Shown: positions 1 to 33,386 of the stretch, piece by piece
Position numbering within the stretch: position 1 is the first letter of the stretch
Layout: the number at the start of each line of letters is the position of its first letter
From: a virus
DNA length: 33,386 bases
IMG/VR virus record: IMGVR_UViG_3300021961_000339
Coordinates: 1 to 33,386 of that record
Direction: 5' to 3' (one strand)
Translations under genes and position numbers: made by a program
The notes under the pieces: model-generated
Databases searched by the model: none
Told to the model about the DNA's origin: nothing
Seen by the model: the letters and a program-made list of their open reading frames with translations, nothing else

Positions 1-87
1 GACGCAGTTCGGAACCTTTTTGCCACCTTTAGTTTTCATGCCTACTTGGACGTAGCCGTCCCAGCAAGGGTTCGTATCTTTCGCCAT
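1..87 (-). CDS. NPCWDGY-motif small protein, 3' end outside window
   Basis: The first 29 codons are visible, starting ATG at 87 and running off the left edge with no stop. The peptide carries the motif NPCWDGY (residues 6-12), then VGMKTKGGKKVPNCV, a Lys/Gly-rich stretch ending in a second cysteine. From memory, this motif occurs in short proteins of many tailed phages and in the tails of some virion or protease-like proteins; its function is unknown. The start is set by the overlap with the upstream gene: TAATG shares one base at 87, so translation is probably coupled. The true length cannot be judged here. Confidence 0.75.
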   Translation of the reverse strand, partial: MAKDTNPCWDGYVQVGMKTKGGKKVPNCV

Positions 88-224
88 TACTTCTTACCTT
101 TCTTAGCGGACTTCTTAACCTTATTAGGAAGCTTTCCCTTAGGTGTTTTTTCTTCCCATTCCTTAGCCATCTCTGGATGCTTGGCGTACATGAACTTACG
201 CTGGGACTGGGACTTAAAAGGCAT
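87..224 (-). CDS. Small basic phage protein (45 aa, MPFKSQSQRKF type)
   Basis: A complete 45-codon gene of ATG 224 to TAA 87-89. The protein begins MPFKSQSQRKFMYAKHPEMA and ends in a Lys-rich tail (KVKKSAKKGKK), so it is strongly basic. Short proteins with this 'MPFKSxxQRrfmyAkHPe.A' start are common in phages, usually near structural or packaging genes, and have no known role; binding to nucleic acid or to the host is only a guess from charge. Both ends use TAATG overlaps (with the 97-aa gene at 224 and the NPCWDGY gene at 87), which supports it being a real translated gene despite its size. Confidence 0.8.
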   Translation of the reverse strand: MPFKSQSQRKFMYAKHPEMAKEWEEKTPKGKLPNKVKKSAKKGKK

Positions 225-517
225 TAGTCAGCAATCACCCTTGACCATAGAACAGCTACTGTGTTAGCAGCAGTTCCAGCTGCAGAAACAGCGTAAAGCT
301 TATCCCCAGCGTTTAGCCAAATTTGAGAGGATGTAGTTGACTTACTAACCTTTAGTCCAGTGTCAGTTCCACTAACAGCAACGGTAGAGTCCCCAATAAA
401 AATAGGGTTGTTGTCATCATTAAAGATTAAAACAGCAGTAGGTGGACACTTTTTTGGGATTTGACAGATAAGCGTAGGACTTGTTCCTACAGTAAAAACA
501 TCATGAACAACGGCCAT
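224..517 (-). CDS. Small structural-type protein (97 aa)
   Basis: A 97-residue protein with no recognised domain. It is rich in Ser, Thr, Ala and Val with alternating hydrophobics (TAVLIFNDDNNPIFIGDSTVAVSG), as expected for a beta-sandwich virion protein. The segment 'NNPIFIGDSTVAVSGTDTGLKV' resembles the small decoration or fibre-accessory proteins often encoded next to tail genes. The start is ATG 517 with an excellent Shine-Dalgarno (AGGAGG) about 4-5 bases upstream. It lies 8 bases after the 176-aa gene and its stop overlaps the next start as TAATG, so it belongs to the same operon. A role in the virion is inferred from composition and neighbours only. Confidence 0.7.
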   Translation of the reverse strand: MAVVHDVFTVGTSPTLICQIPKKCPPTAVLIFNDDNNPIFIGDSTVAVSGTDTGLKVSKSTTSSQIWLNAGDKLYAVSAAGTAANTVAVLWSRVIAD

Positions 518-525
518 GAATCCTC

Positions 526-1056
526 CTATTTAATATAACCAGCTAGGGCTAAGAACTGTGGGTCGTTGACCATTTCGTCAGCCATGACCTGCATACATTC
601 TACAACCAAGAGGGTGAATCTTTCAGCAACAATGCCAGCCTGTTGGATGTAGTAAGGGCGATAGACCTGGCCCTTCCATAGGATACGGCCACGAGCTTGT
701 AGGTCTGGGTTACCAATTACTCCTGGTGCAATCTTCTCTACGTCCTCAGCATTTAGAGTGAGGTGTAGAGAGTCAGCTCCGTAGTAACCGCGCTGGCTGT
801 TCTTTACGCCACCTTGTTTAATGACGGCTCTTACTACTGGCAAATCAAAGGGACCTCGCCAGATACGACCACCAGTAGCAGTAGATAGGTCTTGTCCTAC
901 ATCATAGATAGGGTCAACCACAGTAGCTACGGGGTCCCAGATAAACCATTTGGCGGTAGTTCCTACAGGACGCTTAAGGTCTGCGTCTACGCCTTCTAAT
1001 ACCTTATTGGTTTCAAAGTCTGCATCAAAGCGACCACCTGGTGCGTGAGCTCTCAA
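526..1056 (-). CDS. Probable head-tail joining/virion protein (176 aa)
   Basis: A 176-aa soluble protein with no motif I can name with certainty. It reads like a phage neck or head-tail joining protein: the middle has 'GRIWRGPFDLPVVRAVIKQGGVKNSQRGYYGADSLHLTL', then 'RGRILWKGQVYRPYYIQQAGIVAERFTLLVVECMQV', which is the type of beta-barrel pattern (report the coordinates, map to a physical quantity) seen in head-closure proteins. The start is TTG at 1056, overlapping the glycosyltransferase stop as TTGA. No ATG occurs until near the C-terminus, and the frame is open upstream into the previous gene, so the start is uncertain. It follows the fibre block rather than the head genes, which is an unusual place for a neck protein. 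Confidence 0.6.
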   Translation of the reverse strand: MRAHAPGGRFDADFETNKVLEGVDADLKRPVGTTAKWFIWDPVATVVDPIYDVGQDLSTATGGRIWRGPFDLPVVRAVIKQGGVKNSQRGYYGADSLHLTLNAEDVEKIAPGVIGNPDLQARGRILWKGQVYRPYYIQQAGIVAERFTLLVVECMQVMADEMVNDPQFLALAGYIK

Positions 1057-2114
1057 TCTTCTACCGCCTTCTTGTAGAGTTCTAGGTTACCGACTATTCG
1101 CTCATCTGTAGGGCTCAACTCTGCGGCTATGGTTCCATATTCAAGGGCCATCTTCTTTTCACCTAACCAAAACGCACATACAGCAGCTAGGTCGTAGGGC
1201 TGTGCTCCCCAGGCAAATGCCTCATTTAAATAGTCCATACTTTTGTTTTTAATATTAACTGCCTTCTTAGCCCACATGTAGCACTCTTCAATACGGCCCT
1301 TGTCATAGTGATACTGTGCCAGCTCTACATACGCCTCTCGTTTAGCAGGTTCTTCTTGAACAGCAAGCTTCCACCACTTAAGCTTCTCTGCTTCATCTGT
1401 AGAGCACTTGGCTATGTAGCGCATAGAAGATGCTCGTTCAGCTTTCCATACCGCTTTAGGCAAAGATAGATGGCGTTTGAACTGAACCAACGCTTCTTCA
1501 ATCTGTCCGTGAAAGAAAAGCTCACGAGCATAGTAGTAAGCATTACGGTCGTTGTGTGGGTCTTCTTCTATAGATAACTTAAGCAATGGAAGGTACTGTC
1601 CGCGAGACTTAGTGTCATCTGCCTTGTGCCATAGGCCTAGCTTTGACCAATACTCTTTCTCAACAAGGCGGTCTGTATAGAGGCACTCGTGTACAGGATG
1701 TAGCCAGCGGTACCCATGGCGTGCATGAATCTTGTCGCCAGCAAAAGTAAGACCAGGGCTACCATCTGGATTGAAGTTCCACGTGTAGTCATACCGTATA
1801 CGTGTAGTTCCTTTGGGTGCCTTTTCCATTTCATCACGCCAACCAGGTGCCAGCACTTCATCCATATCTAATGAGATGCAATAGTCAATGTCGTCTGGCA
1901 ATAGGGCAAGGGCCGCATTGCGAGCATCATCAAAGCGCCATGGTCGTACACTGATTACGTGAACATTAATGCCAAGCGCTAAGGCTTTCTCTACGGTTCC
2001 ATCCGCGGAACCAGTGTCAGCAATCATTAGGTAGTCCGCGTCTTTTGCGGATTCATACCAGCGTTCTACAAACTGTGCTTCATTTAATGCGATGGTGTAT
2101 ACGGCTATTTTCAT
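1053..2114 (-). CDS. Family 2 glycosyltransferase with TPR-like C-terminus
   Basis: A 353-aa cytoplasmic enzyme expected to move a sugar from a nucleotide donor to an unknown acceptor. The GT-A fold is visible in residues 1-100: the N-terminal strand MKIAVYTIALNEAQFVERW, DTGSADGT at 33-40, FDDARNAAL at 61-69 and the metal-binding D-x-D in LDMDEVL (D83, D85). Residues about 185-350 form helical repeats with the TPR flavour (YYYARELFFHGQIEEAL, AYVELAQYHYDKGRIEECYMWAKKAV). This GT2-TPR architecture is the SunS/beta4-glucosyltransferase-like group that includes peptide glycosyltransferases. ATG 2114 has AAGGAT 11 bases upstream. A terminator separates it from the preceding gene, while its stop overlaps the next gene, so it may have its own expression level. 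The target could be a virion protein or a host surface glycan. Confidence 0.85.
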   Translation of the reverse strand: MKIAVYTIALNEAQFVERWYESAKDADYLMIADTGSADGTVEKALALGINVHVISVRPWRFDDARNAALALLPDDIDYCISLDMDEVLAPGWRDEMEKAPKGTTRIRYDYTWNFNPDGSPGLTFAGDKIHARHGYRWLHPVHECLYTDRLVEKEYWSKLGLWHKADDTKSRGQYLPLLKLSIEEDPHNDRNAYYYARELFFHGQIEEALVQFKRHLSLPKAVWKAERASSMRYIAKCSTDEAEKLKWWKLAVQEEPAKREAYVELAQYHYDKGRIEECYMWAKKAVNIKNKSMDYLNEAFAWGAQPYDLAAVCAFWLGEKKMALEYGTIAAELSPTDERIVGNLELYKKAVED

Positions 2115-2141
2115 AGGTAAATTGTATCCTTAAATAGAAAA

Positions 2142-2172
2142 GCCCCGCCAGTCCCGTAGGACGGCGGGGAGC
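2142..2172 (-). terminator. Rho-independent terminator before the glycosyltransferase
   Basis: A strong hairpin: CCCCGCC at 2143-2149 pairs with GGCGGGG at 2163-2169, with four more pairs above a one-base bulge and a CGTA loop. Read on the minus strand the stem is followed by CTTTTCTATTT, a good U-tract. It sits between the 127-aa structural gene and the glycosyltransferase, so it should end or reduce transcription coming from the fibre genes. Confidence 0.85.
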
Positions 2173-2187
2173 TATTTCTAATCTATA

Positions 2188-2571
2188 TTAAGCTACGGTT
2201 GCAAACTCAAGACGTCCGAAGATAGTAACTCCGCCGTCTGGTGAATAGAAGTTTAGAACTGAGGCTGCAGTGCCAGATGCGATGGTAGGGGCTGAACCGC
2301 CGTCCCATGTCACACCGTTAAAGGCTACTGCGTTAGCGCCACGGTTGCGTACTTCTACCTGCCAACGAGTTCCATAACCTGATGGAACACCTGTCCAGTT
2401 TACAGTTACTGCACCAACCAAGTTAGTGATTCGGATGAAGGAACCATTAGTTGGGTTGATAGTAAGTGTGCCTGTTGCAGCTGAGAAGTTCTGAAGACGT
2501 CCTGTGACGCCTACGTTGATGTAAGCATCGTTAGACTGAGCCAACACTGTTGGCTGTGAAGAAATGGCCAT
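2188..2571 (-). CDS. Fibre-associated structural protein (127 aa)
   Basis: A 127-aa protein rich in Ala, Thr, Gly and Asn with short alternating strands. The pattern 'GTLTINPTNGSFIRITNLVGAVTVNWTG' and 'RWQVEVRNRGANAVAFNGVTWDGGSAPT' is typical of the beta-structured C-terminal domains of phage fibres, where a 'NGVTWDGGSAPTI' motif is frequent. The last segment, 'VLNFYSPDGGVTIFGRLE', fits this too. ATG 2571 overlaps the stop of the 91-aa gene as TAATG. It is the last gene before the terminator at 2142-2172, so it closes the fibre operon. It could be a separately made receptor-binding tip or a decoration protein. Confidence 0.7.
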   Translation of the reverse strand: MAISSQPTVLAQSNDAYINVGVTGRLQNFSAATGTLTINPTNGSFIRITNLVGAVTVNWTGVPSGYGTRWQVEVRNRGANAVAFNGVTWDGGSAPTIASGTAASVLNFYSPDGGVTIFGRLEFATVA

Positions 2572-2846
2572 TACTTATCGTCCTCTTCTTCCTCTTCGTC
2601 TGCAGGAGCTTCAAGCTCTGCTGTTCCTTCAAATCCAACACCGTTCCAAAGAGCTTTAGCAGCTTCTGGGACCCCAGGAGGGCACCAAACACCGTTTACT
2701 CGCTCCCAGTCACGTGCTGGTTCTGGGTTAAGACCGTCAATCTGAACTACTTCAAAAAGCAGTGCCAGAGGACCTAGAGCGTCTTCGCTCTCTGCAACCT
2801 GAACCTGAGTGATTAGGTCGCCGTCTACTAGTGCGTATTTAGCCAT
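2571..2846 (-). CDS. Fibre accessory protein (91 aa, acidic tail)
   Basis: A 91-aa protein beginning MAKYALVDGDLITQVQVAE, with a central 'DWERVNGVWCPPGVP' and ending in a run of Glu and Asp. The pattern 'some hydrophobic strand, then W-x-x-V-N-G-V-W-x-P-P' is close to the C-terminal motif of the 82-aa gene at 27342 (PGWTWDGNTFNPP) and to small proteins encoded beside phage fibres, some of which act in fibre assembly. Function is inferred from this likeness. ATG 2846 has a perfect AGGAGG upstream, and the stop overlaps the next gene as TAATG. Confidence 0.7.
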   Translation of the reverse strand: MAKYALVDGDLITQVQVAESEDALGPLALLFEVVQIDGLNPEPARDWERVNGVWCPPGVPEAAKALWNGVGFEGTAELEAPADEEEEEDDK

Positions 2847-2856
2847 TCATTTCCTC

Positions 2857-5800
2857 CTAGAGTACTGCCTTGTCGAACCAACGAACCATAGCATAGCCAT
2901 CTGCGCCGTTTCCACCGAAGGACTGGTAGCCGTAGTACTGGCAACCACCGAGGTCAACGTCAACAACGTCGCCAGCATCCATGTATAGGAACTCCCATGT
3001 TACATCAAAGTAGGCAGCGTTTTCTGGAGCTACAAGAGTCTGCCAGTAACCAGATGTAGCACCTGAAGCGCCTAGGAAGGTTACGGTGTTAGTTCCTGAG
3101 AACTGGATATCAAATGTAGGGCGGTCTTCACGAATAATGACGTTGCGGTCATTCTTCCAACGAACTGTTGGACGTACGCGCTTTGGTAGACCTGTGAACT
3201 GTGCTGATGTAACACCGCCAGGAGCAGTTGTTAGACGAGCAGCAACACCAGGGAATACTAGTGCGATACGTGGAAGGATTGGGAAGGACTGCCATGAAGT
3301 TGTAATCTTTGCATTACCTGTGTCCTGGATGGTTGTACGTAGAACGTTAGAACCATAGAAACCAGCCTGTGCTGAGATAACAATGTTTGCGTTATATACA
3401 GGGTTCCACTTGAAGAACTCAGATGTAATCGCTTCGTAGTTAACCGCTGCGTTTGCAGAGTTGTGTGTGATAAGAGTGTTTGGTGTGTTAGTCCAGTTAG
3501 AACCACCACCACCGCCACCTGCACCAGTGTTAGCAACAGCGTCAAGACCACGTGCGTAGTAATCAGCTGTGGTTGATGCCTGAGTTACCAAGAATGTTGG
3601 AGCACCCTTACCGCCACCGTTCTGGCCAATGCCAGGAAGTGACTGTGTAATTGAGTTAGAGGCTGACCAACCAGCACCGCCACCGCCACCAGCAACTGGT
3701 AGTCCAAGTGGAGAGCCTGAGTTCAAGCCGTTTAGGAGAACGCCAGGTCCGCCCTTACCAGCTTCGCCCATTGGGTGGGAGTTGTTTGTACCAGAGTTCC
3801 AAATTGCGTATCCACCTTGGTGACCACGCATTGGCCAAATCTGCTGTGAACCTCCACCAGTTGTGCGGAAACCGTCAATTGAGTTACCGCCAGAAACACC
3901 GATGCCGTATAGGCGAGCAGTTTCACCAGCACCACCAGCACCTGCGCCACCACCTGCAAGGGTAGTAGTAGTGCTTGAGTTGTTGGCTGCGTGTCCACCG
4001 TTGTTACCACCGATGAGACCATACTGCCAGTGTGTAGAGTTGGTGTTAAATGTTCCACCACCTCCACCACCTTCTGCAGCAAGAGTGCCGAGAGATGAAA
4101 TGATTGGTGTCAAACCTGCTTGACCAGCATAGAAGAAGTTGACGTTATCAACCTTCTTGTATGTAGTAGCTACTGCTGCAGGCTCTAGCTGTGGAGCAAG
4201 GATGTGATGTTCAATTGCTGTACCTGTGGCGCTTTGTGCACCTTCAAGTACCATAACACCAAACTTAGCCCAACGTGCGTTAACAGGTGAGCTTGCACCG
4301 TTTACTACCACACGTACTGGGTATGTAACTGCTGGCATCTGCTGTGTTGATGTTGCAACACCAGAGCTTGGCAAGAATACGTTGTTACCTTCAGTGCGAA
4401 GTACTGAGTTGAAGTCTGCATCGAAGTACTCGATGAAACCACGAACTGGGCGGTATGAGTTAGAGGTACCAGTTGCTACAACGAATGCAGAACCTGAGTA
4501 CTGAGTGCTTGGGTTAACACGTACAAAGCGGTGTGAAGTTTCAAGGTTTGCACCAGCCGCAGAGTTAGTCTGCATAAGCATTGACTGAGCCTCACGGTAG
4601 ATAGGTGGACGCCATGTAGTAGTTGAGTTACCAACTTCAAGCTGTAGGTTGTCAATCCAGTAGTTTACAGAACCCTGCTGGAACAGGATAACTGGGTGAA
4701 CGAACTGAGGTGTTGAACCAAATGCATATGTACCGTTAGCAAGAGCAGATGCAATTGTAGGTGTGGTGAATGTCGCTGAAAGACGGCGCCATCCAGTCTG
4801 ACCAACAGTAACGTTAGAACCAAGCATCTGAACACCAGCTGGGTTAGCAAAGTTAACTGTGCTATCAGTAAGTGTTGCGTTAGTTGTCTTGTTGATGCTT
4901 ACAGTAGTTCCGACTACGTTAGACACGATAGTGTCTGACTGAATACCAGAACCAGTAATAGCCATACCAATCAAGATACCTGTTGAATCAGCAACTGTGA
5001 TTGTGGTAGCTCCGTTAGCCGCATTAGCAGTGGTTGTGTACGCTCCACCGTAGTTGGTTAGAGTTGCTGGGATACCTTGACGTACGAAGAATCCGTTAGC
5101 TGTACCAGCATCAATTGAGTCAGTTGTACCTGAGTTAGAGCCGTTCAAGTAGTTAGTGCTTGAGATGGCGTTACGAGAGGCACCAGCAGAACGTAGCTGG
5201 AATAGAATTGGTGTAGATGTGCTGATGTTTACGTTTGTAGAAATGTAAGCAGAGAATGTATAGGTAGCACCTGGGATGTAAGGAACGCCCTGTGTACCAG
5301 CAGATGTCTGTGTACCGTTAGATGTTGTAGTTGAGTTCATTGATGAGAACTGAACCCATGTAGGTGCACCACCTGATGTTGAAGAGCTTGTACCGCAAAT
5401 TAAACCGTTAATACCAAAAGCTCCTGAGTAGGAGATAGTAGCTGTAGCGGTTCCAGCAGAGGTTGCTGCCTGAGAAATTGTGATTGTAGTTGGGCTATCA
5501 ACGCTAAGAACAACAGTTCCTGAAGCAAAAGCGTTACCTGTAATGTACATATTTGGATATACATCGTTAGTATTATTCAAGGTTACGGCTGTAGAGCTTA
5601 GTGCAGTGGTTGCAGTCTTAGTGTATCCGCCAACCATTTCTGGAAGCTTGGTAGGAACACCTGCGTTGTTGATAGCAAAGGTTGAAAGCGCTGTACCGTA
5701 CTGACGAATCAAGTTACCTGAAAGTACCGCAGCGTCTTCTAGCTGAGATACGTTAGGCTGCAAGATGTTGTTAGATAGGTTTCTAAAGTATGGTGAACCT

Positions 5801-6522
5801 GCAGTGTTACCTGTCTGTGGGTTAGTAAAGATGTCGGAAGCTGCAGATGAGATGTTATTGAAGAATACGTTAGAAGGACGTACCAAAGACTCACCCTGTG
5901 AGAAGCCAATTACAGATGCAACTGTTGCTGTGTTAGCTACGTTTAAGCTAACTACGTTGCCAGAGATACCTGCAATACGTGCGTTAGTACCGATGTTAGT
6001 ACCTGTTACACGCTGACCAACTGTTAGTCCAGCAGCATTTGGGTATACGGTAATAGAAGACTGACCAGAGATACCTGTTGCTGAACGATAGAATGTGGCT
6101 GAATCCCATGACTGGACGCTATAGTCAAAGTCTGAGTTTACAAGAAGGTTAGCAATAGAAATGTTACCAAAAATAGTTGCAGAACCATTACCACCTGGAA
6201 GAGTGTTTACTGTGTCAGTTGCACCGTTGATTGCACCCTGACCACCCTGACCACCTGCACCAACTGTTACGTTGTAGGTTGTTCCTGGTGTTACTGCAAG
6301 GTTCTTAACGATTACCTGACCACCAGCGCCACCGCCGCCAGCTACGTTCTGTGAACCACCGCCGCCACCACCGCCGCCGCCAACGAGGACGACTTGAGCG
6401 TAGGTCACACCAGCAGGAGCAGTCCAGGTACCACTGGCTGTAAAGGTGGCCTCATTGACAAACAAACGACCCGAATTGTCATTCGGGAAGACGATAAAGT
6501 CTTTACTTGAGGATATTGCCAT
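2857..6522 (-). CDS. Giant glycine-rich fibre/adhesin (1221 aa)
   Basis: A 1221-aa virion protein, most likely a fibre or adhesin that touches the host. Residues about 25-120 hold a glycine-rich adhesin module: 'GTWTAPAGVT' then a run of nine glycines, GGGGAGGQ, 'VTPGTTYNVTVGAGGQGG'. The module appears to break at about residue 120 and resume at about 800-1010 with more polyglycine (AAEGGGGGG, GGGAGAGGAG). Between them lie Thr/Ser-rich repeated beta modules of the type 'T-G-I-x-x-G-M-x-I-T-G-x-G-I' and a carbohydrate-binding-like segment ending LEVGNSTTTWRPP near residue 630. The last 200 residues (FDVTWEFLYMDAGDVVDVDLGG) are probably the tip. Polyglycine domains of this kind are known from T-even gp38 adhesins. 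ATG 6522 has AAGGAC upstream. No frameshift seen. Confidence 0.85.
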   Translation of the reverse strand: MAISSSKDFIVFPNDNSGRLFVNEATFTASGTWTAPAGVTYAQVVLVGGGGGGGGGSQNVAGGGGAGGQVIVKNLAVTPGTTYNVTVGAGGQGGQGAINGATDTVNTLPGGNGSATIFGNISIANLLVNSDFDYSVQSWDSATFYRSATGISGQSSITVYPNAAGLTVGQRVTGTNIGTNARIAGISGNVVSLNVANTATVASVIGFSQGESLVRPSNVFFNNISSAASDIFTNPQTGNTAGSPYFRNLSNNILQPNVSQLEDAAVLSGNLIRQYGTALSTFAINNAGVPTKLPEMVGGYTKTATTALSSTAVTLNNTNDVYPNMYITGNAFASGTVVLSVDSPTTITISQAATSAGTATATISYSGAFGINGLICGTSSSTSGGAPTWVQFSSMNSTTTSNGTQTSAGTQGVPYIPGATYTFSAYISTNVNISTSTPILFQLRSAGASRNAISSTNYLNGSNSGTTDSIDAGTANGFFVRQGIPATLTNYGGAYTTTANAANGATTITVADSTGILIGMAITGSGIQSDTIVSNVVGTTVSINKTTNATLTDSTVNFANPAGVQMLGSNVTVGQTGWRRLSATFTTPTIASALANGTYAFGSTPQFVHPVILFQQGSVNYWIDNLQLEVGNSTTTWRPPIYREAQSMLMQTNSAAGANLETSHRFVRVNPSTQYSGSAFVVATGTSNSYRPVRGFIEYFDADFNSVLRTEGNNVFLPSSGVATSTQQMPAVTYPVRVVVNGASSPVNARWAKFGVMVLEGAQSATGTAIEHHILAPQLEPAAVATTYKKVDNVNFFYAGQAGLTPIISSLGTLAAEGGGGGGTFNTNSTHWQYGLIGGNNGGHAANNSSTTTTLAGGGAGAGGAGETARLYGIGVSGGNSIDGFRTTGGGSQQIWPMRGHQGGYAIWNSGTNNSHPMGEAGKGGPGVLLNGLNSGSPLGLPVAGGGGGAGWSASNSITQSLPGIGQNGGGKGAPTFLVTQASTTADYYARGLDAVANTGAGGGGGGSNWTNTPNTLITHNSANAAVNYEAITSEFFKWNPVYNANIVISAQAGFYGSNVLRTTIQDTGNAKITTSWQSFPILPRIALVFPGVAARLTTAPGGVTSAQFTGLPKRVRPTVRWKNDRNVIIREDRPTFDIQFSGTNTVTFLGASGATSGYWQTLVAPENAAYFDVTWEFLYMDAGDVVDVDLGGCQYYGYQSFGGNGADGYAMVRWFDKAVL

Positions 6523-6549
6523 TTATAGTTACCTGTCCTTTTCCTGTTA

Positions 6550-6855
6550 TTAAGAAATCAATACGCCTGAAATCAATACGTCTACAGCAGACGCAACGTC
6601 TGCGGTAACGGCGATTGTTTCAGTTGCATTTAAAACTACGCGGGCATCAAAATTTACAGTTCCATTTGCAGGAACTTGAAGACCTGAGCAGAACGCAAAA
6701 CCACCAGTTGTTACTGTGACGGTTCGGGTTGCTGCAGTCTTGTTAGCAAGAACTACATTTGTTACAATTGCAGTGTTACTTGCAGGAACCGCATACGCAG
6801 AAGCATCCGTGGTTCCAGCAGTAAGTGCTCTAAAACGTGTTACTGTTGTTGGCAT
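6550..6855 (-). CDS. Small beta-rich structural protein (101 aa)
   Basis: A 101-aa protein with a repeated hydrophobic/Thr pattern (AIVTNVVLANKTAATRTVTVTTGGF, VPANGTVNFDARVVLNATETIAV), typical of a single beta-sandwich virion domain. A conserved feature is 'LQVPANGTVNFD...VLNATETI', which recurs in phage proteins that decorate the capsid or cap a fibre. ATG 6855 overlaps the stop of the upstream 112-aa gene as TAATG. It precedes the giant glycine-rich fibre. I cannot assign a more exact role. Confidence 0.7.
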   Translation of the reverse strand: MPTTVTRFRALTAGTTDASAYAVPASNTAIVTNVVLANKTAATRTVTVTTGGFAFCSGLQVPANGTVNFDARVVLNATETIAVTADVASAVDVLISGVLIS

Positions 6856-7193
6856 TAGTCGAGTACTCCCATATACGCTAGTACGGTTAGGTTGGAGGCC
6901 TCTGCCGCGATAGCAGCGACCTTATTATTTCCCGCAGTGTTTACCGCAGAAACTTGTGTTGTGCCTGCGGTGTTAACAGCAGTGACCTGTGTTGTACCAG
7001 CAGTTGTGATTGCTGTTACGCGGTCAGCGGTTGCAGCAACAATGTCATTGACGCCCAGAAGGGTGCCCATAGTCTCAAGTGCTTTAGCAACATAGATTAG
7101 GTCTTGAGCAGTATACGTACTAGCGTTTAGGCTAGAAGTAATCTCCGACTTAACCGCATCAATCTGCGTACTAAGCGATGTATAGTCTGGCAT
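6855..7193 (-). CDS. Coiled-coil structural protein with hendecad repeats (112 aa)
   Basis: A 112-aa protein that looks like a helical stalk. Residues 1-60 are helical (QIDAVKSEITSSLNASTYTAQDLIYVAKALETMG). Residues 61-93 hold three near-identical 11-residue repeats of the form A-[IV]-[TN]-T-A-G-[TN]-[TN]-[QK]-V-x, a hendecad that suits a right-handed trimeric coiled coil. The end is LTVLAYMGVLD. Such repeats are common in short fibre shafts. ATG 7193 has AAGGTAGG about 8 bases upstream, and the stop is shared with the next start (TAATG at 6855). Probably assembles with the fibres on either side. Confidence 0.7.
   Translation of the reverse strand: MPDYTSLSTQIDAVKSEITSSLNASTYTAQDLIYVAKALETMGTLLGVNDIVAATADRVTAITTAGTTQVTAVNTAGTTQVSAVNTAGNNKVAAIAAEASNLTVLAYMGVLD
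6915..7013 (-). repeat. Three 33-bp imperfect tandem repeats
   Basis: Three tandem 33-base units encode the three hendecads of the 112-aa protein (residues 61-93). The units differ mainly at third positions, which suggests they are old and kept by selection on the protein, not a recent slippage event. Confidence 0.65.
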
Positions 7194-7267
7194 GGGGTTT
7201 TACCTACCTTCCGAGGTTATTAAAAGTATAGCGTCTTTAAAAATATGGACATCGTAAACAGGGGACA

Positions 7268-10200
7268 TTATGCCTGAGCCTCAATCCATGAGATACGAGC
7301 CGAGATGTTACCTGAGGCAGTACCGATATTTGTAGCCGTAAGGACGATTACATCGGGACCGTTAGGGAAACTAGGGCTAGAGACGTTGCCGTCGCCAGAG
7401 ATAATCGAGTTACCAAGGTCTCGGGTAGTACTGAGGTCGTAGTTAGAGACGTTGTAGTTGGAAGCTCCACCACCGTTTTCTGAGTAGAAAGAGGCAACGG
7501 AGTCACCGCCAGAGATACGTCCAGAGGCAGGCTGAGCATTTCCAGCGCCAGGACCTGTATTATCAAAGTAGATAATCTGAGCCAAAGAACCAGAACCTAC
7601 AAGGTCACGGCCCCAGTCGTCAGGTAATCCAACGTACCCAGTACGAGGCACGAATGTGATACCGCCAGATACAGTACCTCCGTTTGGAACAGACAGGGTA
7701 ACAATGTTAGCTGTAACAGTTGCTACTTGAGCGCCTACACCAATTCCTGAGCCTGAAACAATCATGCCTGGAACAATACCGTTAGTACCAGCGGCGTCAG
7801 TAACTGTAATCTGAATACTGCCTCCGACACCTGTACAGGTACGAGAGGCCTGTAAAGTGGCTGGTGCATAATTGTTATAGAAAATCTGGTTAGGGTTAAG
7901 AAGCGCATCAATACGGAACTGTCCGTTAGTGGTAACACCGATAGAGTTTAACTGCAGCTGCATGCGGTTAGTTAATTCACGGATACCGAAGTTACGGGCA
8001 ATACCGTTATCTACAGATGGGGCTAGACGAAGCGCAAGAAGTGGACGAGTAACACCCGCCGCTACAGGTAGGAGCTTTGTCATACCACCAGTAAAGATGA
8101 AGTTTTCATCGTTATCAAAACGACCATCCATGATGACCGATGAACCCCAGTGGCTGATAATAGGCGCACAGTTCTGAGTAATAGACTGAACTGCCACCTG
8201 AGCATCATTACCAACACCAGTGATAGATGAGTCTGGTGTGAAGGTGACAGGTGTGGTTGTTCCGCTAAATGTAAACGGTGTGTCAGGGTATACGTTTGTA
8301 ATAGATGCACGACGTTGCGAGATAGTGATTGGGTACCCGCGCTTAACTGGGTCAAACGCACCTACAGATGAATAGCGCATAATTTCGCAGTTCACAGCAT
8401 CACGAACGTATAGGAATCCAGAAGGTGGGAAGTTGCGACCATCTTCTACGTACAACGTTGTGTCGTTTGGACCTAACTGAGAGCCTAGGTTTCCTGAAGG
8501 TCCAGCTACCATCTTTGTAAAGATTGATGGGTCGTTAGATACTTCATAACGAGCTGGCAAGTTACCTGAGCGCTGGTAGGCGCCGTTGTTAACGTTGTTC
8601 TGTGGAATTCTGTGACAGAAGAAAATCTTTCCGTCAGGCCCACGCATACCAAAGCGAATGGTTCCTGCACCGTACCATGTGTAGTCGATGTAAACCATCT
8701 GCATACGACCAACATCTAGCTTGTAACCAGATGGGCCTTCTCCATCAAACTTGTCAACGTTCCACTCATCTTGAGGGAAACGGTCACTTTGTGTGATGAG
8801 GTAGCGAGTACGGTTACCTGTAGCTCCGCGGTATGCTGGAGCAACGTTGATTGATGTAGCGCTGTTAATAGCGATTACTTTGTAAGATGAACCCTTGATA
8901 ACAATGCTCTGTCCTACAGTAAGTTGCTTACGGAACTGAGTGTTTAGACCAGTTACAAAGCTTGAGTTCTTAACAACATTTACACGGCCAATGCCTTCTT
9001 TTTCAGAGTGGCGACGGCATACGAACATCTTCTGCCCGTCGTATTCAAAGTAGAAACCATTTTGTTCATCAAACATACCTGTACGAGTAACCGCGCCAGC
9101 CCACTTACGAGCATGTACATATACGTTAGTTCCACCAGGGTTTTGGTCTACTACAGGAAGAGCCTCTGTAAGGACTACTTCATACTCAAAAGTGTTAACG
9201 TCAATGACGCGCTTAACAATAAAGTCATTTCCATTGAAAGGGTTGTATCCAAAACGTGTCTTAACGCCTTCAATGTCAACGGTAACGCCTGCTTGCATAC
9301 CGTGGTCTTGTACAGTTTTTACCGTAACAATATTAGTTCCAATAGCACCGCCATTAATAAACAGCTGTTCCACATCGTATACAGGTGTTAGCTGAGCACC
9401 TGTAGAGAACTGCATACCCTTACCTGACTGGTATCGGAAGTAGCGGCGGGTCTGACGAATAGTAGTAGAGCCCATTGAGTTGGTAGCAGTTGATAGTGAA
9501 ACACCACCATCGTAAGGGCGCTGAACAACGTAGCCGTCTCCCTTAGCAAAGATAAGAGCAGTTGTAGGAACTGATACAGCGGACTGCTGACGGTCTAAAG
9601 CAAACTCAAGAGTAGTCTGTGTAGCAACCTTAGTTACCTGCCAGTTACCATCAAAGCTGTTAGTACCAGAAACTACAATAAGGTTTCCTGGGTAGATGCC
9701 GTGTGGTTGGTCGAAGATAGCGGTTACAGTAGAAATAGGGGCTGCACCATCAACTGTTGCTCTCCAACGGTTAAGGGTGTTAACGCCGCCAATTGGGAAG
9801 TTACCACCAGGGATGTGGGCGCCGTCAAAGATATCTCCACCATATACTGATGTAAGAGTTCCAGACGCTACATCTCCAGAAATAGCTCCACGAGCTGTGT
9901 AGGTAAAAGTAGTTGTAGTAGGAGATGAGGTTACTAGAGCAGTTCCTTCTGCAAGGTAGTTAAGGGTTTCTTGTACAGAAACAATCTGCCCTGGAACTAA
10001 ACCGTGAGGAAGTGCAGTAGTAACAGTCATTGAAGAACGTGGACGTACACCGTTTCCAATAATAGAAACAACGTCAAAAGAGTTACCGCCAGACGCCTTA
10101 GCAAAGAACGATGGGTAACCATTAGATAAGAAAAGGCCTTCCCACTTAGATGGCTGTACAGAGTATTCAAAGTCTGTATCCATAAGTGACTGAGGTTCTG

Positions 10201-10558
10201 AGGTACGAAGCTTTTGTGCACCGTCAATAAAGGTGTCATCAAATGTAACCTTTTGGTGCTCATCATCTACAACAATCTGTAGGGTGTCTGTAGACAACAT
10301 TCCTGTTGTGTCAACAGAAGGATTTAATTGAAATACTGTTCTATAAGCTGTTTCTCCACCTGTATTAGCAATACTGTAATCAGGATATAGGTAGCTAACA
10401 GTAAGTGTTTGAGTAGGGTCACTAAAATTAAATAGAATCTTATTGCGGGTTGAGTTAACAATAAGGAACATGTGGATACGCTTGATGTAGCGGTCAATGG
10501 TGATTGTTTTAGTGGTTGGGTTCCACTCGTAATATTCAGGCGCAATATTGCGTGCCAT
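7268..10558 (-). CDS. Large fibre/baseplate-type structural protein (1096 aa)
   Basis: A 1096-aa virion protein of unknown exact place. The start MARNIAPEYYEWNP (ATG 10558, AGGAAGG upstream) leads into a beta-rich N-terminal domain. Residues 125-135 read LMDTDFEYSVQ, a motif also found in the 1221-aa fibre. From about 165 to 470 there are three copies of a roughly 50-residue beta module with the pattern 'V-T-x-x-x-x-H-G-[LIM]-x-x-G-x-x-V-x-[IV]-x-G' (PHGLVPGQIVSV, PHGIYPGNLIVV, DHGMQAGVTVDI). The middle (600-800) has Tyr/Trp-rich segments (YTWYGAGTIRFGMRGPDGKIFFCHRIPQ). A 'GMIVSGSGIGVGAQV' module lies near 930, like those in the glycine-rich fibre. It ends with VTATNIGTASGNISARISWIEAQA, a common virion C-terminus. 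Phages with such proteins usually carry them in tail fibres or appendages. Confidence 0.8.
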   Translation of the reverse strand: MARNIAPEYYEWNPTTKTITIDRYIKRIHMFLIVNSTRNKILFNFSDPTQTLTVSYLYPDYSIANTGGETAYRTVFQLNPSVDTTGMLSTDTLQIVVDDEHQKVTFDDTFIDGAQKLRTSEPQSLMDTDFEYSVQPSKWEGLFLSNGYPSFFAKASGGNSFDVVSIIGNGVRPRSSMTVTTALPHGLVPGQIVSVQETLNYLAEGTALVTSSPTTTTFTYTARGAISGDVASGTLTSVYGGDIFDGAHIPGGNFPIGGVNTLNRWRATVDGAAPISTVTAIFDQPHGIYPGNLIVVSGTNSFDGNWQVTKVATQTTLEFALDRQQSAVSVPTTALIFAKGDGYVVQRPYDGGVSLSTATNSMGSTTIRQTRRYFRYQSGKGMQFSTGAQLTPVYDVEQLFINGGAIGTNIVTVKTVQDHGMQAGVTVDIEGVKTRFGYNPFNGNDFIVKRVIDVNTFEYEVVLTEALPVVDQNPGGTNVYVHARKWAGAVTRTGMFDEQNGFYFEYDGQKMFVCRRHSEKEGIGRVNVVKNSSFVTGLNTQFRKQLTVGQSIVIKGSSYKVIAINSATSINVAPAYRGATGNRTRYLITQSDRFPQDEWNVDKFDGEGPSGYKLDVGRMQMVYIDYTWYGAGTIRFGMRGPDGKIFFCHRIPQNNVNNGAYQRSGNLPARYEVSNDPSIFTKMVAGPSGNLGSQLGPNDTTLYVEDGRNFPPSGFLYVRDAVNCEIMRYSSVGAFDPVKRGYPITISQRRASITNVYPDTPFTFSGTTTPVTFTPDSSITGVGNDAQVAVQSITQNCAPIISHWGSSVIMDGRFDNDENFIFTGGMTKLLPVAAGVTRPLLALRLAPSVDNGIARNFGIRELTNRMQLQLNSIGVTTNGQFRIDALLNPNQIFYNNYAPATLQASRTCTGVGGSIQITVTDAAGTNGIVPGMIVSGSGIGVGAQVATVTANIVTLSVPNGGTVSGGITFVPRTGYVGLPDDWGRDLVGSGSLAQIIYFDNTGPGAGNAQPASGRISGGDSVASFYSENGGGASNYNVSNYDLSTTRDLGNSIISGDGNVSSPSFPNGPDVIVLTATNIGTASGNISARISWIEAQA

Positions 10559-10570
10559 TCATTTACCTTC

Positions 10571-10984
10571 CTATATCAACGTAATCGGTGGTATCACGGT
10601 TTGTACCACGGTCGTAAAGTTCGTTACTGCTCCAACTGGGAAATAAATTCCAGTTTGTAACAGTGCATCGTTAAGAAGCAGTTGTCCTACTCCGCCATCT
10701 CCAGCAGGTCCTTGGATACCAGTTGGTCCGCGTTCACCTGTTGGTCCTGCGATACCATTAACACCAGCAGGTCCAGTGGCGCCAGCAGCGCCCGCAGCTC
10801 CTGCAGGTCCAGTTGGTCCCGCAATACCTGAGGCATATACTAGCGCATTCCAGTTTTGTGTACCATTACCAACCTTAAACTTTCCAGTGTCAAGTTCAAG
10901 ACCTAGTTCACCTTCTGAAAGTAAGGGGTTAGTGGTTGACCACTCAGACGCCGTACCACGACGTAATTGTAATTTAATTGCCAT
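10571..10984 (-). CDS. Short collagen-like fibre protein (137 aa)
   Basis: A 137-aa protein. Residues 1-50 are a known fibre-head module, '[26 protein letters not shown]' then '[16 protein letters not shown]', widespread at the N-terminus of phage fibres. Residues 53-98 are about 14 Gly-X-Y triplets ([19 protein letters not shown] and on), expected to form a collagen triple helix. A short hydrophobic C-terminus ([17 protein letters not shown]) may trimerise. ATG 10984 overlaps the stop of the long collagen-like gene as TAATG, so the two are probably made together. The proline in the Y or X position makes it a possible hydroxylation substrate. Confidence 0.8.
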
Positions 10985-13788
10985 TAGTTACCGCTCACGT
11001 CTCCTCCGTTGATGGTTATAACTCCGCCATAATTAGTTGCAGGGCCGCCACCATCTACGTTCAATAGTGTAGTGCCTGTAGGGCCTGTTGGACCTAGTAA
11101 ACCTTGAGTTCCCGTAGGACCTGTAGGACCTTGAATACCTGTAGGTCCTTGAATTCCTTGAGCTCCTGTGGGACCAGTTGCACCTTGAGGACCCGTATTA
11201 CCAATTGCAGCAGCAACAACTACTAACCAGTTTGCTGGGTCATCGATAGGTGTTATTCCTGCAGTAGAGGTGTTATTTCTACGAACGTATGTACCTTTAA
11301 GTGTTGGAGTGTCGTAGAAGACTGCTTGACCTGGTGAGTAACTAATTCCTGCTTGCCAAGTTCCAACAATTGTAAATGGCTGTGGACCAGTTGCACCTGT
11401 GGCACCTGTAGGACCAGTAATTGATAGACCTTGTACACCAGTAGGTCCAACAGGACCTGCAACACCAGTTGCACCTGTAGGTCCCTGTACTTGACCAGCA
11501 TTAATCCACTGGTCGCCATCCCAGATAAATAGGTTTCCAGCTACTAAGTATGGGTCACCAGTTGTTGGAGTTGGAACAGCGGCTTGTAATTCAGCAAATG
11601 TTGTAAAGGCATTTAGGATGTTTAATCCACGGCCTTGTGGACCAGTAGGTCCAAGTGGACCTTGTGGACCAGTTACACCTTGAGTACCTTGTGGACCTGT
11701 TGGACCAGGGACAGTTGATACTGGACCTGTTGGACCAAGAGGACCGATAGGACCAGCAACACCTTGAATACCCTGTAGACCTTGGTCACCTTGTGCACCA
11801 GTTGGTCCTAGTAAACCTTGTGGACCCTGGGGTCCAGTTGCACCAGTCGGTCCTTGAATAGCGCCAGCGCTAATCCACTGTGAACCGCCCCATACAAATA
11901 GAACACCATTGATTAAGTAACCGTCACCAGTTGCACCAACAGGTTGAGCAGCTTGAAGTTCTGCTAATGAGTTGTATGTTCCAAGAACATAAATAGATGC
12001 ACCAGCAGGACCAACAGCACCTGTTGGACCTTGTGGACCCGTGGCTCCTGCGGTACCTGCCGCACCTGGAGTACCAGCAGAACCTTGAATACCTTGAGGT
12101 CCTTGTGGTCCAGTCGCACCTTGTGGTCCAGGAGCACCAATTGCACCAGTCGCTCCTGTTGCACCAGTTAGACCTTGCGGACCTGTAGGTCCAACAACAC
12201 CTTGCGGACCAGTAGGTCCTGCTACTGTGCTAGCCGCACCAGTTGCACCAGTTGGACCTGTTGCTCCCTGTGGACCAGCGGCTGTTAAAGTAAATGAACC
12301 GTTAAGCGCAGAGTCTTCCTCTGATACAAAGTAAAGTGTTGCAGGGCCAGTAAATGGAACATCCCAGAAGACAGTTCCGCTTGCTACACCAGCAGAAAAG
12401 TTGGTGCTAAATCCTGTTGTGTATTGTGCTCCTGAACTATATGCACCTGCTGTGGTTTGTACTCTAAAGGTATAACCAGGAGTATTGATATCAAGACGGT
12501 AACGAAGGCCGCGGATAACAGTAATAGTTGGATTATTTAATCCGTTAATAACGTACTGGCTAGCAGAACGCGTAACTGATAAATCAATACCGCCAGAGAT
12601 ACCCTGTGGACCTGTAGGTCCTGGAACTGTAGACGCAGCACCAGTAGCACCCGTAGGTCCTGTAGGTCCTATGGCTCCTGTAAAACCAGGTTCACCAGCA
12701 ATAGTAAAAGTCCAAGAGCTGAAGATGTCTCCACCAGGGCCTTGGAAAAGGTTAACATCTAGTGTTATCTGAGCGCCGTTTACGGCTGTCACAATACCGT
12801 CTAAAAATACATTGTTGTTTGCTACAGCTCTAACAATAGAGTTAACAATAAATGGATGGTTGGCAACGCTAAGAGTAAAAGTTTTAGGACCAGTGCTTAA
12901 GGTAATTGGGCTTACAGATGTGATGCCAGCAAAACCTTGACCAACGGCACCAGTAGCACCTGTTGCACCAGTAGCACCTGTAGGACCTACGTTACCTTGA
13001 AGACCTGAGAAACCTCGTTCACCCTGTGGACCTGTAGGTCCCTGTGGTCCTGCAAAACCTGTTGGACCTGTTGGACCTGTTGGGCCAGTATCACCTTGGG
13101 GACCTTGAGTACCTTGGAAGCCCTGTGTACCACGTGGACCTGTAGCACCTGTTGGACCTGCAACTCCTGAAGGACCTGTTGGACCTTCTAGATTACCTAC
13201 GTTCTTCCATGCAGAAGTAACAGTGTCCCAAATAATTAAGTTACCGTTTTCAAGTAACCAAGCTTCTCCTGCTACACCTGTTGGGCGTGCGGCTTGAAGA
13301 GCAGCAAGTGTTGCGTACTCTCCAAGAAGATTTAGTCCTTGACCAGGAGCACCAGTAGGACCAGTTGCACCAGCTAAACCAGAAACACCCTGAGCACCAG
13401 TGGCACCAGTAGGGCCTGCGTTTCCTTGATTACCTTGAGGTCCTGTAGCGCCAGTTCTACCTGTTGGTCCTGTTGCTCCAGTTGCACCTGCAGGAATATT
13501 TAAAGTATCAAATACCCAAGCGTTATTGCTGCGACGGTATAGACGTAGCTGTGTAGCGTTTCCAGTAATGCGGACAAAGGCCCAGTTAGTTGGAACTGGA
13601 CTTGGGTTTGCCGCTTGAAGGTCAGCTAAGGTGTCATAGATACCAAGGTAGCGAGAATAGTCTCCCTGAGGACCAGTTGGTCCTGTTGGTCCTGTTGGGC
13701 CAGTTGGACCATTTAAAGGACCAGTCGGTCCTGTAGGTGTGGGATACCAGTTACCGTTATCTGGCGGAACTATAATAATGTCTGGCAT
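10984..13788 (-). CDS. Collagen-like multi-module fibre (934 aa)
   Basis: A 934-aa fibre whose Gly-X-Y stretches (mostly Gly-Pro-Thr, Gly-Ala-Thr and Gly-Pro-Gln) occupy about 19-42, 101-150, 202-284, 366-400, 505-597, 646-722, 769-803 and 863-905. Folded modules interrupt them. Four are copies of a roughly 47-residue unit with LQAA and a Trp-rich end, at 47-97, 154-201, 600-645 and 723-768. Others are '[21 protein letters not shown]' (about 290-365), a cupredoxin-like beta domain (405-503), and '[16 protein letters not shown]' (811-826), which resembles a chitin-binding CBM5/12. Such proteins form long trimeric fibres or capsid hairs. ATG 13788 follows GGAG in the upstream gene. It lies straight after the connector gene, so a head appendage is possible. 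Confidence 0.9.
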
Positions 13789-13789
13789 A

Positions 13790-14851
13790 TCACTCCACCG
13801 TTGTCACTTGCTGGGTCACGAATGTCTGTCCTCTTAAGAAGGTTCTTTGGAAAGTGTCATCCACAGATGATGTGGCTTGTAGGTCCCAAAAACCTCTGAC
13901 TGGTAGATAGCGTGTGTCCTGTTGTGGTAGCGAAATTCTGATACGTCCAGTCTGAACGTCCACAATTGTAACATCGAAGGCTACCCACCGAGTAGGTGAA
14001 TTTGGGTAAGTTCTAATCTCTGCAGAAAACACTAAATTGGTAACAGGAGCGCCTAGGATAAAGTCCTGTGAATAACTGTCTCCCTGGTTCATAACAAGGT
14101 CTTGAACCTGGATAGTAGATGGGAAGGTTTGTCGACCAATCATGTCATTCTGTATATACACACGCTCTGGCTTACGGCCGTCGTCAAACTCTTGTGGCAT
14201 ATAGATAGGAACAAGCTTATTAGTACGCTTAGAGGCACGGCGCAGGTTACCCACCTGAATACGCCATAGTCCTATATTTAATTGAGCACATAGAGAGCGG
14301 TATTGCTCTTGACGCTGTGCAATCATTCCTGTCAATTGAGCGTAACGTTCGCTTCGTGGGATTACCACACCGTCTGGAGCAGTTATGTTAATGTCAAATG
14401 CTGCATCTGTAGCTAAAACCCAGAGAGCTTCAATAGTAGCTAGGATAGCAATTGGGTACTCTTCTACTGCAGGAAGGGTTGCCATAGTAACGCGGCTACC
14501 GTATGCATCTGTTCTTTCATAAGTATGCTGCTCAATAGCTGTATTAATGAAGCGAGTAATGTCCGCATCAGAGAAATAGCGGAACGCTGTGCCGTTAACA
14601 GTTAGGACTTCACCTGCTGCTATTGGGTTTAAGAATCTAATAGTCCCTGTATCAACCTCTAGCTTATAGCCAGTAGGGGCAGGGATAAAGGCTTGAGAAA
14701 CTCTTACTAAAAGAGTAAATGGGTCTACAGGCTTATTATTTAAATAGTAGGCAGTAGTAGTTCCATCACTTGTTGCAGTGAATTGGAACTCCTTTGGCTG
14801 GTCACCCAACTCCAAGCGAGTTCTAGAAATTAGGTCTGACAACAGGGCCAC
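13790..14851 (-). CDS. Head-tail connector/neck-type protein (353 aa)
   Basis: A 353-aa protein likely to build the connector below the portal. The first 200 residues are helical with a head-completion flavour: MALLSDLISRTRLELGDQP at the start, 'YFSDADITRFINTAIEQHTYER' in the middle, and 'PAVEEYPIAILATIEALWVLATDAAFDI' next. This matches adaptor proteins in which a Asp-rich helix follows the first domain. Residues 245-350 form a beta domain ('LVFSAEIRTYPNSPTRWVAFDVTIVD') like the phage BppU or Ig-type N-terminal domain of tail proteins, and may be a fused decoration. The start is GTG 14851 with AGGAG six bases upstream. Its stop is one base from the fibre start. Place in the operon after the capsid genes supports a connector. 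Confidence 0.6.
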   Translation of the reverse strand: MALLSDLISRTRLELGDQPKEFQFTATSDGTTTAYYLNNKPVDPFTLLVRVSQAFIPAPTGYKLEVDTGTIRFLNPIAAGEVLTVNGTAFRYFSDADITRFINTAIEQHTYERTDAYGSRVTMATLPAVEEYPIAILATIEALWVLATDAAFDINITAPDGVVIPRSERYAQLTGMIAQRQEQYRSLCAQLNIGLWRIQVGNLRRASKRTNKLVPIYMPQEFDDGRKPERVYIQNDMIGRQTFPSTIQVQDLVMNQGDSYSQDFILGAPVTNLVFSAEIRTYPNSPTRWVAFDVTIVDVQTGRIRISLPQQDTRYLPVRGFWDLQATSSVDDTFQRTFLRGQTFVTQQVTTVE

Positions 14852-14879
14852 TAACTACTCCTAACGATAGTAACGAAAA

Positions 14880-14905
14880 AGCGGGCAAACCTAAGTGTGC
14901 CCGCT
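14880..14905 (-). terminator. Terminator after the head accessory gene
   Basis: AGCGGGCA at 14880-14887 pairs with TGCCCGCT at 14898-14905 around a 10-base loop. On the minus strand the stem is followed by TTTTTCGTTA. It lies between the 121-aa gene and the connector gene, and probably lowers expression of the fibre genes relative to the capsid. Confidence 0.8.
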
Positions 14906-14922
14906 GATTCGCCCATTAAATG

Positions 14923-15288
14923 CTAGATAACTCCAGCTAGGTAGCCCTTTTCCTGTAGGTGTTGAGCTACGTGCTTGGACACTTTGTACTTCTGTCCAGC
15001 CTTAAAGCTATAGAAGTTTCCTACTCCTAGAGTCATGTTTTCGATGTCTTCTACGACACGGATTACAACTGCGTCTTCTTCTTTATTAGCGACTACAGTT
15101 ACAGAATCCTCAATAACAGTTGCTCTATTTGGAATAGTAGCGTCTACAACTTCATCAAGTTTAATCTGGGCTTCAGCGGACGCCATAGACATCTCTGCTG
15201 CGCGAGCTTGAAGAGCATCTGCATTATCTGCAATCTGCTGTGCACGAGCGCGGCCAGTAACGTCTTGAGGCTTTACTTGTCTTGCCAT
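14923..15288 (-). CDS. Head accessory protein (121 aa)
   Basis: A 121-aa protein next to the major capsid gene. Residues 1-50 form an Ala-rich amphipathic helix (RARAQQIADNADALQARAAEMSMASAEAQIKLDEV). Residues 60-121 are beta with a typical head-protein end, 'FYSFKAGQKYKVSKHVAQHLQEKGYLAGVI', which resembles the short proteins that follow the capsid gene in many phages (head completion or capsid cement). No enzyme motif. ATG 15288 has AGGAG upstream. It ends at the terminator 14880-14905, so the capsid operon likely ends here. Confidence 0.7.
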   Translation of the reverse strand: MARQVKPQDVTGRARAQQIADNADALQARAAEMSMASAEAQIKLDEVVDATIPNRATVIEDSVTVVANKEEDAVVIRVVEDIENMTLGVGNFYSFKAGQKYKVSKHVAQHLQEKGYLAGVI

Positions 15289-15350
15289 TTATATTCTCCT
15301 AATTAGTATCTGTTGAGTGGGCAGTTTTTAGACGTACCCAGGTCTGTGGA

Positions 15351-16421
15351 TTAGTTGGTTTCTGCAATAACAACAGACTGGTCAGTAATAAGACCAAGAC
15401 CGAAGATTGAGTACCAAGCAAGTGCGTGCTCACGACCGAAGTCAAGAATACCACCGTCACGGAGTTCAACTGGAAGAGAGATTGCGTGACCGAATGCGTT
15501 ATCTCCAATGAAGATAGCGTCATAGCGGTCTGAACCACCATTACCTGTGAACTGTGCTGGAGTGATGTAACCTCCACCAGGTGTAACAGTTGGGTTAGCA
15601 ACTGCTGAGTCAGCGGTGTAGTTAGTACCAGCACCACCAGCTACCTTACGTACCTGTGTTGTTTCGATGAATACGCAGTCGTACAAACGACCAACTTCAC
15701 CGAGCATGAAGTTACCAGGAGCAGCGTACTTAGTTACTTCGATAAACTCTGGGTTATCACGAAGCTGACGGCTCTGGTGTGGGTGGATAAACGCAACGTA
15801 AGTTTCGCCCAAACGTGGGATGTTCTTGGTTGCGAGTGTCTCAACAACGTCCTTAACTGTGTGTGGTGTAAGGTAGTTAGCGCCAGTCATGCTTGCGCGG
15901 TTTGTACCCTTAGTACCATATGCATACCAGTTGTTGACTGCTGAAAGGTTAGAGCGGTCTTCACCGTAGATGGTTGAAGTCGCTGCGTAGAGTGTGTCGC
16001 GTGATAGCTGGTCTAGGTAGATAGCCATGTTACGACCGAGAAGACGTGAGGCAGAAGCCATTACGTCATCGAATGAAGCGTTAAGCAAGAGCTCTGATAC
16101 AGCAAGAGCATAACCATGCTCTGTTACTGTGATTGAGAACTGCTGTGCTGTAAGCGCGTTTGTCTGCATACGAACACCTTCGACAAGTGCGTTAGCAAAG
16201 CCGAGGTTGTTGTAGCGGAGGAAGTTAATCTGTAGACCAGGTGCAACACCAAGTTCAGTCTTCTTGACTGCGAACTGCTCGAAGCGAAGGATAGGCATTG
16301 CCTGGAAAAGGATTTCCTTAGACCAGATAACCTGAATCGCCTGAGTCAACTGTGTGTTTGTACCTGAGTACGCTGTTGGGGCTGCGGCTAGATTGCCAGT
16401 ACCCGTAATACCAGATGCCAT
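15351..16421 (-). CDS. Major capsid protein, N4-gp56 family
   Basis: A 356-aa protein that should assemble the icosahedral shell with the HK97 fold. It reads as an N4-gp56 family capsid protein: 'TQAIQVIWSKEILFQAMPILRFEQFA' near the N-terminus, then 'TELGVAPGLQINFLRYNNLG', 'EHGYALAVSELLLNASFDDVMASASRLLGRN', and 'TYVAFIHPHQSRQLRDNPEFIEV' with 'FMLGEVGRLYDCVFIETTQV', all characteristic of this family, and the usual length of 300-400 aa. ATG 16421 has AAGGAG about 12 bases upstream. It follows the scaffold-like gene by 44 bases, the classic scaffold-capsid order. The gene is expected to be the most highly expressed in the window. Confidence 0.92.
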   Translation of the reverse strand: MASGITGTGNLAAAPTAYSGTNTQLTQAIQVIWSKEILFQAMPILRFEQFAVKKTELGVAPGLQINFLRYNNLGFANALVEGVRMQTNALTAQQFSITVTEHGYALAVSELLLNASFDDVMASASRLLGRNMAIYLDQLSRDTLYAATSTIYGEDRSNLSAVNNWYAYGTKGTNRASMTGANYLTPHTVKDVVETLATKNIPRLGETYVAFIHPHQSRQLRDNPEFIEVTKYAAPGNFMLGEVGRLYDCVFIETTQVRKVAGGAGTNYTADSAVANPTVTPGGGYITPAQFTGNGGSDRYDAIFIGDNAFGHAISLPVELRDGGILDFGREHALAWYSIFGLGLITDQSVVIAETN

Positions 16422-16465
16422 TTTAGTTGTTTACTCCTTGTAGGTTGGATTTGGGATTGTGGGAT

Positions 16466-17245
16466 TTACCCGAACAAGCCGCGAGACTTACCACGAGCCG
16501 AAGCGCTCATGATACGTTCTCTGTATTTTGCATAGTCATTCATCGACATTGACTGAATATCTTCAGCCGTTAACGCACGTTGCTCCGAATTGTCGTCCAT
16601 TGGTCCGAGCGGGGGCGTGGTTACCCTGGTCCCCGTCATTTCTTTACGCGCATTCTGCATTGCAAACTGCGCCGATTCAAGAATCTTGTTTGAACGTTCT
16701 TTCAAGCTCTCAATACTTGCTTCTACTTCTTCGCGGGTATTGCCGCTAATCAGGTCTACAAGTTCTGGGATAATGTTTTCACGTTCTGCGTCTACACGTT
16801 GTGAACGGTAGTTCTGTAGGTCAGCAAAAGTTCTTTCGCGTTCCAGAAGAGCGAAGGCACGTTCACGTTCTTGACGCTCACGCTCCAACTGCTCCTGCCA
16901 CTCTGCTTCCTTAGTCTTAAGCAAAGTACGAACATCCATATCACCTTCAAGAGCTTCCTGCTGAGCTTTAGCCTTAGCTTCTGCCTCTGCAGCACGTGCA
17001 GCAAGTTCTGCTTCACGCTCTTTCTTAATGCTATCGAGTTCTTCCTTCAGCTTATCAATCTGAGGATAGAGTTTTTCTTTCTCCTGGCTACGAACTTTAA
17101 CCAGGTCTTCTTCCGTATAAAATTTGGAAGTCGCCTTAGTAGTAGGTGCGTCAGCAACAACAGCGTTGTTTGACGACTCAGCTACGACTGGAACGGTTCC
17201 TGCTTCAGCTGCAAAAGCTTCTGCATTTAGTCCTGCTGTTTCCAT
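16466..17245 (-). CDS. Scaffolding-like coiled-coil protein (259 aa)
   Basis: A 259-aa protein placed between portal and capsid, where the scaffold is normally encoded. Residues 1-40 are Ala-rich and disordered. Residues about 40-205 are almost wholly charged helix (VRSQEKEKLYPQIDKLKEEL, AELAARAAEAEAKAKAQQEA, EWQEQLERERQERERAFALL). The end is basic (KYRERIMSASARGKSRGLFG), as scaffold C-termini that bind the capsid shell often are. No protease motif is seen. ATG 17245 has AAAAAGGAATC upstream and a 116-base leader with a promoter-like element. Scaffold is inferred from position, charge and length. Confidence 0.8.
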   Translation of the reverse strand: METAGLNAEAFAAEAGTVPVVAESSNNAVVADAPTTKATSKFYTEEDLVKVRSQEKEKLYPQIDKLKEELDSIKKEREAELAARAAEAEAKAKAQQEALEGDMDVRTLLKTKEAEWQEQLERERQERERAFALLERERTFADLQNYRSQRVDAERENIIPELVDLISGNTREEVEASIESLKERSNKILESAQFAMQNARKEMTGTRVTTPPLGPMDDNSEQRALTAEDIQSMSMNDYAKYRERIMSASARGKSRGLFG

Positions 17246-17323
17246 ACAAGATTCCTTTTTCTCCTAGGGGTCGTTTTCCGAATGCCCTTACGGGCGTAGC
17301 ACATATGACCAAACGTTGTATCT

Positions 17324-17352
17324 ATTGTCTTTCTTAATACAAAAAATGTCAG
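17324..17352 (-). promoter_or_regulatory. Promoter-like element before the scaffold-capsid genes
   Basis: On the minus strand CTGACA (17347-17352, preceded by CC) is followed after exactly 17 bases by GACAAT (17324-17329). The -35 half matches the sigma-70 consensus at five of six positions, the -10 at four. It is in the 116-base gap between portal and scaffold (17246-17361), the largest gap in the head module, with a putative leader of about 72 bases that carries a small GCCC-TTAC-GGGC hairpin. Two other gaps carry the same motif. Confidence 0.45.
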
Positions 17353-17361
17353 GGTAAACCT

Positions 17362-19068
17362 TTATTTTTCGTACTCTTCTGGTACTCGCCTCTGTGGGAG
17401 GACAGTGCCATAAGCTTCTGTGACCAGCTTGTTGCGGAGGTCTGCTTCGCCCATATCGGCAGCGGCTAGAGCCTCATCTATTGTTGCTGGCATTACTGCT
17501 GGGGCTCCTGCGGCGCCTGGTTCTAGAGGCTGACCTGGTTTGCCACCAGTTTCTGGATTAGGCATAGTGCCTGTAAGTTCTGCGATTTCCTGCTCAATCT
17601 GCGTCTGTAGAAGTCGTAACGCACCATCAGCCACAGCGTCATCCATAAGTTCCTGACGAATTTCATTGAGCTTATCGCTTGGGAAGGACTCGCCAAGTGA
17701 ACGAAGGGCCCCTTCCTTAGACTCTAGCCCTAGAGACAACATAGATTGAACTTCGTTAAGTGCAATCAACTTATCTAGTGGCAGAGGCTGTGGGAAATGT
17801 ACATATGTTTGATAGGTAAGTGGGTCGTTAGGGTCTAAGCGGTCGACCTGACCTGTCTTAAGTTTTACGTTGCGGGTAGGGTCCCAGATAAGCATCTCTG
17901 GTTCTTTAACAGCAAGGCTGCGGATAATAAGCTCGTTGATGCGTTCTAGTCCACGTGCGTATTGAATAATCTTCTGGTGGTATCGGTTCATCAAAGGCTG
18001 GAACATGATGGATAGCGCTACGCCTGATGTATTAGAAATAGGCTGTGCTTGACCAAGAGCGGTCTCAGGTACACCGACCATTTCATGCATAGACTTCTTT
18101 AACATAGCGAGGAAGTCCATAGCACCCTTAAGGCCTTGTGAACCACCTTCTAGGTTCTCTACCTTCGCGTCTTTTGGTAGACCACCCCAGACCTTGTTAG
18201 CGCCCTTTTCCAATTGTGAAGCTTTGGCACCAATGATGACTGTGACGGGAGCAGCATGATAATTAACGATGTCAGCGATTTCATAAGCAGTCTCGTTATA
18301 AGTACGGTTAATATTAATAATATCGAAACAGTCAGCAAGGCCCCAAGGGCTACCGCTAATACGAATATTTGGAATATGAACAACGGGAATAGTACCAAGC
18401 GGGTTAGGGCGAGAATCAATAAGTTCATCGTTGATGTACTCCTCGATGATGTCGTCTGTGAGGATTTCGGTGTAAGTAAACACCTGACGTGTTCCTTCTA
18501 GTGATGTTCCCCAGAAACGATACTTTAATTTAAAACGAATTAAGCGCTCGCGGTCATGTGGGTGGAACTCTGGAAACGCAAACGATGCGTTAAGTGGAAG
18601 GATACGAACACGTCCTGGGTGCTTCATACCAGATGAATCTTCCCACGGTTCTTCGTAAGCAATCTTTACAAAGCAGTCACCAGATACGGTTCCCTGCTGT
18701 CCCATTTCCCATAGGACTGTTGCCTTGTTGTTATCTACTTCCCAAACACGTTCTAGTAGGTCAGGGATAATAGCTTCGGTTTCACGAGGGCTTCTAAAAT
18801 CTACACCCTTACCAAAAGCAAAGTTAATAATAAAATCTGAAAAGGCACGGTAGTAATTAAGTACTAACTGGCTATCGCCAATCTGACGACGGTATGAATA
18901 GTGGTGACCAAGGTACATCGCCCAGTTAAGTGAATAACGATTTAGGCGTGGGCCATGAACTTCAAACTCCTCATCTGCCAACTCGACAAGACCGAGTGGA
19001 GAAATGGAGATGGTTAAGTCGCTGGATGCCGCCCTATACGATGGGGGCGAAAAGTCAATGCCGCTCAT
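17362..19068 (-). CDS. Portal protein
   Basis: A 568-aa protein expected to form the dodecameric ring through which DNA enters the head. It fits the SPP1 gp6/HK97-type portal family: 'MYLGHHYSYRRQIGDSQLVLNYYRAFSDFIINFAFGKGVDF' in the N-terminal clip, 'WEMGQQGTVSGDCFVKIAYE', 'NPLGTIPVVHIPNIRISGSPWGLADCFDIININRTYNETAYEIADIVNY', then the stem/helix segment 'LAMLKKSMHEMVGVPETALGQAQPISNTSGVALSIMFQPLM'. The sequence 'GVPETALGxxxPxSNTSGxAL' is a portal signature. The C-terminal 120 residues are Gln/Glu/Pro-rich and likely disordered (GTMPNPETGGKPGQPLEPGA). ATG 19068 has GAAGGTG just upstream. It lies downstream of the terminase, as usual. Confidence 0.92.
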   Translation of the reverse strand: MSGIDFSPPSYRAASSDLTISISPLGLVELADEEFEVHGPRLNRYSLNWAMYLGHHYSYRRQIGDSQLVLNYYRAFSDFIINFAFGKGVDFRSPRETEAIIPDLLERVWEVDNNKATVLWEMGQQGTVSGDCFVKIAYEEPWEDSSGMKHPGRVRILPLNASFAFPEFHPHDRERLIRFKLKYRFWGTSLEGTRQVFTYTEILTDDIIEEYINDELIDSRPNPLGTIPVVHIPNIRISGSPWGLADCFDIININRTYNETAYEIADIVNYHAAPVTVIIGAKASQLEKGANKVWGGLPKDAKVENLEGGSQGLKGAMDFLAMLKKSMHEMVGVPETALGQAQPISNTSGVALSIMFQPLMNRYHQKIIQYARGLERINELIIRSLAVKEPEMLIWDPTRNVKLKTGQVDRLDPNDPLTYQTYVHFPQPLPLDKLIALNEVQSMLSLGLESKEGALRSLGESFPSDKLNEIRQELMDDAVADGALRLLQTQIEQEIAELTGTMPNPETGGKPGQPLEPGAAGAPAVMPATIDEALAAADMGEADLRNKLVTEAYGTVLPQRRVPEEYEK

Positions 19069-19113
19069 TTCACCTTCTCTAAACTAGAGTTAAAGGGTAC
19101 CACTAAATCTATA

Positions 19114-19410
19114 TTAGCGAAACCGCGTTACCTTCTTAGTTACTGGCTTGGTAACTTTTTTCTTCTGGTCTTTTTCTTTTTTCTCTTTGGCCTCTTCCGC
19201 ATAGTCTCGCATACGAGGGTCTACTTCGCGCTTAGAGTTAACATACTGACCACCCATTGCGTTGTATCTAGAGTGAATCCAGTGTCCGCGGGCAGGAGAG
19301 TTTTTAGAGAACTTTGAATTCGCCTGTGCGGTAATCATGTTCCAAAGTTTAGGATTAGCGGGTTCCCGCTCTTCCGTTTCCTTTGCTTCTTTTCCTCTAA
19401 TCAGTGCCAT
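19114..19410 (-). CDS. Basic protein (98 aa), DUF5872-like
   Basis: A 98-aa protein with a basic tail. The central segment 'KLWNMITAQANSKFSKNSPARGHWIHSRYNAMGGQYVNSK' recalls the DUF5872 pattern (W-x-x-I-x-x-x-A-x-x-K-[YF] ... W-[VI]-x-x-x-Y-x-x-x-G-G-x-[FY]-V), but I could not run a profile search, so this is tentative. The last 20 residues are Lys/Arg rich (KKKVTKPVTKKVTRFR), which suggests nucleic acid contact. ATG 19410 has AAGGAT five to six bases upstream. It follows a terminator and precedes portal by 45 bases. A role in packaging or head assembly is only inferred from the neighbours. Confidence 0.65.
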   Translation of the reverse strand: MALIRGKEAKETEEREPANPKLWNMITAQANSKFSKNSPARGHWIHSRYNAMGGQYVNSKREVDPRMRDYAEEAKEKKEKDQKKKVTKPVTKKVTRFR

Positions 19411-19434
19411 CTTTAATCCTTATAAAATGGGAAG

Positions 19435-19474
19435 CCCACCCCTGTGACGTATTCGCCGTACAAACAGGGGTGGG
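19435..19474 (-). terminator. Terminator between the 132-aa and 98-aa genes
   Basis: CCCACCCCTGT (19435-19445) pairs perfectly with ACAGGGGTGGG (19464-19474), an 11-bp stem. On the minus strand it is followed by CTTCCCATTTTAT, only partly U-rich, so it may be a weak terminator or an RNA-stability element. Confidence 0.6.
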
Positions 19475-19482
19475 AAACCTAA

Positions 19483-19881
19483 CTAGTCGTTTACTACAGC
19501 TGGGTTGCCAGACTTCTGTGGACCGCCGCTACGATTAACTTCTTCGAAACGGTTGTCGCCATGGTCAGCAAACGCACCAGATGAAAAGTCGTTAAGACTT
19601 GCTGGTGCTGAAACCCATGCAGCAGAACCTACGTGAGCACGCTCACGCATTGTTTCTTCTGCAGTCTTTGTGTGAACAGCCTTATTACGATTTGGACGAC
19701 CTGCAGCTGGTTCGTATCCCTGCATAGCACCAGTGGTGAACTGTGTTGGGATGTCTGTGTCTGTTGCAAGACCTTCTTCAAAGCGTAGTGGGCCACGCTG
19801 TCCTGGTGCAGCAGGTGACATCTTACGGTCGTAAGTGGTACCTGGATTCTCAGGGAACTTAGGTGTTGGGGCAATTGCCAT
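19483..19881 (-). CDS. Conserved-looking unknown protein (132 aa) after terminase
   Basis: A 132-aa hydrophilic protein rich in Pro, Gly and Ala, with no domain I recognise. It seems mostly unstructured: 'MAIAPTPKFPENPGTTYDRKMSPAAPGQRGPLRFEEGLA', then 'GYEPAAGRPNRNKAVHTKTAEETMRERAHVGSAAWVSAPASLNDFSSGAF'. It sits between terminase and portal, where phages of this type often have a short disordered protein. ATG 19881 has an ideal AAGGAG, and a promoter-like element lies 42 bases upstream. It ends at a long hairpin, so it may be a separately controlled and abundant protein. Confidence 0.65.
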   Translation of the reverse strand: MAIAPTPKFPENPGTTYDRKMSPAAPGQRGPLRFEEGLATDTDIPTQFTTGAMQGYEPAAGRPNRNKAVHTKTAEETMRERAHVGSAAWVSAPASLNDFSSGAFADHGDNRFEEVNRSGGPQKSGNPAVVND

Positions 19882-19922
19882 TTTTTATACTCCTTATTAA
19901 AGGGTTGAGGACCTCGTGTAAA

Positions 19923-19951
19923 AGTGTCCTACTTATTGGTCGTAAAGTCAG
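19923..19951 (-). promoter_or_regulatory. Promoter-like element after terminase
   Basis: On the minus strand CTGACT (19946-19951, preceded by CC) is followed after 17 bases by GACACT (19923-19928) in the 83-base gap between terminase stop and the 132-aa gene. The -10 is a poor sigma-70 match alone, but the layout and the CCTGAC half are the same as at 17324-17352 and 25519-25547. Confidence 0.4.
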
Positions 19952-19964
19952 GCTAAACGGGTAA

Positions 19965-21551
19965 TTACCTGCTGAAGAACGGGGACGTAGAAACCTCTAC
20001 CGAAGGCATAGTCATATCTAAGGTTAGAGCACAGGCTATTGCCAAAGAGTCTGCATAGTCATCATGAGCGTGGGCCTCATCTGGAGCGTGGGCCAAAAAG
20101 TTAGGTCCAGTGAACTTAGTCTCCAAATCCACCATTTGTTGATAGAAGCGCTTCCATCTACGCAATTGGCGAGTCTTAGCGTGGGCAGGCCAACCGACCA
20201 TACGACGGTCAATAAGAGCCTTAAGGTGTTTCCAACGCTTTGACTGCTCTGGCTGACTACTGCCTATGGAATGTACTTCTGCTCTTGGGATGAGGAGTCG
20301 GAGTCTTTGTGCAACCGCATCACCCACGCCGTTAGCGTCAACCCCAACAGCAAGTACGTCGTAACTAGATAAGAAGTTAACGATTTGAAAATATTGGTCT
20401 TCCCAGTCATCACCTTGTAGCTCCAGCCAATCTAGGACACGATGGTCAAAGTAACCAAACTCATCTGGACGGTCCCAGTCTACCCAGACTACTGTTACAA
20501 CTGTAGAGTCTAACTTACGTGCAGGGTCAATACCAACTACCACAGGGGAACGGTGCCATGCCTTTACAACTTGTTGAGAGGTATCTCCAAGCTCATCCAT
20601 GATGGCTGAGGTTACAAACATACCTCTTTCCAACAGCCACTTACAGCAGTATGACATCTGAAATTCATCGGAGTCTTCACCAATACGCAGTTTTTCTTTT
20701 TTGATGAACTTCTCGTAGTTAGCATTGCACTTGGATACGTCGCGGTAGTCCCACTCAAAGTGATTCTGTCTACGCCCTCTTCCCGTCTGTCTACGCTTGT
20801 TGATTTGGATAGAGCGATAGAAGTTGTTTTTGTGCGTAGTAGGTGTGCCTGTCTTAACCATTGTGCCTGAGTAGTACGCAAGCATAGGAGAGATAGACTT
20901 GGTAACAACAAAGTCATCTGCTTCTTGACACTCGTCAATAACAATGAGGTGGAAGGACTTAGATTCAATCTTTGCACGTGGGTTAGCGGTCATCATCATA
21001 AGGCTACTGCCCGAGTTTTTTAATTTAATCTGTCGTGTAACCCCAGGCACTTTGCCTAGGCTATCGTCAATCTCAGGGTCGCCAAGAATCTCTTGTGCAC
21101 GTTCACTAGTAAGCCTATTAACAGTACGACCAAAGAGTGTTTCTACCTGACCTTCAACTGGTGCAAACATACCAATCCAAACACCATTTGAGAACTTACC
21201 AAGAAGGTCTGGATACATCTTTGCAAGGCGTGGCAGAAGCACCATTAGCGTTGCTACGGTATTAGCAATTGTTTCAGACTTACCTGACTGACGTGCAGCT
21301 AACGCAGTAATTTCTTCACCATCATTAATCAGTACAGATTCAATAATGCGACGTGCAAGCGGCATCTGATAAGGGTGTAGCTCATGCCCAACTAGGGCGT
21401 TCATAAACTCAATGCAACGGTCTATTAGTTTTTTTACAAACTCTTTAGACAGCTCATCTAGTTCCAGCTCCTCATCTTCGGGAATCTCTTCCTCTGGAGT
21501 CTCGGGTAGGAACTCGTCGTCGTCTTCTTCTAACACAATGTTGTTGTCCAT
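19965..21551 (-). CDS. terL: Terminase large subunit
   Basis: A 528-aa motor that cuts and pumps DNA into the head. The ATPase half has Walker A AARQSGKSE (85-93), Walker B LIVIDECQEAD (202-212) and the coupling motif KTGTPTTHKN (233-242). The nuclease half has the RNase H-like acidic triad: GIDPARKLDST (D342), VGVDANGVGDAV, and AHDDYADSLAIA near the C-terminus. Length is normal for the family. The N-terminal 35 residues are very acidic (EEDDDEFLPETPEEEIPEDEELELDE), unlike most members. ATG 21551 has AAGG five bases upstream. A terminator lies only 29 bases before the start, so expression is likely kept low. No small terminase subunit is clear in this window. Confidence 0.97.
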   Translation of the reverse strand: MDNNIVLEEDDDEFLPETPEEEIPEDEELELDELSKEFVKKLIDRCIEFMNALVGHELHPYQMPLARRIIESVLINDGEEITALAARQSGKSETIANTVATLMVLLPRLAKMYPDLLGKFSNGVWIGMFAPVEGQVETLFGRTVNRLTSERAQEILGDPEIDDSLGKVPGVTRQIKLKNSGSSLMMMTANPRAKIESKSFHLIVIDECQEADDFVVTKSISPMLAYYSGTMVKTGTPTTHKNNFYRSIQINKRRQTGRGRRQNHFEWDYRDVSKCNANYEKFIKKEKLRIGEDSDEFQMSYCCKWLLERGMFVTSAIMDELGDTSQQVVKAWHRSPVVVGIDPARKLDSTVVTVVWVDWDRPDEFGYFDHRVLDWLELQGDDWEDQYFQIVNFLSSYDVLAVGVDANGVGDAVAQRLRLLIPRAEVHSIGSSQPEQSKRWKHLKALIDRRMVGWPAHAKTRQLRRWKRFYQQMVDLETKFTGPNFLAHAPDEAHAHDDYADSLAIACALTLDMTMPSVEVSTSPFFSR

Positions 21552-21579
21552 AATAACCTTAGTCTAGAGTAAAACAAAA

Positions 21580-21603
21580 ACCCTGTGCTGGTAAGCACAG
21601 GGT
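21580..21603 (-). terminator. Terminator 29 bases upstream of terL
   Basis: ACCCTGTGCT (21580-21589) pairs with AGCACAGGGT (21594-21603) around a GGTA loop. On the minus strand the stem is followed by TTTTTGTTTTAC. It ends the run of small genes from 23710 and must be partly read through for terL unless a promoter overlaps the stem. Confidence 0.85.
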
Positions 21604-21650
21604 CTTCGCACCATCACACGGAAGTAGAAGAGAGAGGTGACATTAGTGTA

Positions 21651-21896
21651 TCAGTTGGTCATGCGGGAGTGCAACTCCGCAACCACGGCGTGCAGAGCCT
21701 CGGCGCCCTTTACAGCCTCATCTAGATAGATTGGGTCTCTAGATTTTGCGTACTTTGACAGGCACTTGCCTATCTCTGTTAAAGCTTGTTCTGACCAGTT
21801 CTCAAGTTCCCCAGTTGGGATTCTTGATACTCGCCTTGCCACCTTTTCGGGGAAGGGCTTAGTCCACGCGGCCTTCTTCTTAAAAAAACTCATCAT
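21651..21896 (-). CDS. Small helical protein of unknown function (81 aa)
   Basis: An 81-aa helical protein. The start is best at ATG 21896, eight bases after AGAGGA; an ATG at 21905 would have no spacer and one at 21893 is also possible. It begins MMSFFKKKAAWTKPFPEKVARRVSRI and ends in 'YLDEAVKGAEALHAVVAELHSRMTN', a soluble helix. The N-terminal part is basic. The overlap with the 96-aa gene is 17 bases. It is the last gene before the terminator upstream of terL, where a small terminase subunit could be encoded, and it is short for one (most are 120-200 aa). No motif supports that role. Confidence 0.6.
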   Translation of the reverse strand: MMSFFKKKAAWTKPFPEKVARRVSRIPTGELENWSEQALTEIGKCLSKYAKSRDPIYLDEAVKGAEALHAVVAELHSRMTN

Positions 21897-22170
21897 ATTT
21901 ACCATCCTCTGGAACCCAGGCTTTTCTTCCCTTCATAGCTCCCAAGACTATCCTATCGATAGCCTCGTCGTCATCAGGGGATATTAATGGCTTCTTGTAA
22001 AAAACGCCAACATAGTAGCCAGGCTCAGTAAAGGGAAGCCTAAATACTAAGCACTTACCTTTTCTAAACGGGTAATCAGTTTCTTGGGTAGAGCCAACCT
22101 CTACTACAGGCAATAGTTTTTTATGCCAGTATCGTAGTTTTCCGCCGTATAGTGGTCCGATAGTTTGCAT
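21880..22170 (-). CDS. Unknown protein (96 aa)
   Basis: A 96-aa soluble protein with many aromatic residues and no recognised domain. Its pattern (LRYWHKKLLPVVEVG, KGKCLVFRLPFTEPGYYVGVFYKKP) suggests a small beta-rich fold, then a charged helix (DDDEAIDRIVLGAMKGRKAW). ATG 22170 overlaps the KTSC gene stop as TAATG. Unknown, but in the same operon as the KTSC protein and zinc proteins. Confidence 0.6.
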   Translation of the reverse strand: MQTIGPLYGGKLRYWHKKLLPVVEVGSTQETDYPFRKGKCLVFRLPFTEPGYYVGVFYKKPLISPDDDEAIDRIVLGAMKGRKAWVPEDGKYDEFF

Positions 22171-22673
22171 TAGTTGCCTTGTTGTCGTCTTTCGTCTAAG
22201 CCTTCTTCTAATATTAAAGTCTGCTGAAGTCTAGCAGAAGACTCCGCAGCGTACTCAAACCTTGTTCTTTGTTCTTCTGTCATCTCTAACGGGTCAGCTG
22301 GTCCCATAGTAGGCCACCTATCTAAACCACTAGATGCTAAATACTTACCAGTAGAATCTGTGTTCTTTAAGTTTTCAAAGTGAGAGACAGGGCAGTTCTC
22401 GTACTCCCACCACGCACCATCCCTAAATACAACATATAAAGAGCGCTTATCAAAATCATAAGCAATTGCTTTTGCTCTTGGACGTATTGGGTTTGTAGTA
22501 TTAGCAGCTAACTGCTTAAAACCTTCGGATGGAACAGCGACCTGAAATCTTTGGTCTACTGGGGTATCTACGCCAATCTTGTCAGCCATGCCTTGGGCAA
22601 GGTTTAGTATTCGATTAGATTGCTCTTCTCGGTTTTCAAAGTACCTATCGTAGTTATTTTTCTTTTTAGCCAC
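22170..22673 (-). CDS. KTSC-domain protein
   Basis: A 167-aa protein with a KTSC domain (Pfam PF13619) at about 67-115: 'AIAYDFDKRSLYVVFRDGAWWEYENCPVSHFENL' then 'STGKYLASSGLDRWP'. In known members this short domain has a Lys-Thr-Ser-Cys or a variant and is of unknown role, sometimes next to lysine-tRNA synthetase or in phages. Here the signature Y-E-N-C (91-94) is kept, and S-T-G-K-Y-L at 107-112. Helical charged ends surround it. The start is GTG 22673 with GAGGA eight bases upstream; it overlaps the 88-aa gene by 8 bases, and its stop overlaps the next start as TAATG. Confidence 0.8.
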   Translation of the reverse strand: MAKKKNNYDRYFENREEQSNRILNLAQGMADKIGVDTPVDQRFQVAVPSEGFKQLAANTTNPIRPRAKAIAYDFDKRSLYVVFRDGAWWEYENCPVSHFENLKNTDSTGKYLASSGLDRWPTMGPADPLEMTEEQRTRFEYAAESSARLQQTLILEEGLDERRQQGN

Positions 22674-22932
22674 AGATATGGTCCTCAGTTTCAGACTCTT
22701 TAACTCTTACCAGACAACGGGCACAGCGAAGGTACTTCTCTGGTTTAAAGTTGTTCTGTGCGGTAGCGCCAGGCTCAAACTCTACTGCCTCGGATGCGCT
22801 AACAATTTCAGGTTCAGCGAACATCTCATCAGGAAACGGCCCCCTAGGGGCAGTCACCTTTTTAGGAACTGGGTGTGTTTGAACGGCCTGTCGTCTATCT
22901 ACGCGTACTGCGAAGATTGGCTCATCAAACAT
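22666..22932 (-). CDS. Zinc-finger-like small protein (88 aa)
   Basis: An 88-aa protein. Its first 55 residues look disordered (PVPKKVTAPRGPFPDEMFAEPEI), and the last 25 carry C-A-R-C followed by H-I-C (RCARCLVRVKESETEDHIC), a possible C-x2-C...H-x-C metal site. No known family was recognised. ATG 22932 overlaps the stop of the 79-aa gene (TAATG). It lies in a group of three small metal-finger proteins, so a regulatory or nucleic-acid role is a plausible guess. Confidence 0.6.
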   Translation of the reverse strand: MFDEPIFAVRVDRRQAVQTHPVPKKVTAPRGPFPDEMFAEPEIVSASEAVEFEPGATAQNNFKPEKYLRCARCLVRVKESETEDHICG

Positions 22933-23171
22933 TACTCGGCCTTAGGTTCCTCTACAGGCTCTTCTTCTTTTACAGGTTCTTCTTCCTTTGTAGCCTTTTT
23001 CTTAGATGGCTTCTCTTCAATAAACTCTACGAGCGGGAAATGGCCGCTATCAGCACGTTCTTGTAACCAGTGTGGTAAACAAGGTGCACAGTAATTAACT
23101 GGGTTTACTCCAGGGTCTGCACATGTATACAGAGCGTCTTTATCACAGTTATCGCACTTTACTTTTGCCAT
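22932..23171 (-). CDS. Zinc-ribbon-like protein with acidic tail (79 aa)
   Basis: A 79-aa protein. Residues 1-31 have two Cys pairs, K-C-D-N-C-D (6-9) and N-Y-C-A-P-C-L (28-31), with a third Cys at 17 (YTCAD), which suggests a zinc ribbon. The last 28 residues are alternately Lys- and Glu-rich (KKKATKEEEPVKEEEPVEEP), probably disordered. ATG 23171 has AGGAGG about six bases upstream. It follows a strong hairpin at 23191-23216. Function unknown. Confidence 0.65.
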   Translation of the reverse strand: MAKVKCDNCDKDALYTCADPGVNPVNYCAPCLPHWLQERADSGHFPLVEFIEEKPSKKKATKEEEPVKEEEPVEEPKAE

Positions 23172-23190
23172 CAGGTCCTCCTAGTAATAA

Positions 23191-23216
23191 TGGGAGGGCA
23201 GTTGCCTGCCCTCCCA
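23191..23216 (-). terminator. Hairpin terminator after the 64-aa membrane protein
   Basis: TGGGAGGGCA (23191-23200) pairs perfectly with TGCCCTCCCA (23207-23216) around a six-base loop. On the minus strand it is followed by TTATTACTAGG, a short U-poor tail, so termination may be partial. It sits 15 bases before the 79-aa gene's ribosome-binding site. Confidence 0.65.
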
Positions 23217-23221
23217 CTAGT

Positions 23222-23416
23222 TTACTTGGAAGCTCCGATTCCGTAAGCCTTATCCTTAGGATTTAAGGCCTTGGCTAGAGGACCGACTAGACCAGCAACA
23301 AACGCGTTAACGAGTACTGATGGGTCTGTCTGACCTGCCATATAGAGTGCTACAACGGAAGCGAGCGCTGCGCGGATATATGACCCTGCAGCTGCTACTA
23401 GTTGTTCCTTGTTCAT
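23222..23416 (-). CDS. Small membrane protein, holin-like (64 aa)
   Basis: A 64-aa protein with one long hydrophobic stretch, residues 6-27 (LVAAAGSYIRAALASVVALYMAG), and a second weaker one at 33-50 (SVLVNAFVAGLVGPLAKAL), then a short KDK tail. This arrangement of two helices with a short charged end is known from small phage holins and related membrane proteins; sequences like 'MNKEQL.AAA.SY.RAALA.VVALYMAGQTDP' occur in many actinophage-like genomes. ATG 23416 has AAAGGAG upstream. It sits next to another membrane protein, and close to the plus-strand transglycosylase gene, which suggests a second lysis or entry function. Confidence 0.65.
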   Translation of the reverse strand: MNKEQLVAAAGSYIRAALASVVALYMAGQTDPSVLVNAFVAGLVGPLAKALNPKDKAYGIGASK

Positions 23417-23458
23417 CTTGCTCCTTTTACCCCTTGTGATAGTGGGGGTAGGAAAATA

Positions 23459-23710
23459 CTACTCGTTCTTTCCAATTTCCGCTAGGTGCTGGGTAAACTG
23501 ACCTTCCAGCTTAGCGACGCTAATACGCAGCTCGGTTATTTCTGAGTGGATTTGGTTAACGGTATCTTTCATCGAACCGCCACCGTTCGGCTTCAGTTCG
23601 TGAACAAAATTCTTTAGGTATGATTTGAGTACCCATGAAGTTGCTGCGATGATAGCAGCTCCAAAAGCTGCAAATCCTGAGAGGACCCCAGCCCATTCAA
23701 CTAATGACAT
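23459..23710 (-). CDS. Membrane protein with coiled coil (83 aa)
   Basis: An 83-aa protein of which residues 4-28 form a membrane helix (VEWAGVLSGFAAFGAAIIAATSWVL), followed by a short basic loop and a soluble amphipathic helix (MKDTVNQIHSEITELRISVAKLEGQFTQHL, a likely coiled coil). This layout recalls XhlA-type or spanin-like accessory membrane proteins of lysis cassettes, with 'FVHELKPNGGGSM' as a linker. The start ATG 23710 is set by AAGGA six bases upstream; an upstream in-frame start at 23785 has none. A promoter-like element lies just upstream. It is the first gene of the operon that ends at the terL terminator. Confidence 0.65.
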   Translation of the reverse strand: MSLVEWAGVLSGFAAFGAAIIAATSWVLKSYLKNFVHELKPNGGGSMKDTVNQIHSEITELRISVAKLEGQFTQHLAEIGKNE

Positions 23711-23733
23711 AACACATCCTTTTTCTAATATAG

Positions 23734-23762
23734 AATATAGGTGTGTGTTGTCCGATACGCAA
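23734..23762 (-). promoter_or_regulatory. Promoter-like element for the 23710-21651 operon
   Basis: On the minus strand TTGCGT (23757-23762) is followed after 17 bases by TATATT (23734-23739), a five-of-six match to the -10 consensus. A second TATATT starts a few bases downstream. The predicted transcript would start at about 23727 and give a leader of about 17 bases. The whole gap 23711-23926 is AT-rich between two divergent transcription units. Confidence 0.4.
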
Positions 23763-23842
23763 ATAAAATGCGGAAATACGTACATATATTAAATATGTAA
23801 ATATGTTATTTGTCTCAGTATAAAAAATATATCTACTTCGGC

Positions 23843-23848
23843 TTGACT
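23843..23848 (+). promoter_or_regulatory. Possible -35 box for the plus-strand gene
   Basis: TTGACT at 23843-23848 is a five-of-six match to the sigma-70 -35 box, 79 bases before the plus-strand start. No good -10 is seen at 16-19 bases, so the promoter is uncertain. The rest of the gap 23711-23926 holds the promoter-like element on the minus strand and the hairpin at 23881-23905. Confidence 0.25.
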
Positions 23849-23880
23849 CCCGCTGTAACACTGTGGCACTCTAGTTCTTG

Positions 23881-23905
23881 AAAGGCTCCAGTAATGGAGC
23901 CTTTT
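23881..23905. terminator. Terminator-like hairpin before the plus-strand gene
   Basis: AAAGGCTCCA (23881-23890) pairs with TGGAGCCTTT (23895-23904), with a GTAA loop and a T-run after it and an A-run before it. It can act in both directions. It lies between any promoter near 23843 and the start codon at 23927, so it either blocks stray transcription or attenuates the transglycosylase message. Confidence 0.65.
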
Positions 23906-23926
23906 GCTACTGAGAGGAGCAATTAA

Positions 23927-24472
23927 ATGCTTAATATCAGAAAAGATACGATGGATAAGGTGGCTGTATTTGCAATGTACACGCTGTTGATAGGAGGACT
24001 CCCGCACGCAATTGCTAACGCAAATGAAGCGGGTGGGACGCCTGAGACAGCTGTGACAGTACAAGTAGATACTGTGGACCCACTTGACCAATACAGAGGA
24101 GCAAAAAAACTGTCAGATACAGAATTAGTTGACCTGCTTAGCGCGGTTGGTTTTGAGGGAAAAGCCCTCAAGGTCGCCTACGCGGTTGCTAAGAAAGAAT
24201 CTAACGGTCGCCCTTTAGCCCATAACGGAGATGTTTCTACAGGAGACAACTCCTACGGGATGTTCCAGATTAATATGCTGGGAAGTCTCGGAGAAGATAG
24301 ACGGGAGAAATTTGACCTCAAAACAAATAAGGAACTCTTTGACCCCGTGACTAACGCACAAATTGCGTACCACATGTCAGACGGAGGAAAAGACTGGTCC
24401 TCCTGGAAAGTATATCCAGGCCAGAAAAATGGAGAAAGATACGAGAGCTTCCTACGGGAGTTCCCAAACTAA
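23927..24472 (+). CDS. Secreted lytic transglycosylase/lysozyme-like protein
   Basis: The only plus-strand gene. A 181-aa peptidoglycan-cutting enzyme: residues 1-10 are basic, 12-29 hydrophobic (VAVFAMYTLLIGGLPHAI), with a signal-peptidase-like site ANA-NEA at 31-33. From about 62 the domain is a lysozyme-like/SLT_3 fold: 'ALKVAYAVAKKESNGRP' with the catalytic Glu at 91, SYGMFQIN at 109-116, then NAQIAYHMSDGGKDWSSW, the usual order E-x-x-G/N-x-x, G-x-[FM]-Q-[IV]-N and A-x-x-x-[LY]. ATG 23927 has GAGAGGAGC upstream (spacer 6-7). It is flanked by hairpin terminators. Possible roles are entry, a secreted second lysin, or superinfection; the signal peptide points away from a cytoplasmic lysin. 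The sequence is not collagen-like or fibre-like. Confidence 0.85.
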   Translation: MLNIRKDTMDKVAVFAMYTLLIGGLPHAIANANEAGGTPETAVTVQVDTVDPLDQYRGAKKLSDTELVDLLSAVGFEGKALKVAYAVAKKESNGRPLAHNGDVSTGDNSYGMFQINMLGSLGEDRREKFDLKTNKELFDPVTNAQIAYHMSDGGKDWSSWKVYPGQKNGERYESFLREFPN

Positions 24473-24492
24473 TAACCCTTTAATATAAAAAA

Positions 24493-24515
24493 GCCCCCAG
24501 CCATTGGCTGGGGGC
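24493..24515. terminator. Bidirectional terminator between convergent genes
   Basis: GCCCCCAGCC (24493-24502) pairs with GGCTGGGGGC (24506-24515) around a three-base loop. A-run on the left and T-run on the right give a U-tract in both directions. It separates the plus-strand transglycosylase gene (ends 24472) from the minus-strand 309-aa gene (ends 24533), which are convergent. Confidence 0.9.
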
Positions 24516-24532
24516 TTTTTGCTTGGGGGAGC

Positions 24533-25462
24533 TTATGAAGCCGCTGCCCAAGGGGTGATTGTAATTGTTGCTGTTGTAGCGATTGAAGATGCTCCAGCTG
24601 CTGTGCTCTGAGACTTGATTGTTCCAGCAACTGCAACGTTTGAACCTGTAAGGCCTGTAAGAGCCAAAACAGTAGTTGCTGTTGTTACAACTGTGTAAGT
24701 GTTGTCTGTAAGGCGTGTAATTGTATATGTACCGTTAACAGTTGCGTCAACACCTGTGATTGTTACCTTGTTACCAGTAACGTATCCGTGTGAAGCGTCT
24801 GTAATGGTTGTAACGCCTGAGCCTGCTGTACGTGAAGCTGCTGTAACAACGCCTGCAGCGTTTGTAGCTGCTGTAGCTGTTGTAATGTTAGCCAACTCGT
24901 AGCCTGCATCCTGTAGGGCATCAAGTGCCAACGCTGTGGTTAGACCAAGAACGTTAGGAACGATGATGTTTCCGCTGCCTGCTCCGTCGTATGCAGTTAC
25001 TGCGTTTGTAGCCTCAACGCGGCCGCGTTGACCTGTGATAAGGCCACCATTAGCTGCGTTTGTAACAGTGAACTGCTGCTGGTTAGCAGAGGCTACTGTT
25101 GCGCTTGTTAGGTTGTAAGAACCTACTGAAAGACCTGTAATGTTTACAACATCTCCTGGTGAGAGGAAATTAAAAGACTTGTAAGTTACAGTTGTGCCGT
25201 TACCTGAAGCCTCAGTAACGATAAAGTTACCAATAGCTGGGGTGTAAGCAGGGTATCCTGCCCAACCTGATTCTACGTTTACGTGGTTATCAAGTGCTGG
25301 GTTAAGACGAGCGCTGGCTACATTAGTGGTCTGTGACCAACCGTAGTCGCCTGTAGAGCCGCCTGTGTTTGTAACTGTGGCCGCACGGTCGTCGTTTGGA
25401 TGCATAGGGACGTTACCCCATACAAAATCGACCGCCTGTCGACCTGAAGAGTCTACTGACAT
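24533..25462 (-). CDS. Structural protein with split PASTA domain (309 aa)
   Basis: A 309-aa virion-like protein. Residues 1-80 contain 'AVDFVWGNVPMHPNDDR' and 'GWAGYPAYTPAIGNF', the kind of start seen in actinophage structural proteins. Residues 90-140 form a beta module (LSPGDVVNITGLSVGSYNL). A PASTA domain begins at 166 (IIVPNVLGLTTALALDALQDAGYEL) and ends at 280-304 (GTIKSQSTAAGASSIATTATITI). Between them, 205-279, a second beta module is inserted (HGYVTGNKVTITGVDATVNGTYTI). PASTA domains bind peptidoglycan fragments in bacterial kinases and are found in some virion proteins. ATG 25462 has AGGTAC upstream and a promoter-like element. It is the last gene before the bidirectional terminator. 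Confidence 0.75.
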   Translation of the reverse strand: MSVDSSGRQAVDFVWGNVPMHPNDDRAATVTNTGGSTGDYGWSQTTNVASARLNPALDNHVNVESGWAGYPAYTPAIGNFIVTEASGNGTTVTYKSFNFLSPGDVVNITGLSVGSYNLTSATVASANQQQFTVTNAANGGLITGQRGRVEATNAVTAYDGAGSGNIIVPNVLGLTTALALDALQDAGYELANITTATAATNAAGVVTAASRTAGSGVTTITDASHGYVTGNKVTITGVDATVNGTYTITRLTDNTYTVVTTATTVLALTGLTGSNVAVAGTIKSQSTAAGASSIATTATITITPWAAAS

Positions 25463-25518
25463 TTTGTACCTATTCTCTAGAGTGGTAAGTGACGCCTGAT
25501 ATCGGGGGCGCTGGTACT

Positions 25519-25547
25519 AGTATCTAAGAGAACGGGATGCCTGTCAG
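25519..25547 (-). promoter_or_regulatory. Promoter-like element with overlapping palindrome
   Basis: On the minus strand CTGACA (25542-25547, preceded by CC) is followed after 17 bases by GATACT (25519-25524). The -35 lies inside an 11-base palindrome, GCCTG-x-CAGGC (25539-25549), a possible operator. This is the 116-base gap between the GlcNAc-transferase-like gene and the 309-aa gene (25463-25578); the predicted transcript would start about 50 bases before ATG 25462. Confidence 0.45.
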
Positions 25548-25578
25548 GCTGAATATCCAGAGTTATTCTGTACTGACG

Positions 25579-26493
25579 TTACTTGTACACGTTCTTTACA
25601 AAATCTTTATCATCAAAATTTAAACCCATCTCTTTTTGTAACTTGGCAAAGCCCTCCATGTGGTCCTGTATGCCATATACCCCAAGGTCCTCGCCACGGA
25701 ATAGCTGAGCTAACCTAACTCTTGACTGAGCATCTCTAACGCCCCACAGCTGATTATCAATCCAGTGAAAGTTTCTTCGACCGTTATCTCTATCAAAGTT
25801 AGTCCACAGTACGTTTACTGGTGGGGCTATCAAGGTAACCCCGTTGAGGATTAGTCGGATTCCTAAACTGATTTCCTCTCCCAAAAAATAAATATAGGGG
25901 TCATAGGGAGCTCTCATAAAAGCCTCAGAACTTCCAAAAGCAAAATTAGCGCAGAAAGCATACGCCTTATCACCATTGACTTTATCCTCTAGAGGTTCCC
26001 ACTCAAGTAGATATAGCTGCTCTGCCTCTCTCCATATGGGCCCTGCTTTATAAAAATCTTCATCTGTTGAAAACTTTTCTACACCACCGTTATCCCAATC
26101 AAACGTGAATCCGTGAGGGTACTTAGTGAGTATAAGAAGGTCTCCCCATACGCACGAAAGCCTGTTGTAAGTGTCTATTAGGGTTTCGTCCCACCCCTCC
26201 GCAACCCTAGAGTGAGAATCAGTGTGTAGAAAGTACTTGTATTGTTTAGAAAGCAACGAGTTTGCCAAATGACGGCCAGAACAAGCCCCGTCAGCCAATC
26301 TATAGTCTATTTTTTGATAGGACAATTGATGTTTTGGTATAAAACTAAAATCAAAATTGCACTCTTCACCCTCGTGGGACACTAAAGAGAAGAAAAGCCT
26401 ATCTTTGTGCGTAGCCTTTGTGTAAATGCTACGTACAGTGTTGATTAAATCTGGGTCTCTGTAAGCAGCTAGGCTTACAAAGATTTTATCCAC
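25579..26493 (-). CDS. GlcNAc-transferase-like glycosyltransferase (PF11397 type)
   Basis: A 304-aa soluble glycosyltransferase. It matches the PF11397 group, which includes the Skp1 hydroxyproline GlcNAc-transferase: 'IFVSLAAYRDPDLINTVRSIY' (4-24), 'ADGACSGRHLANSLLSKQYKYFLHTDSHSRVAEGWDETLI' (67-106) with the metal site DSH at 92-94 and WD at 101-102, and 'YFLGEEISLGIRLILNGVTLIAPP' with E206-E207 (202-225). Donor and acceptor cannot be read from sequence. The start GTG 26493 lies one base after the stop of the dioxygenase gene, so the two are coupled. Others of this family in phages are thought to modify virion or surface glycans. Confidence 0.85.
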   Translation of the reverse strand: MDKIFVSLAAYRDPDLINTVRSIYTKATHKDRLFFSLVSHEGEECNFDFSFIPKHQLSYQKIDYRLADGACSGRHLANSLLSKQYKYFLHTDSHSRVAEGWDETLIDTYNRLSCVWGDLLILTKYPHGFTFDWDNGGVEKFSTDEDFYKAGPIWREAEQLYLLEWEPLEDKVNGDKAYAFCANFAFGSSEAFMRAPYDPYIYFLGEEISLGIRLILNGVTLIAPPVNVLWTNFDRDNGRRNFHWIDNQLWGVRDAQSRVRLAQLFRGEDLGVYGIQDHMEGFAKLQKEMGLNFDDKDFVKNVYK

Positions 26494-26494
26494 T

Positions 26495-27058
26495 TTACAT
26501 CATCCCTCTGGTATTGTTTTGCTCACGTAGTACGTATAGATACTCTGGGCCTTTTGTAAAATACCAGTGGTCTGGTTCACAGTAGAATAAGAAAACGTTT
26601 GCAACTACGTTGTTCATTGGGTCTGGAAACGGCTCACGCCAATGCTCTTGGTCGTTACCATACATTAAAAGCGCTTCATTTTCGTCTAAAAAGTACTCTT
26701 TACCCTCAACCCAAATAGACCATGGCGTCTTTTGATATATGCATAGGTCAATATTATAGGTGCAGGCATTATCGTCTTTGTGATGGTGCAGTTGAGCTTT
26801 TGGGCCTTCATATACTGCTAGTTGATACCAAGAAGGGATTAGGGTTTCACTTTCAAAATGTTCTCTAGCAACTGCGGTTAAATCGTTATGAAGCTCGTCA
26901 AGCCATGGTGATTTATTAAGTTGATATCTACCAAACCCTTTTTCAAAGGCATCCATGCTCGACTCTTCGTAGAACTCTATAGTTTTAGCCTTTAAGTCTG
27001 CAAACTTTGTGGGTTCCAACACGTTTTTAATTAGCATTGGGTCTTTAACTTTAATCAC
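26495..27058 (-). CDS. 2-oxoglutarate/Fe(II) dioxygenase, prolyl-hydroxylase-like
   Basis: A non-heme iron oxygenase of 187 aa from the chosen start. The facial triad is visible: H-x-D at 93-95 (HHKDD), and a distal His at 139 (DQEHWRE), with W and beta strands between (CTYNIDLCIYQKTPWSIWVEGKEY). The fold 'L-x-x-Y-x-G-P-K-A-x-L-x-x-H-x-D' is close to phage and cyanophage 2OG-Fe(II) enzymes; a standard Arg for 2OG ten residues after the distal His is not obvious, so the co-substrate is a family inference. GTG 27058 is chosen for AAAGGGAA seven bases upstream and an 8-base overlap with the previous gene; ATG 27037 and TTG 27088 are alternatives. Prolyl-hydroxylase is a hypothesis drawn from its GT partner and Pro-rich neighbours. 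Confidence 0.75.
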   Translation of the reverse strand: MIKVKDPMLIKNVLEPTKFADLKAKTIEFYEESSMDAFEKGFGRYQLNKSPWLDELHNDLTAVAREHFESETLIPSWYQLAVYEGPKAQLHHHKDDNACTYNIDLCIYQKTPWSIWVEGKEYFLDENEALLMYGNDQEHWREPFPDPMNNVVANVFLFYCEPDHWYFTKGPEYLYVLREQNNTRGMM

Positions 27059-27335
27059 TTGCTGGTTCCCTTTCTTCGTTAGTTGCAACGTTCCATTTGC
27101 CTACTGGGCACTCTGCATCTGCTAATTTTACTTTTAAGTTCATTATGCAGCCACACTTTTTACACTGGTGAGTTGCGCCTATGTAATGGGTGCATGCTTT
27201 ACAAATATCAAGACGTGCCTGTGCAACAGAGTCTAGGGCTCTAGAGGAGTCGGTTTTAAGTAAATCCCAAGGTCTAGTTGTTCCTAGGTTTTTCTTATAA
27301 CGTTGCCAAGCGCTTAGGTTTTCTTCTTCACTCAT
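27051..27335 (-). CDS. Six-cysteine zinc-binding protein (94 aa)
   Basis: A 94-aa protein with a zinc-ribbon-like core: C45-x2-C48, C58-x2-C61-x-C63 and C76 (ICKACTHYIGATHQCKKCGC, then CPVGKW). Small proteins with this 'ICKxC...CKxCGC...K...CPxGKW' pattern are widespread in tailed phages, often beside glycosyltransferase or dioxygenase genes, and their role is unknown. The flanks are charged helices. ATG 27335 follows the 82-aa gene by 6 bases; it overlaps the dioxygenase start. I think it is part of the modification operon. Confidence 0.8.
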   Translation of the reverse strand: MSEEENLSAWQRYKKNLGTTRPWDLLKTDSSRALDSVAQARLDICKACTHYIGATHQCKKCGCIMNLKVKLADAECPVGKWNVATNEEREPASD

Positions 27336-27341
27336 AGTGGC

Positions 27342-27590
27342 CTACTCTACAGGAGGATTGAAGGTATTTCCATCCCATGTCCAGCCAGGCAAAACCGCGG
27401 TGTCTAATGGAAGGGCTACGACCTTTGGGTCTGACAAAAGGCCAGCAATGCAGCGCTTCTCTACATCGCGGATATCATACGGATTTTTATCATCTAAAGA
27501 AATGACGCCAAATACGTCCCCATCCACTATAAAAGCAAACTTATGAGTAGCTTGGTTTAGTTCGCTACCTTGTGGGAGTCTATCGTCCAT
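27342..27590 (-). CDS. Small fibre-accessory-like protein (82 aa)
   Basis: An 82-aa acidic protein. Residues 1-60 have 'ATHKFAFIVDGDVFGVISLDD' and 'CIAGLLSDPKVVALP', and it ends PGWTWDGNTFNPPVE, a motif common to small proteins encoded next to phage fibres and similar to that of the 91-aa gene at 2571. ATG 27590 has AGGAT six bases upstream. It sits directly after the Thr-Pro protein, so a fibre-linked role is the best guess. Confidence 0.7.
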   Translation of the reverse strand: MDDRLPQGSELNQATHKFAFIVDGDVFGVISLDDKNPYDIRDVEKRCIAGLLSDPKVVALPLDTAVLPGWTWDGNTFNPPVE

Positions 27591-27608
27591 AGTTATATCC
27601 TATCATGT

Positions 27609-29219
27609 TTATGCAATACATTGGTAAATACTTAAGCAACGACCACGGAAGTCGCGGCAGTAGCAGCTTATAGGTGTTGGTGTAGGGGTTGGGGTAGGTG
27701 TAGGTGTTGGGGTAGGCGTTGTTGTACAACGGCATACGCCGTTAACAATAGACCAAGTACCAGCACAAGGACCAGAGCATGTTGGTGTTGTTGGAGCAGG
27801 GGTAAAGATAGGTGTAGGTGTAGGTGTAGGAGTTGGTGTAGGAGTAGGAGTAGGAGTTGGGGTGACAGTTACAGGTACGCAAGGACCTGTGTTTGGACAG
27901 CTACCGCCAGTCCAACATACATCTCTGAAACCTGAAGCACACGTTGAGTCTGGTTTTATGCCGCTAAGAGCTGGGTCGCAACTTGAACATGGTGGATAGC
28001 TGCAGTTACCATTTGCTGTACTGCATGGTAGAGATTCTGGAGCAGAACAAGGAACTGAAGGGTCGGTGGTGCTATAGGCACATGTGCCGCCTTGAACAGT
28101 TCCCCCACCGCTTGTACACGCCTGTACTGCAAAATATTGCGCGTCGTTGCACGAGGCGGCGCTTTGTCTAGAAATTTGTGTATAAGTACCACCAGTACTA
28201 CAACAAACAGTATAACGATAGGTGTTTTGAGTAGTGACTGTACCAGTTGGACAACCCGAGCCACTTGATGGCATTGTAAAATTAGCAGTAGATGTAGCCG
28301 ATGTACCTGAACCGTTAATTCCAGAGTACACAGTTAGTGTTGCAGTAGCAGTTTGACCACAGAATTGACTTGGGTTGGGGGCAGTACTTGGAGAACCACT
28401 TGAGGCAGTTCCATTTACTATACCAGTGCTAGCACCAATTCCTGAAAGTGACCAGGATGCATATCCAAATGCACTCCAGTTTCCAACAGGTACAAGTGCC
28501 AGTGCTAGTTCAGAAAAACCAGCAGCAGCTGTAAACGAGGTAATACCAATTGTTGGACCACTTGGTGTAGGAGTAGGAGTTGGAGTAGGAGTAGGGGCTG
28601 GGGAGGTTGGAGAGACGGTTCCAGAAGCGGTTGAGGCTAATCCCGTACCGTTTTCATTAGTAGCAGCAACTGTAAAGTTGTATGTGGTACCTACTACGCC
28701 AGAAAAACTGTAAGTTGTAGCAGCGCTATTTGTAACAATTGGAGAGCCTACAGTAGGTGTGATTGTGTAACTAGTTATTGCTTTACCAGCGTTTGCTGGA
28801 GCTACCCAGCTAAGTGAAATTCCACCACCATTTACAAGGTTAATTGCAGTTAATGATGTTGGACGTCCAGGAACTGTAGTTGCAGTATCTGGGCCAACCC
28901 CAGCAGAGTTTGCAGACTCAAATACTTCGTTTCTAGCTCTAATTGAGTATGTGTACTTAATACCTGAGCGTAAACCAGTAAAAACAAATGGGGCTAAGTT
29001 TGCAATTGTTGCAGTTACTGCATTTCCAGTTTCTGGGGTTGCAACGACTACGTAATCAATAATCGGTAGCTTGCCATCAAAAGCTGATGGGTTAAATGTT
29101 AAGAATGTAGCGCCGTCGTCAAATGCACGACCAGAACCAGAGTCTGAACGTGAAGCTACAGAAGGAGGTAGTGGAGGTACCTTCTTCTGAGAGTCGGCGA
29201 CACCAGGATAAATTGGCAT
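27609..29219 (-). CDS. FnIII and Thr-Pro/Cys-rich virion surface protein (536 aa)
   Basis: A 536-aa protein probably exposed on the virion. Two fibronectin III domains are readable: about 20-115 (VFTGLRSGIKYTYSIRARN) and 118-203 (ISLSWVAPANAGKAITSYTI, TTYNFTVAATNENG). A Thr-Pro tract follows (207-219), then a beta domain (222-310), then a C-terminal part with 24 cysteines, a density rare in phage cytoplasmic proteins and suggesting disulfide bonds outside the cell. Two longer Thr-Pro tracts lie in this part, and the protein ends CYCRDFRGRCLSIYQCIA. The tracts are likely stiff linkers and suitable for O-glycosylation or prolyl hydroxylation. ATG 29219 overlaps the upstream stop as TAATG. No signal peptide. 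Confidence 0.75.
   Translation of the reverse strand: MPIYPGVADSQKKVPPLPPSVASRSDSGSGRAFDDGATFLTFNPSAFDGKLPIIDYVVVATPETGNAVTATIANLAPFVFTGLRSGIKYTYSIRARNEVFESANSAGVGPDTATTVPGRPTSLTAINLVNGGGISLSWVAPANAGKAITSYTITPTVGSPIVTNSAATTYSFSGVVGTTYNFTVAATNENGTGLASTASGTVSPTSPAPTPTPTPTPTPSGPTIGITSFTAAAGFSELALALVPVGNWSAFGYASWSLSGIGASTGIVNGTASSGSPSTAPNPSQFCGQTATATLTVYSGINGSGTSATSTANFTMPSSGSGCPTGTVTTQNTYRYTVCCSTGGTYTQISRQSAASCNDAQYFAVQACTSGGGTVQGGTCAYSTTDPSVPCSAPESLPCSTANGNCSYPPCSSCDPALSGIKPDSTCASGFRDVCWTGGSCPNTGPCVPVTVTPTPTPTPTPTPTPTPTPIFTPAPTTPTCSGPCAGTWSIVNGVCRCTTTPTPTPTPTPTPTPTPISCYCRDFRGRCLSIYQCIA
27672..27716 (-). repeat. Thr-Pro-encoding hexanucleotide repeat, C-terminal
   Basis: An imperfect repeat of a six-base Thr-Pro unit, read as ACN-CCN on the minus strand, encoding about seven Thr-Pro pairs near the C-terminus of the 536-aa protein. 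Confidence 0.75.
27811..27863 (-). repeat. Thr-Pro-encoding hexanucleotide repeat, middle
   Basis: An imperfect six-base repeat encoding about nine Thr-Pro pairs between two cysteine-rich segments of the 536-aa protein. Confidence 0.75.
28563..28595 (-). repeat. Thr-Pro-encoding hexanucleotide repeat, after FnIII
   Basis: An imperfect six-base repeat encoding about five Thr-Pro pairs between the second fibronectin III domain and the following beta domain. Confidence 0.7.
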
Positions 29220-30007
29220 TAAGCAGTCAAATCACCAGAAAGCCACCAGGTGTTAGCTGCTACTTTTACCAAAGTAGCGCCAGACCATCTAGTGCGGAGT
29301 CTTAGACCAGGAGTAGCGTTTACGCTAGCAGGAGACGTTGCTGTAAACACTACGCCACCTGTTTGACCACGTACAAAGTTAATTTGAGTACCTATAGGAA
29401 AATTAACAGAATCTGTTGGAACTGTAATAGTTAAATCAACTAAAGTGCTGGTGTTTACTAAATAAAACAGTTTATTCTTGTCCACAAGTGCAAGGGTAAA
29501 GTTTTCACTCTTTTGTTCCACAGTTGCATCAGCTGCAACAGCGGTTACAGAACCTTGAATGTTAGCTGCTAGTGTTTTTCCAGTAAAAGTGCCATCTGGG
29601 GTAACTCCAGCAATAATTTCGTTACCAGAACCTTGAAATTCTAGAAGGTTTACTGATTGATTAAGAGCACCTTGAACAATTAGGGCTCTATTAGTAGCTA
29701 GTCCAGCTTGAACCTTGTTAGATTGAGCACCATCAGCTATTTTTCTTACATACTGTGTGTGAGAGTCGGCTACAACGCCCAACTCAACCTTAGCAATACG
29801 TGCAGACACAGTGCCTAGGTTTGAAGAGCTACCTTCGTAGGTTTCAGAAGGGTTTGGGGTAGTAGATGTAGCTGGGTTTAGACCTAAAGTGGTTTCAACA
29901 GCAACAATTTCCTCTTGAAGGCTATTTGGGTGTGAGGCGTCAACTGTATCAACGACATTTTGTTTAGTAGTAAATACTCGTACCGAACTTGGGTATGATG
30001 CTGGCAT
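29219..30007 (-). CDS. Fibre-type structural protein (262 aa)
   Basis: A 262-aa protein that looks like a fibre. The start MPASYPSSVRVFTTKQNVVDTVDASHPN (ATG 30007, GAAAGG upstream) resembles the N-terminal attachment part of phage fibres ('V-x-x-x-D-A-x-H-x-N-x-L-Q-x-E-I-x-A-V-E-x-x-L-G', at 20-43). The middle has 'GTVSARIAKVELGVVADSHTQYVRKIADGAQ' and a repeat-like 'ANIQGSVTAVAADATVEQKSENFTLAL' and then a beta domain with 'FPIGTQINFVRGQTGGVVFTA' ending ANTWWLSGDLTA, a common fibre C-terminus. Its stop overlaps the Thr-Pro protein start (TAATG). Likely builds the same appendage. Confidence 0.8.
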   Translation of the reverse strand: MPASYPSSVRVFTTKQNVVDTVDASHPNSLQEEIVAVETTLGLNPATSTTPNPSETYEGSSSNLGTVSARIAKVELGVVADSHTQYVRKIADGAQSNKVQAGLATNRALIVQGALNQSVNLLEFQGSGNEIIAGVTPDGTFTGKTLAANIQGSVTAVAADATVEQKSENFTLALVDKNKLFYLVNTSTLVDLTITVPTDSVNFPIGTQINFVRGQTGGVVFTATSPASVNATPGLRLRTRWSGATLVKVAANTWWLSGDLTA

Positions 30008-30017
30008 TTTGAACCTT

Positions 30018-30182
30018 TCAGTTTTGACTTTCCCCGTTAGGGCCTCTACCAGGGGTGTTCCAGACGGCTATGCTTGGTCTTTCGTTGTTCTGTGGTAACT
30101 TTCTAAGACCAAATCTTGAGTCCATCACCACTTTTGGTTTTGATACTGCTTTTTTAAAGGATGACTTCCTCACGGCGTCCAT
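30018..30182 (-). CDS. Small basic protein (54 aa)
   Basis: A 54-codon gene: ATG 30182, TGA 30018-30020. The protein is basic at the start (MDAVRKSSFKKAVSKPKVV) and ends in a Pro/Gly/Asn-rich stretch (NTPGRGPNGESQN). It overlaps the 55-aa gene by 13 bases in another frame, with AAGG immediately before ATG (too close for ideal). An inner ATG at 30125 would make a 35-aa form. No homologue recognised. Confidence 0.5.
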   Translation of the reverse strand: MDAVRKSSFKKAVSKPKVVMDSRFGLRKLPQNNERPSIAVWNTPGRGPNGESQN

Positions 30183-30337
30183 CCTTCATATCTACTCCAC
30201 TGTTTAGACATTGTAGTGGCCCCTTTTATTGGAGACATTACATACGTACGTCTATCGCGTTCTTCTCTGTTGTTCTTTTTAGTCTTTATACGTGCGTGAA
30301 TCGTACTTTTTGCTTTAGGAACACCATCTTTATGCAT
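30170..30337 (-). CDS. Small Lys/Arg-rich protein (55 aa)
   Basis: A 55-aa protein, ATG 30337 overlapping the stop of the 164-aa gene by 8 bases, with GAAGAA upstream. It starts MHKDGVPKAKSTIHARIKTK and is rich in Lys and Arg (KKNNREERDRRTYVMSPIKG). No domain. A longer in-frame start at 30370 lies inside the upstream gene and has no ribosome-binding site. Its charge is compatible with DNA or RNA binding, but that is not shown. Confidence 0.55.
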   Translation of the reverse strand: MHKDGVPKAKSTIHARIKTKKNNREERDRRTYVMSPIKGATTMSKQWSRYEGWTP

Positions 30338-30824
30338 TTTTTTTCTTCTTTGGTTGGAAAGTCTTTTCAATTTCGCTAGTTACCTTGCCAAAGTTGGGAC
30401 CTTCACGCAGGTCTACGATAGGAGTTGCCTTATATACGGTTTTAACTCCTGGCGTTGTCTCTCTTTTTGTCTTTTTAGACGATTTTGGCTTAGTAGAAGA
30501 TGCTGGTTTAGGTGCAGGGAGTGCTGCAGGAGATTTTTTACCAGCGGGTAAGGCGCCTGGTCGACGAGTCTCGCTCTTTTTAGGGACTCTTTCAGATTTT
30601 ACTGTTTTAGGAGCCTGAGTTTTTACCTCACGCTCAACACGTTCAGATTTTACATCGATAGGCTTGCTAGCATCTTTATCTTTACCCTTTTGGGCCTTAT
30701 CAACTGCTGATGCAACTCTAGCAAGGGTAACTGCTCGCAGGATACCCTTACCTTTTCTAGGAGCTAGAGAGGATGTGGCTTTGCCACGTAACTGGGTTTC
30801 TGAGGCGCTTCTAGCTGCTTTCAT
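30330..30824 (-). CDS. Lys-rich, mostly disordered basic protein (164 aa)
   Basis: A 164-aa very basic protein of low complexity. From residue 45 to 130 nearly every second residue is Lys, Pro, Ala or Ser (ERVPKKSETRRPGALPAG, KPASSTKPKSSKKTKRE), like histone H1 tails. The C-terminus is slightly more ordered (TPIVDLREGPNFGKVTSEIEKTFQPKKKKNA). It could bind DNA in the head or be a virion-associated basic protein; nothing proves this. ATG 30824 overlaps the 40-aa gene by 14 bases. Codon use is like its neighbours. Confidence 0.65.
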   Translation of the reverse strand: MKAARSASETQLRGKATSSLAPRKGKGILRAVTLARVASAVDKAQKGKDKDASKPIDVKSERVEREVKTQAPKTVKSERVPKKSETRRPGALPAGKKSPAALPAPKPASSTKPKSSKKTKRETTPGVKTVYKATPIVDLREGPNFGKVTSEIEKTFQPKKKKNA

Positions 30825-30933
30825 ACTCTGATTGTAAGTGTTTCTCTTCGCATTGTCGGGCTAAGTCAGGTACTACATAGCGCTTAGCGCATAAAGCGCA
30901 TGTCCAGCGCTTTATGCGTTCAGCATCATCCAT
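30811..30933 (-). CDS. Mini zinc-finger-like protein (40 aa)
   Basis: A 40-codon gene, ATG 30933 and TAG 30811-30813, starting immediately after the endolysin stop (TAA-ATG). The peptide has C-A-L-C at 12-15 and C-E-E-K-H at 28-32 (WTCALCAKRYVVPDLARQCE), a possible C-x2-C...C-x3-H metal site. The following gene overlaps its end by 14 bases. It is small and could be chance, but the tight junctions on both sides and the Cys pattern argue for a real gene. Function unknown. Confidence 0.55.
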   Translation of the reverse strand: MDDAERIKRWTCALCAKRYVVPDLARQCEEKHLQSEYESS

Positions 30934-31503
30934 TTACTTACCGCAGCAGGCGCAGCGGTCAGCTGCAGCTGGGGCCGCTGGGGCAGCGGCGGCCTTTGGT
31001 GCTCCTTTGAATTTAGGACGGCCAAAACCTACGATAGAGATTTGGACCTTCTTAGGGTTCTTCTTATAAGCACGGAGCTTCTTAGACACCTGTCCGCCAT
31101 TACGCTGTGAGCCCTTATCATCTGGGCTTGTGTTTCCCTCAATGCACCAAACGGTTCCATCGCCATTGTCCTTGATAACAATGCCTACGTGAGAAATTCT
31201 ATCGACGCCATCTGATGGAAAATCAAAATACGCAATATCTCCAGCATCTGGGTCAGCGATGTCTCCATCAATCCAAGCACCAGCCTTCTTAAATGCTGCT
31301 GCACCACCTGGTGTGTAAACGGTATTAGGAACCTTTACACCAGCCTCGTTAGCGCACCAGTTTACGAAAGACCCACACCATGGCTGAAAGTTAGCCTTGG
31401 TATAAGCGCCGTACTTGGTTTCATTATCTTTAGGGCCTTCAATGGTTCCTAGTTCTGCTGTTGCAACCTCAATAAGACGGGCTGCTGTACCTTGGTCTGC
31501 CAT
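30934..31503 (-). CDS. CHAP-domain endolysin
   Basis: A 189-aa peptidoglycan-degrading enzyme (amidase or endopeptidase) that should lyse the host. CHAP residues are clear: the catalytic Cys at 43 (PWCGSFVNWCANEAG), His at 105 (ISHVGIVI), and a polar residue near 122 (IEGNTS); 'DAGDIAYFDF' at 86-95 is the usual pre-His strand. Residues 168-182 are an Ala/Pro linker and the protein ends ADRCACCGK, a three-cysteine tail. There is no signal peptide, so it needs a holin. ATG 31503 overlaps the holin-like stop as TAATG; a longer start at 31518 lacks a good ribosome site. It is followed without gap by the 40-aa gene. Confidence 0.9.
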   Translation of the reverse strand: MADQGTAARLIEVATAELGTIEGPKDNETKYGAYTKANFQPWCGSFVNWCANEAGVKVPNTVYTPGGAAAFKKAGAWIDGDIADPDAGDIAYFDFPSDGVDRISHVGIVIKDNGDGTVWCIEGNTSPDDKGSQRNGGQVSKKLRAYKKNPKKVQISIVGFGRPKFKGAPKAAAAPAAPAAADRCACCGK

Positions 31504-31892
31504 TAGTCTTTGTCCCAATCTTCGTCAACTGGTTGCTCATCTGGAACTTGTCCTTCATCCTTTGTAGCAACTGCTACAACGGCTGCGGCAGCACCAGCTG
31601 AAATTACAATATCTTTACCATTTTGCTTAGCCTCAACCTTAAGGTCAGCTTCGCTCTTAGCCTTTGTATCAACTGCAGAGAATGCCGCGTTAATTTCATC
31701 AAGGTCAAGTCTGCCGTCGTTCATAAAGCCACGTGCTAGCTTCTCTACGACTGCGGCAACTGCTGTTAAACCAGCCACTGTTACAGCTGTGATGGTGTCG
31801 ACGCCAGCAATGGCACCAGCACCGATAACTGAGAGACCACTAGCAGCAAATACTGCAAGGATTCTCAGAAGAATGTTTCCTATTGATTTCAT
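31503..31892 (-). CDS. Holin-like membrane protein (129 aa)
   Basis: A 129-aa membrane protein directly before the endolysin, the classic place for a holin. Helices at about 7-30 (ILLRILAVFAASGLSVIGAGAIAGV) and 33-52 (TITAVTVAGLTAVAAVVEKLA), with a third possible at 103-117 (DIVISAGAAAAVVAVA). Between them is FMNDGRLDLDEINAAF (residues 56-71), an EF-hand-like motif that recurs in such membrane proteins of actinophage-like genomes. The tail is acidic (EDWDKD). ATG 31892 is directly after the previous stop (TAA-ATG). Pore formation is inferred from position and topology. Confidence 0.75.
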   Translation of the reverse strand: MKSIGNILLRILAVFAASGLSVIGAGAIAGVDTITAVTVAGLTAVAAVVEKLARGFMNDGRLDLDEINAAFSAVDTKAKSEADLKVEAKQNGKDIVISAGAAAAVVAVATKDEGQVPDEQPVDEDWDKD

Positions 31893-32063
31893 TTATTCCT
31901 CATCTTTTGGGTTTCGTAGTGGGTAGGTAACAGCCCAAGCAAAGAGAGTCGCCATAATTGCGTAACCAACGATTGTCTTTGCTGAACCGTCTAGTACAAC
32001 CCAAGCAATGAACATGCCAAGCAGTGTCCATAGCTGGTCAATCATGTCTCTAACTATCTTCAT
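31893..32063 (-). CDS. Small two-helix membrane protein (56 aa)
   Basis: A 56-codon gene, ATG 32063, TAA 31893-31895, with its start overlapping the stop of the upstream gene (ATGA) and its stop next to the holin-like start. Two hydrophobic helices: WTLLGMFIAWVVL (12-24) and TIVGYAIMATLFAWAVTY (30-47), with charged ends (MKIVRDMIDQ, RNPKDEE). This is the size and topology of class II holins or antiholins. As part of the lysis cassette it could be a holin itself or regulate the 129-aa protein. Confidence 0.75.
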   Translation of the reverse strand: MKIVRDMIDQLWTLLGMFIAWVVLDGSAKTIVGYAIMATLFAWAVTYPLRNPKDEE

Positions 32064-33386
32064 GGCTTTCTCCTATATCCTGATTGTCCAGAGGCGCCTC
32101 CGCCCCCAGAACTTCCGCCACCGCTTGAGCCTCCAGAGGTTGAACCTCCAGTAGCACCTGCTGCTGCACCAACTGCATTCATAGCAGCACCTGCAGCAAC
32201 AACGGCAGCAACTACCATTTCTGTTGCTTCTTCACGTTCTTCGGGGGACATATCAGCACCGATACTTCCAAGTGCTTTCAGGGCTTGACCAGGGTCATCA
32301 AATAATTCGCCAATTAACTCCGCAGGGTTCTCTAGTAGCACGAGAGCCGCGGCAACGTCTGCTGTAATTATAACTTCATTACCGTTTTCATCCTGCCTAA
32401 CCTCTACAGGAGTCTCTGGTGGAAGGTCCTGATAAGCGATTCCAGCCTCTTGAATCTGTTCTTTTGTAAGTGTCTCGCCTGGGGCTACCGACTCAATCAG
32501 GGCTGTAGCAACAAGCTCCTTTTCAGCAGCACTCAGCTTGCCGTCTTCCTTAAGAGCATCAACGAGGGCGGTAACTTCCTCAGCGGTAACTTCGCCATCT
32601 GCGCTTAGCGCATCTAAAACAGCCTCAGCGTCGTCAGCGGTTAACTTGCCATCAGATAAAACATCCTCTACAGCACTAGTCACAGCCTCTTCTTCTGTGG
32701 TAGTCTCTGGGGATGATTCTTCTAACGGACTTTCTGGCTCTGTTTCTGGTAACTCTGGTTGTGCTTCTTCTTCCACGGGTGTTTCGACTTCCGAAGGACT
32801 CTCCTCGTCTTCTACGACAGGCTCTTCGGGCGCTTCCTCTTGTGGTTGCTCTTCTGTGGGTTCTGATGGCGTTTCTGTATCAGGGTCAGTAGATGAAGTA
32901 TCAGTTGACTCATCTGTTGGCTCAGGTTCGCCATCATCAGCGGGTTCAGTTGGAGACTCAGGGTCAGTATCAGGAGTGGACGGTTCCTCTTGAGAAGGCT
33001 CTTGTTCGGGCTCTTGAGGATTTGGAGCGTCAGTAGATGGACTTTCAGAATCTGTCTGAGGAGGAGTGGTTGAAGCACCGTCAGAAGGAGACGTTGGAGT
33101 ATCTGGAGTTGACGGCGCAGTTGGCGTTGAAGAAGAAGCAGCTGCTTGAGCAGCAGCTGCAGCAGCAGCCGCAGCCGCCTGTTGAGCCGCAAGTTCAGCA
33201 GCAGCCTGTGCAGCCGCAGCAGCCTGAGCCTCCGCTTCAATACGAGAGCTCGTACTGGACACCTCAGCAGCCATAGCATTTGCTTTTACAATCGCAGTAT
33301 CCGCTAATTGATTAGCTGTATCTAAAGCAGCATTAGCAGCACTTGTAGCCTCACTAGCAGCAGTAGTAACTGTTGTTAGGTTTGTG
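32060..33386 (-). CDS. Low-complexity Ala/Pro/Glu-rich protein with DG-x-L repeats, N-terminus outside window
   Basis: The reading frame stays open to the right edge, so the start lies outside; about 441 codons are visible. An Ala-rich helical part (about 1-90) is followed by about 150 residues of Pro, Glu, Ser and Thr with almost no hydrophobics (EPTDESTDTSSTDPDTETPS), then about 60 residues with three similar units of the form 'L-x-x-D-G-x-[LV]-[TS]-x-x-[DE]' (LSDGKLTADDAEAVLDAL, LSADGEVTAEEVTALVDAL, KEDGKLSAAEKELVATAL). Near the C-terminus a hydrophobic stretch (MVVAAVVAAGAAMNAVGAA) and a Gly/Ser tail end in SGYRRKP. It may be a long flexible surface or membrane-linked protein; function unknown. 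The internal Met at 33274 is not the true start. Confidence 0.8.
   Translation of the reverse strand, partial: TNLTTVTTAASEATSAANAALDTANQLADTAIVKANAMAAEVSSTSSRIEAEAQAAAAAQAAAELAAQQAAAAAAAAAAQAAASSSTPTAPSTPDTPTSPSDGASTTPPQTDSESPSTDAPNPQEPEQEPSQEEPSTPDTDPESPTEPADDGEPEPTDESTDTSSTDPDTETPSEPTEEQPQEEAPEEPVVEDEESPSEVETPVEEEAQPELPETEPESPLEESSPETTTEEEAVTSAVEDVLSDGKLTADDAEAVLDALSADGEVTAEEVTALVDALKEDGKLSAAEKELVATALIESVAPGETLTKEQIQEAGIAYQDLPPETPVEVRQDENGNEVIITADVAAALVLLENPAELIGELFDDPGQALKALGSIGADMSPEEREEATEMVVAAVVAAGAAMNAVGAAAGATGGSTSGGSSGGGSSGGGGASGQSGYRRKP

What the first reader, a model, noticed from the sequence alone, without database searches (positions are those of the whole stretch)
25579..27058. 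Adjacent dioxygenase and GlcNAc-transferase-like genes: possible prolyl hydroxylation and glycosylation of phage fibres
Seen: a 2OG-Fe(II)-type oxygenase (H-x-D at 93-95, His 139) is one base from a glycosyltransferase with the PF11397 signature (DSH, WD, EE). Known: in eukaryotes such as Dictyostelium, a prolyl 4-hydroxylase and a PF11397 GlcNAc-transferase act in sequence on Skp1, adding GlcNAc to hydroxyproline. Inferred: this phage may encode an equivalent two-step system. Its own proteins offer many substrates: about 300 or more residues of Gly-Pro-Thr triplets at 10571-13788 and three Thr-Pro tracts at 27609-29219 in the same operon. Hydroxyproline would also stabilise a collagen triple helix. 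A third glycosyltransferase is at 1053-2114.
Basis: partly seen in the sequence, partly recalled or inferred. Interest (0 to 1): 0.85.

Follow-up and report, generated by a model that had tools for sequence, protein, structure and literature searches.

The report
Phage enzymes that hydroxylate proline-repeat proteins
This freshwater phage, and dozens of distantly related ones, carry a gene cassette that probably adds hydroxyl groups, and then sugars, to long proline-repeat stretches of a phage protein encoded next door, a chemistry otherwise known mainly from plant cell walls and animal or protist proteins.

Summary
A 187-aa 2OG-Fe(II)-type oxygenase ("ox1") lies one base from a PF11397/GT60-type glycosyltransferase (3e-35). 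AlphaFold gives ox1 an oxygenase fold (pLDDT 92) whose top PDB neighbours are mostly prolyl hydroxylases. The glycosyltransferase's first 30 PDB neighbours are all polypeptide GalNAc-transferases.

Comparative genomics supports the two-step idea but moves the substrate. Of 53 deduplicated ox1 loci, 47 have a neighbouring gene with long (X-Pro)n tracts, versus 3 of 25 ox1-lacking loci sharing this phage's lysozyme-like gene (p=4e-11). Collagen shows no link (p=0.8). Glycan genes of several families (GT60, O-fucosyltransferase-like, GT11-like, APS kinase) sit beside ox1 in 39/53. With the O-FucT-like partner, threonine is often replaced, in two loci almost entirely by (Val-Pro)n, leaving hydroxyproline as nearly the only possible O-glycan site in the tract. 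Independently, marine phages carry bona fide prolyl-4-hydroxylase domains; 13 of 20 clusters have an (X-Pro)n tract in the gene immediately upstream.

Most likely ox1 hydroxylates Thr-Pro tracts of the neighbouring fn3 protein. Whether the sugar goes on Hyp or Thr is unresolved. No hydroxyproline has been measured.

The parts
26495..27058 (-). ox1: 2OG-Fe(II)-type oxygenase, proposed prolyl hydroxylase (187 aa, GTG start)
   Evidence: Invariant Y83, H93xD95, H139, R141 in 27 relatives; AF2 pLDDT 92; top PDB fold matches PHD2, P. putida P4H, Dictyostelium Skp1 PHD, but also AlkB/AviO1/SnoN; no Pfam match; phrog_2954, labelled ferrochelatase
25579..26493 (-). GT60-type (PF11397) polypeptide HexNAc-transferase-like glycosyltransferase (304 aa)
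   Evidence: PF11397 3.1e-35; DSH/WD/EE conserved; AF2 pLDDT 85.5; PDB fold ranks 1-30 all polypeptide GalNAc-transferases
27609..29219 (-). fn3-domain protein with three (Thr-Pro)n tracts: proposed substrate
   Evidence: PF00041 fn3 8e-14; TP tracts of 5, 9 and 8 repeats; no PHROG match, so virion location is inferred from position
28563..28592 (-). (TP)5 tract (within APTPTPTPTPTP)
27810..27863 (-). (TP)9 tract
27672..27719 (-). (TP)8 tract
27051..27335 (-). Small zinc-ribbon protein, usually directly upstream of ox1
   Evidence: DUF6171-like 4.7e-5, below cut-off; phrog_13558 3.5e-16; conserved beside ox1 in many loci but also present where ox1 is absent
27342..27590 (-). Small protein between the fn3 protein and the zinc ribbon
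   Evidence: Homologues in the same slot in other loci; no PHROG match
29219..30007 (-). Gene upstream of the fn3 protein; its homologue is fused to X-Pro tracts in L033-L035
   Evidence: phrog_21978
10984..13788 (-). Collagen-like tail fibre; considered and disfavoured as substrate
   Evidence: PF01391 1e-51; X-Pro 59, Y-Pro 4 of 134 triplets; no association with ox1
1053..2114 (-). GT2 glycosyltransferase with TPR repeats, a separate glycosylation gene
   Evidence: PF00535 1.6e-6; phrog_13126 7e-107

Best explanation
ox1 is a viral prolyl hydroxylase. Its substrate is the Thr-Pro tracts of the fn3-domain protein encoded two small genes upstream, which is probably a tail or other virion protein. 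The adjacent GT60-type transferase then adds a HexNAc-type sugar to the hydroxylated tract, either on Hyp or on the neighbouring Thr, giving a stiff, sugar-coated spacer like a plant arabinogalactan protein or extensin. In related phages the tract and the hydroxylase stay while the sugar-adding partner is swapped (GT60, O-FucT-like, GT11-like, mannosyltransferase-like, APS kinase with a sulfotransferase-like gene). Shown here: gene content, folds, conserved catalytic residues, recurrence of the cassette and its tie to (X-Pro)n tracts. Inferred: the hydroxylase activity, the identity of the sugar, the acceptor atom, the virion location and the biological purpose.
For: 47/53 deduplicated ox1 clusters have an (X-Pro)n run of 6 or more prolines within 3 kb on the same strand, versus 3/25 ox1-lacking clusters sharing the window's lysozyme-like gene (Fisher 4e-11); at most four clusters were found through their TP tract, so at least 43/49 without them. 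A scan with the ox1 profile alone gave 28/31 new clusters with tracts, mostly under 1 kb away. Within the window's own lineage, orthologues of the fn3 protein that lack ox1 have short TP runs (L131) or PP-rich stretches instead of (TP)n (L128-L130, L132-L134). A second oxygenase family (PF13640) takes the same slot: TP protein - oxygenase - radical SAM - GT60 in L171 and L204. Bona fide P4H domains (best PDB matches B. anthracis P4H 1.5e-27, human P4HA2 4e-20, Chlamydomonas P4H 3e-16, PBCV-1 P4H 3e-13; HxD/H/K conserved wherever aligned) sit 21-48 bp downstream of an X-Pro gene in 13/20 phage clusters; in L274 that gene matches phrog_14478, a virion structural protein. Thr+Ser per Pro is 0.98 beside GT60 but 0.52 beside O-FucT-like partners, down to 0.04 in a (VP)n tract (p=3.6e-5), so Pro, not Thr, is the constant. 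GT fold: polypeptide GalNAc-transferases.
Against: No hydroxyproline or glycan has been measured. ox1 has no sequence match to any P4H; fold similarity is modest (TM about 0.6, 11-14% identity) and shared with AlkB and sugar oxygenases. The Lys/Arg that binds 2OG about 9-10 residues after the last His in P4H/PHD2 (own knowledge) is missing; an invariant Arg sits at H+2. GT60 also occurs without ox1. Most phage contigs with (TP)9 tracts (105 of 120) carry none of ox1, the PF13640 family or GT60 in the stretch held. In three isolate phages the best P4H-like gene is not beside an obvious tail gene. In chloroviruses, which encode an active P4H, attempts to detect Hyp in virions failed (PMC7019647).
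Confidence: 0.6

Rival explanations
1. The two enzymes work on the same tract but independently: the GT60 enzyme glycosylates Thr in mucin fashion, and ox1 hydroxylates Pro only to stiffen the polyproline-II rod. There is no Hyp-linked sugar in this phage.
For: GT60 includes Thr/Ser-directed polypeptide GlcNAc-transferases (PMC8724618); the fold neighbours are Thr/Ser-directed ppGalNAc-transferases; tracts beside GT60 keep one Thr per Pro (0.98); relatives carry GT60 without ox1.
Against: Tracts with neither GT60 nor O-FucT nearby are equally Thr-rich (0.94), so Thr retention is not specific to GT60; in O-FucT-type loci with (VP)n tracts there is almost no Thr/Ser in the tract to glycosylate.
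Confidence: 0.27
2. ox1 is a sugar-tailoring or small-molecule oxygenase that modifies the glycan or NDP-sugar, and is linked to X-Pro proteins only because these are the glycosylated proteins.
For: Fold matches include AviO1, EvdO1 and SnoN, oxygenases of sugar-containing natural products, at E-values similar to PHD2; glycan genes lie beside ox1 in 39/53 clusters.
Against: The X-Pro tie (47/53) is tighter than the glycan-gene tie (39/53), and 16 clusters with tracts but without GT60 or O-FucT keep ox1; bona fide P4H domains and PF13640 oxygenases occupy an equivalent position.
Confidence: 0.13
3. ox1 hydroxylates the collagen-like fibres (Gly-Pro-Thr), stabilising the triple helix, as the first reader also proposed.
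For: Collagen-like genes are in the window (10571-13788); X-position Hyp followed by Thr can stabilise a triple helix (own knowledge).
Against: No association of ox1 with collagen (16/53 versus 6/25, p=0.79); Pro is in X (65) not Y (4); the collagen genes lie about 13 kb away while the TP protein is adjacent.
Confidence: 0.05
4. Passenger linkage: ox1, GTs and X-Pro genes are all frequent cargo of a variable tail region and have no shared reaction.
For: Tail regions are gene-exchange hotspots (own knowledge); most phage (TP)n contigs show none of these enzymes; the control set has uneven flank coverage.
Against: The association is very strong against same-lineage controls, is specific (collagen shows none), and is repeated by unrelated P4H domains whose X-Pro gene is 21-48 bp away.
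Confidence: 0.06

Closest known systems
Skp1 modification pathway of Dictyostelium and other protists (PhyA prolyl hydroxylase + Gnt1, GT60)
   Same: A cytosolic-type 2OG oxygenase and a GT60-family polypeptide transferase; the Dictyostelium PHD (6t8m) is among ox1's fold matches.
   Different: The target there is a single proline of Skp1 for oxygen sensing; here it would be long X-Pro tracts of a phage protein. ox1 has no sequence match to PhyA, and GT60 is only one of several interchangeable partners.
Plant hydroxyproline-rich glycoproteins (arabinogalactan proteins, extensins)
   Same: X-Pro repeats (TP, AP, VP, SP) hydroxylated by P4H and then O-glycosylated on Hyp; the tracts here have the same layout. 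Chlamydomonas P4H matches the phage P4H domains of the L193 type.
   Different: Secretory-pathway system with plant-specific sugar transferases; none of those families was found here.
PBCV-1 (chlorovirus) prolyl 4-hydroxylase
   Same: A virus-encoded P4H acting on Pro-containing peptides (PMC7019647); same family as the phage P4H domains.
   Different: Eukaryotic algal virus; substrate in the virus unknown and Hyp not detected in virions; ox1 is not recognisably a member.
Mimivirus L230 collagen lysyl hydroxylase / glucosyltransferase
   Same: Viral hydroxylation followed by glycosylation of a repetitive viral protein, with hydroxylysine found in virions (PMC9614988).
   Different: Acts on Lys of collagen; different oxygenase and GT families, fused in one protein.
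Cyanophage 2OG-Fe(II) oxygenases (T4-GC 615 'ferrochelatase', S-SM1, S-RIM32; EGLN3-like phage proteins)
   Same: ox1 is a distant relative (26% identity; S-SM1 protein is BFVD fold rank 6).
   Different: The survey that reports EGLN3-like phage oxygenases names no substrate (PMC12774648); in the regions fetched the ox1 relatives lie in clusters of oxygenases and no GT60 gene is annotated there.
Glycosylated mycobacteriophage virions (Freeman et al. 2023, cited from the reference list of PMC12619734; paper not held)
   Same: Phage-encoded transferases thought to glycosylate virion proteins.
   Different: No hydroxylation step is known to me.

Membership tests
2OG-Fe(II) oxygenase superfamily (double-stranded beta-helix) | HxD...H iron-binding triad | tested here: met
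   H93, D95, H139 invariant in 27 sequences
2OG-Fe(II) oxygenase superfamily (double-stranded beta-helix) | Double-stranded beta-helix fold | tested here: met
   AF2 pLDDT 92; 543 PDB matches at E<=0.001, the 50 listed being 2OG oxygenases
2OG-Fe(II) oxygenase superfamily (double-stranded beta-helix) | Basic residue about 9-10 after the distal His, binding the 2OG carboxylate (as in P4H/PHD2) | tested here: not met
   No Lys/Arg at H139+9/+10; invariant Arg at H+2 instead; such an H-x-R motif also occurs in the C-terminal domain of the L193-type proteins
Prolyl 4-hydroxylase family | Sequence match to P4H profiles or structures | tested here: not met
   No Pfam match for ox1; phmmer and profile search of the PDB empty. 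Met for L193-type phage proteins
Prolyl 4-hydroxylase family | Closest fold among prolyl hydroxylases | tested here: inconclusive
   PHD2, P. putida P4H and Dictyostelium PHD lead, AlkB/AviO1/SnoN close behind
Prolyl 4-hydroxylase family | Hydroxylation of peptidyl proline | not testable with these tools
   Needs biochemistry or mass spectrometry
GT60 / PF11397 polypeptide HexNAc-transferases | PF11397 above curated cut-off | tested here: met
   122.7 bits against 21
GT60 / PF11397 polypeptide HexNAc-transferases | DxH metal motif and GT-A fold like polypeptide GalNAc-transferases | tested here: met
   DSH conserved; fold ranks 1-30
GT60 / PF11397 polypeptide HexNAc-transferases | Transfers GlcNAc to Hyp or Thr of a polypeptide | not testable with these tools
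   Sugar and acceptor need an assay
Skp1-type hydroxylation-glycosylation pair | Obligate pairing of the oxygenase with GT60 | tested here: not met
   GT60 near ox1 in 14/53 clusters; other partner families elsewhere; GT60 without ox1 in L131, L134, L053
Hydroxyproline-rich glycoprotein (plant type) | X-Pro repeat tracts encoded beside a hydroxylase-like gene | tested here: met
   47/53 clusters
Hydroxyproline-rich glycoprotein (plant type) | Hydroxyproline and Hyp-O-glycan in the mature protein | not testable with these tools
   Needs mass spectrometry
Collagen prolyl 4-hydroxylase substrate | Pro in the Y position of Gly-X-Y | tested here: not met
   4 Y-Pro against 65 X-Pro in the two collagen genes

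The most novel reading that the evidence does not exclude
Phages make their own hydroxyproline-rich glycoproteins. A constant prolyl hydroxylase (ox1, the PF13640 family or a true P4H) creates hydroxyl handles along X-Pro tracts of a virion protein, and interchangeable sugar modules (GT60, O-FucT-like, GT11-like, sulfation) decorate them, as a modular surface coat analogous to plant arabinogalactan proteins but evolved in viruses of bacteria.
Probability: 0.42. Interest if true: 0.92.

Novelty: new variant of a known kind. Interest (0 to 1): 0.8.

Why it matters
2OG oxygenases resembling human prolyl hydroxylase EGLN3 are the commonest human-like structural hit among phage proteins, yet the work reporting this names no substrate (PMC12774648), and the role of the chlorovirus P4H is also unknown (PMC7019647). 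The genomic link to X-Pro tracts names a specific, testable substrate for a large group of phage enzymes. If correct, hydroxyproline and probably Hyp-linked sugars exist on phage proteins, with consequences for virion structure, receptor binding and recognition, and it would be a compact, soluble, swappable system for hydroxyproline glycosylation that could be expressed in laboratory E. coli.

Tried and rejected
Collagen as the main substrate: rejected by no association and Pro in X. 'Ferrochelatase' (phrog_2954 label): rejected as a database name, because ox1 has the HxD...H triad and an oxygenase fold. Skp1-like fixed GT60 pairing: rejected, partners vary. Thr-Pro tracts as a recent DNA microsatellite: disfavoured, codons vary. 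Homology of ox1 to the C-terminal domain of the L193 P4H protein: only suggestive (profile comparison P=0.006, probability 6%; control against an unrelated alignment 0.055; earlier single-sequence try P=0.028), not claimed, although both share HxD and H-x-R. A bacterial source for ox1: the profile scan of 84,980 genomes found no relative by its two peptide patterns. Isolated phages with the L193-type P4H beside X-Pro genes: none evident among Erwinia Y3, Salmonella Sen-NF and Microcystis Mel-JY01, judged from annotation. PDB sequence search for the window GT found nothing convincing. Literature search found no report of prolyl hydroxylation of phage virion proteins, within an open-access library only.

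Full report
WHAT IS THERE. The window is a 33.4-kb virus record; close relatives include a 96.9-kb contig. On the minus strand, in transcription order, lie a 262-aa protein (30007-29219), an fn3-domain protein with three Thr-Pro tracts (29219-27609), an 82-aa protein (27590-27342), a zinc-ribbon protein (27335-27051), the oxygenase ox1 (27058-26495, GTG start) and the glycosyltransferase (26493-25579). The GT matches PF11397 at 3.1e-35. ox1 matches no Pfam family above chance; its only family match is phrog_2954, named ferrochelatase, a label that cyanophage relatives also bear.

THE PROTEINS. In 27 ox1 relatives Y83, H93, D95, H139 and R141 are invariant. AlphaFold2 models ox1 at pLDDT 92. 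The PDB fold list is led by HIF prolyl hydroxylase PHD2, with P. putida P4H and the Dictyostelium Skp1 prolyl hydroxylase, at TM about 0.6 and 11-14% identity; AlkB, AviO1 and SnoN follow at similar E-values, so the fold alone does not name the substrate. Among viral models the S-SM1 'ferrochelatase' (rank 6) and a protein named procollagen-proline 3-dioxygenase (rank 11) are close. There is no Lys/Arg at the usual place after the distal His; Arg141 (H+2) probably takes that role (inference). The GT model (pLDDT 85.5) has polypeptide GalNAc-transferases as its first 30 PDB neighbours and keeps a DxH motif. By literature, GT60 covers Thr/Ser-directed GlcNAc-transferases, and the Skp1 hydroxyproline GlcNAc-transferase is related to them (PMC8724618).

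THE CASSETTE ELSEWHERE. Scans of IMG/VR brought in relatives of ox1, the GT, a lysozyme-like backbone gene and the gene upstream of the fn3 protein. A recurring order emerged: X-Pro repeat protein, small genes, zinc ribbon, ox1, sugar gene. The tracts are extreme: (TP)n, (TPVAP)n, (VP)n, PFFPPFFP. The sugar gene varies: PF11397; O-FucT-like (PF10250, weak), often with an epimerase; GT11-like; mannosyltransferase-like; APS kinase with a sulfotransferase-like gene.

STATISTICS. After collapsing loci sharing 1.5 kb or more at 90% identity or better, 47 of 53 ox1 clusters have an X-Pro run of at least 6 prolines within 3 kb on the same strand, against 3 of 25 clusters that share the lysozyme-like gene but lack ox1, counted anywhere in the locus (Fisher 4e-11). 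Up to four of the 53 were found through their TP tract; without them at least 43 of 49 remain. Glycan genes: 39/53 against 7/25 (p=2e-4). Collagen: 16/53 against 6/25 (p=0.79). The second ox1 scan by itself gave 28 of 31 new clusters. Caveats: clusters share ancestry, and some control loci are cut short on the relevant side. The cleanest comparison is inside the window's own lineage: orthologues of the fn3 protein in loci without ox1 have only short TP runs (L131) or PP-rich stretches (L128-L130, L132-L134). Those same loci still carry GT60-type genes, so the GT does not depend on ox1.

INDEPENDENT SUPPORT. 120 phage stretches with (TP)9 were collected by DNA pattern alone. Most carry none of these genes (105 of 120 lack ox1, the PF13640 family and GT60), so (TP)n does not imply the system. 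But 12 carry ox1 or a second oxygenase family (PF13640), often adjacent; in L171 and L204 the order is TP protein - oxygenase - radical SAM - GT60 - epimerase, and in L172 and L217 both oxygenases are in tandem. In L193 the gene next to a (TP)18 protein is a true P4H domain by sequence (B. anthracis P4H 1.5e-27, human P4HA2 4e-20, Chlamydomonas 3e-16, PBCV-1 3e-13) fused to a second oxygenase-like domain and followed by a radical SAM-like gene and GT60. Its relatives form 20 clusters; in 13 the X-Pro gene is 21-48 bp upstream. HxD, distal His and Lys are conserved wherever aligned. In L274 the upstream X-Pro gene is a recognised virion structural protein (phrog_14478, 1e-194). The P4H family was noticed through L193's TP tract, so L193's own cluster is not independent; the others are.

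HYP OR THR? In tracts beside GT60 there is 0.98 Thr+Ser per Pro (11 clusters), with neither main GT 0.94 (16), and beside O-FucT-like genes 0.52 (19), reaching 0.04 and 0.11 in nearly pure (VP)n tracts (GT60 versus O-FucT, Mann-Whitney p=3.6e-5). Pro is therefore the constant, and in (VP)n loci hydroxyproline would be nearly the only hydroxyl in the tract. For the window, with (TP)n and GT60, Thr and Hyp both remain possible acceptors.

MECHANISM. Most likely, ox1 hydroxylates prolines of the Thr-Pro tracts and the GT60 enzyme adds a HexNAc to the tract; the product would be an extended, sugar-coated spacer in a virion protein. Shown: gene content, fold, catalytic residues, recurrence, association. 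Inferred: activity, sugar, acceptor, virion location, purpose.

KNOWN OR NEW. Hydroxylation followed by glycosylation is known for Skp1, plant cell-wall proteins and mimivirus collagen (L230, PMC9614988), and chloroviruses have an active P4H of unknown role, with Hyp not detected in virions (PMC7019647). A recent structural survey notes that EGLN3-like oxygenases are widespread in phages but proposes no substrate (PMC12774648). I found no report tying phage oxygenases to X-Pro proteins, within an open-access library only. I file this as a new variant of a known kind (hydroxylation plus glycosylation of X-Pro repeats), in phages and with interchangeable sugar modules. ox1 itself should not be filed as a P4H family member, because the sequence test failed.

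Noticed in passing
L204:6989-7921, L171:1755-2687, L193:487-1392: A radical SAM gene (Radical_SAM plus SPASM by Pfam in L204; similar sequence in the others) lies between the oxygenase and the GT60 gene; it may add a further peptide modification to the same tract.
   Followed up: no
L006:542-1345 and 2125-2892; L351:7345-8088: Sulfotransferase-like gene and APS kinase flank ox1 in L006 (APS kinase also in L351), suggesting a sulfated version of the modification.
   Followed up: partly
L025:5245-9675 (also L026, L027): Cassette downstream of ox1 with O-FucT-like, unknown protein, carbamoyltransferase (Carbam_trans_N/C) and NAD-epimerase genes.
   Followed up: partly
L053:11909-13558, L067:16102-17454: The X-Pro proteins carry what looks like a C-terminal Hint/intein-like domain (CLVSTTLISTPNGFVQAKDIKVGDIV...).
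   Followed up: no
window 10571-10984: Small protein with an Mtd_N (major tropism determinant N-terminal) domain and a collagen stretch.
   Followed up: no
window 27051-27335 and homologues: Small zinc-ribbon gene sits just before ox1 or the PF13640 oxygenase in many loci, and is also present in loci that lack ox1.
   Followed up: partly
L134:11682-12428, L053:9988-10737, L033:9295-10026: DUF6065 family genes (Pfam match in L134 and L033, similar sequence in L053) occur in these tail cassettes; function unknown.
   Followed up: no
phrog_2954 / cyanophage T4-GC 615 (L255:6334-7450): Annotated 'ferrochelatase' but relatives of ox1 with an HxD...H triad and oxygenase fold: probably a long-standing misannotation.
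   Followed up: partly
L043:5104-6819 and 15680-16690; L033, L035: Proteins with PFFPPFFP-type repeats in addition to X-Pro tracts.
   Followed up: no
window 526-1056; homologues beside ox1 in L006, L023, L029-L032, L351-L353: Conserved protein of unknown function, next to ox1 in several loci without a nearby glycosyltransferase.
   Followed up: no
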